NCBI RefSeq assembly: GCF_033472595.1
Contig: NZ_CP137642.1
Location: forward strand, 372,001-436,000
Direction of reading: 5' to 3'
Source: Methanoculleus receptaculi
Lineage (GTDB): Archaea > Halobacteriota > Methanomicrobia > Methanomicrobiales > Methanoculleaceae
Length of the DNA stretch: 64,000 nucleotides
Shown piece by piece: positions 1 through 64,000 of the stretch. Numbering within the stretch: position 1 is the first letter of the stretch; each line of letters opens with the position of its first letter. A program made the translations under genes and the position numbers. The notes under the pieces are model-generated. The model searched no databases. It saw only the letters and a program-made list of their open reading frames with translations, and was not told the DNA's origin.

Positions 1-3000
1 ACATCCACGACCTGGAATACTTTGGGACCCGCCCGTTCTGTATAGACGGGAGCACGGTCATACCCGCGCGGATGGCGGGCCGCACCCGAAGCATCCGTCC
101 CGACGAACTCCCGATCGACGGTGATGAATGGCGCCCGGATGACCTCTCCGTGCTCACCCCAAAGGGCTGGAGACGCGTTACGAAGGTGACCCGTCGCCGG
201 GTGAACCCGGGCGAGATGCTCAGGATCCGGACGTCGGGCGGGCGGTCGCTGATGGTCACCGGCGAGCACCGGATCCCGGTGCAGACCGCCGAAGGGATGA
301 CCATCCGCCGTGCCGACGAAGTACGCACCGGGGACACCCTCTACAGGATCTCCGCGACCGACGCCCTCCGCGGGGAGACGATCGAGGCGATCGATCTCGT
401 GCGGGAACTGCCCGTCTCGGTGCCGGCCCACCTCCTCGAGAACGTCTACGTCCGCGGCGCTCAGGAGATCTTTGCCGATACGATCCGGAGCGGGCAGGCA
501 GCTTCCTACGCCGCTATCTCGCGGGTGCTCGGCGTCGAGCACCGGAAACAGTGGTACACACGCGGAATCATGCCCATCGCACTCTTCAGCACGTTCTGCA
601 GCCGTTACGGCGTCGAGGACTATGCCGGGGTCACAATCGGAGTCACCGGGAGCGAGCACGAGCTGCCCGCCCTTCTCGCGCTTACGCCTGAACTCATCCG
701 TCTCCTGGGGTTCTTCGTCTCGGAAGGCAACTACAACGTCGCCCCGGAGGTCGGACAGTACAACCTCGCGATAACCGAGAACAATCAGGCGCCTGCGATC
801 CAGGCCGCGGCATGCGCTGTCCTGAACACCTATGCAACGATCACCGGCGGCACCCCCGACACCACGACCATCTACGGGGTCGAGGCGGAGCGCAACCGGG
901 CCCTGCAGGTCTACTTCGGCGGAAAAGCAGGTTACCTGCTCTTCCGCTACGTATTCGGCATCCCGGAGAGGGCAGTCGAAAAACGCCTTCCCTGGATCGT
1001 CTACCACTTAAACGATGTGCTCCTCCACGAGTTCCTCTCCGCCCTCTTCACCGCCGGCGGCTCGGTATACTACCGTCCTGAAAAGTCAGACTGCATCGTC
1101 AACTACACCACCGCATCGCCGACACTCCGACAGGAACTCTCGCTCCTCCTCACCGCACTCGGGATGAAACCCCACATCGTCGAACTCTACGCCGATAACG
1201 AGGACAGGGGGACGCTCTACCGCCTCCAGATCAACGGGCGCAAGAACGTCGAGGCGTTCGCCCGGTACGCCACGTTCCTTGACTCGCGGCAGGACCACAT
1301 CGACGGGTTCCTCTCCGCAGTGAAGGGAGGGCGGACTGCCGAGCGGGAGGAGACCGCCGTCGAGATCGCTCCGGCGGACCCCACCGGTGCGTACGTCTAC
1401 GATCTCTTCATCGACGGCGACGGGGCTGAGGAGAGCCACACGTTTTTCGCATCCGACGGCCTCTTAATCCACAACTGCCAGGACTGGGACCTGCGCTACT
1501 TCTTCTACTACGGTCTGATGCCTGATGGCAACGGTACAAAAGCCTCTGTTGCCGGCCCGGCAAAGAGGGCGGAGGTGGCGGTTCTCCACGCGGTCAAGGC
1601 GCTCGGCTCCGCCCAGACAAACTTCGCCGGCGGCCAGGGCTACTACAACTTCCTGACGTTCCTGGCGCCATACTTTGAGGGGATGGACTACGACGGGATC
1701 AAGCAGCTGATGCAGATGTTCGTCTACGAGATGACCCAGATGATGGTTGCCCGGGGCGGTCAGGTGGTCTTCTCGTCGGTCCAGCTCTCCCCCGGCGTTC
1801 CCACCCTCTGGAAGGACAAGCCCTGCGTCTTCCGCGGCAAGGTCTGGGACGGAAACCAGGCGCCGCTCCGGACATACGGCGAGTTCGAGCGTGAGGTCAG
1901 GCTCCTCTTCAAGGCGCTGATGGAGGTGATGCTCGAGGGTGACTACTGGGGCAAACCGTTCTCCTTCCCGAAACCCGAGATCAGCATCGAGCCCGATTTC
2001 CTCACGGAGGACGAGGAGTTCAACCGCAGCCACCCCGACCTCCCGACCTACCGCGACCTCTACCTGATGACGTTCGAACTCGCGTCCAAGTATGGCACCC
2101 CTTACTACGACAACCAGGTACCGGCTTACCGGGGCGCCGGTGAGGGGATATCGTGTTACCAGTGCTTGGCGGGGGACGAACTGGTTCCGGTGGCCGATAG
2201 AGAGGGCCGGATCAGTGTAAAGCGCATTCAGGACATCTTCGATACCGCCGCAAGGAACGGGAGACGGATAGATACTTTCGGCGCAGAACTCGCCTACTAT
2301 GATGGAAGAACTCCGAGCGTCGATTTCGAAACCCAGGAAGCGTCACTCCGACCGTTCCACGGTGTTATGCGCAGACGGTATAGCGGCCCCCTCCTCAGGA
2401 TCACCCTGGAGTCGGGCCGTGAGATCACGGTCACCCCCGACCATCCTGTCTACGTCCTCAATGGAGGTGTCTTTGTCCGGGATGTGGCAGGCGAGCTCAA
2501 CGTGGGTGACTCTCTCCCGGTGCTGAAAGCGGCCGGGTTCTGCGAGCGGCCGGTTGAGGAGATCGAGGTTGCAGCGACCCTGGCGAAGGCCGGGTACGGC
2601 AACTTGATCCGGGCCGCCGGTGATGGGATAACCCTCAGGACCTCCGGGCGCATCAGTCTGCCCCGCGTTCTGCCGGCCAGCAGCGAACTTGCCAGACTCC
2701 TTGGCTACTATCTTGCAGCAGGGCGTAGCGAGCGTTCAGCGCGGCGTTATACGGTTAGATTCACGTTTGAAAAAGGCGACGCGGAGTTCGCGACGGATAC
2801 CGCCGCCTGCATCCGTGCGGTCCTGGGGGTCGAGCCACGCGTCCTGGAGACGGCATCGGGAAGGGTGGTTGTCATCAGCAGCAGGCTCATCTACCTCCTC
2901 TTTGCAGCCCTCGGTTGCGGTTCGGCCGATGCCGATAAGTCTGTGCCGGATATCGTCTTCAACCTGGATCGCTCCCTCGTGGCGGATTACCTCGGTGCAG

Positions 3001-4523
3001 TCTTCAGCACAACCGGAAAGAAGGACGCCGGCCGCGAGGCGAGGAGCATCAGGCTGAGTGTGGACTCGAGGGAGGTCGCCCAGAAACTGGTCTGGCTGAG
3101 CGGCAGGATCGGCGTCCAGATGGGTTACGCCGAACGGGATAGGCTCTTCGGGCTGCCGCCAGACAGCGCCCCACACCGGGTTTACACCTGCAGGATAACG
3201 GACAATGACCAGATGGAGCGGTTCCAGGCGGAGACCGGTTACCCTCCAATGATTGCCCGGGGACGGGAGAAAGGCTCTCCGTTCGCGCAGATCCCTGAGA
3301 CTCCGGCCACAGCCGGATGCACCGGTCTTGCCTGTGCGAGCATGTACACCGGTGATGGGGTGGAGAAGGTCCAGGTGACCATTGTCATCCCACCACTTTC
3401 CGGAGAGGAAGAAGAGGCTGTCGGCCTCCTCGAGTATGGGGATGTGCACCCGCTCCGGATTCGATCGATCGAACCGGTGGACCACGAAGGTTACGTCTAC
3501 GACCTTGTCGACGTCGCAGGCACCCACACCTTCTCAAACGCGCTCGGGATCGTGACCGGAAACTGTTGCGCCTACCAGTTCTCCTCGCTTGCTGGCGAAG
3601 ACGCCGAATTTGAGGACAAACTCTACTTCCGTGATGGGAAACACTTCTCGATGGGTTCATGGCAGGTGATGTCGATCAACTGTCCGCGGGCGGCTTACAA
3701 GGCCGAGGGCGACCAGGAACGACTCTTTGCCGAGCTCAAGTCCCTCATGGACACCGCTGTCGACCTCTTTCGGATCAAGCGCCGATGGATGTCCCTGATC
3801 CGGGCGAACGGCCGGATGCCGTTTGCGATGCAGCGCCCGAAGGATCCAAACACCGGCGAACGCGGCGCGGTTGCTGTGGACGTGGATGGTCTTGTCTACA
3901 CCATAGGTGTCGTCGGTGTCAACGAGATGGTGCAGCACTTCACCGGCTACCAGCTACACGAGTCGAAGGAAGCTTTCCGTCTGGCCGTTCGTGCGATGAC
4001 CGAACTCGAGATCTACGCCCGTGAACTCTCGAAGAAGAACAACATGACGATCGCCCTCGCCCGCACGCCGGCGGAGACGACCGGCCAGCGGTTTGCGGTT
4101 GCCGATCTCCTGGATGAGCGGTTCCGCGACGATGCGATCAGGGTGGTCAAGGGCGACGTCGAACGGGCGCTCGATGTGCTTGGCACCACACTTGACCTTC
4201 CCATCTACTACACCAACGGGACGCACGTCAACCCTGGAGCGGCAGTCCCGCTCACGAAACGGATCGAGATCGAGCACGTCTTCTTCCCCATAGTGGATGG
4301 CGGTAACATCTTCCACATATGGCTCGGGGAGGCACGCCCTGACCCGCGGGGGTTGATGGAGATGGCGATGAACCTCTGCCGGACGACCCAGATCGGTTAC
4401 TTTGCATTCACCCGCGATCTGACGGTCTCCCTCAAAGAGTTCCGCGAATACAGGCCGGTGAGATCCGGGCACGCGGCCGGGCAGCCGGTGGGGACGCTGG
4501 AGGTCGACCGGGCGGATGCCTGA
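1..4523 (+). CDS. nrdD: Anaerobic ribonucleoside-triphosphate reductase (class III, NrdD), 5'-truncated, with two inteins
   Basis: Class III reductases make deoxyribonucleotides anaerobically by thiyl-radical chemistry. The reading frame is open from nucleotide 3 and the N-terminus lies outside the window. Extein sequence reads HDLEYFGTRPF, then after intein 1 CQDWDLRYFFYYG, then SCYQ, then after intein 2 CCAYQFSS, followed by PAETT, YYTNGTHVN, FHIWLGE and GYFAFTRDLTV, all typical of NrdD. The two inteins sit exactly at cysteines in conserved active-site segments. The chain ends about 30 residues after GYFAFTRDLTV, with Ser where the family usually has Cys. No CxxC pair and no R-x-x-G-Y glycyl-radical motif is present in this frame, or in the other plus-strand frames up to the next gene. 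The family assignment is firm; catalytic competence is uncertain. Confidence 0.9.
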   Translation, partial: IHDLEYFGTRPFCIDGSTVIPARMAGRTRSIRPDELPIDGDEWRPDDLSVLTPKGWRRVTKVTRRRVNPGEMLRIRTSGGRSLMVTGEHRIPVQTAEGMTIRRADEVRTGDTLYRISATDALRGETIEAIDLVRELPVSVPAHLLENVYVRGAQEIFADTIRSGQAASYAAISRVLGVEHRKQWYTRGIMPIALFSTFCSRYGVEDYAGVTIGVTGSEHELPALLALTPELIRLLGFFVSEGNYNVAPEVGQYNLAITENNQAPAIQAAACAVLNTYATITGGTPDTTTIYGVEAERNRALQVYFGGKAGYLLFRYVFGIPERAVEKRLPWIVYHLNDVLLHEFLSALFTAGGSVYYRPEKSDCIVNYTTASPTLRQELSLLLTALGMKPHIVELYADNEDRGTLYRLQINGRKNVEAFARYATFLDSRQDHIDGFLSAVKGGRTAEREETAVEIAPADPTGAYVYDLFIDGDGAEESHTFFASDGLLIHNCQDWDLRYFFYYGLMPDGNGTKASVAGPAKRAEVAVLHAVKALGSAQTNFAGGQGYYNFLTFLAPYFEGMDYDGIKQLMQMFVYEMTQMMVARGGQVVFSSVQLSPGVPTLWKDKPCVFRGKVWDGNQAPLRTYGEFEREVRLLFKALMEVMLEGDYWGKPFSFPKPEISIEPDFLTEDEEFNRSHPDLPTYRDLYLMTFELASKYGTPYYDNQVPAYRGAGEGISCYQCLAGDELVPVADREGRISVKRIQDIFDTAARNGRRIDTFGAELAYYDGRTPSVDFETQEASLRPFHGVMRRRYSGPLLRITLESGREITVTPDHPVYVLNGGVFVRDVAGELNVGDSLPVLKAAGFCERPVEEIEVAATLAKAGYGNLIRAAGDGITLRTSGRISLPRVLPASSELARLLGYYLAAGRSERSARRYTVRFTFEKGDAEFATDTAACIRAVLGVEPRVLETASGRVVVISSRLIYLLFAALGCGSADADKSVPDIVFNLDRSLVADYLGAVFSTTGKKDAGREARSIRLSVDSREVAQKLVWLSGRIGVQMGYAERDRLFGLPPDSAPHRVYTCRITDNDQMERFQAETGYPPMIARGREKGSPFAQIPETPATAGCTGLACASMYTGDGVEKVQVTIVIPPLSGEEEEAVGLLEYGDVHPLRIRSIEPVDHEGYVYDLVDVAGTHTFSNALGIVTGNCCAYQFSSLAGEDAEFEDKLYFRDGKHFSMGSWQVMSINCPRAAYKAEGDQERLFAELKSLMDTAVDLFRIKRRWMSLIRANGRMPFAMQRPKDPNTGERGAVAVDVDGLVYTIGVVGVNEMVQHFTGYQLHESKEAFRLAVRAMTELEIYARELSKKNNMTIALARTPAETTGQRFAVADLLDERFRDDAIRVVKGDVERALDVLGTTLDLPIYYTNGTHVNPGAAVPLTKRIEIEHVFFPIVDGGNIFHIWLGEARPDPRGLMEMAMNLCRTTQIGYFAFTRDLTVSLKEFREYRPVRSGHAAGQPVGTLEVDRADA
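39..1475 (+). other. Intein 1 in NrdD (about 479 aa, LAGLIDADG type)
   Basis: In-frame insertion between ...GTRPF and CQDWDLRYF of the host protein. Splicing residues are intact: Cys as first residue, block B with TGEH (about residues 74-77), C-terminal LLIHN and Cys at +1. The central part has a LAGLIDADG-like first helix (LLGFFVSEG, near residue 222) that keeps its acidic residue. The second helix reads LFTAGGSV, where FDADGSV is usual, so its catalytic acid is missing. Splicing is probably active and the homing endonuclease probably impaired. Class III reductases of other archaea, for example Methanocaldococcus, are known to carry two inteins. Confidence 0.9.
2163..3563 (+). other. Intein 2 in NrdD (about 467 aa, degenerate LAGLIDADG type)
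   Basis: Inserted between GISCYQ and CCAYQFSS of the host, the loop predicted to carry the active-site cysteine. First residue is Cys, block B contains TPDH, block F reads VYDLVDVAGTHTFSNALG, and the intein ends VTGN before Cys +1. The penultimate residue is Gly where His is usual; some natural inteins tolerate this. Both LAGLIDADG-like helices lack the acidic residue (LLGYYLAAGR and VFSTTGKK), so the endonuclease is very probably inactive. The boundaries are set by the rejoined host motif SCYQ-CCAYQ. Confidence 0.88.
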
Positions 4524-4581
4524 AGAGAGGTCATATTTTTCGGTTCTGGCAGAGATGGTTCACCGTCCTGGAGAATAGAGT

Positions 4582-5643
4582 GTGTCTAATGCGAGGCCAT
4601 ACGTGATCGAACTGAACACCCCGCTCGTCGCGATCGACGTCGGTCGGGGCACTCAGGATATCCTGGTCTACGAACCCGGCCGGGTGATTGAGAACAGCAT
4701 CAAACTGGTTCTCCCCTCTCCGACCGTGATCGTGGCGGAGAGGATCCGCGAGGCGACCGCAGCCGGCCGCCCGGTCTTCCTGGAGGGGTTCCTGATGGGC
4801 GGCGGCGCAAACACCGGCGCCCTGCGGGAGCACCTCTCCCGAGGCCTCCCCGTCTATGCCGCACCGGATGCGGCAGCGACCATCCACGACAACATGGAGC
4901 GTGTGCGGGCGCTGGGTGTTGAGATCCGCACCGTTCCTCCCCCGGATGCGGTGACCGTCCACACCACCGATTACATGGAGCAGGAGCTCAGGCAGGCTCT
5001 CGCCCTCTTCGGTGTGGGTTACCCGGAGAACGTCGCGGTAGCCGTCCAGGACCACGGTTACTCACCGCACCGGAGCAACCGCATACAGCGGTTCGAACTT
5101 ATGCGGGAACGGCTTAACGCGGGGGGCTGGGAGATCCTCTCGCTGGTCTCAGATCCCCCGCTCCCAGATATGACCCGGATGCAGGCAGTCCGGCGCCAGG
5201 CACCGGAGGCACTCGTCACAGATACCGGCCCTGTCGCCCTCATCGGGGCGCTCTGCGACCCAGTGGTCAGGCGTCTGGCCCGCACTGGGGTGACCCTGGT
5301 CAACGCCGGTAACGGCCACACACTCTGCTTTACCCTGAAGGGGAGCGAGATCCATGGGCTCTTCGAGCACCACACCGGCGCACTCAACCCCGAGAAACTC
5401 CACCACTACATCCGGCGGCTTGCCGATGGCACCCTGACCACAGAGGAGGTCTTTGATGATGGCGGTCACGGGGCGGCGGTCAGGAAACCCCTTACAACCG
5501 ATGCCGTTGTGGTCACCGGGCCGAACCGTCTCCGACTGCTGCCGAAGGCTTACCAGGCGGCGCCGTTCGGGGATATGATGCTATCTGGCTGCTTCGGGCT
5601 CGTCTATCTCTGGAAAGTGTTCCGGGAGAGAAGAGAGGGGTAA
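4582..5643 (+). CDS. DUF1786 family protein (actin-like fold; historically labelled PFL-activating-enzyme-like)
   Basis: A 353-aa protein starting at GTG. The N-terminus has a phosphate-binding pattern, AIDVGRGTQDILVYE, as in ASKHA/actin-like ATPases, followed by a glycine-rich FLMGGGANTG and later NAGNGHTLCF, a second nucleotide-contact-like segment. This matches the archaeal DUF1786 family, annotated in older databases as pyruvate-formate-lyase activating enzyme although it lacks the radical-SAM CxxxCxxC motif. It lies 58 bp downstream of nrdD on the same strand, so a link to the glycyl-radical enzyme is conceivable, but that is inference. It converges with nusA, 17 bp between stops. Biochemical role unknown. 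Confidence 0.8.
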   Translation: MSNARPYVIELNTPLVAIDVGRGTQDILVYEPGRVIENSIKLVLPSPTVIVAERIREATAAGRPVFLEGFLMGGGANTGALREHLSRGLPVYAAPDAAATIHDNMERVRALGVEIRTVPPPDAVTVHTTDYMEQELRQALALFGVGYPENVAVAVQDHGYSPHRSNRIQRFELMRERLNAGGWEILSLVSDPPLPDMTRMQAVRRQAPEALVTDTGPVALIGALCDPVVRRLARTGVTLVNAGNGHTLCFTLKGSEIHGLFEHHTGALNPEKLHHYIRRLADGTLTTEEVFDDGGHGAAVRKPLTTDAVVVTGPNRLRLLPKAYQAAPFGDMMLSGCFGLVYLWKVFRERREG

Positions 5644-5660
5644 CGCAGAAAAAGGGGTGT

Positions 5661-6113
5661 TCAGGCGGTCTCACTCTGCATCAGCACAACATCGTCGATG
5701 TCATGCTGGCGCTGCGCGAGTACCTTTGCCTTGAAGATGTTCTTCCCCGCCTTGCCGATGGCAAGCCCCCGATCCTCGTCCCGGACCTCGATGCGGGCGA
5801 TCCGCCGGCTCTCTTCGTCCGTATCGAACTCGATATCGGTGACCCTGGCAGGAAGGAAACAGTTCCGGATGAACTGTGCTGGGTCGGTGGAATACTCCAC
5901 AACCTCGATGCGCTTCCCCATAACCTCGGAAGCCTTCTTGATGCTGGATCCACCCTTGCCGATGGCAAGTCCCATATCCCCTGGATTTATCACGAAGATG
6001 AGTCGCTCGTTGCGGTTATCAACCACGCAATCGCGGCTGCCTGCGCCGGTGAGGCTTTCGAACTGGGAGATCAGGCGCATACACTCCTCAGTCAGCGTGA
6101 CCTGCGGCATCAT
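5661..6113 (-). CDS. nusA: Archaeal NusA-like transcription factor (two KH domains)
   Basis: A 150-aa protein with two KH RNA-binding modules marked by MGLAIGKGGSSIKKA (about residues 47-61) and RGLAIGKAGKNIFKA (about 113-127). This short form, without the bacterial N-terminal and S1 domains, is the archaeal NusA type. It is the last gene of the rpo cluster; its start directly follows the L30e stop (6114/6113), so the two are probably translationally coupled. In many archaea the cluster continues into rps12, rps7 and elongation-factor genes; here it ends against the convergent DUF1786 gene. Confidence 0.95.
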   Translation of the reverse strand: MMPQVTLTEECMRLISQFESLTGAGSRDCVVDNRNERLIFVINPGDMGLAIGKGGSSIKKASEVMGKRIEVVEYSTDPAQFIRNCFLPARVTDIEFDTDEESRRIARIEVRDEDRGLAIGKAGKNIFKAKVLAQRQHDIDDVVLMQSETA

Positions 6114-6401
6114 CTACACTCTCACGGCGTTCAGGATATCGGACTCGCCCGGCTCGACCACGGCAAGGGCGCTGACGACATAGGGCCTGCCGCAGGCCTT
6201 TCCGAGCTGGACACTCGATCCTTCGTAGACGTAGACAGGGATATCGATCCCACTCACCATATTTTTGACGGATTCAGGGCTGTTCTCGGCCACAACAACC
6301 AGTCTGGCCTTGCCCTCTTCAATGCATTCCCGGGTCCTGTTCCGGCCCAGAAACACTGTACCAGTCTTCACGGCTTTACGGAGTGAAGCATTAAAGTCCA
6401 T
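6114..6401 (-). CDS. rpl30e: Ribosomal protein L30e
   Basis: A 95-aa protein of the L7Ae/L30e/S12e fold: an N-terminal LRKAVKTGTVFLGRN, then a central beta-alpha-beta with VVVAENSPES, and a C-terminal GKACGRPYVVSALAV that contacts kink-turn RNA in the family. Its position between RNA polymerase A'' and NusA is the classical archaeal order. It starts 11 bp after the rpoA'' stop. Confidence 0.95.
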   Translation of the reverse strand: MDFNASLRKAVKTGTVFLGRNRTRECIEEGKARLVVVAENSPESVKNMVSGIDIPVYVYEGSSVQLGKACGRPYVVSALAVVEPGESDILNAVRV

Positions 6402-6412
6402 TACGATTTCTC

Positions 6413-10230
<3,818 letters not shown>

Positions 10231-10251
10231 GGTTTGAAACTGCCCCCCATA

Positions 10252-12066
10252 TTATACCATATCTTCGAGCCTCAGGCGGGGAGCGATGCCCATGCTCTTC
10301 ATCTCGTCGAGGAGAAGCTTGAACGCGTAGCTCATCTCGACGGGGTATATATCGGTTTCGCTGCCGCAGGTAAGACAGCGGGTAACCTTCCTCTTCCGGT
10401 CGACCATCGCCACCATACCGCATTTCGCACAGACCCACTGGGTCACCTTATCCGACTCATCGAGGAGTCGTTCTTTGAGCGCCATGGCCGCGCCGTGGCC
10501 AATCATCACATCACGCTCCATCTCACCGAACCGGAGCCCTCCCTCACGAGCACGGCCTTCGGTAGGCTGGCGGGTGAGAACCTGCACCGGACCGCGCGAG
10601 CGTGCATGCATCTTGCTTGAGACCATGTGGTAGAGTTTCTGGTAGTAGATGACGCCGATGTAGATATCTGCCGCAAACTGCCGCCCGGTGACACCGTCGT
10701 ACATGACTTCACGGCCGTTGTGCGCAAACCCGAGTTCTTTGAGCGATTTTCGTAGATCTGCCTCACGTTCACCCCGGAACGCCGTTGCGTCGATCCTGCG
10801 TCCCTCGAGCGAACCCACCTTCCCGCTCAGCATCTCGAGCATGTGCCCGATGGTCATACGGCTCGGGACGGCGTGGGGGTTGATGATAAGGTCAGGTGTC
10901 ATGCCAGACTCGGTGAAGGGCATATCTGCTGCGGGCTGGATGAGTCCGATGACGCCCTTCTGGCCGTGCCGGGACGCAAACTTGTCGCCGACCTCCGGTA
11001 TCCTGAGGTCGCGAGTCCTGACCTTTACCAGCCTGGAGGAGTTCTCCCCCTCCGTGATGATGACCGTATCCACGATCCCGTGCTCGTTGCTCCGCATCGT
11101 GACCGATGTATCGCGCCGTTTTTCGACGGCGATCAGCTCGCTTGTAGGCTCCTCCAGGAACCTCGGTGGGGATGTCTTGCCGATCAGGACATCCTTCTCA
11201 CGGACAACCGTCTCGGGGTTGATGATACCGTCGATGTCCAGGTTCGCGTAGTATTCGGAACCGTGTGCTCCAGAGACCTCTTCGTCCGGGATCTCGATCC
11301 GGTCCACCTGACCCCCGGGGTAACGCCGTTCTTCGCCCTCGTAGGTGCGGAAGAAGTGCGAACGCCCCAGACCACGGTCGATGGAAGCCTGGTTGATGAT
11401 CAGTGCGTCCTCAATGTTGAACCCTTCATAGGAGAGGATGGCGACAACGAAGTTCTGGCCTGCCGGCCGATCGTCTGATCCGATGACATCGGAGGTCTGG
11501 GTGTAGATGAGCGGTTTTTGGGCGTAGTGGAGCATGTGCCCCCTGGTATCGGGGCGGAGTTTCATGTTTGCTGCGCCGAACCCGAGCGCCTGTTTGACCA
11601 TCCCGGCTCCCATTGTGACACGGGGGCTGGCATTGTGCTCCGGGAACGGAACGTGAGCTGCACCTATACCCAGGATGAGAGAGGGGTCGATCTCCAGGTG
11701 CGTGTGCTCGGGGGTGAGATCCTTTTCGTTTATGGCAATGAGGAGATCCTCCTCCTCTTCGGCATCGACAAACTCGATCGCACCCTTCTGCACAAGGTCG
11801 TCAAAGGTGATCTCACCGTTCCGAAGGCGTTCGATATCCTCTTCGGTTACCCCGGGTAAACCCTTTCGAACCACGATCAGCGGCCGGCGTGCTCTGCCCC
11901 GGTCGGTGTGGACTATGACGTCGTTGTTGAATTCCTTGTAGGAGATGTTTATTTCAGAAGAGATCCTGCCGCACCGGCGCATCTCGCGCAACCGGCTGAC
12001 AAGGTCCCGGGGGTTGTCTACAAGTCCAATCAGGGCTCCGTCAACAAAGACACGCGACTGTCTCAT
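10252..12066 (-). CDS. rpoB1: DNA-directed RNA polymerase subunit B'
   Basis: The C-terminal half of the second-largest subunit, 604 aa. It holds the hybrid-binding region ([11 protein letters not shown]), the [24 protein letters not shown] segment and a C-terminal zinc ribbon (CAKCG and CLTCG). The B subunit is split into B'' and B', as in most methanogens and Archaeoglobus. The ATG overlaps the rpoB'' stop by 4 bp. Confidence 0.98.
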
Positions 12067-13604
12067 GCTGTCTCTCTCCGCAGGGCGATAACGCCCATCT
12101 CATACAGAGTGTTCTTCACTTCCTCTTCGTTGCTGACACCATTGCTGATCTCGACCATCTGGGCGAAGTTCTTAACCAGCCCACAGTTTGGCCCTTCTGG
12201 CGTCTCGCTTGGACAGATCCGTCCCCACTGGGTTGGATGCAGGTCACGGGCCTCGAAATGGGGTTGAGATCGTGAGAGGGGGGAGATCACGCGGCGGAGG
12301 TGCGATAGGACAGCCATGTGGTCGACCCGGTCCAGGAGCTGCGATACACCCGTGCGCCCTCCTACCCAGTTGCCGGTGGCAAGCGGGTGAAGCAGCCTCT
12401 CTGTCAGGACGTCCGCACGCACCGCGGTGCCGATCGAGAGGTCGCGATGGCGCATGCTGGCCCGCTCGAGCTGGTACTTAACGTCCCGCGTCAGGCGGTT
12501 GAGCGAGATCCGGAATAGGTCTTCCATAAGATCTCCTGCAAGTTTCAGCCGTTTGTTGGCGTAGTGGTCCTTATCGTCTATTCTGCGCCGCTCAAGGACC
12601 AGGTCGAAACAGGCCTCGGCCATTCGCCCCAGGAAGTGCGCTTTTGCCAGACGGACACTCTCAACCGCCGCTCTGTAACCGGGGTCGTCCTCTTTCAAGC
12701 CCGCCGGCATCAGGTGGTTTAAGTGGGGGAGCAGGTAGTTGTCAAGAACAAACTCGGCCCGTTTGCGCTGGTAGTCACGGGTCTGGTTGGGCGCGAGCTT
12801 CTTGCCAACGTACATGATCCCTTCGTCGACAGTGTCGCACTCGCTCTCCTCCAGGTTCTGCATCATAAAGGTCAGGATATCCTCATCGGTTGAGACCGCC
12901 TCGACGATGTCATGGTCACCCTGGAGCCCCAGCGCTCGCATCAGGTCAACGAAACGGAGGTGCCCGGCGACCGAGGGAAACGAGACCTCTAGCAGGTTCT
13001 TGCGGTTCCGCTCCACGATCACAAGCGCGCGGTAGCCACGGTACTGTGAGAAGACCTTCGCAACGTATATCCGTTCGTTGTAGCGTTCGGTGAACTCGGT
13101 CATGATCTTGTTTGAGGCAAGATCCTCAAGCGTCATCAGCACCCGCTCTGTGCCGTTGACGATAAAGTAGCCGCCAGGATCGAGAGGGTCTTCACCATGC
13201 TCGATCCTATCTTTATCGCTCAGGCTGTAGAGGTTGCAGGCTGCCGAACCCACCATCACCGGCAGCTGCCCGATGGTGGTGACGATCGGGTCCTGCGGTT
13301 CTCCGCCCTGGACGAGCGTCATCTCAAGTTGTATGGGCGCGGCGTAGGTGAGGTTCCGCAGGCGTGCCTCACTCGGGAAGAGCTCGGACTGCGATCCGTC
13401 CGCTTCACGAACGACGGGTTTCTTCACCTCTATCCTTCCCAGTTCAACCCATACAGCCTCTTTTCCCTTACCACGGGACTCAATGTCGGTCTCGATGACT
13501 CTCTGTTCATCGACGACTTCCTGAAGGTTGTGCAGGAGGAAATTGTTATAAGAGTCTAACTGGTGGCGCGCAACATGTTCCCGCGCAAAATATGCCCTGG
13601 ACAA
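12063..13604 (-). CDS. rpoB2: DNA-directed RNA polymerase subunit B''
   Basis: The N-terminal half of the B subunit, 513 aa: protrusion, lobe and fork regions. Recognisable blocks are [37 protein letters not shown] and, at the end, [28 protein letters not shown], the fork-loop block that normally continues into B'. It lies 43 bp after rpoH in the same operon. Confidence 0.98.
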
Positions 13605-13647
13605 AACACTTCTGTCTAACAGATGGATCAGCTCCCGGCCTCAGAAT

Positions 13648-13899
13648 TTATTTCTTGGGTCTCTTCACGACTATTCGGTAGGCTTCGGCCCTACCAGCGG
13701 TTCGACTGTCACGAATGATGCGGATGACGTTTCCTACTTCGCCCCGGATGGCCTTCACAGCGGGATCGTCGTGGTAGATCTTCGGTAATTGCTCTAAAGA
13801 TATACGGTAGGTCGTAAGAAGTTCCGCAACCTCATCCTCGCTCATGATCTGATGGTCAGGTACCATCTCGTGTTTGAGTACGTCCAATGAAGTGCCCAT
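13648..13899 (-). CDS. rpoH: DNA-directed RNA polymerase subunit H
   Basis: A small polymerase subunit, 83 aa from the ATG at 13899, homologous to the C-terminal part of eukaryotic RPB5. Features are [13 protein letters not shown] at the N-terminus, then [14 protein letters not shown] and the C-terminal [16 protein letters not shown]. An upstream in-frame ATG would add six residues; the start at 13899 is preferred because a GAGGTG ribosome-binding site lies just upstream. It is the first gene of the rpo operon. Confidence 0.95.
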
Positions 13900-13978
13900 C
13901 GCATTACACCTCATCAACGAAAAAGTTGCATATCAGATGCATCACCTTGCTAAAACCCATAGACATCGCCCATGGCAA

Positions 13979-14052
13979 CGGGCCCAAGGGGATTTGAACC
14001 CCCGACCACCTGGTTAAAAGCCAGGCGCTCTACCTAACTGAGCTATAGGCCC
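13979..14052 (-). tRNA. tRNA-Lys (anticodon UUU)
   Basis: On the minus strand the acceptor stem GGGCCTA pairs with TGGGCCC, followed by a D arm, an anticodon stem CCTGG/CCAGG with loop CTTTTAA (anticodon TTT), and a T arm GGGGG/CCCCT with loop TTCAAAT. The discriminator is G and no CCA is encoded. It lies 80 bp upstream of rpoH on the same strand and may share its promoter region. Confidence 0.97.
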
Positions 14053-14245
14053 CGCGCGTACTGCCATCCAGCATTATTACAATGCGAGAAGAGTATAAAT
14101 AACTTACCTGAAGACGTGGAATAGTGTTTGCAGTCTGATGGTATAAACCTTTCAATTATCCTTCAATTTTACGAGTCATACCGGAATATTTTAATGCTTC
14201 CGGGCATTCCTGTTTTGTACATACTTTGCCGATCCGGGTGCATCC

Positions 14246-14689
14246 ATGATTCCCTCACGATACTATGCCGAAAATGCCGTACCCGTTATATCGTGGGTTA
14301 CGCAGTGCATCTACCTCCTCATCGCCGTCGCGCTATCCGTGCTTGCGCTCGTATCGTTATATGACGTTCTTCTCCAGATGGTGGCTCTCATTCACGCCGA
14401 AGACACGATGCAGGGTGCCCTCGAGGTGCTTCATGCGCTACTTTTGACCCTTATCCTGGTGGAGATCCTGGAGACGGTGACAGCATATTTCAGGACAAAA
14501 AAAGTGCTGGTAACGCCGATCCTGATTGCGGGGGTCACTGCGATGGTGCGGCGGGTGTTGATCTTCGGGGTAGAAGTCCACGAACCTGCCGAGATTGGCA
14601 TGACTCTCGCGGCGATTTTGGTGCTGACGATCGCAATCGTTTATATCGGGAAGCAGGAACGCCAGGAAACCTACCTGGATGTAGGTTAA
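14246..14689 (+). CDS. PsiE-like membrane protein (phosphate-starvation-inducible family)
   Basis: A 147-aa integral membrane protein with four hydrophobic helices (about residues 10-40, 57-80, 89-108 and 119-137). It contains the family signature LHALLLTLILVEILETV and the conserved VRRVLIFGVE. Similar PsiE-domain proteins occur widely in archaea; their function is unknown and the phosphate-starvation name comes from enterobacteria. It is monocistronic: the next gene is convergent. Confidence 0.8.
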   Translation: MIPSRYYAENAVPVISWVTQCIYLLIAVALSVLALVSLYDVLLQMVALIHAEDTMQGALEVLHALLLTLILVEILETVTAYFRTKKVLVTPILIAGVTAMVRRVLIFGVEVHEPAEIGMTLAAILVLTIAIVYIGKQERQETYLDVG

Positions 14690-14734
14690 TTCTGGACGCG
14701 GGGAGATGAGGGCTCTATAAGGCGTGCCCCTGGT

Positions 14735-15379
14735 TCAGGCTTCCTGTTCCCCCGATAGTGACTTGATCTGGGCGCGTATCTGATTCAGTCGCTCTTCCTG
14801 GATCTTGATGCTTGTAGCCATACTCTTTATGGCTCTTGTTATCTCCTCACCCACGCCGGCGCGGGCATCCCTGATGTTGTAGGTTGTCTCAAGGATCTTT
14901 AAGAGGCGGCGGTTGATATCGACGCTCTTTGAGAGGCGTTCGTACTCATCAATAAGCCTGGAATCAACACCGTCTTCGCGTGCTCGTTCGATATCGGCGG
15001 CGATGGAGTGCCGGCGTGTCAGCACGCGCCCGATGGCCTCGTAGAGCTGATGGTGGGTGGTTGGCTTGAGTATGTAGTCCTCGATGTATGGACCGTATTC
15101 GTTTGCCTCCTCTGGGGTGAGAGGTTTTGCGGTCAGCATGAGAACCGGGATGTTACGTGTTTCGGGGTTGGCTTTGATCTTTTCGAGCGTCTCCCATCCG
15201 TCCATAGGTTCCATCATGATATCCAGAAGTATCAGATCCGGAGGTGTCGTCTTAAGAACTTCAAGGCACTCTTCTCCGCTTAAAGCGGTTATTGGCTTAT
15301 AACCCCCACGTTCCAGCATGGTCGCGAAAACATCGACGATCATTGGACTGTCGTCGACTATCAGTATTGTATACATCAT
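14735..15379 (-). CDS. Response-regulator receiver protein with C-terminal helical extension
   Basis: The N-terminal receiver domain (residues 1-120) has the acidic pair D9/D10, the phospho-acceptor D53 in LILLDIMM, T83 and K105 in ILKPT. The remaining 90 residues are charged and predicted helical, probably coiled coil, and contain no DNA-binding motif. Output is therefore likely by protein contact. Translation is coupled to the upstream roadblock gene (ATGA overlap at 15376-15379). No histidine kinase gene is adjacent. Confidence 0.9.
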   Translation of the reverse strand: MMYTILIVDDSPMIVDVFATMLERGGYKPITALSGEECLEVLKTTPPDLILLDIMMEPMDGWETLEKIKANPETRNIPVLMLTAKPLTPEEANEYGPYIEDYILKPTTHHQLYEAIGRVLTRRHSIAADIERAREDGVDSRLIDEYERLSKSVDINRRLLKILETTYNIRDARAGVGEEITRAIKSMATSIKIQEERLNQIRAQIKSLSGEQEA

Positions 15380-15756
15380 GCCGCCTCCTCTCTGATCCTG
15401 GCTGCTATATCAAGCAGTTCTCTCTCTAATCCGGGAAGATCTGCAGGCTTATCGATCACCGCTGTTATCAGAGTGACCTCGTCGATACCCACGATAAGGA
15501 TTGCAGCGCCGTTTGAGGAGATGGTAACCAGCGATGGCCGATCTATACCTACAGTCGCGCAGACCGCTTCGGCCGATGCAAGGACAGTTGCACTCATTGC
15601 TGCAAAAATAGATGACGTAATGCTCCCCTCGGGGAAGTGCTTGCCGATAATAGTTCCCTCGCAGGATACAAGAGCGACCGCGGCAACGCCGGTGACGGAC
15701 CGGATCTCATCAATATACCTCCGAATGTTCTCTTCTGCGAAGGGATGACTGCTCAT
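15376..15756 (-). CDS. Roadblock/LC7 domain protein
   Basis: A 126-aa single-domain protein of the roadblock/LC7 (MglB-like) fold: an N-terminal helix, VTGVAAVALVSCEGTIIGKHF, a long central helix with ATVLASAEAVCATVG, and the strands LVTISSNGAAILIVGID and VTLITAVID. In bacteria such proteins regulate small GTPases of the MglA type. No GTPase is adjacent here; the cotranscribed partner is a receiver protein, suggesting a small signalling module. Confidence 0.88.
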   Translation of the reverse strand: MSSHPFAEENIRRYIDEIRSVTGVAAVALVSCEGTIIGKHFPEGSITSSIFAAMSATVLASAEAVCATVGIDRPSLVTISSNGAAILIVGIDEVTLITAVIDKPADLPGLERELLDIAARIREEAA

Positions 15757-15800
15757 CTGATTTTACCCCTGCTCTTAACGCATTGAAATATCTGCGTTGC

Positions 15801-15812
15801 ACCATATATGAA
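15801..15812 (-). promoter_or_regulatory. Putative TATA box of the roadblock/receiver operon
   Basis: On the minus strand the sequence TCATATATGG lies about 45-55 bp upstream of the roadblock start, in an AT-rich patch inside GC-rich surroundings. Archaeal TATA position and composition fit. Confidence 0.5.
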
Positions 15813-16579
15813 TATCGAATTACCACACCACCGGGTTAGAGGTCCTCAAACCAATATCCGCAGGCTGTGATAGAATCCGGAAATGCGGCGGTTGCTTATA
15901 ATCGCCATAAGAAAGCGTCCCGAAATTTGGAGTTCTTTTGCGAAGTTCATGAAGTTGCGTCACAGCCTTCAACCCTGGTTTGATAAACCCCTCCGTGGAC
16001 GAATTCCAGGGGTGTGGCATCGCCGAGCACCTCCTTCCATCCGGATCCGGGATGGCCAGGGTTTGTATGAGGATGCTCCAGTCATTTACATAAAAATGCG
16101 AGAGTTGTGTTGCCCACCGCCGTGCGGTTCTGTTTTTTGAGGAATTTATTCACCTCGGCAAGCATCAGGAGCATCTCGTCCAGCGTCAGGAACCCGGGTT
16201 GTTTCGCTTTTGGGCTTCGAACCTCTTGCGTCCTGTATTTGCCCTCCTCTTCATGCTCCTCGTCGTTAACCGTCCGGTGGCATCGATCGTGTCCGTCTTC
16301 ACCGGGAAGGGGGCGGGAGGAGGCCGCGGTAGCGCCGGGCGGGTGTGTGTCCTGAAGGATAATATGCCGTTCCAGGGCAGGGAGGTGGTCTGCGGCGATG
16401 CGGATCCCGTGGGAGATCTGTTCTTGCAGGGTTTCACCAAATCCGGGCACAGTCTGAGGGAACTTGAAGAAAACTGCTATATGCTGGCGTGCAATTTAGA
16501 TTTAAGTCCTTCAGCGAGAAGACTCAAACAAATAAGTTTAAGTCTGCCAATTACTACTTTATCCCTGAGACGGTTTTGG
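15813..16579. other. Weakly coding 770-bp stretch upstream of the MinD gene
   Basis: No gene here can be supported with confidence. The left part (15820-16020) has an open minus-strand frame of 66 codons with no recognisable domain. The right part holds a minus-strand frame (16082-16450, listed separately). At about 16533-16545 an AT-rich ATAAGTTTAAG is the likely promoter of the MinD gene. Degenerate remains of a lost gene are possible. Confidence 0.5.
16082..16450 (-). CDS. Doubtful hypothetical protein (122 aa)
   Basis: An open frame with a plausible C-terminal helix (GFLTLDEMLLMLAEVNKFLKK) but an unusual His/Pro-rich middle. A second minus-strand frame is open over much of the same DNA. 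The plus strand is open too, as an upstream extension of the MinD frame. It may be a decayed gene with a frameshift rather than an intact one. No family recognised. Confidence 0.25.
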   Translation of the reverse strand: MPGFGETLQEQISHGIRIAADHLPALERHIILQDTHPPGATAASSRPLPGEDGHDRCHRTVNDEEHEEEGKYRTQEVRSPKAKQPGFLTLDEMLLMLAEVNKFLKKQNRTAVGNTTLAFLCK

Positions 16580-17365
16580 ATGATCAGGGCCTATACAATC
16601 ACCTCTGGAAAAGGTGGGACTGGAAAGACGACCGTCACCGCAAACCTGGGCGTGGCGCTGGCCCAGTATGGGAGGGAGACCTGTGTAGTCGATACAGACA
16701 TAGGCCTGGCAAACCTCGGGCTGGTGCTGGGTCTCTCCGAGACCCCGGTCACGCTGAATGAGGTCTTGACAGGTGAGGCACCGATCCAGGATGCGATCTA
16801 CGAGGGGCCCTACGGTCTCATGGTCGTGCCAGGTGGGCTCTCACTCCAGCGCTTCCAGGATGTAGATCCAGAACGTCTCAAAGACGTGGTCCGTGATCTC
16901 ACCGACATCTGTGATTTCCTGCTACTTGATGCTCCAGCCGGAATCGGCCCTGATGCGGTTTTAGCGCTCACCGCGGCGGACGAGGTCATCCTGGTCGTGA
17001 ATCCCGAGATTGCCTCGATCGTGGATGCCATCAAGGTCAGGGTTCTGACGGAGACCGTTGGAGGCACGCCCGGTGGGGCCATCCTCAACCGGGCGGCACT
17101 GGAGAAGAGCAACACGAACCAGCGAAGGATCGAGAGAGCGCTCGGCGTCTCGATCATAGGCAGCATCCCTGAAGATCCCTCTGTGCGAGAGGCCTCGGCG
17201 GCCAGGATGCCGGTCGTTGTCAGATCACCAGCGTCAAAATCATCAAAAGCGTTCAGAAGGGTTGCGGCATCGCTGGCGGCTATCCCTGTTGAGGAGAGCC
17301 CCCGGAAGGTGCAGGAAAGATTCGTTGAGCGGCTTGCCCGCGCATTATTCAGGAGAGAACCTTGA
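16580..17365 (+). CDS. MinD/ParA-family P-loop ATPase
   Basis: A 261-aa deviant Walker A ATPase: SGKGGTGKTT at residues 9-18, switch I with DTDIGLANLGL, and Walker B FLLLDAPAGIG. The MinD-like sequence begins at the ATG at 16580 (MIRAYTITSG); the open frame further upstream has no MinD similarity and is rejected as N-terminus. The C-terminus (RLARALFRRE) is amphipathic, as in membrane-associating MinD proteins. In archaea MinD paralogues position membrane-linked machines; the target here is unknown. A small membrane protein gene follows without a gap. Confidence 0.92.
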   Translation: MIRAYTITSGKGGTGKTTVTANLGVALAQYGRETCVVDTDIGLANLGLVLGLSETPVTLNEVLTGEAPIQDAIYEGPYGLMVVPGGLSLQRFQDVDPERLKDVVRDLTDICDFLLLDAPAGIGPDAVLALTAADEVILVVNPEIASIVDAIKVRVLTETVGGTPGGAILNRAALEKSNTNQRRIERALGVSIIGSIPEDPSVREASAARMPVVVRSPASKSSKAFRRVAASLAAIPVEESPRKVQERFVERLARALFRREP

Positions 17366-17569
17366 ATGACTGTAGATATTAATGCGTTCATGATAGTCCT
17401 GCTCTCGGCGATCATAGTATGCCTGTTGTTTATCATGTACGTGATGTACGTGCGTATCCAGCAGCTCCTCAAAGAGGTGGAGGAACTGGCCGGCAGGATG
17501 GAGATAACCGGGAGCGAACTGGAGCAACTGACACGAAGCGTGGAGGAGTACACGAAAACCCAGAGGTAG
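17366..17569 (+). CDS. Small membrane protein with coiled coil, partner of MinD-like ATPase
   Basis: A 67-aa protein starting on the nucleotide after the MinD stop (TGA-ATG). Residues 8-29 form one transmembrane helix (MIVLLSAIIVCLLFIMYVMYV) and residues 30-62 an amphipathic coiled-coil helix rich in Leu and Glu. Direct coupling suggests it anchors or localises the MinD-like ATPase; this is inference. No family recognised. Confidence 0.75.
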   Translation: MTVDINAFMIVLLSAIIVCLLFIMYVMYVRIQQLLKEVEELAGRMEITGSELEQLTRSVEEYTKTQR

Positions 17570-17633
17570 GGATCTCCCCTTTATTTAGGAAGTATGAGAC
17601 TGAAGTCTCAGGGCGAGGAGTGGTCTGAAAGCG

Positions 17634-17641
17634 AAAATATA
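17634..17641 (+). promoter_or_regulatory. TATA box of tRNA-Pro
   Basis: AAAATATA lies 30 bp upstream of the first nucleotide of the mature tRNA, an appropriate distance for archaeal TBP/TFB initiation close to the 5' end. Confidence 0.65.
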
Positions 17642-17670
17642 TCTGTAATTCAACCCTATACTCTTGAGAC

Positions 17671-17744
17671 GGGGCCATAGGGTAGCCTGGCCATCCTAGG
17701 AGACTGGGGGTCTTCTGACCTGCGTTCAAATCGCAGTGGCCCCA
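17671..17744 (+). tRNA. tRNA-Pro (anticodon GGG)
   Basis: Acceptor stem GGGGCCA/TGGCCCC, anticodon stem GGAGA/TCTTC enclosing CTGGGGG (anticodon GGG), T arm CTGCG/CGCAG with TTCAAAT loop, discriminator A, no encoded CCA. Confidence 0.96.
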
Positions 17745-17787
17745 TTCCACTACTATTTTCAGTCTGTACAACCAGATAGTCTTAAGC

Positions 17788-18645
17788 ATGAGGTTCTATC
17801 CGGGCTGCACGGAGTGTCTGATCAGTCGGGTCGAGTATGAGAGCCGGCTCTGCATCGACGATCCGGCGCGTGTCGCTGAGATTGTCGGTGCCTGCCGTGA
17901 TCTCCTTCAGCGCATAGCCGCGGAGCCGCTACCCGCCCCTGTCATCGCGAGCCGGGTGCACAGGCTCGCATACCGTTTGATCGGCAACGATGACCCATAT
18001 CGGTTGCTGAAGAGGGAGAACAATATGGAGGCGATGGCGGTCTGCAGAGGGGTGCGCGACGACCTTGTGACCTTCCGCGATCTGGCGCTTGCGTCGGTCA
18101 TCGCCAACACCCTGGACTACGGTTCGGTGGAGCACACCGTCACCGAGAACTTTGTCAAGTTCTTTTGTGATGAGTTTGCAGCCGGCTTGACCGTCGATAA
18201 TACCGAGGCGATGGAGGCGCTCAGATCTCGTGTGGTTTACCTTGCCGACAACTGCGGCGAGATCGTCTTCGATGCGCTCTTTGCCGATCGCCTCAAGAAG
18301 ACGGGGTCGCATGTCACATTTGCCGTCCGCGGTGCACCGATCTTAAACGACGCGACCCTTGAGGATGCCCTTGCCCTCGGGCTCGATCGCCGGGTCGACC
18401 TGCTCACCCCGACAACAGACGGGATCGCCGAACTCGGTCTCAATCGCGACCTTGTCCCGCCGGCGCTTGCCGATGCTCTCGATCGTGCAACGCTCGTTAT
18501 CGCCAAGGGTATGGCCAACTACGAGTCTCTCTCCGACGATCGCGACCTCCCTCCGGTGGCTTACCTGATGTCGGTCAAGTGCGGTCCAATCGGGGCAGAT
18601 ATAGGCATCCCGGTCGGTTCCCGGGTTGCTCTCCTCCGTGATTGA
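17788..18645 (+). CDS. DUF89 / damage-control phosphatase-like protein (ARMT1-like)
   Basis: A 285-aa protein of the DUF89 family. Visible features are an N-terminal CTECL metal-type pair (residues 8-12), the family signature YLADNCGEIVFD (residues about 150-161) with the metal-binding Asp-Asn, VTFAVRGAPILNDAT, and near the end IAKGMANYESL. Family members are metal-dependent phosphatases that clear damaged or side-product phosphometabolites; the archaeal substrate is not known. The start is the ATG at 17788, 43 bp after the tRNA-Pro gene. Confidence 0.88.
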   Translation: MRFYPGCTECLISRVEYESRLCIDDPARVAEIVGACRDLLQRIAAEPLPAPVIASRVHRLAYRLIGNDDPYRLLKRENNMEAMAVCRGVRDDLVTFRDLALASVIANTLDYGSVEHTVTENFVKFFCDEFAAGLTVDNTEAMEALRSRVVYLADNCGEIVFDALFADRLKKTGSHVTFAVRGAPILNDATLEDALALGLDRRVDLLTPTTDGIAELGLNRDLVPPALADALDRATLVIAKGMANYESLSDDRDLPPVAYLMSVKCGPIGADIGIPVGSRVALLRD

Positions 18646-18797
18646 ACCAAACTGACTGGCCGATGGAACGGTGGGGACTGCAACCACGAATGAGGAGGGA
18701 TGAGTCCCCCTGCCAGGGTGGCTGACATATTACCTGTGAGCCATACATCCAACGTGCCCTGGAAAATAGATCCGGGACGGCGGACCGATCAGCTCCA

Positions 18798-20012
18798 TCA
18801 CCAGAAGAGGTTCCGGGACATCTCCAACGCCTCAATGGCGGGCAGTTTCTTCCCTGTCAGGAACTCGATCGCCGCCCCGCCACCGGTGGAGATATGTGTG
18901 AACCGGTCCTCGATCCCGAGTCGCTCGACGGCCGCGCCGGAGTGCCCGCCACCAACAACCGAGAACTCCACGCTGGATGCAGCCCTCAGGATCTCGTAAG
19001 TGCCGAGGGCGAACGGCTCCTCCTCAAACAACCCGGCCGGGCCGTTAACAACAACCGTCCCTGACGTCGTTATCACCTCAGCAAGTCTCCGGATCGCCTC
19101 TGTTCCGATATCGAGGACCTGGGCGTCTTCGGGGACGGCGTTCACCGGGTAGTCGACCCGCTCCCCTTCTTCGCGCACGGCGATTGAATCGGGCAGAACG
19201 ATCCGGTCACCGTGGATCTCAAGGAGTTTTTTAGCCCTCTCGATCTCGGCCCGGTAGCCCAGGTCTTCGATCAGCCGCTCGGAGGATCGCCCGATATGGT
19301 GACCTGCCGCAAGCAGGAAGACGTTTCCGACCACCCCGACCACGATCACCCGGTCGGCCGTCCCGTGTGCAAGGACGTTCTGTGCGACCGCGATTGAGTC
19401 ATCCACCTTCGTCCCGCCAAGCACAAACGTCACCGGCCTTGGAGCGTCTGAAAAGACACGTGAGAGGTTTGTGATCTCTCTCTCCATCAGGAGCCCGGCC
19501 ACCGATGGGAGCGCAAGCGGCAGCCCCACGATCGACGCCTGTGAGCGGTGAGCCGTCCCGAAAGCGTCGTTGACGTAGAACTCGGCCATCGACGCCAGTC
19601 TCCTTACAAGGAGTGTCTTCTTCGCCTCCTCCGGCTTCAGGGTCAGGTTCTCCTCGGCGGCGAACCGCAGGTTCTCAAGCATCAGGACATCCCCACGTTT
19701 CGCACCCCTGATGGTTTCACGTGCGCATCGCCCAAAGATGTCATCGACATAGGTCACGGGGCGGCCGAGCAATCGCTCCAGTTTTGCCGCGTGTGCCTCA
19801 AGTGTCGTGAAATCCTTTTTACCAGGTCTGCTCTGGTGCGTCAGGACAACCAGTCTTGTATCCTCGAGAGCCTGCACCGTTGGCAGGTGTTCCCGAAACC
19901 GTTTATCGTCCAGGATCTGGTTTGTAGAGGGATCGATGGGTGAGTTGAAGTCAACCCTCAGCATCACCGTTCCCGTCAGATTTCCAGCATCTGCAAGGGT
20001 AGCGATCTCCAC
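18798..20012 (-). CDS. pgk: Phosphoglycerate kinase
   Basis: A 404-aa enzyme interconverting 1,3-bisphosphoglycerate and 3-phosphoglycerate with ADP/ATP, used in methanogens mainly in gluconeogenesis. The N-terminal substrate loop VMLRVDFNSPID, VVLTHQSRPGKKDF, MLENLRFAAEE, the hinge FVLGGTKVDDSI and the C-terminal nucleotide loop SVVGGGHSGAAVERLG are all present. It lies 22 bp downstream of the ATP synthase D gene on the same strand and may be read through from that operon. Confidence 0.97.
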   Translation of the reverse strand: MEIATLADAGNLTGTVMLRVDFNSPIDPSTNQILDDKRFREHLPTVQALEDTRLVVLTHQSRPGKKDFTTLEAHAAKLERLLGRPVTYVDDIFGRCARETIRGAKRGDVLMLENLRFAAEENLTLKPEEAKKTLLVRRLASMAEFYVNDAFGTAHRSQASIVGLPLALPSVAGLLMEREITNLSRVFSDAPRPVTFVLGGTKVDDSIAVAQNVLAHGTADRVIVVGVVGNVFLLAAGHHIGRSSERLIEDLGYRAEIERAKKLLEIHGDRIVLPDSIAVREEGERVDYPVNAVPEDAQVLDIGTEAIRRLAEVITTSGTVVVNGPAGLFEEEPFALGTYEILRAASSVEFSVVGGGHSGAAVERLGIEDRFTHISTGGGAAIEFLTGKKLPAIEALEMSRNLFW

Positions 20013-20034
20013 CTGGTATCACCGGTCTCCCAGA

Positions 20035-20661
20035 TCAGGCGCTCCGTGCCTTAATCTTTTTCAGGCGGAAGAGCTCCTCGCGCTCCATCTCGTCGAGCCG
20101 CATCTTGATGAAATCTCTGGCTTCTGAAAGTTCCGGGATCACCTTGAACTCGAGCGCGTTCACCCGACGTTTGGTGCTCTCGATCTCGTCGAGCAGTCGT
20201 TTCATCGTCGTCTCGATCTCCGCTGCCTCGATGATCGCTTCGAGAAGATCCTCAAACGCCTCTGCCGTCTCGTCGATGGCGGCGGAAGTCCCGAGAACCC
20301 CGTAGCCGCGGTCAAGCACGCTCCTCCGAACGGATGACGCCTCGATCTCGGGGACAACCACGCCCATGATGTTCTTGCTCTTGAGCGAGATCTGCGGAAC
20401 GTCCGCCACCGAGAAGGCAGCGGCCTTCACCCCGATTGCACCCTCGACAGTCTCTGCGAGGGCGATCATCTCCATAGCACGTGTAAACCTCTCGGCCACG
20501 ACTCCTCGGCTGTCTTTTGCCTGCTGCAGCACCTTGAAGAACTCCAGGATCAGCCCATCGCGCTTCATCTTGAGGATGTTATAGCCGCGCTCCGAGAGTG
20601 TGATCCGCCGCTTGATGCTGATCAGTTCAGAACGGGTCGGCTTGATGTCTCGCAGCGCCAT
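20035..20661 (-). CDS. atpD: A-type ATP synthase subunit D
   Basis: The central-stalk subunit D, 208 aa, rich in long helices: N-terminal DIKPTRSELISIKRRI and the C-terminal helix with LLDEIESTKRRVNALEFKVIP. It rotates within the A3B3 head and couples it to the membrane ring. Last gene of the operon, 6 bp after atpB. Confidence 0.96.
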   Translation of the reverse strand: MALRDIKPTRSELISIKRRITLSERGYNILKMKRDGLILEFFKVLQQAKDSRGVVAERFTRAMEMIALAETVEGAIGVKAAAFSVADVPQISLKSKNIMGVVVPEIEASSVRRSVLDRGYGVLGTSAAIDETAEAFEDLLEAIIEAAEIETTMKRLLDEIESTKRRVNALEFKVIPELSEARDFIKMRLDEMEREELFRLKKIKARSA

Positions 20662-20667
20662 GGATGC

Positions 20668-22053
20668 TTACCCCTCTGCCTTCTTCCGGTATTTCGGGTG
20701 GTACTTCTGGATCATTGCGCGGTCGATACGCACGAGATGCTCTTCGGGCAGTGTCGCAAGCAGTTCCCAGCCGAGATCAAGTGTCTCCTCGATCGAGCGG
20801 TCCTCGTAGAGACCCTGTCTGACAAACCGGTCCTCAAATAGATCTGCGAACTCAAGGAACATCCGGTCGCGCTCCGAGAGTGCGTCTTTTCCGACGATGG
20901 CAACAAGCCCGCGCAGGTCGTTACCTTCAGCATACGCGGCATACAGCTGGTCAGAGACCTTCTTGTGGTCCTCGCGCGTGTGCCCCTCGCCGATACCCAG
21001 GTTCATCAGACGGGATAGCGAAGGCAGGACGTTGATCGGAGGGTAGATACCCTTCCGGTGCAGGTCACGGCTGACCACGATCTGTCCTTCGGTGATGTAG
21101 CCGGTCAGATCCGGGATCGGGTGGGTGATATCGTCTCCGGGCATCGTCAGGATCGGGATCTGGGTCACTGAGCCCTTGACACCCTTAATGATACCGGCAC
21201 GCTCGTAGATGCTCGCAAGGTCGGTGTACATGTAGCCGGGGTAACCGCGACGGCCGGGGACCTCCTCACGGGCTGCGCCTATCTGGCGGAGCGCCTCGCA
21301 GTAGTTGGTCATATCCGTCAGGATGACAAGCACGTGGTAACCGAGATCGAACGCAAGGTATTCGGCGGTTGTGAGCGCAAGACGCGGCGTGATCGTTCGC
21401 TCTACAGCCGGGTCGTCGGCGAGGTTCAGGAAGACAACCGAACGCTCGAGAGCGCCGGTCTTCTCGAAATCGGCCATGAAGTAGTTGGCCTCTTCACGGG
21501 TTATGCCCATGGCCGCAAAGACCACGGCAAACTCTTCCTTCGATCCAGGCACCTTCGCCTGCCGGGCGATCTGGAGCGCCACATCGTTGTGGGGCAGACC
21601 GGATGCAGAGAAGATCGGGAGTTTCTGGCCACGGACCAGTGTGTTCATGCCGTCGATGGTCGAGATACCCGTCTGGATGAAATCCTCGGGTGACGAGCGG
21701 GCGTAGGGGTTGATGGCCGCGCCGGTGATATCGAGCCTCTTTTCGGGCACGATCTCGGGGCCGCCGTCGATGGGTTTGCCCCCGCCCGAGAGGATACGCC
21801 CGAGCATATCCCTGCCGACCGGCATCTTGATTGTCTCGCCCGTGAAGCGGATGCCCGAATCCCTGCCAATCCCGGCCGTAGCCTCGAAGACCTGGACAAC
21901 AACGATCTCGTCGCTTGTATCCAGCACCTGGCCGCGCTTGACCGTGCCATCAGCGGTTATGATGTTGACGAGTTCGCCGTAGCCCACAGGTTCCGTCTTC
22001 TCGACAAAGACCAGCGGCCCTGCAATCTGCGTAATTGTTCTATACTCCTTCAT
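20668..22053 (-). CDS. atpB: A-type ATP synthase subunit B (regulatory, non-catalytic)
   Basis: A 461-aa subunit with [16 protein letters not shown] in place of a canonical Walker A, as expected for the non-catalytic B subunit, plus [14 protein letters not shown], the arginine-containing [21 protein letters not shown] and [31 protein letters not shown]. The start is ATG 22053; a GTG two codons earlier (22059) overlaps the atpA stop and is an alternative. Confidence 0.97.
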
Positions 22054-22055
22054 TC

Positions 22056-23810
22056 TCACACCGCCCTCAAGCCTTCGAATTCAGCATCCATATCCTTCAA
22101 GATCTTCTCAAGTTCAGGCTTGTAGTCCTTGATGAACTTGATCTGGGGCAGTTCGTTCTTGCTCTTTATGCTGATGATCTGCTGGGGGGTCGCGCCAGCT
22201 GCCTGTGCGCTGCGAGCAAGGTCGGCGTAGCGCTTGATTGCCTTCATCATGTCGTACTGCTTGATCATCGGGCAGAACGTATCCACCGGGTCGTAGGCGT
22301 TCTGTTGCAGGAAGACCTCGCGGATCATCCTGGCCACCTCGATCGTGACCTGTTCCTCGTCCGGCAGCGCATCTGAACCAACCAGCTGTACAATCTCCTG
22401 GAGTTCGGCCTCTTTCTGGAGGATACCCAAAGCCCATGTTCTGAGTGGATTCCATTCAGGCGAGACCTCCTGGTCATACCACTCATTGAGCCTGTCCAGG
22501 TAGAGCGAGTAGGAGTTCAGCCAGTTGATCGCCGGGAAGTGCCGGCGCTGGGAGAGTTTCGCATCCAGCGCCCAGAACACCTTGACTATACGCAGGGTGT
22601 TCTGGGTGACCGGTTCGGAGAAATCCCCACCCGGCGGGGAGACAGCTCCGATGACAGAGATCGAACCGTCCGTCCCGTTCAAGTTGATGACGCGGCCTGC
22701 ACGCTCGTAGAACTCAGAGAGGCGTGCTGCAAGGTAGGCAGGATACCCCTCTTCGCCTGGCATCTCCTCCAGACGGCTTGAGATCTCACGCATGGCTTCT
22801 GCCCACCGCGAGGTGGAGTCGGCCATCAGCGAGACATCGTAGCCCATGTCACGGAAGTACTCGGCGATCGTGACACCTGTATACACGGACGCTTCGCGAG
22901 CAGCAACCGGCATGTTCGAGGTGTTCGCGATGAGCACCGTCCGCTCCATCAGGGGTTTACCGGTCTTTGGGTCCTCAAGTTCCGGGAACTCGGTCAGAAC
23001 CTCGGTCATCTCGTTGCCGCGTTCGCCGCAACCGATGTAGACGACGATCTCGGCATCCGACCACTTCGCCAGCTGCTGCTGCGTGACCGTCTTGCCGCTC
23101 CCGAATGGACCCGGGATGGCCGCGGTTCCGCCCTTCGCGATCGGGAAGAGACCATCCAGGATCCGCTGACCGGTGATCAGCGGGACGTCAGGGTTCAGTT
23201 TCTCTTTCACCGGACGGGGCACGCGAACCGGCCACCGCTGGAGCATCCTGATCTCGCTACCGTCCTCCAGGATACAGACCGTCTCATCGACCGTGAATTT
23301 TCCGGCCCTGATCTCCCTGATCCTGCCGCCTTTCATGGTGGGCGGGACCATGACCTTGTGGACGATGTTCGTCTCCTGAACGGTGCCAATGATGTCACCG
23401 CCTCTGACCTCATCGCCTTTCTTCACCGTGGGCACGAACTCCCATCTCTTCTCGTGGGAGAGGCCCGGGGCCGAGACACCGCGCTCGATAAAGTTGCCCA
23501 TCGTGTTCACGAGCACCTCAAGCGGCCGCTGGATCCCGTCGTAGATACTGGTCAGCAGCCCCGGTCCGAGTTCAACCGAGAGTGAGAGACCCGTATTCTC
23601 TACCGGCTCACCGGGCCTGATGCCGGCGGTATCCTCGTAGACCTGGATGATGACGTTCTCACCCTGGATCTTGATGACCTCCCCCATCAGTTCCTCTTTG
23701 CCAACCTTAACCACGTCGTACATGTGCGCATCGAGACCGACAGCGGTTACAACCGGCCCGGAAATCCGCTTCAGGACTCCACGAGTCCTGTTCTCTTTTC
23801 TTTTCTCCAT
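22056..23810 (-). CDS. atpA: A-type ATP synthase subunit A (catalytic)
   Basis: A 584-aa catalytic subunit: Walker [14 protein letters not shown], Walker B with [16 protein letters not shown], the subunit-specific non-homologous region, and [21 protein letters not shown]. No intein is visible, although this gene is a known intein host in some archaea. ATG 23810 overlaps the atpF stop in the form TAATG; a GTG at 23819 is an alternative start. Confidence 0.97.
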
Positions 23811-24112
23811 TACTTCCACAGATCAACACCCACCGATCTCTTGATTCTCTCTCTCATCGAAAGGCCACCCTCTTCCTCTCCGATCGCGATCACCGTCGGC
23901 CAGACGGAGTTCTCGAGGGTGGTTCGAAGCCGCAGGGGAATTCGCTCCATGTCGCTGCCTTTCAGCACGAGGATGCCGACGCCCCTGTCATCCAGCACCT
24001 GGTTGATCTGTTCGACCAGCCGCGCGTCGGTCTCGGCCACATAGGTCTTCCTGACGCCCGCAAGCCGAAAACCGAGGATGAATCCCTCACTACCGATAAC
24101 TGCGATCTCCAT
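23810..24112 (-). CDS. atpF: A-type ATP synthase subunit F
   Basis: A 100-aa central-stalk subunit with a Rossmann-like start, [20 protein letters not shown], followed by [21 protein letters not shown]. It lies between C and A, separated from C by one base. Confidence 0.95.
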
Positions 24113-24113
24113 A

Positions 24114-25172
24114 CTACATCACCAGGTAGCCCTTCAACCGCTCACCGGGAATGCCGGCCTCTTTGCCCCGGGCGAGGGCACGAAGGTTTGCGACCTCGTA
24201 CTTCTTCTCCTCAAGATAGACGATGACGGGCAGGACGGAGAACGGATACCGTTTTGATATCCGCTCCATCTGGTCGAGCTGGACACGGGTAAGTGCAACC
24301 TCGATCTCATGGAGAGCGCTCATTCTCCGGATATCTTCAAGCGTGTTCAGGAGCGGAACCATCTTTACCCGCTTTTTTAAGGCGTCGATAAACTCGTCCC
24401 TGTCCTCAACCTCCAGGATCTGCTGCAGTTCGTCCACACTGAACGTGCCGCCAGGGATCATCATATCCCGTACATCCTCCCGGACATGCCCTGCCCTGAG
24501 ACGGAAAAGGGTCTGGATGTTCCGGATATCGATCTCGAGGAGGATGTACTTGAGGAACACGTTCCCACCCTTCACGCCTCCCTTTGCATCCTCGATGAGT
24601 CGGGCGTAGTAGCCTTTGTAGAGCTCGTTCTCCAGGTGAGCAAACGATCTGGTCTCCATTGCACTGCTGATCTCTTTCTCCAGGGTTGGGTAGAACAGTT
24701 CCCCCTTTAGTGCCTCAACAACCCGTTCTGGAGACTCCTCAGTGAGAAGACGATCGAGAGCAACTTTGTCCAGTTTGCCGGCCGGGACCAGAACCTCTTT
24801 GATCTTGCCGGGGTACATCCCCTGCATCTTGCCGCGCAGGATGGTGATAATGTTCTGGATGTCCCAGCGACGGAGATAACTCACGGTGAAGTAGTTTAGT
24901 TCCCCGGGCACAAGTTCCAGGATCTTCTGGAACTCCTTGGCGAGGTTCCAGCTCAAGGCCTCCTCGACCAGGTTGATACCTGAGAAGGAGGTTCCGAGTT
25001 CATCGATCTCAGACCTGTAGTTGGTCTCGCCGATGAACCGGATGATCTCAGGCAGGCTCATGTTCAGCATCCGGAGATAGTCATCGCGTGGAATCAGCCG
25101 CGATCTACGCACCCGCATGCGGGTGCAGGCGTAGACATAGTTGGTTGCAGATCCGCTACTTACCCCTGCCAT
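24114..25172 (-). CDS. atpC: A-type ATP synthase subunit C
   Basis: A 352-aa subunit linking the central stalk to the membrane rotor (V-ATPase d / AC39 family). Conserved blocks are [25 protein letters not shown] at the N-terminus, [23 protein letters not shown] and, at the C-terminus, [29 protein letters not shown]. Confidence 0.96.
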
Positions 25173-25185
25173 ATACGGACTCTCC

Positions 25186-25776
25186 TCATGTGAACAGTAT
25201 ATCTGACACGTCCTTCAGACAGGATTCCCAGATCTCATCCAGGAACGTACGGTAACTGTAGTCGATCTGCAGATCGCCGTCTTTGCTCTCGACAATGATA
25301 CCGCCTGGGATCTCGACCGGGCTACCAAGAGTGTAGCCCGACAAGTTCTTGTCTCTGGAGAGGATCTCCCTTACAATCGGGGTATCCCGTTCGTTTGCGT
25401 GGACAACGCCTTCTCTGATCTCCTTTGCCGCTCTCTTCAGCAGAGATGTGAGCGCCTTCTCCTGGAACTCGGCCAGCAGATCACCGACAGCGGCAAGAGA
25501 GGCCGAGTAGACCTGATCGAGGACATCCTTCTGAGCGTTTAAGATCAGCCGCTTTACTGCCAGGTTCGCCGCGGAGGTCTCCTGGTTGATGATGTGGCTG
25601 GCCGTCCGTTCCGCTTCTTCCTGCGCCGCGGTCTTGATCGCAGCAGCGCGCTCCTGTGCCTCTTTCAGGATCTTCTCTACTTCAGCCCGGGTCTCCGCCC
25701 GGATCGCCTCGGCCTCCCTTTGCCCTTTCTCCCGGATCTCGTTCACGACTGCTTCGAGTCCCATGGTCCACTCCAT
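25186..25776 (-). CDS. atpE: A-type ATP synthase subunit E (peripheral stalk)
   Basis: A 196-aa protein: an N-terminal long charged coiled coil (residues 8-60, VVNEIREKGQREAEAIRAET and on) that pairs with subunit H, and a C-terminal globular domain ending in YRTFLDEIWESCLKDVSDILF. ATG overlaps the atpK stop (ATGA). Confidence 0.95.
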   Translation of the reverse strand: MEWTMGLEAVVNEIREKGQREAEAIRAETRAEVEKILKEAQERAAAIKTAAQEEAERTASHIINQETSAANLAVKRLILNAQKDVLDQVYSASLAAVGDLLAEFQEKALTSLLKRAAKEIREGVVHANERDTPIVREILSRDKNLSGYTLGSPVEIPGGIIVESKDGDLQIDYSYRTFLDEIWESCLKDVSDILFT

Positions 25777-26033
25777 CAGAACAGAATCAGCAGTGCAACC
25801 ACAAGACCGAAGATAACAATTGTTTCGGGGATAACCGTCAGCAGCAGCGCAAGACCGAATACGTCACGATTCTCCGCCGTTGCACCGACGGCTGCAGAGC
25901 CGATCGACTGTTCTGCAATGGCGGATGCTATGCCGGTCATACCGACTGCAAGAGCTGCGCCGAGTGCCTTCATTCCTATCTGCGATGCCTGGACCATTTC
26001 AAGAGTTACTTCAGCTGTGCCAAAATCTACCAT
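25776..26033 (-). CDS. atpK: A-type ATP synthase subunit K (proteolipid ring)
   Basis: An 85-aa, two-helix proteolipid. Helix 1 (ALGAALAVGMTGIASAIAEQ) is glycine/alanine-rich; helix 2 carries the ion-binding acid in LLLTVIPETIVIFGLVVALL. Helix 1 also contains polar residues (AIAEQSIGSAA). Which ion (H+ or Na+) is used cannot be settled by eye. Confidence 0.95.
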   Translation of the reverse strand: MVDFGTAEVTLEMVQASQIGMKALGAALAVGMTGIASAIAEQSIGSAAVGATAENRDVFGLALLLTVIPETIVIFGLVVALLILF

Positions 26034-26037
26034 TTCC

Positions 26038-27999
26038 TTATTCCTCCATAAACTTTGATCTCATACCGAAAGGATTGTACTTTATGCCTCCACCCTTGTA
26101 GAACTTGGTGAAGAACTCAACATAGTGGAGACGAAGTGAATGCAGACCGCCTCCCAGGATGCCAAGTGCTGTGTTCAGCAGGTGACCCAGCAGGAAGACG
26201 AGTATGCCAAAGATGATAGCAATCACACCTACAGGGGTGATCACTTCAAGATACGGTTCTATAAGCATTCCAATCGCGATGTAGTTGACCATCATCGCGA
26301 TTGCGACTGACGATAAGCCCACAGCCACAAGACGGGCGTAGGAGATTACATGACTTAAGATCGTTGGAAGTTCCACAACCTCAAGTGGGTTCTCCTGTGC
26401 AATCCCGATGATGCCTGCCACAAGCAGGACGGCACCCGCAACTGCGCTGGCGTTCAGTCCCATGAGTACAACCGGGAGCCCCGTAAGGTTGGGCATCAGC
26501 GGTATGGGAAAGATCGACCAGATCAGGAGCAGGATACCCCACATCACCCCAAGCCAGCCGGCGTTTGCGACGATTGCCTTTGTTGCGTGTTTGCCGTGGT
26601 GAAGTCTCCGCGCATTGGCAATGCCGAGAACACGCCCGAGCGTGACGTGCAGGATGCCTATCCAGATCGCAAGGATCAGGAGTTCGATCACCTGGGGGCC
26701 GTGACCGGTTGCGTGCCCCCCGATGTTGAGGTGTCTGGAGAAGATCAGCGGTTCCCACGGGAGCGAGTATCCCAGAAACTCGCTGTAGAGTATGCCAAAG
26801 ACGATGCTTGAGACGCCTGCGTAGGTGCCCACCTTGAGCAGACTCCTCATCCCTTCTCCTTTCAGGAACCTCCGCAGGCCAAGGCTCATCGCGAGCAGGA
26901 TCGCCCCATAACCCGCGTCACCCACGATCAGCCCGAAGAAGATGGGAAAAACGATGGCTACCAGCAGTGTGGGGTCGAGTTCAGAGTAGCGCGGCCGCCC
27001 GTAGAGGTCTACGAGCAACTGCATTGGGGTGGCGAACGGGGGGTTGTCATACTCAACCGGCACCCTTGCGTCGTCCTCGATCTCCAGTTCCTCGATGTAG
27101 ATCCTACCGGCTGTCACCCTCTCCAGGGCCTCCCGGATCTTCCCGGCCTGGCTGTCGGGCACCCATCCTTCACTTATGAAGGTTTCCTCCGTGGTAGCAA
27201 ATCGCAACGGGGCTTCCGCCCGCTCTACGTCAGCCGTGAGTAGTTCATCGCATGCTACTAGGAGTTCGGCGTACTGCTCCCGGATCTCCACAAGTCTTCG
27301 GTTGATCGCAGCAATCTCGTCATCGATCCGCCTGATCTCATTCAGGTGAGTCTGGAGGCGGTCAGCCGGTGCCCCACTCTCCCCCGGCACGGCAAGCGCC
27401 TGGAACCCGGTGTTGAGGAGGATCCGTTCGACCTCTTCCCGGTGTTCATTATGAACCACGACAACGATCATGTTGCCGGTAACTTTGTCGGAGAAGCACT
27501 TCTCATGAGGAACGCCGATCTCGATGTCACGCGAGATGTGCCCCGCAAAAACGGTAAAACTCCTGTAGCCCCGGTAGAACTCAAGGTCCAGCGGGATCGC
27601 AGTGAACGGTTCAAGTTCTCTCGCGCGCTGCTCGTGCTCCTTCTTTTGTGCCTCAAGTTTTGAGCGTGAGTTGACGAGATCCTCCACCTCTTTCTGGATG
27701 GCGGGCAGATCCGTCCGGATCATCTCCCTGACTCTCGACGCGGGGATCTTTCTTTTGACCTCCATGCTGCCGGGGTCTATCCCGCATGCACTCTCGATTG
27801 CCCTGACCTTGATTAGCGCCGAAGCTGCATCACTTGCCTCCGGGAGCGGGTGGCCGATCGAGAGCCCCTCAGATTCACTCTCCGGCACAAAGTCCTCGAT
27901 GTGATAGACGTTGTGGCGGTAGAGCTCCCGGATGATGGTCTCGATCTCGCTCTTTGGGGCCGCGATGAGCAGCCGGCGCATACCTTCAGGTCTCAGCAT
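26038..27999 (-). CDS. atpI: A-type ATP synthase subunit I (membrane stator)
   Basis: About 653 aa. The cytoplasmic N-terminal half begins MRRLLIAAPKSEIETIIREL and has coiled-coil regions. The C-terminal half holds about seven or eight transmembrane helices, including the essential Arg region SHVISYARLVAVGLSSVAIA and VFLLGHLLNTALGILGGGLHSLRLHYVEFFTKFY. The start is placed at ATG 27999, overlapping the atpH stop by 14 bp; an in-frame ATG at 27981 is possible. Confidence 0.95.
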   Translation of the reverse strand: MLRPEGMRRLLIAAPKSEIETIIRELYRHNVYHIEDFVPESESEGLSIGHPLPEASDAASALIKVRAIESACGIDPGSMEVKRKIPASRVREMIRTDLPAIQKEVEDLVNSRSKLEAQKKEHEQRARELEPFTAIPLDLEFYRGYRSFTVFAGHISRDIEIGVPHEKCFSDKVTGNMIVVVVHNEHREEVERILLNTGFQALAVPGESGAPADRLQTHLNEIRRIDDEIAAINRRLVEIREQYAELLVACDELLTADVERAEAPLRFATTEETFISEGWVPDSQAGKIREALERVTAGRIYIEELEIEDDARVPVEYDNPPFATPMQLLVDLYGRPRYSELDPTLLVAIVFPIFFGLIVGDAGYGAILLAMSLGLRRFLKGEGMRSLLKVGTYAGVSSIVFGILYSEFLGYSLPWEPLIFSRHLNIGGHATGHGPQVIELLILAIWIGILHVTLGRVLGIANARRLHHGKHATKAIVANAGWLGVMWGILLLIWSIFPIPLMPNLTGLPVVLMGLNASAVAGAVLLVAGIIGIAQENPLEVVELPTILSHVISYARLVAVGLSSVAIAMMVNYIAIGMLIEPYLEVITPVGVIAIIFGILVFLLGHLLNTALGILGGGLHSLRLHYVEFFTKFYKGGGIKYNPFGMRSKFMEE

Positions 28000-28315
28000 G
28001 CACCTGCTCCTTAAACCGCGTAACCACAAAATCTACAGCTTTAGTAAGGTTCTTTCTTCCAGACGCTTTCAGCGCTTCTGCGCGCGCTTCACCTTCCCTG
28101 ACAATCTCCGCATACCTCCTCTGCGCTTCGGCCCTTGCCTCAGCAAGGCGCTGATTCCTGTAATCCTCGGCATCCTTCTGCGCCTTGGCGATCAGGTTTT
28201 CAGCCTCCACCTCAGCATCTGAGAGGCTCTTCCTCCTCTCGGCCTGCGCATCGCGGATCATCGCCTGATACTCTTCTTCTGTTTCCTTGATGCTTTTCAG
28301 GACATCGGTCTTCAT
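27986..28315 (-). CDS. atpH: A-type ATP synthase subunit H (peripheral stalk)
   Basis: A 109-aa almost entirely helical protein, rich in Glu, Ala and Arg over its whole length (IKETEEEYQAMIRDAQAER...), the partner coiled coil of subunit E. First gene of the operon; GGAGGG lies 5 bp upstream of ATG 28315. Confidence 0.93.
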   Translation of the reverse strand: MKTDVLKSIKETEEEYQAMIRDAQAERRKSLSDAEVEAENLIAKAQKDAEDYRNQRLAEARAEAQRRYAEIVREGEARAEALKASGRKNLTKAVDFVVTRFKEQVHAET

Positions 28316-28359
28316 CAAACCCTCCTTCTCACGGCGTATGAATATTTGATGAAAATGAG

Positions 28360-28370
28360 CATATATTTAT
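28360..28370 (-). promoter_or_regulatory. TATA box of the ATP synthase operon
   Basis: On the minus strand ATAAATATATG lies about 45-55 bp upstream of atpH and overlaps the stop codon of the preceding gene. This indicates an independent promoter for the nine-gene operon. Confidence 0.65.
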
Positions 28371-28903
28371 TGTTGTTTGTCTTCTGCGGATTTTTCTCCA
28401 TCCAGAACCACCACCTCAATTCTGGAAGGAAGGTTTTTTATTACAACTCCACCAGGAATCCCGGAAAGCGAAACACCTGAAAACTCTTCCGATGAGCAGA
28501 GAAGGTGCTGCTCCGGGTGCGTCCCGCGCTGGATGGTGCATGAGAGATGAATCTGTGGGCCAACCGAGACGACCATGGAGAGGCGCCGTGATCCAGGATG
28601 GTCTTTAGGGAGGACAACAAGCGGGGTATGGTAGCGCCTGACGAGTTCGAGCATCATCTCTGCCTGCTCGGCAGGGCCTCCTTCCGGCATTGAGACAGCG
28701 ACAAGGTCATCCGGGTCGACCGCCTGGCAGTACTCGTCCTCCACGGTCTCGATAAAGAGCACAAACCTGGAAGAGGCCTTCGCGGCCAGAAGAAGAGAGC
28801 GCTCACCTCGCAGAAGGAGGGTCTCGCCGTCGAGGGGCACTATCATCTCGTCCCACCTGGCGAGCAAACCCCCTGATCTCTCGTTTTCAGATTTCTTCGA
28901 CAT
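28367..28903 (-). CDS. Conserved-looking protein of unknown function (178 aa)
   Basis: No family recognised. The start is placed at ATG 28903 (MSKKSENERSGG), which overlaps the zinc-ribbon gene by 17 bp; an open frame extends further but would bury that gene. The protein is soluble, mixed alpha/beta, with strands LLLRGERSLLLAAK and RFVLFIETVED, a helix QAEMMLELVRRYH, LVVLPKDHPGSRRLSMVVSVGP, and a C-terminal GIPGGVVIKNLPSRIEVVVLD. Position suggests it is the last gene of the pilus-like operon. Confidence 0.7.
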   Translation of the reverse strand: MSKKSENERSGGLLARWDEMIVPLDGETLLLRGERSLLLAAKASSRFVLFIETVEDEYCQAVDPDDLVAVSMPEGGPAEQAEMMLELVRRYHTPLVVLPKDHPGSRRLSMVVSVGPQIHLSCTIQRGTHPEQHLLCSSEEFSGVSLSGIPGGVVIKNLPSRIEVVVLDGEKSAEDKQQ

Positions 28904-29039
28904 TTTCAGACTGGCAGCTCGGGCACATGGGCCGCTTTCCAAGACCCTTGAACCGCTCGCCACAATCCTTGCAGCGGTAGTTTTTGCCCTTCACCCGCTC
29001 ATTGAACTCGATATCGACAGGTCCACCGACCGTACACAT
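28887..29039 (-). CDS. Small zinc-ribbon protein (50 aa)
   Basis: ATG at 29039 to TGA at 28887: begins MCTVGGPVDIEF, then CKDCGERF (Cys 23 and 26) and CPSCQ (Cys 39 and 42), a typical four-cysteine zinc ribbon with knuckles 13 residues apart. It overlaps the following unknown gene by 17 bp and starts 66 bp after the FlaJ-like gene. The Cys spacing and tight overlap make it a convincing short gene. Partner and function unknown. Confidence 0.85.
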   Translation of the reverse strand: MCTVGGPVDIEFNERVKGKNYRCKDCGERFKGLGKRPMCPSCQSENVEEI

Positions 29040-29105
29040 CTGGCATCACCAGGAAGGGAAGGGAAGTCAAAGCATAAAACTCTATCGTGCGGGATTGCAT
29101 CGATC

Positions 29106-31046
29106 CTACAAGATGACCGCGAAGACCAGAAGTGCGATGATGAGCATCACGGCTGCGTGTTTGACGCCGGCCCTTACTGAAGCCTCACCCATCTGTCCGG
29201 CGATCAGCCCCGAGAAGATGGCCTGGATGAGCACCCCATGGAAGAGCAGACGTTCAAACGTTGCAATGGGTGTGGTGCCGAGAGGGATCGCGCCCATGCC
29301 CGCTCCAGCCCCGGAGACGGTCTCGACACCGGCCAGGACGGTGAGGAACTGGGAGTCGATGACGGCCACGACAAAAAGGAAGACGATGAAGACCAGGTAG
29401 ACTATGACCGTGTAGATTGACATCTCGGCGCTTCTCTCCCGCTTGAGGTTCTCCGAGATCGCTGCGTCTCTGGCTGCAATGTTGAGCACCTCACCTATAC
29501 TGCCGGTCATCCGGCTTGCGGTGGTGATCAGGGTGACCGCCCTGGCGATGGCCGGGGTGCGTATCCGCACCTCAAACCGGATAAGCGCCTCCTGAACGCT
29601 CGCTCCCCACTCGATGTCACGCTGGATCTTTCTGATCTCGTATGTCAGCACGCCGAGATCGGCGGATGCCAGGATCGAGATCGCCTGCGCCAGCGTCAGC
29701 CCCACCTGGTTGATGCCTGAGAGGCGGCTCAAGAACTCCGGGATGCTCGCCTCGATCCTCATCACCTTCGTTCGCCAGACCTGGTAGCAGATGCCGAAAG
29801 GAACGAGCATGATCAGCAGTGCCACGACCAGGTGGTCGTCCAGGACATCGATCAGGACCTCGATATCAGGGTAAGCGGGCGTCACCGTGAGTAGGAGAAT
29901 TACATAGACTACAGCAATCGGGACGGTCACGTAAAACGTCCTGTTTGGATCGATGAGAAACACCTGCAGCGGGTGCCGGAGGAATGATCGCAGATCACGG
30001 ATCCTGTCGTAGTTGCGCAGTTTCCGGAAGAGTGACTCTTCGCCGGCGCGCTTCTCGACGCGGACGTCATCGAACTCGTGGAGCCATTTTGCCAAGGTAT
30101 ACCGTTCGACGGTCTCGGTCTTGATCGAGATGATGTCTATGAACAGGATGAAGAAGAGCGAACCGACCGGGATGAGGAGGTAGATAACGACCGAGAGTTG
30201 CGTAATTGGTGTGCTGCTCAGAAACCCCATCACGATCATGACGATGATAAGAAAGAGCGGCCCGGCGACAAAGAGCGCCACATAGGATTCGGCAGCCATC
30301 TGAAGGGTGGAGAGGAAGTTCTGCTGCTCGAACTTTGCATCCTCCTGGTAGAGCCGAACCCGCGTCTCCAGGTATTCAAGGACGTCTCCACCGCTCTCGA
30401 TCACCGAGATCAGGTCCTGGATGAAATCCTGTAGTTTCTCTGACGGTGTTGTCTCCTGCAGGTTCTGGAGCGCGGTTATGAGGTCGCAGCCGAAGTAATC
30501 CGTGTCCCTGACCACCCGGCGGAACTCGTCTGCAACTTCACCATAGATCCCTGCGTTCTCGCTGAGGGAGCGGAATATATCCACCATCTCCGCGCCCCCC
30601 CGCCGCATAGCATACATGTAAGAGACAGCGTTATGGAGCAGCAGGTTGATCCGGGTTGCCCGGGTTGTCTTGTGAATGGCAGGGTAGCGCAGGGCAAGTG
30701 CGCGGGATGCATAGGCTGCGAGAATGAAGATGACCACGCTGACTAGAAGGTGCAGTGCCGTAAACACCCGATCGGTCAGGACGTAATCCGGCAGGCCGAT
30801 GCAAAATACGTTGTAGATCCCGAGGCTGAACTGAGGAAGCGGGAGGAGTTGCATCGCAAGGAATGCTGCTGCGGCACAGGTGGCACCGATGAGCAGGGAG
30901 ACAAGGAATGCCAGCAGAAGGTAGTGCTCAATCGTCACCCCGATGTTTGCCGCAACCAGGTCTTTACGGAGGTCACGGTATCGCATGGGGTTGCGCTCCA
31001 CCCTCCGACGGATGAAGCGACGGAGGTGCACACGCAGAGATGGCAT
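29106..31046 (-). CDS. Type II/IV secretion membrane platform protein (FlaJ/TadC/GspF-like)
   Basis: A 646-aa polytopic protein with two GspF-like halves. The first (about residues 130-300) contains YMYAMRRGGAEMVDIFRSLSEN and LQDFIQDLISVIESGGDVLEYLE. The second (about 420-560) contains LSRLSGINQVGLTLAQAISILA and ITTASRMTGSIGEVLNIAA. Clusters of transmembrane helices flank them. It would form the inner-membrane core of an archaellum- or pilus-like machine. ATG overlaps the ATPase stop by one base. No pilin or prepilin peptidase gene is in the window. Confidence 0.9.
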   Translation of the reverse strand: MPSLRVHLRRFIRRRVERNPMRYRDLRKDLVAANIGVTIEHYLLLAFLVSLLIGATCAAAAFLAMQLLPLPQFSLGIYNVFCIGLPDYVLTDRVFTALHLLVSVVIFILAAYASRALALRYPAIHKTTRATRINLLLHNAVSYMYAMRRGGAEMVDIFRSLSENAGIYGEVADEFRRVVRDTDYFGCDLITALQNLQETTPSEKLQDFIQDLISVIESGGDVLEYLETRVRLYQEDAKFEQQNFLSTLQMAAESYVALFVAGPLFLIIVMIVMGFLSSTPITQLSVVIYLLIPVGSLFFILFIDIISIKTETVERYTLAKWLHEFDDVRVEKRAGEESLFRKLRNYDRIRDLRSFLRHPLQVFLIDPNRTFYVTVPIAVVYVILLLTVTPAYPDIEVLIDVLDDHLVVALLIMLVPFGICYQVWRTKVMRIEASIPEFLSRLSGINQVGLTLAQAISILASADLGVLTYEIRKIQRDIEWGASVQEALIRFEVRIRTPAIARAVTLITTASRMTGSIGEVLNIAARDAAISENLKRERSAEMSIYTVIVYLVFIVFLFVVAVIDSQFLTVLAGVETVSGAGAGMGAIPLGTTPIATFERLLFHGVLIQAIFSGLIAGQMGEASVRAGVKHAAVMLIIALLVFAVIL

Positions 31047-32740
31047 CAGCGGATCAACTCACCAAGGTCGTCGATGGAGGAGAGCACCGTTTCAGGGCTG
31101 ATCGTCCAGGTCTGGATGATCCGTGCGACCGACCTGTAATCGCGGATGCCCTGATCGAGCATAGCGCGGAGGATCGTCCGTCGGGTCTCCAGTTCTTCCT
31201 CGAGCCGTTTCAGCCCCCACCCGCGGTACTCCATGATCGCGGCAAATATCCGGGATCTTCCTGTGTAGGAGAAGGTGTCGGTCACGGGATTGTAATCAAA
31301 GACGGTGTTTACCTGAACGTTCCCCGTGTTCGGGTCAACCCCGGCGATCTCGACGATCTCGCGGCACCTTCTCACGCGATCTCCTCCACGGTGGGTGAGA
31401 GCCTGAACTGATATGATGTCCAGAGCCTGGAGCATGTTTCTCGGTACATTGAGCGGCGCGCTCTCCAGGCGGTGGATTGCTGCATCGACGTCGCTTGCGT
31501 GCATCGTGGAAAACGTCGTGTGCCCCGTGTTCATCGCCTGAAAGAGTGTCTGGGCCTCGCTTCCTCGGACCTCCCCGACCAGGATGTACTCGGGACGCTG
31601 GCGCATCGCGGCTTTCAGGAGTTCAAACATTCCGATAGGAGTGGCGCCAGGCGCCCCCGCGGGCATCTCGCGCGTGACGGTCGCGACCCAGTTCTCGTGA
31701 TATAGTGTGATCTCCCTGGTGTCCTCGATGGAGACGATCTTTGAGAGCGGGGGGATGAAGAGGGCGACTGCGTTTAACGAGGTGGTCTTACCCGACGCCG
31801 TCCCGCCGACAAAGAGGAGGCTTTTGTTGTTCTCGATCGCCAGCCAGAAGTAGACGAGCTGGTCTATGTCGAAGGTGTTTGTCTCCATGAGTTCCACGGG
31901 TGTGAACGGCGACTCGCGGAACTTGCGTATGGTAAACGATGTCCCGCGACTGGTGACCTCACGGCCGAGTGCAACCTGCAGCCGTGAGCCGTCCGGCAGG
32001 GTTGCGTCAACGAGGGGGCTACCTATGGAGACGTGCTTTCCAGAACGCTGTGCAAGTTTGATCGCAAGGGAGTTCAGGGCGGGTTCGTTGAAACTGATAT
32101 GGGTCTTGATGTTCTGGTGTTTGCGGTGATAGAGGAATATGGGTATGTTTGCGCCGTTGCAGGATATATCCTCGATTCTTGGATCCTTCATCAGCGCGTC
32201 GATGCGCGACCAGCCAATGAAGTTTCGTTCAAGGTAGTAGCGGAGCCGGTAGAATGAGTCGTCCGGGAGGGTGATGCCGTACTCAGCGAGCAGGTTCTCC
32301 ACCCTCTTTGCCAGAACGACCCGACGGTCGGTGACGAGGTCGCGGTCTTCCAGGATCAGGACATCTCTCAGGTCTGCGTAGAGGCGTTCCAGGAGTTCGT
32401 ACTCGAATTCCGAGAGCACCGGTTCGAATAAGAGGTACTCAGTCTGTTTCGTCTCGAGGTTGCGGGCTATCACGACGAGTGCTATACCTTCTGTGACCCA
32501 GTAGCGGTCTATCTCTCTGTAGCCGGGCGGGATCACCCCTTCTGTAAGGGGGCCGAATTTTGCTGGATTATACTCGTCCGTTCTCCGTTTTTCTTCCCCT
32601 GGCCGGAGAATGCGGTTGAGGATGCGGCGTTGAGGGTGGTGGTTCGCTCCCCCGGCTGCTGCGTCCACGATAGAACCGTGCCCCTCTACACGCCCGGTTG
32701 CACCAGATCCCTGCATCTCCCTGACCGCCTCATCCGGCAT
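31046..32740 (-). CDS. Type II/IV secretion ATPase (FlaI/GspE/VirB11 family)
   Basis: A 564-aa ATPase. The first 90 residues are variable and basic. The N-terminal domain follows (GYREIDRYWVTEGIALVVIA), then the Walker A LLFVGGTASGKTTSLNAVA, the Asp box SIEDTREI, the Walker B-type YILVGEVRGSEA and the His box GHTTFSTMHASD. It powers assembly by the partner platform protein. A TATA-like sequence 26-34 bp upstream of ATG suggests a near-leaderless transcript. Confidence 0.93.
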   Translation of the reverse strand: MPDEAVREMQGSGATGRVEGHGSIVDAAAGGANHHPQRRILNRILRPGEEKRRTDEYNPAKFGPLTEGVIPPGYREIDRYWVTEGIALVVIARNLETKQTEYLLFEPVLSEFEYELLERLYADLRDVLILEDRDLVTDRRVVLAKRVENLLAEYGITLPDDSFYRLRYYLERNFIGWSRIDALMKDPRIEDISCNGANIPIFLYHRKHQNIKTHISFNEPALNSLAIKLAQRSGKHVSIGSPLVDATLPDGSRLQVALGREVTSRGTSFTIRKFRESPFTPVELMETNTFDIDQLVYFWLAIENNKSLLFVGGTASGKTTSLNAVALFIPPLSKIVSIEDTREITLYHENWVATVTREMPAGAPGATPIGMFELLKAAMRQRPEYILVGEVRGSEAQTLFQAMNTGHTTFSTMHASDVDAAIHRLESAPLNVPRNMLQALDIISVQALTHRGGDRVRRCREIVEIAGVDPNTGNVQVNTVFDYNPVTDTFSYTGRSRIFAAIMEYRGWGLKRLEEELETRRTILRAMLDQGIRDYRSVARIIQTWTISPETVLSSIDDLGELIR

Positions 32741-32765
32741 CAGTAGTGGATGTTGAGCAGCACAG

Positions 32766-32774
32766 ATATAAATT
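32766..32774 (-). promoter_or_regulatory. TATA box of the pilus-like operon
   Basis: Minus-strand AATTTATAT, 26-34 bp upstream of the ATPase ATG at 32740, in an otherwise GC-rich region. Confidence 0.55.
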
Positions 32775-32804
32775 TGCGGTTTTTAGCAGAGGGTTACTGG
32801 AGGT

Positions 32805-32833
32805 CATCAAACCAGTTTGCTCATGGTTTGATG
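32805..32833. promoter_or_regulatory. Perfect 10-bp inverted repeat, possible operator
   Basis: CATCAAACCA (32805-32814) and TGGTTTGATG (32824-32833) are exact reverse complements separated by 9 bp. The element lies about 30 bp upstream of the ATPase TATA box and 245 bp upstream of the divergent KaiC-like gene. It could be a dimer-binding site or a hairpin. Confidence 0.55.
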
Positions 32834-32854
32834 CCCCCAAATCATCATCGCGGT

Positions 32855-32900
32855 GAACGTCTTTTGCGGCTGACCGTCTCACCATCCGGCCTCCTCCCGC
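32855..32900 (+). repeat. Dispersed intergenic repeat, copy 1
   Basis: A 21-bp core (GAACGTCTT ... GCTGACC, 32855-32875) recurs with two substitutions at 57642-57662. In both copies a C-rich stretch and a CCGGCC follow 9-14 bp later. Both lie in intergenic DNA beside promoter-like sequence. Confidence 0.5.
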
Positions 32901-33078
32901 GCGCCTTCCCTCGGGCCGGGCTGTGTGCGGCGACGCCCCCCCACGCCCCCCCCAGAATCCGTCCATGAAGGTTTATCGAACCGGTGAAGTGTTGATCTGG
33001 TGTCCCCATATGGCAGCAATATCCCCGAGCCACCCCTGAACCAGAACGTTTTAGTGCTCTACATGTGAGGAATGTATC

Positions 33079-33918
33079 ATGCACGATCGCCTCCTGATGA
33101 GGATGCCGACGGGTATACCTTCACTCGATCCTGTCCTGGATGGCGGTGTTCCGCCGGGTTCGGTTGTGCTCCTCCTCGGGGAGCACGGTGCCGGCAACGT
33201 GGAGTTCGTGCAGACCTCTCTTATGCACCTGACCCGGCTGAAGCGAGCGGGGCAGACCGGTGGCGAGCGGCTGCTGGTCCCGCCGAGCATCTCCTATGTG
33301 ACGATCACCAGGATGCGGGAAGATATACTGAGGGAGGTTGCGCTCTCTTTTAGCCCGGATCTCTACGACCAGCTCGGGGAGGGGATCCTCTTTCATGACC
33401 TCTCGGAGTTCTACTTCGATGCCAGCATCGTTCCGCCAAGCTGGTATGGGGCAGGCACCGCCATGGAACGTCTGCAGAAGAAACAGCGCAGGGAGGGTGG
33501 CGGCATCCTTGCAGAACTTGCGGGTGTGCTCAAGGTGCTCCCCGAGGATGGGTTGATAGTCCTGGACTCCCTGACCGATATCACGCCGTCGCTTGCAGAG
33601 TGTGAGGATTGGCACACCTTTATCGCTTTCCTGCGCGGACTGCAGCGTGCGGCGAAAAACTGGAACTGCACCATCTTCCTTTTGCTCGCCTCCGGTATAC
33701 TTGATAGGTCGCGGGAACTCGAGATTGCTGACTGTGTCGATGCCACGTTCATTTTCCAGTGGGAGGAGAGCGGCGCACAGCGCCGGCAGCGGGTCATGTA
33801 CTTCGGGAAGTTCCGGGGCGTGATGACCCGGCTTGAGGATAAGAACCTGGTAAAGTTTGCGGTCTCTATATCGGCGAAGGGTGGTTTTGAGGTCAGGAAC
33901 ATCAGGATGGTGGTATAA
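33079..33918 (+). CDS. KaiC/RecA-like protein with degenerate Walker A
   Basis: A 279-aa protein with the KaiC/FlaH entry motif MPTGIPSLDPVLDGGVPPGS, then GEHGAGNVEF at residues 34-43 where the P-loop GxxGxGK(T/S) should be: the Lys is Asn. A Walker B-like strand DGLIVLDSLTDI remains. ATP hydrolysis is therefore unlikely; a regulatory or scaffolding role is plausible. Similar HTR-like/KaiC-like proteins accompany type IV pilus ATPases in other archaea. It is followed by a second KaiC-like gene with an intact P-loop. Confidence 0.85.
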   Translation: MHDRLLMRMPTGIPSLDPVLDGGVPPGSVVLLLGEHGAGNVEFVQTSLMHLTRLKRAGQTGGERLLVPPSISYVTITRMREDILREVALSFSPDLYDQLGEGILFHDLSEFYFDASIVPPSWYGAGTAMERLQKKQRREGGGILAELAGVLKVLPEDGLIVLDSLTDITPSLAECEDWHTFIAFLRGLQRAAKNWNCTIFLLLASGILDRSRELEIADCVDATFIFQWEESGAQRRQRVMYFGKFRGVMTRLEDKNLVKFAVSISAKGGFEVRNIRMVV

Positions 33919-33947
33919 CAACGGCGCTAAGGGCGAGGTTTGGGGTT

Positions 33948-34613
33948 GTGGGGCTCGACACGATGCTCTCGGGAGGGCTTATTGAGAATAGCATATGCGC
34001 GCTTGTCGGGACGTACGGCACCGGGAAGACGATGCTTGCACTCCAGTTTGCCTATGAGGGTCTCTCCCGCGGTGAGAAGGTGATCTACATCAGCCTTGAA
34101 GAGCGGGAGGAACACCTCCGCGCCACGATGGCGCAGAAAGGATGGGATCCCGGGGCGTTTGGCGATCGATTTTACCTCCTCAAACTTGATCCGACTGATT
34201 TCAACCTTGCGATCAACAGCATCAAGAACGAACTTCCCGCTCTCATCGAGAGCACGGGGGCTTCAAGAGTGGTCATCGACCCGATATCCCTGTTTGAGGG
34301 GCTTTTTGAGGATGAGTCCGAGCGGCGGCGGGAGATGTTCAGGTTTGTGGAGGTGATGCGGGATGAGGCCTGCACCCTGGTGCTGACGAGTGAGACCCGT
34401 CCTGGAAACCCGGAGGAGAGCAGGTACGGCATCATCGAGTACCTGGCCGATACGGTGATACTTCTGCGCTACATCCGCTCTCCGGGGCTCACCGAGGTCC
34501 ACCTCGTCATTGAGGTCGTGAAGATGCGCCGCTCGGCTCATTCGCGTGAGATCAAACCGTTTGAGATCCTCCAGGACGGTATCCTCGTCCACTCGGAGGC
34601 AAGCCTCTTTTGA
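33948..34613 (+). CDS. KaiC/FlaH-like ATPase
   Basis: A 221-aa single KaiC domain. GTG 33948 is the only plausible in-frame start, giving MGLDTMLSGG; the usual R-x-x-x-G segment lies just upstream in the same frame (RFGVV) but no start codon covers it, so an unusual start cannot be excluded. Walker A GTYGTGKT is at residues 21-28, then YISLEEREEHLR and Walker B VVIDPIS. FlaH, the archaellum ATP-binding regulator, belongs to this family. It lies 29 bp downstream of the degenerate paralogue and is probably cotranscribed. Confidence 0.88.
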   Translation: MGLDTMLSGGLIENSICALVGTYGTGKTMLALQFAYEGLSRGEKVIYISLEEREEHLRATMAQKGWDPGAFGDRFYLLKLDPTDFNLAINSIKNELPALIESTGASRVVIDPISLFEGLFEDESERRREMFRFVEVMRDEACTLVLTSETRPGNPEESRYGIIEYLADTVILLRYIRSPGLTEVHLVIEVVKMRRSAHSREIKPFEILQDGILVHSEASLF

Positions 34614-34652
34614 CCTGCGGTGTGCCGGCTGGAGGCTGTAGAAAAGCCGCTC

Positions 34653-34916
34653 TCAGATCGTGATCCCGATGAGGTGGAGGAGCACCAGGATGAGGGCGCC
34701 GGGCAGCCCTCCAAGAGCGCATATGAGTATTGTCACAAGTGAGATCTGGATATCGGGCGCACCAAACCAGGCGAGGACGCTGAAGTAGTTCAGGGCCCAG
34801 AGCGTGATGAGGCCGGCGATGGCGTTGATGACAAGCGTCAGCGCCTTCTTCATCAGGTAGTAAAGCGCTGCGGCTATCGCAACTGCAAGAAGGATGGCAA
34901 GGATCTCTTCCATCAT
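34653..34916 (-). CDS. BofA-like membrane protein
   Basis: An 87-aa protein with two or three hydrophobic helices (LAILLAVAIAAALYYLM, LVINAIAGLITLWALNYF and a C-terminal LICALGGLPGALILVLLHLIGI). The NAIAGL and GG-PGA patterns match the BofA family; in Bacillus BofA restrains the intramembrane protease SpoIVFB. Archaeal members are uncharacterised. It abuts the pmbA stop and closes an operon of protease-related genes. Confidence 0.8.
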   Translation of the reverse strand: MMEEILAILLAVAIAAALYYLMKKALTLVINAIAGLITLWALNYFSVLAWFGAPDIQISLVTILICALGGLPGALILVLLHLIGITI

Positions 34917-36209
34917 CTATTTACCAATGATCTGCTGGTTATTTAACCGTATTGATGGAATGGTGAGCCGTCCGACGCGCCTTGCATCGTTCCCGAACCC
35001 CCCGATCTCTCCGAGCATCTCAAAGACGTTCCCTGATAGCATCGCCGCCCGGATAGGTTCGATCAGTTCCCCATCCTCCATCCAGAAGGGGTTTGAGACC
35101 TCAACCGAGAAGTCGCCGGAGAAGGGGTTTGCGGTGTGGGCCCCGACAACGTCGTGGATCCAGACTGCACGCCCATAACCTGGCTCTCTCTCCCGGGCCC
35201 CGTTGATGAAGAGGTTGTGCACCCCGATCGCCGGGGGTTCGTTCCCGGTGCGGACGGCGCTTCCAGTGCTCTCCTCACCGTAGCGGTAGCCGGTTTTGAG
35301 GTCGTAGGCAAACCCCCTGACCACACCCTGCTCGATGAAGACCAGCCGTCGGGTGGGAACACCTTCGGCATCCCAGGCGGTGCTTCCCGGCCCCGGGGCA
35401 AATGGGTCGTCATAGACTGACAGTGACCCGTCAAAGACCTGCTCGCCCACCCTCTCTGCCAGGGGCGATCGCCCGGCCTTCACGTTCCGCCCGGAAAGTG
35501 CCGGGACGAGAACCTGGCCGATGAGGCTTGCGGCCGCAACGGGGGAGAGGACTATATCGTATCGCCCGGTCTCTATATCGCGCCCGCCAAGAGAGCGTGC
35601 GGCAAGCATCGCAGCCAGTTCTCCGACGGCGCGGGGGTTGATATCGTTACGGAACGGTGAGACGTCGAACTCGTAGCCGGTGGACTGTTCCCGGATCGTC
35701 TCCAGGGAGACTCCCACCACCGTCCGTTCCATATCGTAAGAGATGCCGTTTGAGTTAGCGATCGAGAGGTGTGACCGGCCTAGATCCGCAGACCCTCCGA
35801 TGACATCCACGGGGTGCTCCGCGGCGCCGGCGAGGAGGTCATCGACCATCCTGGCTGCGTCCTCGACCGCGACTTCGAGGCCTCTGTCTGCGGAGGAGGG
35901 GACGCCTGAGAAAGCAGCCGGTCCAGGGAATCCCTCCCACCGCTGTGGTGTGGCGAGTCGGCCGCTTGCGAGCGCCGCATCCAGGCAGTCCCTCCAGCGG
36001 TCAGGGTCGCCGGTGGACGAGAACCCGATCCGCCCGTTCCTGACAGTCCGGATAGCCATGCTCCAGGCCTCCGACTCCTCGGCGACCCCGATGATCCCTT
36101 TCTTGATCTCGGTGCTGACGCTCTGCCCGCGGGCGGAGAAGACCTCAACCTCGTCTGCCAGGCGCTCACCTTCCCGGAGAACCATCTCTATCAGGTCTTC
36201 GCCGTTCAT
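34917..36209 (-). CDS. pmbA: TldD/PmbA family protein, PmbA-type
   Basis: A 430-aa protein of the U62 peptidase family. As in PmbA subunits it lacks the HExxxH zinc motif of TldD and would form the inactive partner of a heterodimer. Features are SVSTEIKKGIIGVAEESEAW at the N-terminus, YDIVLSPVAAASLIGQVLVPALSG and SVEVSNPFWMEDGELIEPI near the end. In bacteria the TldD-PmbA pair degrades unfolded or leader peptides. Overlaps tldD by 4 bp. Confidence 0.93.
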   Translation of the reverse strand: MNGEDLIEMVLREGERLADEVEVFSARGQSVSTEIKKGIIGVAEESEAWSMAIRTVRNGRIGFSSTGDPDRWRDCLDAALASGRLATPQRWEGFPGPAAFSGVPSSADRGLEVAVEDAARMVDDLLAGAAEHPVDVIGGSADLGRSHLSIANSNGISYDMERTVVGVSLETIREQSTGYEFDVSPFRNDINPRAVGELAAMLAARSLGGRDIETGRYDIVLSPVAAASLIGQVLVPALSGRNVKAGRSPLAERVGEQVFDGSLSVYDDPFAPGPGSTAWDAEGVPTRRLVFIEQGVVRGFAYDLKTGYRYGEESTGSAVRTGNEPPAIGVHNLFINGAREREPGYGRAVWIHDVVGAHTANPFSGDFSVEVSNPFWMEDGELIEPIRAAMLSGNVFEMLGEIGGFGNDARRVGRLTIPSIRLNNQQIIGK

Positions 36210-37534
36210 TCGCCGCGCCCCCCGATGATCGCGTCCTCAAGGAGGAGATGGGGCGCACCGTCACTGACCGGCACGACCTGCCCGCCTTTGCCGCAGTAGC
36301 CCGGATTCATCCTCCGGTCATCCCCGATCAGGGTGATATTGTGGAGCGTTGTGAGGATCTCGCCCGAGAGCGAGACGTCACGGAGCATACCGGTCGTCTC
36401 GCCACCCTCAATGAGGTATCCGTACTCCGCGTTGAACTGGAAGACACCGCGGCCTGGGTCGACCTGGCCGCCCCTCGAACCGATCAGCAGGATGCCCTCC
36501 CGGCACTCTGCCAGGATCTCCTCGCGCGTGGCGTCGCCGTTCTCGATGAAGGTGTTGCTCATCCTGACTATTGGCGGCGCCCCGTGTTCGGCGCGCGCGT
36601 GGCCGGGCATGCCGTCCCCCACCGCCGCCAGGGTCTCGCGGTTGTGGAGATATGATGTGAGTATACCGTCACGGATGATCTCCGTCCGCTGCACCGCCAC
36701 ACCCTCGGCGTCAACCGGCATGAACCCGAACTCGTGCAGCGCCGGATCATCGACTATCACAAGCCCGTCGCAACCGATATGCTCGCCGATCCTCCCGCCG
36801 AGAACCGATGCCCCCTCGCGAACGAGGTCGCCCTCGCTCGCGTGGCCGACAGCCTCATGGGTGAAGACACCGGCAAGTTCCGGGTCGAGAACGGCACGCT
36901 GTATCCCGCCCTTCGGGATCTTCGCATCGAGCAGCGAGACCGCAACCTCGCCAGCCCTCCTGCCGAGGTCGTGTCTGCCCCGGAGGTTGAACCCTCTGAT
37001 GGTATGTTCGCGTTCGCTGCCCATCTGCATAACCCCGTTTCTGGATGCTATCGCGACAACGGAGAACCCGGAGCGGACGGACTGATAAGAGTATTCGTTC
37101 CCTTCAGAGTCAAGAAACCTGACCGAGTCGATCCCCTCGGTGTAGTTCGCCCGTGTGTTCGTCACCCCGGGTAGCCGCGCCGCCCCCTCGATCTCAGCAA
37201 GCAGCCTGGTCTTCTCCTCGAGGTCGATCTCCCGCGGGTCCTCTCCGAGAGGAGGGACGGGGAGTACGCCACGTGGGGCGTCTGCAAGGTCCAGGCTGTC
37301 TTTCGTGACGGCGGCAAGACGGGCTGCCTCCCTGACGAGGGTGTCGATCTCGTGTTTTGAGTCGAGGTCGACGTGATCCCGGGTGAGAATACCCCAGCCG
37401 TTCGATGCAAGCGCCCGGACAACCGTTCTATCAAAGAATGAGGTGGCTGCGGATTCGACCACCCCGTTGTCGATATCGATCCGGGTGACCTCACCGCGTA
37501 CGCACCGGATATCGTAGTAGCGAACGTCAGACAT
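36206..37534 (-). CDS. tldD: TldD family zinc metalloprotease
   Basis: A 442-aa protein with the metalloprotease motif HEAVGH in GVFTHEAVGHASEGD, followed by the conserved G-rich C-terminal half (TLHNITLIGDDRRMNPGYCGKGGQ). It is the catalytic partner of the adjacent pmbA product, starts 5 bp downstream of lonB and belongs to the same operon. Confidence 0.94.
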   Translation of the reverse strand: MSDVRYYDIRCVRGEVTRIDIDNGVVESAATSFFDRTVVRALASNGWGILTRDHVDLDSKHEIDTLVREAARLAAVTKDSLDLADAPRGVLPVPPLGEDPREIDLEEKTRLLAEIEGAARLPGVTNTRANYTEGIDSVRFLDSEGNEYSYQSVRSGFSVVAIASRNGVMQMGSEREHTIRGFNLRGRHDLGRRAGEVAVSLLDAKIPKGGIQRAVLDPELAGVFTHEAVGHASEGDLVREGASVLGGRIGEHIGCDGLVIVDDPALHEFGFMPVDAEGVAVQRTEIIRDGILTSYLHNRETLAAVGDGMPGHARAEHGAPPIVRMSNTFIENGDATREEILAECREGILLIGSRGGQVDPGRGVFQFNAEYGYLIEGGETTGMLRDVSLSGEILTTLHNITLIGDDRRMNPGYCGKGGQVVPVSDGAPHLLLEDAIIGGRGE

Positions 37535-37539
37535 CAGGA

Positions 37540-39480
37540 TCAGGCCGCCGGGTGTCCGAGGTTCGGGTCAAAGATGCCGCCGGCCGAGTTGGCCGCCAGT
37601 TTCCGGAGTTTCGAGAGGAAGCCTTCACGGTTCTCGGGCACGAGCGCGTTCTGGAGAACCTCCTCTATGTGGTCAACCGGCACAATCTCGATCATCGAAC
37701 GGTAGCGATCCTCAATAAGGACATCGTCCAGGTTTGACCGCGGTATGATCACCTTCTTGATCCCGGCTTTCGCGGCCGCCTCGATCTTGTAGGTGACCCC
37801 CCCTATGGGGAGGACGTCGCCCCTGACCGATAGTGAACCTGTCATCGCGACGTCCTGGCGCACCGGGATGTTCTCTATCGCGCTGATCACCGCCGTCGCC
37901 ACGGTCACGGAGGCTGAATCCCCCTCAATACCCCCGTAGGTGCCGATGAACTGGATGTGGATATCCATGTTGCGGATATCCCTGCCGGTGAACTTCTTGA
38001 TCAGGGCACTGACGTTCTTGATCGACTCCTGGGCAATCTCCTTGAGCATCCCGGTTGCGATAACCGTCCCGTTTGCCCCCTGGTTCGGCGTCACCTCGGC
38101 CATCACAGGGAGCACGGTGCCGGAGTCGCTCCCCATCACTGCAAGCCCATTTACCCGGCCAACCCGTGTGCCCTCAACAACCGTGATATCGTAGTCGCGG
38201 CTTCTCCGGATGTATTCGTCGGAGATCTGGTCCTCGATCGAACGCGAGGTGGATTTCGCCGCGAGGACGTGCCTGGCCGTGGTTAACTCCGCGCCCTCCT
38301 GCCGGGCGAGGTCACCTGCCACGCGGATGAGACCGCCCATGTCACGGAGCTTCAGGGTCAGGTGCCCCTTCCGGTTCGAGCGCCGGCGAGCCTCGCGGAG
38401 AACCTCGAGCATGGCGCTCCGGTCAAAGTGAGGGATCTTGCCGTCGTTCTTTACCTCCTGGGCGATGAACCGGAGGAACTTCTTCCGGTTTTCGGGGGTG
38501 TCTTCCATCGTCTCGCGCATATATACCTCGTAGCCGTATCCCCGGATACGCGACCGGAGTGCGGGGTGCATCCCCTGGATGGCATCGACGTTTCCTGCAG
38601 CAACCATCACGAACCGGCATGGGACCGGCTCGGTCCTGACCATCGCACCGCTTGAGCGTTCGCTCTGGCCGGTGATCGGGAAGGATCCCTCCTGGAGCGC
38701 GCTCAGCAGGTTCTGCTGTGAGTGGGGTGTGAGGGTATTGATCTCGTCTATGAAGAGCACGCCGCCGTGCGCCCGGTGGATTGCGCCGGCCTCTACACGG
38801 TCGTGTGCCGGTGTCTCGAGCCCCCCGCTCTGGAAGGGGTCGTGCCTGACGTCGCCGAGCAGCGCCCCTGCGTGTGACCCGGTGGCATCGACGAAGGGCG
38901 CCGTGTTATTCGAGTCGCGCGATACCAGGAGTTTTGGGACCATTGCATCTTCGCGGGGCATCGAGTATCTCAACGCCATGAAGATGAAGGCGGCGGCTAT
39001 TATGCCCATAAGCCACTGGTAGGTGATTATCGCGTAGCCTATGATCCCGATGATCAGAAGCATGATGAGGGTGCTCCGCATCTGGATCTTCTTCCTTGCC
39101 TCGGCCTTGTGGGCGTTGACTATCTGCTTGCCGCGGCCAGCAGGCACGGTTCGTATGATCGGGTTGTTGCTGTCTTCCGGGTTCGGGTAGACCAGTATAT
39201 CCTGGAGTTCCTCTTTAGGGAGTAGTTCGGCCATTGCCTTCGCCAGCATCGATTTGCCGGTTCCCGGGGTGCCGATCATCATCACATGTCGGCGCTGGAC
39301 CGCAGCCTTCCGGATAACCTCAACGGCATGTTCCTGGCCGATGACCTGATCTATCAGTTTTGGGGGTACATCGATATCTGAAGATGTGCTCACCTCAAGA
39401 TCGGCGAGGAGATCCGTCTCTTCCATCTCCTCATCGGTGAGATCTATGTCTGGAATTTCTGTTGGTCCTTTTGAATCCAT
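37540..39480 (-). CDS. lonB: Membrane-anchored ATP-dependent protease LonB
   Basis: The archaeal Lon protease, 646 aa from ATG 39480; an open frame further upstream lies over the promoter. Walker A is GTPGTGKS (about residues 69-76). Two transmembrane helices are inserted in the AAA domain (LIMLLIIGIIGYAIITY and GIIAAAFIFMAL). The sensor region follows, then a protease domain with the catalytic Ser in EGDSASVT and the Lys in GGVTYKIEAAAKAG. The active site should face the cytoplasm. First gene of the lonB-tldD-pmbA-bofA operon. No intein is seen. Confidence 0.96.
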   Translation of the reverse strand: MDSKGPTEIPDIDLTDEEMEETDLLADLEVSTSSDIDVPPKLIDQVIGQEHAVEVIRKAAVQRRHVMMIGTPGTGKSMLAKAMAELLPKEELQDILVYPNPEDSNNPIIRTVPAGRGKQIVNAHKAEARKKIQMRSTLIMLLIIGIIGYAIITYQWLMGIIAAAFIFMALRYSMPREDAMVPKLLVSRDSNNTAPFVDATGSHAGALLGDVRHDPFQSGGLETPAHDRVEAGAIHRAHGGVLFIDEINTLTPHSQQNLLSALQEGSFPITGQSERSSGAMVRTEPVPCRFVMVAAGNVDAIQGMHPALRSRIRGYGYEVYMRETMEDTPENRKKFLRFIAQEVKNDGKIPHFDRSAMLEVLREARRRSNRKGHLTLKLRDMGGLIRVAGDLARQEGAELTTARHVLAAKSTSRSIEDQISDEYIRRSRDYDITVVEGTRVGRVNGLAVMGSDSGTVLPVMAEVTPNQGANGTVIATGMLKEIAQESIKNVSALIKKFTGRDIRNMDIHIQFIGTYGGIEGDSASVTVATAVISAIENIPVRQDVAMTGSLSVRGDVLPIGGVTYKIEAAAKAGIKKVIIPRSNLDDVLIEDRYRSMIEIVPVDHIEEVLQNALVPENREGFLSKLRKLAANSAGGIFDPNLGHPAA

Positions 39481-39511
39481 TGCCGAGTTTACCTCTTTGA
39501 TGCAGTGGTAG

Positions 39512-39522
39512 TTATATAATTT
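39512..39522 (-). promoter_or_regulatory. TATA box of the lonB operon
   Basis: Minus-strand AAATTATATAA lies about 32-42 bp upstream of ATG 39480, and AGAGGT lies 11 bp upstream of the start as a ribosome-binding site. The divergent prs gene begins 82 bp away. Confidence 0.6.
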
Positions 39523-39561
39523 ATTCATCCTCGTTCAAATACTTTCTAGCAAAGGTGACCC

Positions 39562-40419
39562 ATGAGAATCATCAGCACAGAGCGGTCCCAGGTTCTCGCA
39601 GCCCGCGTTGCCGAAAAACTGGGGGTACCGCTGGTAGAAGCAATATTTCGCCGGTTTCCCGACGGGGAACTGTATCTGAAATTTGGAGAACTGGACGATG
39701 AGACCCTGATCATCAGCAGCATCGTCGACAACGATATGTTTGTGCAGACCCTTCTTGCGATAGATGCTGCCGACAGGTCGGCGAAGACGCTGGTGATACC
39801 CTACCTTGGGTATTCCCGACAGGATAAGCGGTTCTCTCCGGGCGAGCCGATCAGTGCCCGGGCGGTCGCGCGAGCCCTCTCTACCGGCGTTGAGCGGGTT
39901 TATGTCATCAACATCCACGACCGAAGCGTACTGGAGCAGTTCAGCGTTCCTGCAGGTGAGATCAGCATAGCCCCGGCCATTGGAAGTTATGTGGGTGATC
40001 TCCGCCTTGATAACCCACTGATCCTGGCGCCGGACGAGGGTGCGGTCGATCTCGCGTCTGAGGTCGCGGTGGTCGGGGGGTGGGACTGCGATCACCTTGT
40101 GAAGACCCGGCTCTCCGGCGAGGATGTCCGGATTGCTCCAAAGACCGTCGATGTGGCCGGTCGGGACGTCGTGATCGTGGATGACATCATATCGACCGGC
40201 GGGACTCTGGCAACCGCTGCCCGGATGCTCAGGGATCAGGGGGCCGTCTCCATCCACGCCGCCTGCGTCCACGGGGTGCTCACTAGCGGGGCCTACACCC
40301 GTCTGCTGGCGGCGGGGGTCTCATCGGTGGTCTCCAGCGATACCTGCGAGAGCGCTTCAAGCCTAATATCGGCCGCCAATGCCATCGCCACCGCGATCAG
40401 GGAAGATGCTCACCATTGA
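39562..40419 (+). CDS. prs: Ribose-phosphate pyrophosphokinase
   Basis: A 285-aa archaeal-type PRPP synthetase, making PRPP from ribose-5-phosphate and ATP. The chain shows FPDGELYLKFGE, YLGYSRQDKRFSPGEP (flexible loop), NIHDRSVLEQF and the PRPP-binding loop VIVDDIISTGGTL. It is the first gene of a compact operon: its stop overlaps the rtcA start by 14 bp. The PRTase-fold regulator encoded three genes downstream fits a nucleotide theme. Confidence 0.96.
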   Translation: MRIISTERSQVLAARVAEKLGVPLVEAIFRRFPDGELYLKFGELDDETLIISSIVDNDMFVQTLLAIDAADRSAKTLVIPYLGYSRQDKRFSPGEPISARAVARALSTGVERVYVINIHDRSVLEQFSVPAGEISIAPAIGSYVGDLRLDNPLILAPDEGAVDLASEVAVVGGWDCDHLVKTRLSGEDVRIAPKTVDVAGRDVVIVDDIISTGGTLATAARMLRDQGAVSIHAACVHGVLTSGAYTRLLAAGVSSVVSSDTCESASSLISAANAIATAIREDAHH

Positions 40420-41389
40420 CGGCTCTCACCTTGAAGGAGGGGGAGGGATCATCCGCATGGCCGTGGCCCTCTCGGCCCTCTCCGCCACGCCGATCAGAGT
40501 GATCGGGATACGCCAGAACCGGCCGAATCCGGGGCTTGCACCGCAACATATCGCTGCGGTGCTGGCGGTCGCCGGGATCTGCGATGCAGAGTGCACGGGT
40601 CTTTCTCAGGGGAGTGGTGAGATCACCTTTACTCCAGGGCGGGTCAGGAGGACAGATATGCGGATCGAGACCGGGACCGCCGGGAGCATCCCGCTGGTCA
40701 TCCAGGCCTGGCTCCCGGCTGCCCTTACCACCGGCGGAAGCATCACCGTATCGGGCGGGACGGAGGTGGCCTGGAGCCCGAGTATCGATTATCTCGATCG
40801 TGTATTTGCGCCGGTGCTCCGCCGTGCAGGTGTCTCTCTGGAGGTTGAGGTGATGGAGCGGGGCTACTATCCGGAGGGTGGTGGAATGGCGCGTGTCCGT
40901 GTGGGGGTATCCCGCCTCCTCCAGATCGCGATCCCGGCAGAGGAGGACTCCTGCGGGCTGGTCTCCGCCTCGGCCGGTCTTCCTGTACACGTTGCAGAGC
41001 GCCAGGCTGCAGCCGCCAGGGAACTCCTGGAGGCGCAGGCGGGTCTACGCTGCACGGTGGAGATCGATTCCCGCGGGCGCGGATTGAGCGTCGGGAGTTC
41101 CATCACCGTATGGAAGGGTGCTAAAGGCGCCGTCGCCCTTGGGAGGCGGGGTCTCCCGGCGGAGGAGGTTGGTCAGGCGGCTGCCCGCGCCCTCCTGGAG
41201 GAGTGCCGCAGGCCGGGTCTCGTTGATGTCCACCTGGCCGACCAGCTCCTGATCTACCTTGCCTGCTACGGTGGGGAGTATACGACGCATACCCTATCGA
41301 TGCATGCGAAGACCGCTTGCTGGCTGCTTGAATCGTTTGGCTATCCTGTCCGGTGCCGGGAGAACGAGGCAGTGGAGTTCTCGGCATGA
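40406..41389 (+). CDS. rtcA: RNA 3'-terminal phosphate cyclase
   Basis: A 327-aa enzyme converting RNA 3'-phosphates to 2',3'-cyclic phosphates through an enzyme-AMP intermediate. Signature elements are DGSHLEGGGGIIRMAVALSAL at the N-terminus, IRQNRPNPGLAPQH, the family signature region EVMERGYYPEGGG, and the C-terminal THTLSMHAKT with the candidate catalytic His. ATG 40406 is chosen because the family begins with this DGS.EGGG block. Confidence 0.95.
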   Translation: MLTIDGSHLEGGGGIIRMAVALSALSATPIRVIGIRQNRPNPGLAPQHIAAVLAVAGICDAECTGLSQGSGEITFTPGRVRRTDMRIETGTAGSIPLVIQAWLPAALTTGGSITVSGGTEVAWSPSIDYLDRVFAPVLRRAGVSLEVEVMERGYYPEGGGMARVRVGVSRLLQIAIPAEEDSCGLVSASAGLPVHVAERQAAAARELLEAQAGLRCTVEIDSRGRGLSVGSSITVWKGAKGAVALGRRGLPAEEVGQAAARALLEECRRPGLVDVHLADQLLIYLACYGGEYTTHTLSMHAKTACWLLESFGYPVRCRENEAVEFSA

Positions 41390-41841
41390 CGCTGGTACTT
41401 GATGCATCGGCCTTCTTTGCAGAGGTGCCTGTAGATGGCCCTGCCTGGACCACGTCATCGGTGGTGGATGAACTTGTCGATTTTCATGCAAAGTGTCGTT
41501 TCACGGCTCTCTCTGCCGCCGGTCTCAGAGTCAGGGAGCCGCGCAAGGAAGACCTGCTGCGGGTGGATGAGGCTGCGCGCTGGACGGGGGATGCGGGGGC
41601 TCTCTCCGTAACCGATCGCGAGATCCTGGCACTTGCACTGGAACTCGGCGCAGTCCTTGTGACAGACGATTTTGCCGTCCAGAACGTCGCCCATCACCTT
41701 GGCATCGAGACGCGGAGCATCCTGCAGCGCCAGGCCCGGCCGATCCGGTGGCGCTACCGCTGTAGCGGATGCGGGCGTTACTGGCGGGAACCGGGAGACT
41801 GCCCCGTCTGTGGCGCGCCAGTCAAAAGAAAACTTAAATAA
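41386..41841 (+). CDS. nob1: Nob1-type rRNA-maturation endonuclease (PIN + zinc ribbon)
   Basis: A 151-aa protein. The PIN domain starts LVLDASAFF with catalytic acids (D at residue 5, E in VVDELVDF, D in LVTDDFAVQNVA). The C-terminal zinc ribbon has CSGCGRYW and CPVCG. This domain order is that of archaeal Nob1, which matures the 3' end of 16S rRNA. ATG overlaps the rtcA stop (ATGA). The zinc ribbon and neighbours argue against a toxin role for this PIN domain. Confidence 0.92.
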   Translation: MTLVLDASAFFAEVPVDGPAWTTSSVVDELVDFHAKCRFTALSAAGLRVREPRKEDLLRVDEAARWTGDAGALSVTDREILALALELGAVLVTDDFAVQNVAHHLGIETRSILQRQARPIRWRYRCSGCGRYWREPGDCPVCGAPVKRKLK

Positions 41842-41863
41842 ATCGCCTGGAGATCTATTCACC

Positions 41864-42478
41864 ATGTCCGCGCTCGAAGACCTGATCACGAAGGCAAAAG
41901 CGCTCCAGGCAGAAGGGCACACACCCGACCAGATCTCCGATGAGCTCGGTCTCTCGACGGAGACTGTTACCTGGCTGCTCACACAGCAGAAGGGTGTTGA
42001 ACCTCCAAAGGATGTTCACATTGACTGGACGGCTGTGGCAAGCCACGGCACGCTCCTTGCTGAGATGGCGATGATGATGCTCAAACGCTTCCTCTACCTG
42101 ACGGACGATGGAAGCCTGGACCGCGAGGAGGAGGGGGCCGGGACGGTCGTAGGTATCGCGCAGTCAGGCGTCCCGCTCGCAACCCTCATCGCCGCGGAGG
42201 AGGGGCTGAGGCTTGCAATATACCTCCCGGCAAAACACAGTCGGAGCGAGACGCCCACAGGATCCATCTGGGGCACCTTCTCCGCGATCACCGGACAGCG
42301 CTGTATCATTGTCGACGACGTTGTCACGACGGGAGCAACACTCTCCGAGACCATCAACTTCCTCCGGAGACATGGAGCCACCCCCGTGGCGGTATGGTCG
42401 CTATTTGACAAACGGGGCATCAGGGAGGTTGAAGGCGTTCCGATACACTCACTGTTCGTGATATCCTGGCTCGGTTGA
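41864..42478 (+). CDS. gfcR: PRTase-fold transcriptional regulator (GfcR / PyrE-like)
   Basis: A 204-aa protein: an N-terminal helix-turn-helix (residues about 15-40, HTPDQISDELGLSTETVTWLL) fused to a phosphoribosyltransferase domain with the PRPP loop IIVDDVVTTGATLS. This is the orotate-phosphoribosyltransferase-like regulator family, characterised in haloarchaea as GfcR. It lies 22 bp after nob1 in the prs operon, so it could sense PRPP made by the first gene product; that is inference. Confidence 0.88.
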   Translation: MSALEDLITKAKALQAEGHTPDQISDELGLSTETVTWLLTQQKGVEPPKDVHIDWTAVASHGTLLAEMAMMMLKRFLYLTDDGSLDREEEGAGTVVGIAQSGVPLATLIAAEEGLRLAIYLPAKHSRSETPTGSIWGTFSAITGQRCIIVDDVVTTGATLSETINFLRRHGATPVAVWSLFDKRGIREVEGVPIHSLFVISWLG

Positions 42479-42566
42479 GGGGGCCTAAAAATCGGTTGAA
42501 TTTACGTCAGACACCGCTGTCCACCCAGGCTGGATCCATGTCACATGTGGCTGTCCCCATCGACTA

Positions 42567-42575
42567 ATTTATATA
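42567..42575 (+). promoter_or_regulatory. TATA box of the thermosome gene
   Basis: ATTTATATA, 42 bp upstream of the thermosome ATG, is followed by a strong ribosome-binding site AAGGAGG (42602-42608). The palindrome CACATGTG lies about 25 bp upstream at 42542-42549 and could bind a heat-shock regulator. Confidence 0.65.
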
Positions 42576-42616
42576 GAACCTCTGAACAAACCTAACGGAC
42601 AAAGGAGGATTATACA

Positions 42617-44215
42617 ATGCTTTCTGGACAGCCCATCATTATTTTGCGGGAGAATGTTGAGCGCACCCAGGGATTCGAGGCGCAAAGATCGAACATTATG
42701 GCCGCAAAAGCAATTGCTGCCGCAGTTCGGACAACGCTCGGTCCCCGGGGGATGGATAAGATGCTGGTCAGTTCGACCGGCGATGTCGTGATCACAAACG
42801 ATGGTGTAACCATCCTGCACGAGATGTCGGTGCAGCACCCTGCTGCCAAACTGGCCGTGGAGGTTGCAGAGGCCCAGGACGACGAGGTCGGCGACGGCAC
42901 CACGACCGCAACAGTGCTCCTTGGATCACTTATGGAGGAGGCGGAGGACCTGCTGGCTCAGGATGTTCACCCTACCACCATAGCGCAGGGTTACAGGATG
43001 GGTATGGAGAAGGCGCTCGAGGTCGTGGATGAGCTGGCAATCCCCGTCGGCGCCGACGACCGGGAGAATCTCCTCAAACTCGCCGGGACCGCCATGACCG
43101 GCAAGTCTATTGAGGGGATAAAGGACAAGGTCTCGGCGATCGTGGTGGACGCGGTGCGCCAGGTTGGCACAAAGACAGAAGAAGGCACCTACGTCGTGGA
43201 CGAGGACGACATCAAGATCAAGAAACAGGTAGGGGACTCGATGGATGATGTCAGCCTGATCAGGGGTGTCGTCATCGACAAGAAGCGTGTCTTTGAGCAG
43301 ATGCCCGAGAAGGTCACTAACGCGAAGGTGGCCCTTCTTGCCCAGCCGCTTGAGATCACAAAGACCCAGGTGAAGTCCAAGATCAAGATCACCACTTCCG
43401 ACCAGGTCAGGGCGTTTTCAGAGCAGGAGCGCGAGTCGCTCAGGAAACTTGCTGACCAGATCGTTGCTGCCGGTGCAAACGTTGTCCTCTGCCAGAAGGG
43501 GATCGCCGACGCAGTTCAGTACTACCTGGCCAAGCACGGTGTCTACGCTTTAGAGGACGTGAAAGAGGAAGACATGAAGTTCGCCGCGAGAGCGCTCGGC
43601 GGGAACATCGTTAACAAACCCGAGGAACTCACCGAAGATGCGCTCGGCCACGCTGAGATGGCCGAAGAGGTTCCCGATGCCGAACTCACGATCATCTCTG
43701 GCTGTGAGAACCCGAAAGCGGTCACGATCCTCCTCCGCGGCACCTCCCAGCTGCTCCTGGACGAACTTGAGCGTGGGGTCTATGATGGAACCAGGGTTAT
43801 CCAGGACGCCATCGAGGACGGCAAGTTTGTCACTGGCGGGGGGTCGGTTGAGACCGAACTCCAGTTGCGTATCCGTGACTACGCCGCAACCATCGGGGGG
43901 CGTGCCCAGCTTGCCATCGAGGCGTTTGCAAACGCGTTCGAGGTCATCCCGAGAACGCTGGCGGAGAATTCCGGGTTTGACACTATCGATAAGGTTGTCG
44001 CCATGCGGAAGGCGCATGCCGAAGGCGCCAGGCACGCCGGACTGGATGTCTACACCGGCGAGGTCGTCGACATGCTGGATGCCGGGGTAGTCGAGCCTCT
44101 CCGCGTGAAGGCCCAGGCGATCAAGAGCGCGACCGAGACGGCGGTGCTACTCATACGCGTAGACGACATGATGATCACCCGGTCAGAGAAACCTGGTGAA
44201 GCGGGCGCCGAGTAA
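42617..44215 (+). CDS. Thermosome subunit (group II chaperonin)
   Basis: A 532-aa cytosolic chaperonin subunit. ATPase motifs are [12 protein letters not shown] and [14 protein letters not shown] in the first equatorial segment and [14 protein letters not shown] in the second, with [15 protein letters not shown] near the end. The C-terminus ends EKPGEAGAE and lacks the GGM repeats found in many archaeal thermosomes. Transcribed alone from its own promoter. Confidence 0.98.
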
Positions 44216-44216
44216 C

Positions 44217-44420
44217 TCAACCCCTCGAGGAGGTCGGGAACAGCAAAACCTCCTCTTCCTCGATCTTTTTGTCCTGCGGAAGGCTTCTTTTGCTGTGAAA
44301 CACGAGTGCGGTATCGGGGTTGATCCCGAAAGATAGGAGGGCGGTCTCGTAAGTATCTTCGGGCCTGCCGCTGTAAATCAGCGCAACGCCGTCAGGGATG
44401 ATGGTGAACCGGCAGAGCAT
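44217..44420 (-). CDS. Small conserved-looking protein, possible beta-grasp (ThiS/MoaD-like) fold
   Basis: A 67-aa protein: MLCRFTIIPDGVALIYSGR, a helical DTYETALLSFG, NPDTALVFHSKRSLPQDKKI, then EEEEVLLFPTSSRG at the end. The strand/helix/strand pattern and terminal Gly recall ubiquitin-like sulfur carriers, but the usual GG end is missing, so this is only a suggestion. It converges with the thermosome gene, one base between the two stops. Confidence 0.6.
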   Translation of the reverse strand: MLCRFTIIPDGVALIYSGRPEDTYETALLSFGINPDTALVFHSKRSLPQDKKIEEEEVLLFPTSSRG

Positions 44421-44471
44421 ATCTCGATAATGTTATAGTGAGAGAATCTAAATGCTATTGGTCAATTTTGT

Positions 44472-44556
44472 GCCGAGGTAGTCTAGTCCGGGAAGGCGGT
44501 GGCCTCGAAAGCCACTGGTGCCTGGCACCTCGGGAGTTCAAATCTCCCCCTCGGCG
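44472..44556 (+). tRNA. tRNA-Ser (anticodon CGA)
   Basis: Acceptor GCCGAGG/CCTCGGC, anticodon stem GTGGC/GCCAC around CTCGAAA (anticodon CGA), a long variable arm with stem GGTGC/GCACC as expected for tRNA-Ser, T arm GGGAG/CTCCC with TTCAAAT, discriminator G, no CCA encoded. Confidence 0.97.
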
Positions 44557-44766
44557 TTTTCAGGTTCCTCATATAGGATCCGGCACGCCCCCTGGACGGG
44601 GCTGAACCAGGTTTTCGGGACCGTTTACCGGAACCTTTTCTGCGATCCCGGTATCGGCGCGGATGCGTGCGGTTCCGGGAGAGATATTTATGGTCACGGT
44701 AAACCACGGTTGGTACGTAGCGCCTGCTGTCCGGGATCATCCCGCGCCGGCCGATGGAGATCTCCC
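44557..44766. other. Leader region upstream of the sensor pseudogene
   Basis: No gene seen. AT-rich AGATATTTATGG near 44681 could be the promoter of the pseudogene, 75-85 bp before its GTG. A GC-rich palindromic stretch lies at about 44580-44640. Confidence 0.4.
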
Positions 44767-46653
44767 GTGGACCACTGCTTTGACGAACTTGACGATGCCG
44801 TCGTCATCCTTGACCGGGATAACACCGTTGTGCGGCTGAACCGATCGTTTTGCGAAACGTTCGGGATCGGCGATGATGCTGCCCGCGGCATGGAGATAGG
44901 CGACCCCATCGCCCGCCACCTCGCACCGCTCTTCGAGTAGAGGGACTCTGCCGATCGGATAATCGAAGCACTCCGGAACCGCGAGGAGGTGACGCACGAG
45001 ACCTGCCGGATGCGAACCTCCACCGGTGAGGTGCGTCACTTCTCCTTCTCGTGCCGGGTGATCTCCGGCGAGCCCGGCGCCTGGGAGAGGCTTGCACGGT
45101 TCCGGGAGATCACTCCCGGACGTCAGGAGGAGATGGCACGGATCAGGGCCGAGTCGGTCTTTACCGCCGTCGGAGAACCGGTGCCCTACGGCCTCTGGGT
45201 ATGCGGGCCGGACGGCAACGTGCTCTACCTTTCCGCCTCGTTCCTCGAACTGGTGGGAAGGACGATCGAGGAGTGCCGGCACGCCGGCTGGCTGGAGTGC
45301 ATCCCGCTCGAGGACGCGGCAGCAGTGCGTTCCGACTGGAGACGGTGCCTCGATATGGGGTGCCGTTGTGATCGCGAGTTAAGGGTTCCGGATCCCAACG
45401 GGGAGTGCCGTACCATCCTCTCCGGGGGAGCGCCGATCCGTGACAGGGACGGGTAGATCGTCCTCTGGGCCGGAATCTCTGGGCCGGAATTAATCTCGAC
45501 ATCACCGCGAGAAAACAGGCCGAGCGGCTCACCGCCGTCCGGGCGGCGCAGCAGGCAGCCATTGCGGACCTCGGCCAGTTCGCTCCTGGAGGGGCGGAGC
45601 TTCCCGAACTGATGAACACCGTGGTCCGGATGGTGGCGGAGTGCCTGGGAGTCGAGTACGCCAAAGTGCTCCGGTACCTGCCCAATGAATATCTTTTCAT
45701 CCTCGAGGCGGCGGTGGGATTCGGCGGAGCCAGGGTCGGTACCGAGAAAGAGGATGGAGGAACCGATTCCCAGGCGGGGTACACCCTTCTCTCTCATGAG
45801 CCGGTGATCGTCGAAGACTTCGACGCCGAGACCCGGTTCCGGGGCCCGGCCCTCCTGCGAAACGAGGGGATCCTGAGCGGCATCAGCGTCATTATCCAGG
45901 GTGACGAGGCACCGTACGGGGTGCTCGGCGCCCGCACCAGGTCCCTGCGCAGGTTCACCTGTGACGACATCAACTTCGTCCAGCCGACCACGAACGTTCT
46001 GGCACAGCGGATCAAGCGAAAGGCGGCCGAAAAGGCGCTCAGCAAGAGCGAGGAGAAGTTCCGCGAGATAGCGCAGCGGAGTTTCGACATGATCTACACC
46101 TGCTACCACGACCGGGGGATCACCTACATGTCCCCGGCCGTGATCCGCATCCTTGGCTTTACCCCCGCCGAACTCATCGGCTGCAAGTGCTGTGACTACG
46201 TCACCCCCCTTATCGTTCGCCGCATGGGAGGAGGGGCAAAAGAAAATGGCGAGAGGCGAATCGATCGAAGGGCTCGAAGTCGAGTTCCGCCGAAAGGACG
46301 GGACGACGGCCTTTGTCGAGCTGAACGAATCCCCGATCGTGGAGAACGGAAAGGTGGCCGGCGTCCAGGCGGTGGGAAGAGACATCACCGAACGGAAACA
46401 GACCGAGCAGCTTAACCGGCAGGCGTTCGAGCAGATCGAACGGAACATCGAGCAGTTCGCCGCCCTCGGCGATCACATACGCCAGCCCCTGCAGGTGATC
46501 CTCGGCATGGCCGACCTGGCCGACGATCCGAAGACGTCGGCGGTTATCCACGATCAGGTCGAGCGGATCAACGAGTATATCAGGCAGCTGGACCTGGGAT
46601 GGGTGGAGTCGCGGGAAGTTCGCGCGTTCCTCCGGCGGCACGATCGGGAGTGA
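44767..46653 (+). pseudogene. Multi-PAS/GAF sensor protein, disrupted
   Basis: Begins at GTG 44767 with a PAS domain (VDHCFDELDDAVVILDRDN). A second PAS (WVCGPDGNVLYLSASFLELVG), a GAF-like domain (LGVEYAKVLRYLPNEYLFILEAAVG), a third PAS (ITYMSPAVIRILGFTPAELIG) and a terminal helical block LGDHIRQPLQVILGMADLADD follow; the last resembles a histidine-kinase dimerisation helix with no ATPase domain. Four lesions break it: TAG at 44938-44940, TAG at 45454-45456, a 14-bp tandem duplication at 45463-45490 and one extra C in a C6 run at 46204-46209. Undoing these gives one continuous protein of about 620 residues. Confidence 0.88.
45463..45490 (+). repeat. 14-bp tandem duplication causing a frameshift
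   Basis: CTCTGGGCCGGAAT is present twice in direct succession (45463-45476, 45477-45490). Removing one copy joins LWAGI to NLDITARKQ in frame, the normal end of a PAC motif. Confidence 0.9.
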
Positions 46654-46661
46654 CGTCCGGC

Positions 46662-46853
46662 CTACCTGTAGCGCCGGGTAAGCGGTTTCTCCGTGACAGA
46701 GTCTATCCCGACGTCGCAGTCCTGTATCGCGCCGTGCCCGGAAAAGACCAAACGGATCTCCTCAAGAATCCGCTCACCCAGTATCCGCGCGTCGCGCTCC
46801 TGGTCGGTGTCCATCTCGATGAACCCGGTTAGTTCTATACGGAACTTTTTCAT
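46662..46853 (-). CDS. Small hypothetical protein (63 aa)
   Basis: Begins MKKFRIELTGFIEMDTDQER, continues with a helix ARILGERILEEIRLVF and strands around AIQDCDVGIDSVTEK, ending in basic RRYR. The composition and alternating beta-alpha pattern look like a real small domain. It lies 42 bp downstream of the Mrp gene on the same strand and may be cotranscribed. Family not recognised. Confidence 0.6.
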   Translation of the reverse strand: MKKFRIELTGFIEMDTDQERDARILGERILEEIRLVFSGHGAIQDCDVGIDSVTEKPLTRRYR

Positions 46854-46895
46854 GCCTCTGCTTGCCTCCGTCTCACTGCAGCATCCGCTTGCATC

Positions 46896-47750
46896 CTACT
46901 GTGTCTCTCCGATACTGCGGAGAACTGCCTGCATGACCCTATCCACATGCTCCCACGTGGGGTTATCCGCGCTCATACCCGGACGCCGGACGATGAAGGG
47001 GCGTCCTTCGTCACCGGCTTTGCGCATGTCGGGGTCCAGAGGGATATTGCCGAGATACGGCACGCCAAGGTCCTCTGCGGCCTTCTTCCCCCCGCCCTGT
47101 CCGAAGAGGTCGATCTCCTTGCCGCAGTGCGGGCAAACCATGCCACTCATGTTCTCGACTATCCCGAGAACCCTAATATCCATTTTCTCGACGAACTTTA
47201 CGGCTTTGGTCGAGTCGAGTATGGCAACCTCCTGCGGCGTAGTAACAATAACGGCACCGGCAACGTTCGGGGCGAGCTGGATGATCGATAACGCCTCGTC
47301 TCCCGTGCCCGGGGGCAGATCCACCACGAGGTAGTCCAGATCTCCCCAGTAGACATCTGCGAGGAACTGTTTGATGATCTGCATCTTCATGGGGCCGCGC
47401 CAGATGACAGGAGTGCTCTTATCCGGCAGGAGAAACGCCATCGAGACGACACCAAGTGCTGGCACCACGTATACCGGTTCGATCCTCGTGCCGTTCGTCG
47501 ACGTGAGTTTGGTCTCCTCGATGCCCAGCATCTTGGGGATGTTGGGGCCGTGGATATCGAGATCGAGAAGGCCCGTCTGGTAGCCGTGGTTCGCAAGCGC
47601 CATTGCAAGGTTCGCGGCCACCGTGCTCTTCCCGACGCCCCCCTTTCCGCTCAGCACCAGGATGACGCGCTTGACGCTCACGGAAACCTTTTCAAACGGG
47701 TTTTTCTGCTGCTGTCCGGCATCCTTCGTTGTATTGTCTGTTTCTGCCAT
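46896..47750 (-). CDS. Mrp/NBP35-type Fe-S cluster carrier ATPase
   Basis: A 284-aa deviant P-loop ATPase: SGKGGVGKST at about residues 34-43, DLDIHGPNIPKMLGI, VVDLPPGTGDEALS, and the CPHC motif near residue 205 that binds a bridging Fe-S cluster in this ApbC/Nbp35 family. It loads clusters into target proteins. Divergently, 327 bp away, starts an operon whose products hold many Fe-S clusters, a sensible pairing. Confidence 0.93.
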   Translation of the reverse strand: MAETDNTTKDAGQQQKNPFEKVSVSVKRVILVLSGKGGVGKSTVAANLAMALANHGYQTGLLDLDIHGPNIPKMLGIEETKLTSTNGTRIEPVYVVPALGVVSMAFLLPDKSTPVIWRGPMKMQIIKQFLADVYWGDLDYLVVDLPPGTGDEALSIIQLAPNVAGAVIVTTPQEVAILDSTKAVKFVEKMDIRVLGIVENMSGMVCPHCGKEIDLFGQGGGKKAAEDLGVPYLGNIPLDPDMRKAGDEGRPFIVRRPGMSADNPTWEHVDRVMQAVLRSIGETQ

Positions 47751-48076
47751 AACGTACCCTCAGCACCTCATCTTGGTGGGCGGAATCGTCCGTCCACCGG
47801 TCACGAAGTGATTGTGAGCCCACACGAGTGTTCTTCCCGAACAGGATCATGCAACACGGCTCGCACAATAATGTTAACAACGTTAACAGAAAGTAGTATT
47901 GATACTTACATGTTCGGCCCCTCTCAGGGATACACGGCGATCCACGGCACCCACCGGATCTACTCCCTGAACGGTTCTCCGCCGGGAAAGGGCCGGAGAT
48001 CGGTTCGAAACCTGTCTTGCCGGGAACCCCACGTTAAAGAGAGGGTATTGACACAGGGTAGAACGAGGGATATGTG
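47751..48076. other. Intergenic region between Mrp and the redox operon
   Basis: About 325 bp without a gene. Contains the two dyads listed separately and a moderately AT-rich patch around 47865-47910, the likely promoter zone. The part from 47930 to 48060 has no recognisable element. Confidence 0.5.
47873..47887. promoter_or_regulatory. Paired palindrome GTTAAC-N3-GTTAAC
   Basis: Two GTTAAC palindromes spaced by 3 bp form a symmetrical 15-bp element in the AT-rich centre of the divergent promoter region; a 12-bp palindrome AGTATTGATACT follows at 47895-47906. Likely binding sites for a transcription factor controlling one or both divergent operons. Confidence 0.5.
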
Positions 48077-49165
48077 ATGGCATTTGATCTATCGAAATGC
48101 GACTTCTCCCGCTGCAGGGGAGAATGTCTCGCCCGCTGCCCGTACGTATCATATGATGAGGACGACGCAAAGAGAGCAATGAAGTCCCTGATAGAGGGAG
48201 AACGCCACCAGATCCTGAAAGAGTGCATCACCTGCGCAGCGTGCAACGATTTCTGCCCGCTGGGCGCCGATCCCTGGGACCTCATCGCACGGCGGCAGGA
48301 AGAGACGGATGCTCTTGGCATCCCGGCGGACGCAAAGCCGTCGAGCGACTGGCTGACGAAACCGGCTGTAGTCATCCGGAGGGGCAAGCCGGGAGGGGCG
48401 CTGATCTCGGCCGGCGGGATCTACGAGGTGGTGCCCCAGGCGGAGTTCCTCACGGGACAGGTGTTTGAGGACGCAACCATCATCGGGGGAGGGCCGTACG
48501 CGTGCGGGTTTACCGAGACCCACCTCGGCCGGGCGTCCCGGCCGCTGAAGAACCTCCCGCACTTCATAGAGAATCTCGCGAAAGCGGCCGAAGAGTTCGG
48601 GGTCGACGAGATCGTCTTCACCCACGACGCCTGCTACAACGTGGCGACGACCCTCGCGATGCAGCAGGGGATCGAGGTGCCGTTCCGATCGGTCCACATC
48701 CTCGAGTACATCAGGAACTGGCTGCGCGACCACCCTGACCGGATCACGAATCCGCTCGGCATCAGCGTCGCGGTGCAGGGCGGCTGCACGACCCGCTACG
48801 CCCCGAAAGGCGGGGACCGTGAGATCTGGTCGGACTGGCTCGCCGATATCTTCGAAATGATCGGTGTAGAGTCCGTCGAGGAGAAGCGGACGTATACGGG
48901 AGATGACCGGCTCTGCTGCGGGTGCGGGATCTTCCACACCCAGCACGAGCGTGCAATCGAGATCCAGCGTAAAAACATCGGCGATGCCGCCAAAGCCGGT
49001 GCCGAAGAACTCGTCTTCATCTGCCCGGCCTGCATCTCCGTGATGCGGGCGACCTGCCGGAAGATGGAACTCGAGCCGATCTACATCACCCAGCTCGTGA
49101 AGCAGGCGCTGGGCGAGGAACTCGGACCCGCCGGAACCGCCGCGTTCGGGTATCCGGTGAAGTAG
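48077..49165 (+). CDS. HdrC/HdrB-like fused iron-sulfur protein
   Basis: A 362-aa protein. The N-terminal third has a ferredoxin-like pair: CDFSRCRGECLARCP and CITCAACNDFCPLG, typical of HdrC/GlpC modules. The C-terminal part holds one complete CCG-type cysteine set (GGCTTR, LCCGCG, CPAC), as in HdrB, and a poorer first copy (YACGF, HDACYN). HdrB-type domains bind non-cubane 4Fe-4S clusters and reduce disulfides; the substrate here is unknown. ATG 48077 is chosen; GTG 48074 directly precedes it. First gene of a four-gene operon. Confidence 0.87.
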   Translation: MAFDLSKCDFSRCRGECLARCPYVSYDEDDAKRAMKSLIEGERHQILKECITCAACNDFCPLGADPWDLIARRQEETDALGIPADAKPSSDWLTKPAVVIRRGKPGGALISAGGIYEVVPQAEFLTGQVFEDATIIGGGPYACGFTETHLGRASRPLKNLPHFIENLAKAAEEFGVDEIVFTHDACYNVATTLAMQQGIEVPFRSVHILEYIRNWLRDHPDRITNPLGISVAVQGGCTTRYAPKGGDREIWSDWLADIFEMIGVESVEEKRTYTGDDRLCCGCGIFHTQHERAIEIQRKNIGDAAKAGAEELVFICPACISVMRATCRKMELEPIYITQLVKQALGEELGPAGTAAFGYPVK

Positions 49166-49183
49166 CCAGACGAGGTGAGAAGA

Positions 49184-49675
49184 ATGGTGAAGTTTACGAA
49201 GGAGATGAAAGAAGCCCTGCGGGTTCCTGGCAAGGGGGGGAGCCTGATCTACCTCTGCACGTCGAGCAGGGACGGCAACCCGAACATCGCCGCGATGCGG
49301 TTCGTCGCCACCCACATGGACGACAAGATCCTGATCGCCGATATGTTCCTCTTGAAGACGAAGGCGAACATCAAGGAGAATCCCAACGTCGCGGTCACGA
49401 TCTGCCACCCGCTCGACGAGGGCCGCTGGTGGGTCTTCCGGGGCAAAGCCGTGGACATGGAGTACGGGTTCCCGCGCGATTTCGACTGGTACGGCGCGAA
49501 CGCAACGGATATCCTGAACGAATGGGGGAACTGGAACAAGGCCGAACCGCCGGATGAGGTGCCGCCGGACATCGTCTTCCCGAAAGCCGTCCAGCGCGGG
49601 GTTGTGGTCGTGCATGTCGAGGAGGTCTACTCCATCGAGCCGGGACATGTAGGAGAGAAGGTTCTAACGGGGTGA
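49184..49675 (+). CDS. FMN-binding split-barrel protein (PNPOx-like), first
   Basis: A 163-aa protein with the pyridoxamine-phosphate-oxidase-like barrel: LIYLCTSSRDGNPNIAAMRFVATHMDDKILIADMF, KENPNVAVTICHPL, and a C-terminal VVVVHVEEVYSIEPGHVGEKVL. Members bind FMN or F420 and act as small redox enzymes or flavin carriers. ATG 49184 is preceded by GAGGTGAGAAG. It follows the HdrCB-like gene by 18 bp. Confidence 0.85.
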   Translation: MVKFTKEMKEALRVPGKGGSLIYLCTSSRDGNPNIAAMRFVATHMDDKILIADMFLLKTKANIKENPNVAVTICHPLDEGRWWVFRGKAVDMEYGFPRDFDWYGANATDILNEWGNWNKAEPPDEVPPDIVFPKAVQRGVVVVHVEEVYSIEPGHVGEKVLTG

Positions 49676-49680
49676 TCGGG

Positions 49681-50160
49681 ATGACGGTAAATCTGACAGA
49701 TCGGATGAAGGCATGGATCGAGGCGATGGGCAGCCATCTCTGCGTCGCGACGCCGGAGGGCGTGCCGTTCGTGGTGCTGGGCCGCTATGCGAAGGTGACG
49801 GGCAACGATGAGGTGGCGTTCGCGCTTGCGGCAGATGAGGCGAATGTGATCGCGCCCGTGCTGTCGAAGAACCCGCGGGTGGCGTTCGGCGTCTCGCGCC
49901 AGGGCGGTATCCGTGCCCCATACCAGTTCAAGGGAACCGGAGAACTCCTCCGTTCCGGATCGGTCTTCGACACGGTCGCGGCACAGGCAAAAGAGGAGAA
50001 AGGGATTGACGCGGAATCGGTGCTTCTCGTCCGCCTGACCGAACTCTACTGCACGAAGCCCGGCTACGAGGCCGGGCAGAGGCTCGACGGCATGTCGCCG
50101 GAGGAACTCGATGCGTGGGAGCGACAGCGCTGGAAGGACGTGCCGAGGAAGAGGGACTGA
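49681..50160 (+). CDS. FMN-binding split-barrel protein (PNPOx-like), second
   Basis: A 159-aa paralogue-like protein of the same fold: MGSHLCVATPEGVPFVVLGRYAKVT, NVIAPVLSKNPRVAFGVS, YQFKGTGELLRSG and ESVLLVRLTELYCTKPGYEAG. It is only weakly similar to the first barrel, so not a recent duplicate. The C-terminus ends ELDAWERQRWKDVPRK. Starts 5 bp after the first. Confidence 0.82.
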   Translation: MTVNLTDRMKAWIEAMGSHLCVATPEGVPFVVLGRYAKVTGNDEVAFALAADEANVIAPVLSKNPRVAFGVSRQGGIRAPYQFKGTGELLRSGSVFDTVAAQAKEEKGIDAESVLLVRLTELYCTKPGYEAGQRLDGMSPEELDAWERQRWKDVPRKRD

Positions 50161-50166
50161 GTTCCG

Positions 50167-50439
50167 ATGAGCAACGACGAAAAAAAGATTCCTAAACAGT
50201 TTCCCTGGATCATCCCCTTCTCGTGCGAGGGGTGCGGCGACTGTGTCGAGGCCTGTCCGACCGGCTCGATCGAGCTTGTGGATCTCGGAAAGAAGATCGA
50301 CAAGGCCTGGATCACGAACCCGGAGACCTGCATCGGCTGCGGGAAGTGCGCCGATGCCTGCGTCGTCGGCGCCGTGCAGATGACGTCCTACGTCGAGAAG
50401 GCACTCAAGCGCTACCGCGAGAAGACGAGCCCGGAGTAA
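50167..50439 (+). CDS. 2[4Fe-4S] ferredoxin
   Basis: A 90-aa ferredoxin with two classical motifs, CEGCGDCVEACP (about residues 20-31) and CIGCGKCADACV (about 59-70), joined by LVDLGKKIDKAWITNPET. It is the last gene of the operon and the probable electron donor or acceptor for the HdrCB-like and flavin proteins encoded just upstream. Confidence 0.93.
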   Translation: MSNDEKKIPKQFPWIIPFSCEGCGDCVEACPTGSIELVDLGKKIDKAWITNPETCIGCGKCADACVVGAVQMTSYVEKALKRYREKTSPE

Positions 50440-50572
50440 TTCAGGGATCAGGCTCCTTTTTTACGTTCCCTGAAACACACACCTATGAGAGTGTGATGGG
50501 CACAGCACCGATCAGTACACTGGACCGTGGTGGCTGCGCATCTGATGGTGTGAGGTGCGATGTTCCGGAGGA

Positions 50573-50724
50573 GCGGAGCTTGAGAAACTCGAAGAGTTTC
50601 GAGGGGGGAGCACCCCCTCTCCCCTGTCTCTACTCCATAAGGCTCTACCTGCAACCCCCACCGCCCGCGCTTCGCGCTCCTCCCGCCCCCGAGAGGGGCG
50701 GGCAGTGCGTGACGATAGCCGGTG
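50573..50724 (+). repeat. Modular hairpin repeat, copy A
   Basis: Three modules in order: (1) CGGAGCTTGAGAA, then stem ACTC-GAA-GAGT, then TTCGAG (50573-50602); (2) GGGGG-AGCA-CCCCC followed by CCCCTGTCTCT (50604-50632); (3) CCGCCCC-GAGA-GGGGCGG followed by CAGTGCGTG-ACGATA (50683-50718). All three recur in copy B. Confidence 0.7.
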
Positions 50725-50825
50725 GGAAACCGTGTCCCGGGAGCGAGTTGTGATTCTGTTCTTTTTCGGGATCTCTCAATACTGTGGATCATGGGAATAT
50801 CCCCCCTGGGGATGGGGCTGACGGG

Positions 50826-51001
50826 GAGGGGGCTCGCCCCCACCCCTGTCTCTGCCTCGTATCTCCAGTTTCCAGAATCATTTTATACAGATAACTATAC
50901 GCCTGTAGCCCCCACTCGAAGACCTTTGGTCTTCTCAAGCTCCGGACGTTGTCCCTCGCACCCCGCCCCAGGGGGCGGGGGCAGTGCGTGGCGATACCCG
51001 G
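50826..51001 (+). repeat. Modular hairpin repeat, copy B (module 1 inverted)
   Basis: Contains module 2 (GGGGG-CTCG-CCCCC, then CCCCTGTCTCT, at 50826-50853), module 1 in inverted orientation (50914-50945; reverse complement CGGAGCTTGAGAA, stem GACC-AAA-GGTC, TTCGAG) and module 3 (CCCGCCCC-AG-GGGGCGGG then CAGTGCGTG-GCGATA, 50961-50996). The module 1 stems differ between copies by paired changes. Confidence 0.68.
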
Positions 51002-51109
51002 GAATATCGGTTGATGGGGTATGTGAGTAGAACGGGGTTGCCCAGAAATACCTCCCGAAGAAAGTAGAGGAGTTCAACAGAGCCCTTGAACCCAGACTCA
51101 TACCTGACT

Positions 51110-52054
51110 CTACAGAACCCCAAACGACTCAAGCAGCACGTCGGCATTCAGGCTACCGAAGTGATGGACTTCGCCGCTCTTCGAATCGTTCACCGCAACC
51201 TCCGCCGGCGAGAAGGCAAGCAGCGAGTCCACCTTGAGGAAGTCGTAGCCGGCATCCTTGAGCACCCGGGCAAACGGCCTCCCGTAGTCTGGGGAGGTCT
51301 GTGAGGGGAGGGTCGCAAAGACCGGGTCGTAGCCCTCCGCGACGAGGGAGACCGAGCCGTAGTAGATGTTGCAGTCGTTGGTCATCCCCATCGCCTCGAT
51401 GCCGGTCCGCTTTATGGGCCCGATCGGCGATCGGCCCGCCGCATGGCTGATGCGGAGGACGTCGTATCCTCTCTCCTCGAGTTTGTGGAGGGTCGCCGTG
51501 ACGACCCGCCCGGAGATCTGCACCGAGCCGATCAGGCTCCGGGTCGGGGCGACGAGGACGTAGAGGTTTTCGGGTTCGATGCCGCACTTCTCCGCGATGA
51601 AGCCCGTGACTTCCTCGTCCGGGAGGGTGTCCGCCTCCAGCGCGAGGATGCCGATCTCAGAGGCGTCGCGGTAGCCGAGCATTTTGTAGGTATTTTTCGG
51701 CTTTAAGGAGAGCGCCCGCGCCGGACCGGAAGCCATCGCGGAGTAGCCCCCGGCCTTGAGCACCCATCCCGCCTTCTGCGAACCGAGGCACGCGAGAGCG
51801 GGGCGGCTCACGGTGAGGTGCAGGAACGGGACGGGCACGTCGGCCACCCGGCCCATGGTTATCGCCGCCGTCGCAAGCCCCGCAAGGCAGGTCTCCACGA
51901 AGAGGGCGCCCGCCCGGTAACTCCCGGCGACGTGCACGCCGCAGTCGATGCACGTTGCGCCGTTCTCCAGTTCTGCAACCGCCACCCCGAGTTCGTCCCG
52001 GCGGTCGATCAGTTCTCTGACGACAGGCATTGCCGTGCGGTTTACGCTGAGCAT
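51110..52054 (-). CDS. mch: Methenyltetrahydromethanopterin cyclohydrolase
   Basis: A 314-aa enzyme of the methanogenesis C1 pathway, interconverting formyl- and methenyl-tetrahydromethanopterin. Recognisable family blocks are ATCIDCGVHVAGSYRAG, GPARALSLKPKNTYKMLGY, SHAAGRSPIGPIKRTGIEAMGMTND and a conserved C-terminal ESFGVL. The start is placed at ATG 52054 (MLSVNRTAMP); an ATG three codons upstream (52063) is possible. Direct evidence that the organism is a methanogen or close relative. Confidence 0.97.
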   Translation of the reverse strand: MLSVNRTAMPVVRELIDRRDELGVAVAELENGATCIDCGVHVAGSYRAGALFVETCLAGLATAAITMGRVADVPVPFLHLTVSRPALACLGSQKAGWVLKAGGYSAMASGPARALSLKPKNTYKMLGYRDASEIGILALEADTLPDEEVTGFIAEKCGIEPENLYVLVAPTRSLIGSVQISGRVVTATLHKLEERGYDVLRISHAAGRSPIGPIKRTGIEAMGMTNDCNIYYGSVSLVAEGYDPVFATLPSQTSPDYGRPFARVLKDAGYDFLKVDSLLAFSPAEVAVNDSKSGEVHHFGSLNADVLLESFGVL

Positions 52055-52174
52055 CGTCCTCACCTATCTCAGCGGAGGGATAGGGTGCAGAACGCTTTAG
52101 CAGTTCCCTTCCGGGCATGCAACCCGGTCCGACGCGCACCCGGCAACGACCGGCTTTATGCAACTGCCCGAGAA

Positions 52175-52190
52175 ATAGGTAATTACCTAT
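52175..52190. promoter_or_regulatory. Perfect 16-bp palindrome overlapping the thiM start codon
   Basis: ATAGGTAATTACCTAT is exactly self-complementary and its last two bases are the first two of the thiM ATG. A TATA-like GCTTTATGC lies at 52153-52161, about 28 bp before the ATG, and there is no Shine-Dalgarno, so the transcript is probably leaderless and the palindrome covers its start: a repressor operator. Archaeal ThiR-type regulators of thiamine genes are known; this site is a candidate. Confidence 0.65.
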
Positions 52191-53028
52191 GCCGGACAAC
52201 ACGAGAGAAGGCTCATCGGCACGCTTCGTGGATGGCGGGATCCCCGCCGGGATGCTCGCCGCCGTGCGGGAAGAGCGGCCTCTCATCCACCATATCACAA
52301 ACAGCGTCACAATCAACGACTGCGCGAACATAACCATCTGCGTTGGGGCCGCCCCCGTGATGGCATCTGCGCCTGAGGAGGTCGCCGAGATGGTCGCCGC
52401 CGCCGGTGCGCTCGTCCTGAACATCGGGACACTCTCTGCCGCACAGGTCGAGGCGATGCTGATTGCCGGCCGCCATGCAAACGATCTCGGTATCCCGGTC
52501 GTCCTAGACCCGGTCGGTGCCGGGGCAACGGCGTTTCGGACTGCATCCACAAGACGGCTCCTGGAGGCTCTCGATATCGCTGTACTGAAAGGCAACGCCG
52601 GGGAGATCGGTGTCCTCGCCGGAACCGGCGGGAGCGTAAGAGGGGTCGATTCGGCCGGTATCACGGCCGACCCCGTGGCGACGGTGCGGGAGTGCGCCAG
52701 TTCAACCGGGACGGTGGTGGCGATGACGGGGGAGACGGATCTCGTCACCGATGGGAGGGGGGTGTATGCCGTCAGAAACGGCAGTCCCCTGATGGAAAGG
52801 TTATCCGGGACGGGGTGCATGGCCGCGTCGATCACCGGGGCGTTCGCCGCGGTCGCAGGCGATCTCCCTGTCTCGTCGGCGGCAGCGCTCGCGGCGTTCG
52901 GCCTGGCCGGTGAGCGGGCGGAGGTTGCGGCACGCGGCCCTTACTCGTTTCGGGCGGCGCTCTTCGATGAACTTGCCGGGCTCACCCCCGACGACCTCGC
53001 CCGCCATGCACGGGTAGAGGTGTTGTAG
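52189..53028 (+). CDS. thiM: Hydroxyethylthiazole kinase
   Basis: A 279-aa enzyme phosphorylating hydroxyethylthiazole for thiamine salvage. Motifs: [26 protein letters not shown] near the N-terminus, [13 protein letters not shown] in the ribokinase-like core, [25 protein letters not shown] and the anion hole [18 protein letters not shown] with catalytic Cys. First gene of a thiM-thiE operon. Confidence 0.96.
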
Positions 53029-53661
53029 ATGGGATACGACCTCTACGTGATCACGGACGAGACGGTTGGTGGCGGGCGCTCACACGCCGAACTCGCCCGC
53101 CGGGCCGTCGCCGGGGGTGCGGACGTGATCCAGCTCCGCGATAAGAGGCTCCCCGGCCGGGACCTCCTTGATGCGGCCTCCGCCATCCGGGAGGTCACCT
53201 ATGATGCGGGAGCGCTCTTCATCGTGAACGACCGCCTGGACGTGGCCCTCGCGGCCGGTGCCGACGGCGTCCACCTCGGCGAGAGCGACCTCCCTATCAG
53301 GCACGCCCGGAGGATCGCTCCACCGGGGTTCATCATCGGGGCCTCAGTCGGGTCCGTGGCCGCGGCGGTCCGGGCCGGGTTAGAGGGCGCCGACTACGTG
53401 GCGCTCAGCCCAACATTCTCGACCACGTCCAAGGATGACGCAGGGGAGGGGCATGGGCTCGCCGTGCTCTCGGCGATCAGGGCAGCGGTCTCCGTCCCGC
53501 TAATCGCGATCGGCGGAATCAATGCGGGAAACGTTGCCGATGTCATCGCTGCAGGGGCTGATGGTGTTGCGGTGATCTCGGCGGTCGTCGGGGTGGACGA
53601 TGTCACGGCAGCTGCCCGTGACCTCCGCGCCCGGATCGCCGCCACGAAACGGGGTTGCTGA
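53029..53661 (+). CDS. thiE: Thiamine-phosphate synthase
   Basis: A 210-aa TIM-barrel enzyme that joins hydroxymethylpyrimidine diphosphate and thiazole phosphate. Visible motifs: VITDETVGGGRSH, GADVIQLRDKRLP, FIVNDRLDVALAAGADGVHLGESDLP, IIGASVGSVAAA, YVALSPTFSTTSKDDA, PLIAIGGINAGN and GADGVAVISAVV. ATG follows the thiM stop without a gap. Confidence 0.96.
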   Translation: MGYDLYVITDETVGGGRSHAELARRAVAGGADVIQLRDKRLPGRDLLDAASAIREVTYDAGALFIVNDRLDVALAAGADGVHLGESDLPIRHARRIAPPGFIIGASVGSVAAAVRAGLEGADYVALSPTFSTTSKDDAGEGHGLAVLSAIRAAVSVPLIAIGGINAGNVADVIAAGADGVAVISAVVGVDDVTAAARDLRARIAATKRGC

Positions 53662-53810
53662 GTGTCTTCACCACCGGCTCACACCGTGTCGTTATCGAGA
53701 TCCTTGCATGACCGCCTGAAGGTCCTCTCCACACGGTATCCGTCTTCCAAAATGTGCCGGCACACAAACCCTCTTTGTCCTGGCTGTAGAACCTTTCCTG
53801 CGTGATACCC

Positions 53811-54293
53811 ATGACCCGGATCGAGTTCACCCCAACCGGGATCGTCCACTCCCCATTCCACGACCCGCGTGATATGCCCATCCAGCCAGTCGGAGCGAGG
53901 GGTGTCCGGGGAACGGTTGAACTCCACCCCGGCTGCGCCCCGGGCCTAAAGGACATTGAGGGTTTTTCACGGATCATCCTCCTCTACCACTTCCACCGAT
54001 CGGAGGGCTATTCGCTTGAGGTGGTGCCGTTCCTGGATGCAAGACCTCATGGTGTCTTTGCGACCAGGGCACCCCGCCGCCCGAACGCGATCGGTCTCTC
54101 GATTCTGCGGCTTGTTGCCGTCGATGGCGCGACGCTCATAGTCGAGGACGTCGATATCCTGGACGGCACTCCAGTCCTTGACATAAAGCCTTACGTCCCG
54201 GCGTTTGACGCCTACCCTGACGAACGTTCCGGGTGGCTGGCAGAGACTGAAAAAGATCCCGGCAGCGTGCGTTCGGATGATAGGTTCTGTTGA
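53811..54293 (+). CDS. TrmO-like (TsaA/UPF0066) tRNA methyltransferase, copy 1
   Basis: A 160-aa beta-barrel SAM-dependent protein. Conserved pieces are GIVHSPFHDPRDMPIQP, FSRIILLYHFHRS, FATRAPRRPNAIGLSILRL and the C-terminal DILDGTPVLDIKPYVPAFD. Bacterial TrmO N6-methylates t6A37 of tRNA-Thr; archaeal homologues are less studied. A paralogue of exactly equal length lies 0.9 kb downstream, with the transporter gene modA between them. ATG 53811 is chosen; GTG 53802 is an alternative. Confidence 0.88.
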   Translation: MTRIEFTPTGIVHSPFHDPRDMPIQPVGARGVRGTVELHPGCAPGLKDIEGFSRIILLYHFHRSEGYSLEVVPFLDARPHGVFATRAPRRPNAIGLSILRLVAVDGATLIVEDVDILDGTPVLDIKPYVPAFDAYPDERSGWLAETEKDPGSVRSDDRFC

Positions 54294-54404
54294 GTGCAGG
54301 GATCAGAAGATATAACACAACTGGCGTAAAGTAAACCAGCTTGACATAACCTGAAAGTAAATGTGCAGTCTTTAATAGCCGGGGCGCCGGTACTGAATGG
54401 TATC
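54294..54404 (+). promoter_or_regulatory. Promoter region of the molybdate/tungstate transporter operon
   Basis: An AT-rich 110-bp gap; TCTTTAATAG at about 54369-54378 sits 27-36 bp before the modA ATG and is a fair TATA candidate with a very short leader. No clear operator dyad was found. Confidence 0.4.
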
Positions 54405-55220
54405 ATGTCAAAAGAACCCATTGCATTGATTACGGCTGTCCTCATTGCCGTTCTACTCTGCACGGCAGGGTGCAGCAACACAGTCAGCGGGAATGGGACT
54501 TCCACCGCCGACAACACGACGCTGCTGGTCTACTCAGGCGCAGGACTCAAGACGGCGATGACCGAGATCGGGGAGGTCTTCACCGAGAAATACGGTATCG
54601 GCATCGATTACAACTTTGGCGGTTCCGGCACGCTCATCACACAGATGGAGTTATCCCGGAAAGGCGATCTCTTCATCCCCGGCGGAACGCCTGACTACCG
54701 GATCGCCCAGGGTAAGGGGCTGGTCGGTGAACCCGGATACGTTGCCTACCACGTCCCGGTGATCGTGGTTGCCCCCGGAAACCCGAAGAACATCACCTCG
54801 GTTGAGGACTTCGCCCGGCCAGGGCTGAAGATCGCCCTCGGCGACGCGAGCACCACCGCAATCGGCAGGGCCAGCGATAAACTCTTCCAGCAGCGTGGCA
54901 TCCTTGACGCCGTTGAGGCAAACGTCGTCCTCCGGGCGCCGACGGTCAACGAGGTGGCCGTGGCGATGAACATGGGCACCGCTGACGCCGCCCTAATCAC
55001 ACTTGATATGGTCAACCCCGAGACCATGGAGGTCATCGAACTGCCGCCGGAAAACGGTGTTGTCCTTATAGTGCCGATAGGGGTGACCACGTTCACAGAG
55101 CACCAGGATGCCGCCCGTCTCTTCGTTGAGTTTGTCACTTCCGGTGAGGGAAAGGCTATATTTGTAAAGCACGGGTTCCCGGCGTATCCTGATCCGGCCT
55201 ACACCGGTATAGAACCGTGA
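54405..55220 (+). CDS. modA: Molybdate/tungstate ABC transporter, substrate-binding lipoprotein
   Basis: A 271-aa protein. The N-terminal signal (residues 1-22) ends in a lipobox LCTAGC with the lipidated Cys at about 23, then a Ser/Thr-rich linker. The binding domain starts LLVYSGAGLKTAMTEIGEVF, with NFGGSGTLITQMELSRKGDLFIPGG as oxyanion-contact region, as in ModA/WtpA. Whether molybdate or tungstate is preferred cannot be told; methanogens need one or both for formylmethanofuran and formate dehydrogenases. A TrmO-like gene separates it from the permease gene. Confidence 0.92.
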   Translation: MSKEPIALITAVLIAVLLCTAGCSNTVSGNGTSTADNTTLLVYSGAGLKTAMTEIGEVFTEKYGIGIDYNFGGSGTLITQMELSRKGDLFIPGGTPDYRIAQGKGLVGEPGYVAYHVPVIVVAPGNPKNITSVEDFARPGLKIALGDASTTAIGRASDKLFQQRGILDAVEANVVLRAPTVNEVAVAMNMGTADAALITLDMVNPETMEVIELPPENGVVLIVPIGVTTFTEHQDAARLFVEFVTSGEGKAIFVKHGFPAYPDPAYTGIEP

Positions 55221-55225
55221 TCATC

Positions 55226-55708
55226 ATGGAGTACTCCTGCAGGGTGATCGGCGTCGCCCGGACACCCTTCACCGATCCGGCCGCCACCCCGATCCAGGCG
55301 GCTTTCTCCACCGCCCGCGGGGCGGTGGAGGTCTTCCCTGAGTACAGGGATGGGCTATCGATGCTCGTGGGGTTCTCCCATATCCTCCTCATCTACCGGT
55401 TCCACCGGGCTGCCGCCGAAGAACTTGCCGAACGACCGCTTATCGATGGCGCTGAGCCGCACGGCATCTTTGCCACCCGGCACTTCAACCGTCCGAACCG
55501 GCTTGGTATATCGGTTGTCAGACTCACCGGGATCGAGGGAGGGAGCATCACCATTGAGGGCGTCGACCTCCTGGACGGTACTCCGATCCTCGACATCAAA
55601 CCGTATATCCCGGCATTTGACTGCATCGAGAGCGCGAACTCCGGGTGGGTGACGCCTCAGCACGTCGAGCGGATCCAGAGACAGAGTGCATTATTCAGGT
55701 CAGGGTGA
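55226..55708 (+). CDS. TrmO-like (TsaA/UPF0066) protein, copy 2, within the mod operon
   Basis: A 160-aa paralogue of copy 1, with the same blocks: GVARTPFTDPAATPIQA, FSHILLIYRFHRA, FATRHFNRPNRLGISVVRL and DLLDGTPILDIKPYIPAFD. It starts 5 bp after the modA stop, and its own stop overlaps the modB GTG (GTGA), so it is firmly embedded in the transporter operon. This location hints at a role tied to Mo/W supply, beyond generic tRNA modification; that is inference. Confidence 0.88.
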   Translation: MEYSCRVIGVARTPFTDPAATPIQAAFSTARGAVEVFPEYRDGLSMLVGFSHILLIYRFHRAAAEELAERPLIDGAEPHGIFATRHFNRPNRLGISVVRLTGIEGGSITIEGVDLLDGTPILDIKPYIPAFDCIESANSGWVTPQHVERIQRQSALFRSG

Positions 55709-56523
55709 ACGTGTTCCAGGATCGGGCCACTCTCCCTCGCCCCACACCCTTCAAGGTAATCTTTCTTGCCGTATTGTTCTGCCTGATTGCGTACTTTCTC
55801 GTGGTAATTGTTGGTCTGGTAGTCTACCCGCCGTTTCCGGCTCTCGTTGAGAGCCTGCGATCCCGGGAGATCCTGTTTGCTGTTGAACTCTCGCTCGTCA
55901 CCTCGGTGGTCTCCACCGCCCTCTGCGTTGTCGCCGCCGTGCCTGTTGCCTACTCGTTAGCTCGGTTCTCTTTCCCCGGTAGAGGGCTGGTAAACACCCT
56001 CTTTAACATCCCGCTTGCACTGCCGCCGCTCGTCGCGGGTGTGGCGTTGCTCATCTTCTACGGCCCATCGACGTTCGGCAAGATGCTCTCGGCGTTCGGT
56101 CTCGATATAGTCTACACCCCGGTTGGGATCGTTGTTGCCCAGTTCTTTGTAAACCTGCCATATATGGTCAGGGTCGCCCGTTCGGCCTTCGAGACGATCA
56201 ACCCCCGCTTCGAGCACGTTGCCCGGACGCTCGGGTGCACCGAGTGGAGCGCGTTCCGTCAGGTCACCCTCCCTCTCGCCAGAAACGGTCTGATAGCCGG
56301 ACTTGTCATCACCTGGTCGAAGGCTATCGGTGAGTTTGGAGGTGTCATGATGCTTGGGGGAGCTACCCGGATGAAGACCGAGACCCTGCCCATCGCGCTC
56401 TTCCTGAACATGTCAACGGGCGACCTTGATCTTGCCATAGCCGCGTCTGTCATCCTGATAGTCATATCGGTGATCTCGTTTGCGGTCTTCGAACGCTGTA
56501 GCGGCGAGCGGGGGGTGTTCTAG
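55705..56523 (+). CDS. modB: Molybdate/tungstate ABC transporter, permease
   Basis: A 272-aa permease with about six transmembrane helices (first at residues 17-42). The ATPase-contact (EAA) loop is around HVARTLGCTEWSAFRQVTLPLARNGL, followed by SKAIGEFGGVMMLGG. The GTG start overlaps the preceding stop by 4 bp. Confidence 0.94.
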   Translation: MNVFQDRATLPRPTPFKVIFLAVLFCLIAYFLVVIVGLVVYPPFPALVESLRSREILFAVELSLVTSVVSTALCVVAAVPVAYSLARFSFPGRGLVNTLFNIPLALPPLVAGVALLIFYGPSTFGKMLSAFGLDIVYTPVGIVVAQFFVNLPYMVRVARSAFETINPRFEHVARTLGCTEWSAFRQVTLPLARNGLIAGLVITWSKAIGEFGGVMMLGGATRMKTETLPIALFLNMSTGDLDLAIAASVILIVISVISFAVFERCSGERGVF

Positions 56524-57573
56524 GTGCTCAAGATCACGGGGCTCACCAAACGTCTCGGGGACTTTGTTCTCGACGGTGTGGACCTGACAGTCGCAGACGG
56601 TGAGTACTTCATCATCCTCGGGCCTACCGGCGCAGGAAAGACCATACTTCTCGAGACCCTGGCGGGGATATACACACCTGACGACGGAACGATCACCCTG
56701 GATGGCCGTGACATCACCCGCACCGACCCGAAAGATCGGGGGATCGGCATGGTTTACCAGGATTACATGCTCTTTCCCCACCTCACCGTCGGGGAGAATA
56801 TCGGGTTTGGTCTCCGGCAGAGGAAGGCCGATCCCGCCCGCATAAGGGAGGAGGTGCAGGAGACCGCCGCCCTTCTCGGGATTGAGCATCTCCTCTCCCG
56901 CACCCCCGGGACGCTCTCAGGCGGTGAACAGCAGCGGGCGGCGATCGCCAGGGCGCTCGTTCTCAGGCCTCACGTCCTCCTCCTGGACGAACCGCTCTCG
57001 GCGCTCGATACCTCCACCCGGGACCGGCTCCGCAGGGAGTTGAGGTCGATCTGCCGGGCGACGAAAACAACGGTCATCCACATCACCCATCACTTCGAGG
57101 ATATATTCGCTCTCGCCGATCGTGTAGCGGTGATGCAGGAGGGGAGAGTTGTCCAGACCGGCACGCCTGATGAGGTCTTCCGGAAACCTGCCACCGGGTT
57201 TGTCGCTGCTTTCACCGGTATGGAGAACGTATACTGCGGGGTTTCAAGGGTTCTGAACGGCGAGGCGACGATCGACCTCGGCGGGATCACCGTCCGGACG
57301 GTCAGCGAGATCGAGGGTGAGGTCTGTGTCGGTATCCGGCCGGAAGAGGTGATTTTGTCCCGCGAACCTTTTGAGTCAAGCGCTGCAAACACCTTCCCCG
57401 GCATGGTGACCGAGATCCAGAGGAACGGCACGTTTTCAAGGGTCTTCGTCGATGCCGGGGTTACATTCGTTGCCGTCCTGACACCACAGAGCGTCGAGCG
57501 CCTGCGACTGGCCGGGGGTGTAGCGGTCCAAGTCACATTCAAGGCCTCGGCCGTCCACGTCTTTCTGCGGTAG
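56524..57573 (+). CDS. modC: Molybdate/tungstate ABC transporter, ATP-binding protein
   Basis: A 349-aa ATPase: Walker A LGPTGAGKT (about residues 33-41), Q-loop VYQDYMLFPHL, signature LSGGEQQR, Walker B VLLLDEPLSALD, H-loop ITHHFED. A C-terminal domain (from about 235) resembles the MOP/TOBE regulatory domain and contains VCVGIRPEEVIL. It starts with GTG immediately after modB. End of the operon. Confidence 0.95.
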   Translation: MLKITGLTKRLGDFVLDGVDLTVADGEYFIILGPTGAGKTILLETLAGIYTPDDGTITLDGRDITRTDPKDRGIGMVYQDYMLFPHLTVGENIGFGLRQRKADPARIREEVQETAALLGIEHLLSRTPGTLSGGEQQRAAIARALVLRPHVLLLDEPLSALDTSTRDRLRRELRSICRATKTTVIHITHHFEDIFALADRVAVMQEGRVVQTGTPDEVFRKPATGFVAAFTGMENVYCGVSRVLNGEATIDLGGITVRTVSEIEGEVCVGIRPEEVILSREPFESSAANTFPGMVTEIQRNGTFSRVFVDAGVTFVAVLTPQSVERLRLAGGVAVQVTFKASAVHVFLR

Positions 57574-57641
57574 GAGCAGGCCATTCCTCCCGGCCAGAAG
57601 GAGCGGCCGGATGGGGGAAGAATCCAACGAGATAACAAAAC

Positions 57642-57690
57642 GAACGTCTTCTGCAGCTGACCACCCCCGCCACCCGGCCGATAGGAGGGG
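57642..57690 (+). repeat. Dispersed intergenic repeat, copy 2
   Basis: GAACGTCTT ... GCTGACC core at 57642-57662, 19 of 21 bases as at 32855, then a C-rich run and CCGGCC. An additional palindromic stretch GAGGGGCGGAAACGCCCCCC follows. It lies in the gap between modC and the rubredoxin gene. Confidence 0.5.
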
Positions 57691-57763
57691 CGGAAACGCC
57701 CCCCGCCGTGTCCTGACATGCTCCAGAAAAAGCAGAATAGGGGCCGGGATGTGCCCGCCGCAC

Positions 57764-57922
57764 TTATATCTTCTTAAACCGGCTCTTCGGCGCGCCGCAC
57801 CGGGGACATTTCCAGGTATCTGGCAGGTCTTCGAAGGCTGTGCCGGGTTTAACACCGTGTTCAGGGTCGCCGAGAGCGGGGTTGTAGACGTAGCCGCACT
57901 GTGTGCACCGATACAAATCCAT
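57764..57922 (-). CDS. Rubredoxin
   Basis: A 52-aa protein read from ATG 57922 to TAA 57764: [19 protein letters not shown] at the start, [20 protein letters not shown] at the end. The two CxxCG knuckles (Cys 6/9 and 39/42), the aromatic residues and the length are exactly those of rubredoxins, one-iron electron carriers used in anaerobes for oxygen and superoxide detoxification. It is monocistronic between convergent modC and the HerA-like gene. Confidence 0.96.
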
Positions 57923-58007
57923 CGTATCATCACCTCATTCCCTGCCGGCCGCCGGGACGGCAAAGGGTAATATCTCGTTTACTTCCGCTTCAGGATAAGT
58001 GCTCCGG

Positions 58008-59606
58008 TCACGATACCGGGAAAGGAAGTTCCTTTCCCGTGCAACCGTCGAGGACGATCGAGCGCTCACCGCGTTCCGATGCAAACCGGATCACGTAGAC
58101 CGGGTAATAGATCGTCTCAAACTCGATAATCTCGGCCGTTGGCTCAAGCCCTTTCAGGATCGTCCGGAGCGACGATTCCGTGACCTTCGCCTCCAGGCTC
58201 TCACCCCGAAGAGGCTCCATGGGGAGGCCGCAGGCTCCAGCCCGGAGAGAAGAGAGCGGCGGGACATCCTCTGTCAGGAGAGGTACGTAGACCGTGGTTT
58301 CGCCGATTGTCTTTACCTCTGTTATGAGTTTCGCATCCGAAAGACTCTTTATCGCTTTCTTCACCGCGGCCGCCGGGAGATGGGTCTCGGCCTCGATCTC
58401 GACGGGCGTCGATCCTCCGTTTGCAAGCCCGGCAACGACCCTGACCGCGGCCTCATCGAGCCCCAGGAGTTCAGAGAACCCCGGCCTGACCTTCAGCCCC
58501 CGGTCTATATCGACGATGCAGCCGGTGCAGCCATCGATGATGAACGACGCCGTCTTTGTGGTCTTCCGCAGAACCCCTCCGATGTAGCGGATCTTCACCC
58601 GATGTAGCGGCCGGTAGACCTGCTCCCCTGAGACTATCCGTTCCTCGGGTTCCAGGACCCTGAACCTGCGTTTCCTCTTGCCCCTGGCGATGTCGAGCGC
58701 TTCCTCACGGATCAGCACCGGGACAACCGCGTTCCCGCTAATGGGGGGTTCCACCATGGGCGGTTCCGCTTCCTCCTGCTGCGGTTTGCCGCCGCAGGGT
58801 TCGTCTCGTGGCCGATCTCCCGGCCGGACAGGCTGCGCCGGCACGAGCCTTGGCGTCTGCCCCCCGTGCCTGCAGATCCTGTCCCGGAATCGCATCTTCA
58901 CCTTCCCGCGAGAGAGCCCGCCCATAACAAAGAACTCTCCTGGCTCGAGTTCTACAAGTTCGGCGACCTCCCTGTGGGACGAGAAGAAGAGGCTGACCGC
59001 TTTCAGGTCGTTTTCGATAGAGAGTTTTCCTATGATCTGGTTGTTGCACTGAGAGAGGACGTTTTTTGTTACGAGCGAGGGTCTCTGTGTCGCGACCAGC
59101 AAGCCGAGCCCCCTTTTGCGCCCCCGGCGGGAGATCTCCTCTATCTTACGTATGGCCTCCCCCGACTGCGGGATGAATTTGTCCGCCTCCTCCAGGATCA
59201 GAAGAAACGGTTTCTTCAGTCTGCTCTCCAGGTCGTAGAGAACCTCTGCGAGTTGGGCCACGTTCTCCCGCATCTCGGTCTCCGAGACATCGAAGATCAC
59301 CGCCTTTCGGGAGCAGATCGCCTCTCGTATGATCTCCCGCAGGTTTGCCCGCCCGATCCCCACGTCACAATCATCGCCGGAACCGATCCTGATGATGGAG
59401 AACCGTTCCGCAAGCGAGGAGTACTCCCCCTCCGTATCTACGAGGCAGAACCCGACCCGCGCCTGCAGGAGCTGTTCGCAGATCACCGCGATACCCCAGC
59501 TCTTCCCGGCGCCCGACTGTGCTATGATGCACGTTCTTCCCGTGACGAGTTCCTGGGCGTCGACGGCAACGTCATGGTCACCGTCCTTTCCGATCACCAG
59601 CTCCAT
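58008..59606 (-). CDS. HerA-like (DUF87) P-loop ATPase with C-terminal winged-helix-like domain
   Basis: A 532-aa protein. Residues 1-230 form a HerA/FtsK-superfamily ATPase: Walker A IIAQSGAGKSWG (about 27-38), DTEGEYSSL, Walker B FLLILEEADKFIP, and LLVATQRPSLV. A Pro-rich linker (about 250-300) follows. The C-terminal half has YIGGVLRKTTKTASFIIDGCTGC and a helix-turn-helix-like VEIEAETHLPAAAVKKAIKSLSDAKLI. No NurA nuclease is adjacent, so it is not the standard HerA-NurA pair; the role is unknown. Confidence 0.85.
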   Translation of the reverse strand: MELVIGKDGDHDVAVDAQELVTGRTCIIAQSGAGKSWGIAVICEQLLQARVGFCLVDTEGEYSSLAERFSIIRIGSGDDCDVGIGRANLREIIREAICSRKAVIFDVSETEMRENVAQLAEVLYDLESRLKKPFLLILEEADKFIPQSGEAIRKIEEISRRGRKRGLGLLVATQRPSLVTKNVLSQCNNQIIGKLSIENDLKAVSLFFSSHREVAELVELEPGEFFVMGGLSRGKVKMRFRDRICRHGGQTPRLVPAQPVRPGDRPRDEPCGGKPQQEEAEPPMVEPPISGNAVVPVLIREEALDIARGKRKRRFRVLEPEERIVSGEQVYRPLHRVKIRYIGGVLRKTTKTASFIIDGCTGCIVDIDRGLKVRPGFSELLGLDEAAVRVVAGLANGGSTPVEIEAETHLPAAAVKKAIKSLSDAKLITEVKTIGETTVYVPLLTEDVPPLSSLRAGACGLPMEPLRGESLEAKVTESSLRTILKGLEPTAEIIEFETIYYPVYVIRFASERGERSIVLDGCTGKELPFPVS

Positions 59607-59695
59607 CCGCTCAAAGAGATAACAGGGTGCCCGGTCTTTTAACGCTTCCTCTTCGGATCAGGGGGCCCGGTTTAAGCAGATTCGAGGTCTTTTCC

Positions 59696-61072
59696 TCAGT
59701 TTTTGTTCCTGGAGAGCGAGAGAAAGACCCCGAAGACTGATAGGGCCGTGAAAGCCAGGAAGATCAGCCGCAGGCTCTTCATGAACTCCGGGAATACTTC
59801 CGGGGTGACGGTTGTCGACCCCATGAGAACCGCAAAGACCACAAGGACGGCCCCCATGCTCAGCATCATCCCGAGCGAGCGCATCGTCGCTACCATCGCC
59901 GATGCGCTCCCGTAGAACCGTTTCTCAACGCTCCCCATGATAGCGGTGGTGTTCGGGGAAGAGAATAACCCGACCCCCGTCCCCACCAGGAACAGGAGGG
60001 CGAGGACGAGTGTGATCGGCGTCGTCTCGTTGAGCAGCGAGAGTCCGAAGAGTCCCACGGCGGCAACCCCCATCCCAAGCGAAGCCAGGAGCCCTGGCTC
60101 CACCCGGTCAGCCAGTCGTCCTGCCGCGGGGGCGACGAAGACCTGGACGAGCGGTTGGATCAGGAGGAGTGTGCCTGCGGCGGCGGGTTCGTAGCCCCGG
60201 ATGTACTGAAGGTAGAGGGAGAGGAGGAACGCGACCGCATACGTTGCGCTGTAGTTGATCAGGGCTGCAGCGTTGGAGGCTGCAAAGATCCGGTTCTTCT
60301 GGAGGAGCGTGACCGGCAGAAGAGGATCTGACCGGTGCTGCTCCACCCGGAAAAAGACCACGCCAAGCGCCAGCGATGCCGCAAGGAGCAGCAGACCGAC
60401 AGCGGTGGTGATCCATGCCAGGCCCAGGAAGAGGCAGAGGATCAGGGCTGATGAGAGGGCCAGCCCCGGGAGATCGAAGTGCTCCATATCTCGCTCGTTT
60501 AAGAAAGCCGGGAACTTCCTCGCATAGAATAGGACAGGCACCGCAAGGAGCGCGGTCACTACGAAGATGCTTCGCCACCCAAAGAACTGGGTCAGGACTC
60601 CCCCAAGGAACGGCCCGAACGATAGCCCGGCGTAGACAGCGGTGGTGTTGATCCCGATGGCGTAACCCCGCCTGCCAGGCGGGAAGAGGCTGGCTATCAG
60701 GGCCACGCTGGTTGCGTTGATCATCGCCCCGCCCACCCCCTGCACGAACCGGAAGAGGAGGAGCAGGTTCATCGAGGATGTGAATATGGAGAGGATGGAT
60801 CCGGCGGCGTAGACGACGATCCCGATCAGGAATATCCTGACCCTCCCCCGCGAGTCGCCGAGCCTTCCCGCCGGGAGGAGGAATATGACCGATGCAAGGA
60901 GATAGGCGCTGGATACCCAGGCCAGCGTGGCCGCATCGGCGGAAAACTCGGTGCCGATGATGGGCAGGGCGAGGTTGATCGCGGAGGCCGTGAAGGGATT
61001 TATGAACGAGGCGACTGTGACCAGTGCGAGGATGGCCCCCCGCGAATAAGTTCGTTCTTCTACCCCTCTCAC
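59696..61072 (-). CDS. MFS drug:H+ antiporter-like transporter (14-TM, DHA2 type)
   Basis: A 458-aa membrane protein with about 14 hydrophobic helices. The motif GRLGDSRGRVRIFLIG after helix 2 is MFS motif A, and the antiporter motif C is around GVLTQFFGWRSIFVVTALLAVPV. It resembles EmrB/QacA-like exporters. The substrate is unknown. Divergent from a second MFS gene with 109 bp between starts. Confidence 0.9.
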   Translation of the reverse strand: MRGVEERTYSRGAILALVTVASFINPFTASAINLALPIIGTEFSADAATLAWVSSAYLLASVIFLLPAGRLGDSRGRVRIFLIGIVVYAAGSILSIFTSSMNLLLLFRFVQGVGGAMINATSVALIASLFPPGRRGYAIGINTTAVYAGLSFGPFLGGVLTQFFGWRSIFVVTALLAVPVLFYARKFPAFLNERDMEHFDLPGLALSSALILCLFLGLAWITTAVGLLLLAASLALGVVFFRVEQHRSDPLLPVTLLQKNRIFAASNAAALINYSATYAVAFLLSLYLQYIRGYEPAAAGTLLLIQPLVQVFVAPAAGRLADRVEPGLLASLGMGVAAVGLFGLSLLNETTPITLVLALLFLVGTGVGLFSSPNTTAIMGSVEKRFYGSASAMVATMRSLGMMLSMGAVLVVFAVLMGSTTVTPEVFPEFMKSLRLIFLAFTALSVFGVFLSLSRNKN

Positions 61073-61133
61073 GCCTATTCTCTACGCCTCCGGGTTCTGT
61101 GCGGTAACAGAGTTCACGTTGAGTGCAGATAAG

Positions 61134-61155
61134 TCCACTGCCCATCTACAGTGGA
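61134..61155. promoter_or_regulatory. Inverted repeat TCCACTG-N8-CAGTGGA between divergent MFS genes
   Basis: Two exact 7-bp half-sites with an 8-bp spacer, centred 15 bp apart, just upstream of a TATA-like TTACTTTTAGG (61156-61166) before the plus-strand MFS gene. The geometry fits a dimeric repressor of one or both transporters. No regulator gene is adjacent. Confidence 0.55.
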
Positions 61156-61181
61156 TTACTTTTAGGATCATGACCAAGTAG

Positions 61182-62387
61182 ATGAGCATGCGTGCCCAAT
61201 CCCCGGAGATCCAGCGGGATCTACGGGCGACCTCCCTCCGGCTCATCATGCTGCTGGGCGTGGCAAGCCTGTTCGGTAGCCTGGTCTCTAACGGCGCCAG
61301 GAGCGTTACCGGCCCCTACCTCCTCCTTCTCGGTGGAAGCGCGGCAGTTGTCGGGCTGGTTGCCGGGGCCGGCGAGTTTATCGGCTACGCCCTGCGGGCG
61401 GCCACCGGCGCCTATCTTGGCCGTAACCACCGCTACTGGAAGGTGGCGATTGGCGGTTACTGTATGCTGGCAGCCATCCCCTTCCTTGCGTTCGCCGGTC
61501 AGTGGGCGACGGCGGCAGCCCTTATCATCGCCGAACGGATCGGGAAAGCCATCAGGACACCGGCGCGGGACACGATCCTCTCCCATGCGACGGTGGCCGT
61601 TGGGAGAGGGTGGGGGTTCGGGTTTCACAAAGCGCTCGATCAGGTTGGTGCGGTCGCGGGCCCGCTGGTCATGGTCGTCGCCCTGGCCGTCACCGGGGGT
61701 TATACGGATGGATTCCTGGTTCTGGCCATCCCTCTCATCGGCGTCGCGGTTGCTCTCTTCCTGGCCCGGTCGGAGGTGCCGTCACCACGGTTCCTGGAGG
61801 TGGAGGAGATGCAGGGAGACAGCATCCCTTCGATCCTGCCCTATGCCCTCTTCATATTCCTGGGAATGGCCGGGTTTGCCACCTTCCCCCTCATATCGTT
61901 CCACCTTAAAGCCGGGGCGATCGTCTCCGACGCCGCAATCCCACTCTTCTATGCGGGTGCTATGGTGGTCTCTGTCTTTGTGGCGCTGCTGCTAGGTCGT
62001 GTCTTCGATCGCCTCGGCAGCCGTATTCTTCTTGCAATCCCCATCATCAGCCTTGCAACGGTTTTTCTCGCCTTCTCGCCCGATCCGCGTATGGCGGTTG
62101 CCGGATCGCTTGTATGGGGGGCGGGGATCGGGATCTTTGAACCCGTTCTCCGGGCTTCGATCGCATCGTCCACGAGCCTTGAGCGGAGGGGGAAGGTCTA
62201 CGGCACACTGAGTGCGGTCTACGGGACGGCTTGGTTTGTGGGGAGCGCCGTGATGGGTGTCCTCTACGACGTATCGATCGGGCACATCCTCGCCTATGTT
62301 GTCGTGGTCGAGGCCGCAGCGCTGGTGGCCTACCTCTGGCTGTACCGCTCTAGGGTCGCGGTCGGGCCCCCGGAGGTCACCCTGTAA
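61182..62387 (+). CDS. MFS transporter (12-TM)
   Basis: A 401-aa protein with about 12 transmembrane helices in two halves: SLVSNGARSVTGPYLLLLGG in the first, AERIGKAIRTPARDTILSHA in the loop after helix 4, LLLGRVFDRLGSRILLAIPI (motif A of the second half). Start ATG 61182 has no obvious ribosome-binding site, suggesting a leaderless or short-leader transcript. Substrate unknown; it is not a close paralogue of the divergent MFS protein. Confidence 0.88.
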   Translation: MSMRAQSPEIQRDLRATSLRLIMLLGVASLFGSLVSNGARSVTGPYLLLLGGSAAVVGLVAGAGEFIGYALRAATGAYLGRNHRYWKVAIGGYCMLAAIPFLAFAGQWATAAALIIAERIGKAIRTPARDTILSHATVAVGRGWGFGFHKALDQVGAVAGPLVMVVALAVTGGYTDGFLVLAIPLIGVAVALFLARSEVPSPRFLEVEEMQGDSIPSILPYALFIFLGMAGFATFPLISFHLKAGAIVSDAAIPLFYAGAMVVSVFVALLLGRVFDRLGSRILLAIPIISLATVFLAFSPDPRMAVAGSLVWGAGIGIFEPVLRASIASSTSLERRGKVYGTLSAVYGTAWFVGSAVMGVLYDVSIGHILAYVVVVEAAALVAYLWLYRSRVAVGPPEVTL

Positions 62388-62398
62388 GCCTTGCGGCC

Positions 62399-62737
62399 TT
62401 AGTGGTGGAGTGCCCCGCCGATGGCGCCACCGATCAGGGAGAGGATGCCCTGGTACATGAACGCCGCCAGGACTATGAGGATCGACGCTCCGAGACCCGC
62501 GATGAACCCGAACGCCCCGAGGAGGACCGTGCCACCGATAAGTGTAAGCAGCGATATGACGATGGCGCCAAGGAGCCCTGCAAGCAGCCCGGCTTTTGCA
62601 CCATTCCAGATTCCGCCACGCACCATCCAGCCGGCGACAAATCCGCCGGCCAGCGGCCCGACGACAGGCAACAGGAACCCGACAAGAACCCCTACAAGCC
62701 ATCCGACGATGACTCCTGTCCAGAAGTTATCTGCCAT
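62399..62737 (-). CDS. DUF5518-like small membrane protein
   Basis: A 112-aa protein of almost continuous hydrophobic helices (WTGVIVGWLVGVLVGFLLPVVGPLAGGFVAGWM, then GLLAGLLGAIVISLLTLIGG and two more), glycine-rich throughout. This is the pattern of the archaeal DUF5518 family, function unknown. Convergent with the MFS gene. A TATA-like AGTATATAC lies about 37 bp upstream of the ATG. Confidence 0.75.
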   Translation of the reverse strand: MADNFWTGVIVGWLVGVLVGFLLPVVGPLAGGFVAGWMVRGGIWNGAKAGLLAGLLGAIVISLLTLIGGTVLLGAFGFIAGLGASILIVLAAFMYQGILSLIGGAIGGALHH

Positions 62738-62906
62738 CTACTTTTACTCACCGCTGAGTGTTCGAGAGAGTAGTATATACATCTTTAGGATCAAGTCAGG
62801 TCGAATCCCCGCCAGTTCAATGGGGGATAGGTAACGTAACGAAAGCTCTGTAAAATTGAATTGGCCCTGGATCCAACCTGGATTTGGACAAAGGAGAAAC
62901 AGGGTC
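62738..62906. other. Gap before the transposase pseudogene
   Basis: 170 bp holding the DUF5518 promoter, a stretch around 62799-62816 resembling a tRNA T-arm (CAGGT-CGAATCCCCGCC), and the presumed left end of the IS256-type element from about 62845. Confidence 0.4.
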
Positions 62907-64000
62907 ATGGACCCATTAGTGTTAATCGAAGGTTATCTTTCCGATTCAGAGAACGGCATGAAGACCGCATCACCTGGTTCCTCAACCAGGCGATGCTCGC
63001 AGAGGCCCTCCAGCAGGCAGGAGCCACCCAGTACGAATGCACCGATGCACGGAAGGCGCATCGGAACGGCTACAAGGATCGGTCTCTCAAGACCCGAAGT
63101 TCCGGGTGTTCCCGTTTGAGATGCAGGTCTTCGGGCGCTATGCCCGGGTGGAGAAGGCTCAGGTGAACGCAATCGTCAAATCCTGCCACCAGGGGTTTTC
63201 AACGAGAAAGATCCAGGAGGTCGTCAGTCCTCCAGGGATCGACCAGGTTTCTTCAGTCTCGGTTTCCCGAATAGCCAGGGACCTCGACGGCCAGGTGCAG
63301 GCATTCCTCCTGCGGCCGATCGAACAGGCTATCCCGTACCTCTTTGTGGATGCGTCCTCCTACAAAGTCCGGGACGGAGCACGATACGTCGCCAAAGCGA
63401 TCCTGGTAGTAGCCGGTGTCCGGGACGACGGCTACCGGGAGGTCCTGGGAGCCAGAATCACCGACTGTGAGAATGAAGGATTCTGATCGGGATTGTTCGA
63501 AGACCTCAAAGAACGTGGATTCATCGGGGTTCAACTGGTCATCTCTGATGGGCATACCGGGATCCAGAAGGCGGCGGAAGCCGCCTTCCTCGGCGCATCC
63601 TGGCAGATGTGTCAGGTGCATTGTACCCGGGCCGTCTTGAGGAATATTCCCCGGAAACATCAGAAGGAGGTTGTAGAGGGGCTGAAGGAGGCATATGGGA
63701 ATGAGCAGAGACTTCAGCAGCTTGCAGATGATCTGAACGAACGAGGATATCGGAAAGCGGCCAATACGATCGAGAGATTCATCCCGGGACGTATGAGTTA
63801 CACGGCATTCCCAAAACAGCACGGGAAACGGCTCCGAACCACGAAGATGATGGAACGGGTCAACAAGGAACTGAAACGGAGAGCCAAGGTTGTAGGCGTG
63901 TTCCCGAACGAGGAATCCCTTCTCCGGTTGGTCGGATCCATCCTGATGGACATCAACGAGGAGTGGGTCACCGGCAGAAGGTATTTGACCATGGAGAAGG
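62845..64000 (+). mobile_element. IS256-family insertion element, decayed, right end outside the window
   Basis: The left end is placed at about 62845 (GCTCTGTAAAATTG), 62 bp before the transposase start; the terminal repeat and target duplication cannot be verified because the right end is not in view. The only cargo is the broken transposase. Confidence 0.6.
62907..64000 (+). pseudogene. IS256-family transposase, disrupted and cut by the window end
   Basis: A mutator-type DDE transposase assembled from three frames: MDPLVLIEGYLSDSENGMKT from ATG 62907; then ITWFLNQAMLAEALQQAGA to RSLKTR after a one-base loss near 62960; then KFRVFPFEMQVFGRYARVEKA after a small deletion with frameshift near 63100. 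A TGA at 63484-63486 (probably a former Trp TGG) interrupts the chain before SGLFEDLKERGF. Downstream, LVISDGHTGIQKA, WQMCQVHCTRAVLRN and ERVNKELKRR are typical IS256 blocks. Non-autonomous. Confidence 0.9.

Follow-up and report, generated by a model that had tools for sequence, protein, structure and literature searches.

The window analysed here, a stretch of 64,000 nucleotides from the complete 1.98-Mb genome of Methanoculleus receptaculi, contains four closely spaced genes, A to D, for a fused HdrC/HdrB-like protein, two split-barrel proteins, and a ferredoxin, followed by a convergent fifth gene, mch2, for a paralogue of methenyl-tetrahydromethanopterin (H4MPT) cyclohydrolase (Mch). The four open reading frames reported in a first, sequence-only reading were confirmed at their coordinates, all on the plus strand and separated by gaps of 18, 5, and 6 bp. 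The features of the locus are listed below.

47872..47888, no strand: putative operator, the palindrome TGTTAAC-AAC-GTTAACA, which precedes A by about 200 bp
48033..48076, plus strand: conserved promoter-proximal block GTTAAAgA..GGTATtGACACAGGGTAGAa.GAGGG, upstream of A
48077..49165, plus strand: gene A, HdrC/HdrB-like fusion of 362 aa, with two [4Fe-4S] motifs, a degenerate N-terminal CCG, and an intact C-terminal CCG
49184..49675, plus strand: gene B, PNPOx/FDOR-like split-barrel protein of 163 aa
49681..50160, plus strand: gene C, second, distinct PNPOx-like split-barrel protein of 159 aa, HupZ-like by fold
50167..50439, plus strand: gene D, 2[4Fe-4S] ferredoxin of 90 aa
51110..52063, minus strand: mch2, methenyl-H4MPT cyclohydrolase paralogue, convergent with the operon; translation probably begins with the ATG at 52054, so that the Thr codon listed next is codon 186
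51497..51499, minus strand: ACG (Thr) codon in mch2, in place of the presumed catalytic Glu186 of A. fulgidus Mch

The neighbourhood comparison bore out the expectation that this grouping recurs elsewhere. The order A-B-C-D is kept in all uninterrupted homologous loci, so the arrangement is not due to chance, and A to D make up a conserved cluster whose genes are spaced as in an operon. Homologues of A with 70-97% identity are present in Methanoculleus, Methanogenium, Methanospirillum, and other Methanomicrobiales, the nearest named relatives being Methanoculleus strains. Carriers of the module include Methanoculleus sediminis and Methanogenium marinum strains, and one module-bearing Methanospirillum genome is, we assume, that of M. 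hungatei JF-1.

Most module-bearing Methanoculleus loci have the GTTAAC-N3-GTTAAC core of the palindrome at equal distance upstream of A, and it is still there in one genome (G124) that has lost the operon; the palindrome may serve as an operator. A search of Rfam for an RNA element upstream of A gave no match. The gap between D and mch2 measures 20-50 bp in many lineages and about 670 bp in the window, because dispersed repeats sit there. Two copies of the repeat occupy positions 50480-51001, and about 50 partial matches are found across the genome, often clustered at a spacing of about 260 bp.

Composition and ancestry of the redox proteins

Protein A carries two ferredoxin-like cluster motifs (C8/C13/C17/C21 and C50/C53/C56/C60) ahead of an HdrB-like region, in which C237, C280-C281, C316, and C319 make up one complete CCG site; these Cys ligands are invariant across the family. 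At the degenerate N-terminal CCG, C143 and H183-D184-A-C186 (an HDAC motif) remain and the CC and CxxC pairs are missing. The motifs thus agree with the earlier description of A as a fused HdrC/HdrB-like protein with one complete and one degenerate CCG, and the Pfam CCG model matched the C-terminal module alone. In this layout, and in its top PDB matches, which are HdrB, A resembles the HdrCB part of soluble HdrABC. It differs in being fused, in its degenerate N-terminal CCG, and in lacking HdrA, MvhD, or a donor oxidoreductase. HdrABC is characterised by two intact CCG motifs for two non-cubane [4Fe-4S] clusters, whereas only CCG2 is complete in A, and the scores of A against the curated HdrB model (TIGR03288; 26.2 bits, cut-off 345) and the curated HdrC model (14.7 bits, cut-off 350) were below the cut-offs. 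As had been noticed from the sequence, no genes for HdrA, hydrogenase, or formate dehydrogenase lie inside or beside the operon; nor did an HdrA gene adjoin the module in any of the loci that were read by translation and family scan.

Distant relatives of A, found with a profile of A at about 100-300 bits, are present in Archaeoglobaceae and other families of the phylum; the name of the family follows from one genome, which we take to be that of A. fulgidus. Their neighbours are FAD_binding_4 oxidases together with a second CCG protein (GlcF/HdrD-like), or an enoyl-CoA hydratase, or other genes, and B, C, D, and mch2 were absent alongside them in the loci inspected. The HdrD-like CCG proteins of Archaeoglobaceae (GlcD/GlcF and LldEFG/Dld-type clusters) have the same fused architecture as A, with a degenerate first CCG (SLC..FC..HDEC) and an intact second one, but they are partnered by the FAD_binding_4 oxidase and second CCG protein instead of split barrels, ferredoxin, and Mch2. 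Since the degenerate first CCG is common to the whole A family, the single-CCG state is old.

Matches to families, folds, and motifs also upheld the assignment of B and C as two distinct PNPOx-like proteins and of D as a 2[4Fe-4S] ferredoxin. B scored over the Pfam cut-off for PNPOx_N; C scored slightly below it (26.9 vs 28.1 bits) and is predicted to fold as a split barrel. The best Foldseek E-values to split barrels were about 4e-7 for B, whose model is of moderate quality only (pLDDT 67), and about 6e-9 for C. The predicted folds of both proteins resemble FMN, F420, and heme proteins, including the PNPOx/FDOR split-barrel flavoproteins Rv1155, MSMEG_3380, and HupZ/HutZ, and the closest folds carry differing cofactors. 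In sequence, however, B and C score far under the cut-offs of the curated families; B, for example, reached 25.6 bits against TIGR03618 (F420-dependent PPOX-class oxidoreductase), for which the cut-off is 79.05. Among the genomes searched, strict B orthologues (about 355 bits) were confined to those bearing the module, and the next match scored 57 bits. The B frame of one metagenome-assembled genome (loci L023 and L051) is interrupted at codon 9 by an in-frame TAA and is otherwise intact; the stop is either an error or a recent nonsense mutation. Protein D has two CxxCxxCxxxC motifs, CEGCGDCVEAC and CIGCGKCADAC, and scores over the Pfam Fer4 cut-off.

Linkage of mch2 to the operon and its altered active site

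The product of mch2 is about 45% identical to the canonical Mch copy and contains a full-length MCH domain (391 bits vs the 25-bit Pfam cut-off), with four matches to Mch in the PDB. We found a convergent mch2 downstream of the operon in all 17 loci compared, which represent at least three genera. Across 35 genomes of the genus, those with the module have two mch copies and those without it have one, with exceptions at contig ends, and no genome among them lacks the operon while having an intact mch2. Two genomes that seemed to carry mch2 without A (G152 and G154) were rejected as contig-end artefacts, because the contig starts inside B and cuts it at base 1. The contig of G120 stops before the expected mch2 start, and G145 has a fragment of A alone, at a contig end.

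It is worth describing G124 (locus L207, 3529-6813), in which A to D are lost and a remnant of mch2, frameshifted and with about 50 codons deleted, lies directly between thiM and mrp. The assembly of this genome is fragmented and single frameshifts in it could be errors; the absence of the operon together with the internal deletion in mch2 points to joint decay. In several genomes without the module, the thermosome gene adjoins thiM, which represents the empty site. These results show that mch2 is obligately linked to A to D and is inherited and lost together with them.

Strong purifying selection acts on each of the five genes. The dN/dS values start at about 0.014 in B, which evolves most slowly (0.014-0.037), and reach about 0.20 in D; Mch2, at 0.057-0.148, is no pseudogene. 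The pairwise divergences of A and Mch2 are correlated (r = 0.977), as expected of any co-inherited genes, and we do not read this as a sign of physical contact. To the sequence-only reading, A to D had looked like a self-contained electron-transfer unit, one that it could match to no described complex. Its coherence stands, given the fixed order, the strong purifying selection, and the shared presence and loss, and such a unit was absent from the literature searched. The set of four was nevertheless incomplete, and "self-contained" is not borne out: mch2 had been left out, and in all loci of sufficient length A to D are tied to this second, catalytically altered Mch.

Other neighbours were considered as partners and rejected. 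Mrp (46896-47750) is not a sixth member, since Methanogenium, Methanospirillum, and some Methanoculleus do not have it beside the operon; thiM occurs without the module, and the thiM/thiE pair does not adjoin it in other genera. The module does not replace canonical Mch, which is kept in module-bearing genomes, and it does not replace Mtd, which almost all genomes of the genus possess, whether they carry the module or not.

Mch2 aligns with A. fulgidus Mch along its whole length and shares the characters of the family (Pfam MCH; PDB 4gvq/4gvr/4gvs, 1qlm, and 4fio). Ordinary Mch have 107 nearly invariant positions, and Mch2 keeps 74 of them. Every aligned operon-linked copy has Arg183. At the position of Glu186, 21 of 21 operon-linked Mch2 have Thr and the other 41 Mch in the alignment all have Glu, and 186 is the sole position among the 107 that has been swapped for one single other residue in every operon-linked copy. 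The Thr-type Mch form one clade (support 100/98). Operon-linked Mch2 thus differs from Mch in having Thr for Glu186, in accompanying a canonical Mch, and in being tied to a redox operon. Glu186 of A. fulgidus Mch is the proposed catalytic base. The residue is reportedly essential for catalysis according to the paper on the Mch structure, and the other basis for its role is the deposited E186Q variant (4gvr/4gvs vs 4gvq, the sequences of which differ at that position).

Two further types of divergent Mch were observed. In G009 and G003 (loci L203 and L204), a separate Mch, with Leu for Arg183 and Ala for Glu186, has other neighbours and no adjoining redox operon, and by its sequence appears to be an independently altered Mch. 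At L199, L200, and L201, another Mch, 38-39% identical to the query, keeps Glu186 and has a conserved place beside a gene for a putative DedA-like membrane protein, named by eye.

Possible functions of the module

The combination, in some hydrogen-consuming methanogens, of a redox operon and an Mch of preserved overall form but without its catalytic residue suggests an undescribed electron-transfer machine that acts on, or is controlled by, a methanopterin-bound C1 unit. We tentatively favor a ferredoxin-linked oxidoreductase of an H4MPT-bound C1 intermediate, in which a chain of ferredoxin, HdrCB-like protein, and split-barrel flavin works with a non-hydrolysing Mch2; of the readings that use all five parts, this is the simplest. 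Mch2 would still bind methenyl-, methylene-, or formyl-tetrahydromethanopterin but would not activate water, hydrolysis being prevented by the loss of the water-activating Glu, and it would offer the C1 unit of the pterin to electron transfer instead. Ferredoxin D, giving or taking low-potential electrons, would exchange them with the two cubane [4Fe-4S] clusters of A, and these with the one non-cubane cluster that the same protein would bind at its CCG site. That cluster would in turn exchange electrons with the cofactor of B and C (FMN or F420, heme being less likely), and the cofactor with the pterin-bound substrate. The module would work beside canonical Mch and F420-dependent Mtd, not in their place. 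It weighs against this reading that mch2, lying on the opposite strand, is not cotranscribed with A to D, and that CCG sites belong more typically to disulfide or thiol reactions than to pterin reactions. A more specific picture is more doubtful: an undescribed enzyme complex whose Mch, repurposed and no longer hydrolysing, hands methenyl/methylene-H4MPT or a related pterin to a ferredoxin-fed Fe-S/flavin chain.

The main rival follows the sequence-only reading, which had suggested a ferredoxin-linked disulfide or small-molecule reductase with FMN or F420 and with which the findings are compatible: a ferredoxin- or F420-linked reductase of a disulfide (or of a polysulfide or persulfide), which we judge possible but rather improbable. 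The CCG cluster of A would cleave the disulfide, as the match of this site and its surroundings to HdrB would allow, with the split barrels and the ferredoxin as plausible electron carriers. Mch2 would be a sensor or regulatory subunit reporting the C1 status of H4MPT, a role that suits a protein which has kept its conserved residues and lost catalysis. But A has one intact CCG where HdrB uses two, HdrA or another electron-donating oxidoreductase is absent, and no feature is specific to a disulfide substrate. The link to Mch2 points to a methanopterin-bound C1 substrate instead of, or besides, a free disulfide.

Two other explanations seem unlikely to us, and about equally so. In the first, the module would re-reduce oxidised (dihydro or aberrant) methanopterin during pterin repair or biosynthesis, in the manner of the flavin/ferredoxin dihydromethanopterin reductases of the DmrX type, with Mch2 as the pterin-binding subunit. 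The probable H4MPT-binding scaffold, the flavin and ferredoxin parts, and a patchy distribution that suits an accessory role in stress or repair fit this idea, but the sequence kinship to Dmr enzymes amounts to generic ferredoxin motifs, and close relatives do without the module. In the second, Mch2 would still be a cyclohydrolase, or another C1-pterin enzyme, that is merely a genomic neighbour of A to D and functionally uncoupled from them. This would agree with the opposite strands and the repeat-filled 670-bp gap in the window; it is at odds with the linkage in all 17 loci, the shared presence and absence, the decay of mch2 once the operon is lost, and the invariant E186T exchange. Finally, the neighbours of the distant A homologues bring to mind a branch that takes up electrons from the oxidation of hydroxy acids or acyl-CoA, a role that has been proposed for FAD-oxidase/CCG clusters in Archaeoglobus (PMC3949148 discusses lactate dehydrogenase clusters of A. 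fulgidus that consist of FAD oxidase and CCG proteins). This is very improbable, as the module has other partner genes and no FAD-linked oxidase or acyl-CoA gene adjoins it in the loci read.

A description of the five-gene module was not found in the open-access full-text literature, which given that scope is weak evidence of novelty, and a locus-tag search of the same literature for Mhun_238x and Memar_023x-025x gave nothing on the genes of the module. In the genome paper of M. hungatei JF-1, Mhun_0022, Mhun_0444, and Mhun_2384 are all given as Mch for the same step (PMC4704411). The operon-linked copy is, by position, most likely Mhun_2384. Its annotation to the same step is probably wrong, because the operon-linked copy uniformly lacks the catalytic residue and always goes with the redox operon.

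The methane pathway is commonly viewed as complete, and additional mch genes are annotated as redundant. The ideas set out here are testable in culture, since the module is carried by M. sediminis, by Methanogenium marinum strains, and presumably by M. hungatei JF-1. If the module exchanges electrons with H4MPT-bound carbon, it would be a new ferredoxin- or disulfide-linked C1 branch in common syntrophic methanogens; if the complex with a repurposed Mch is real, Methanomicrobiales would gain a second, ferredoxin-linked redox entry to the C1 branch of methanogenesis.
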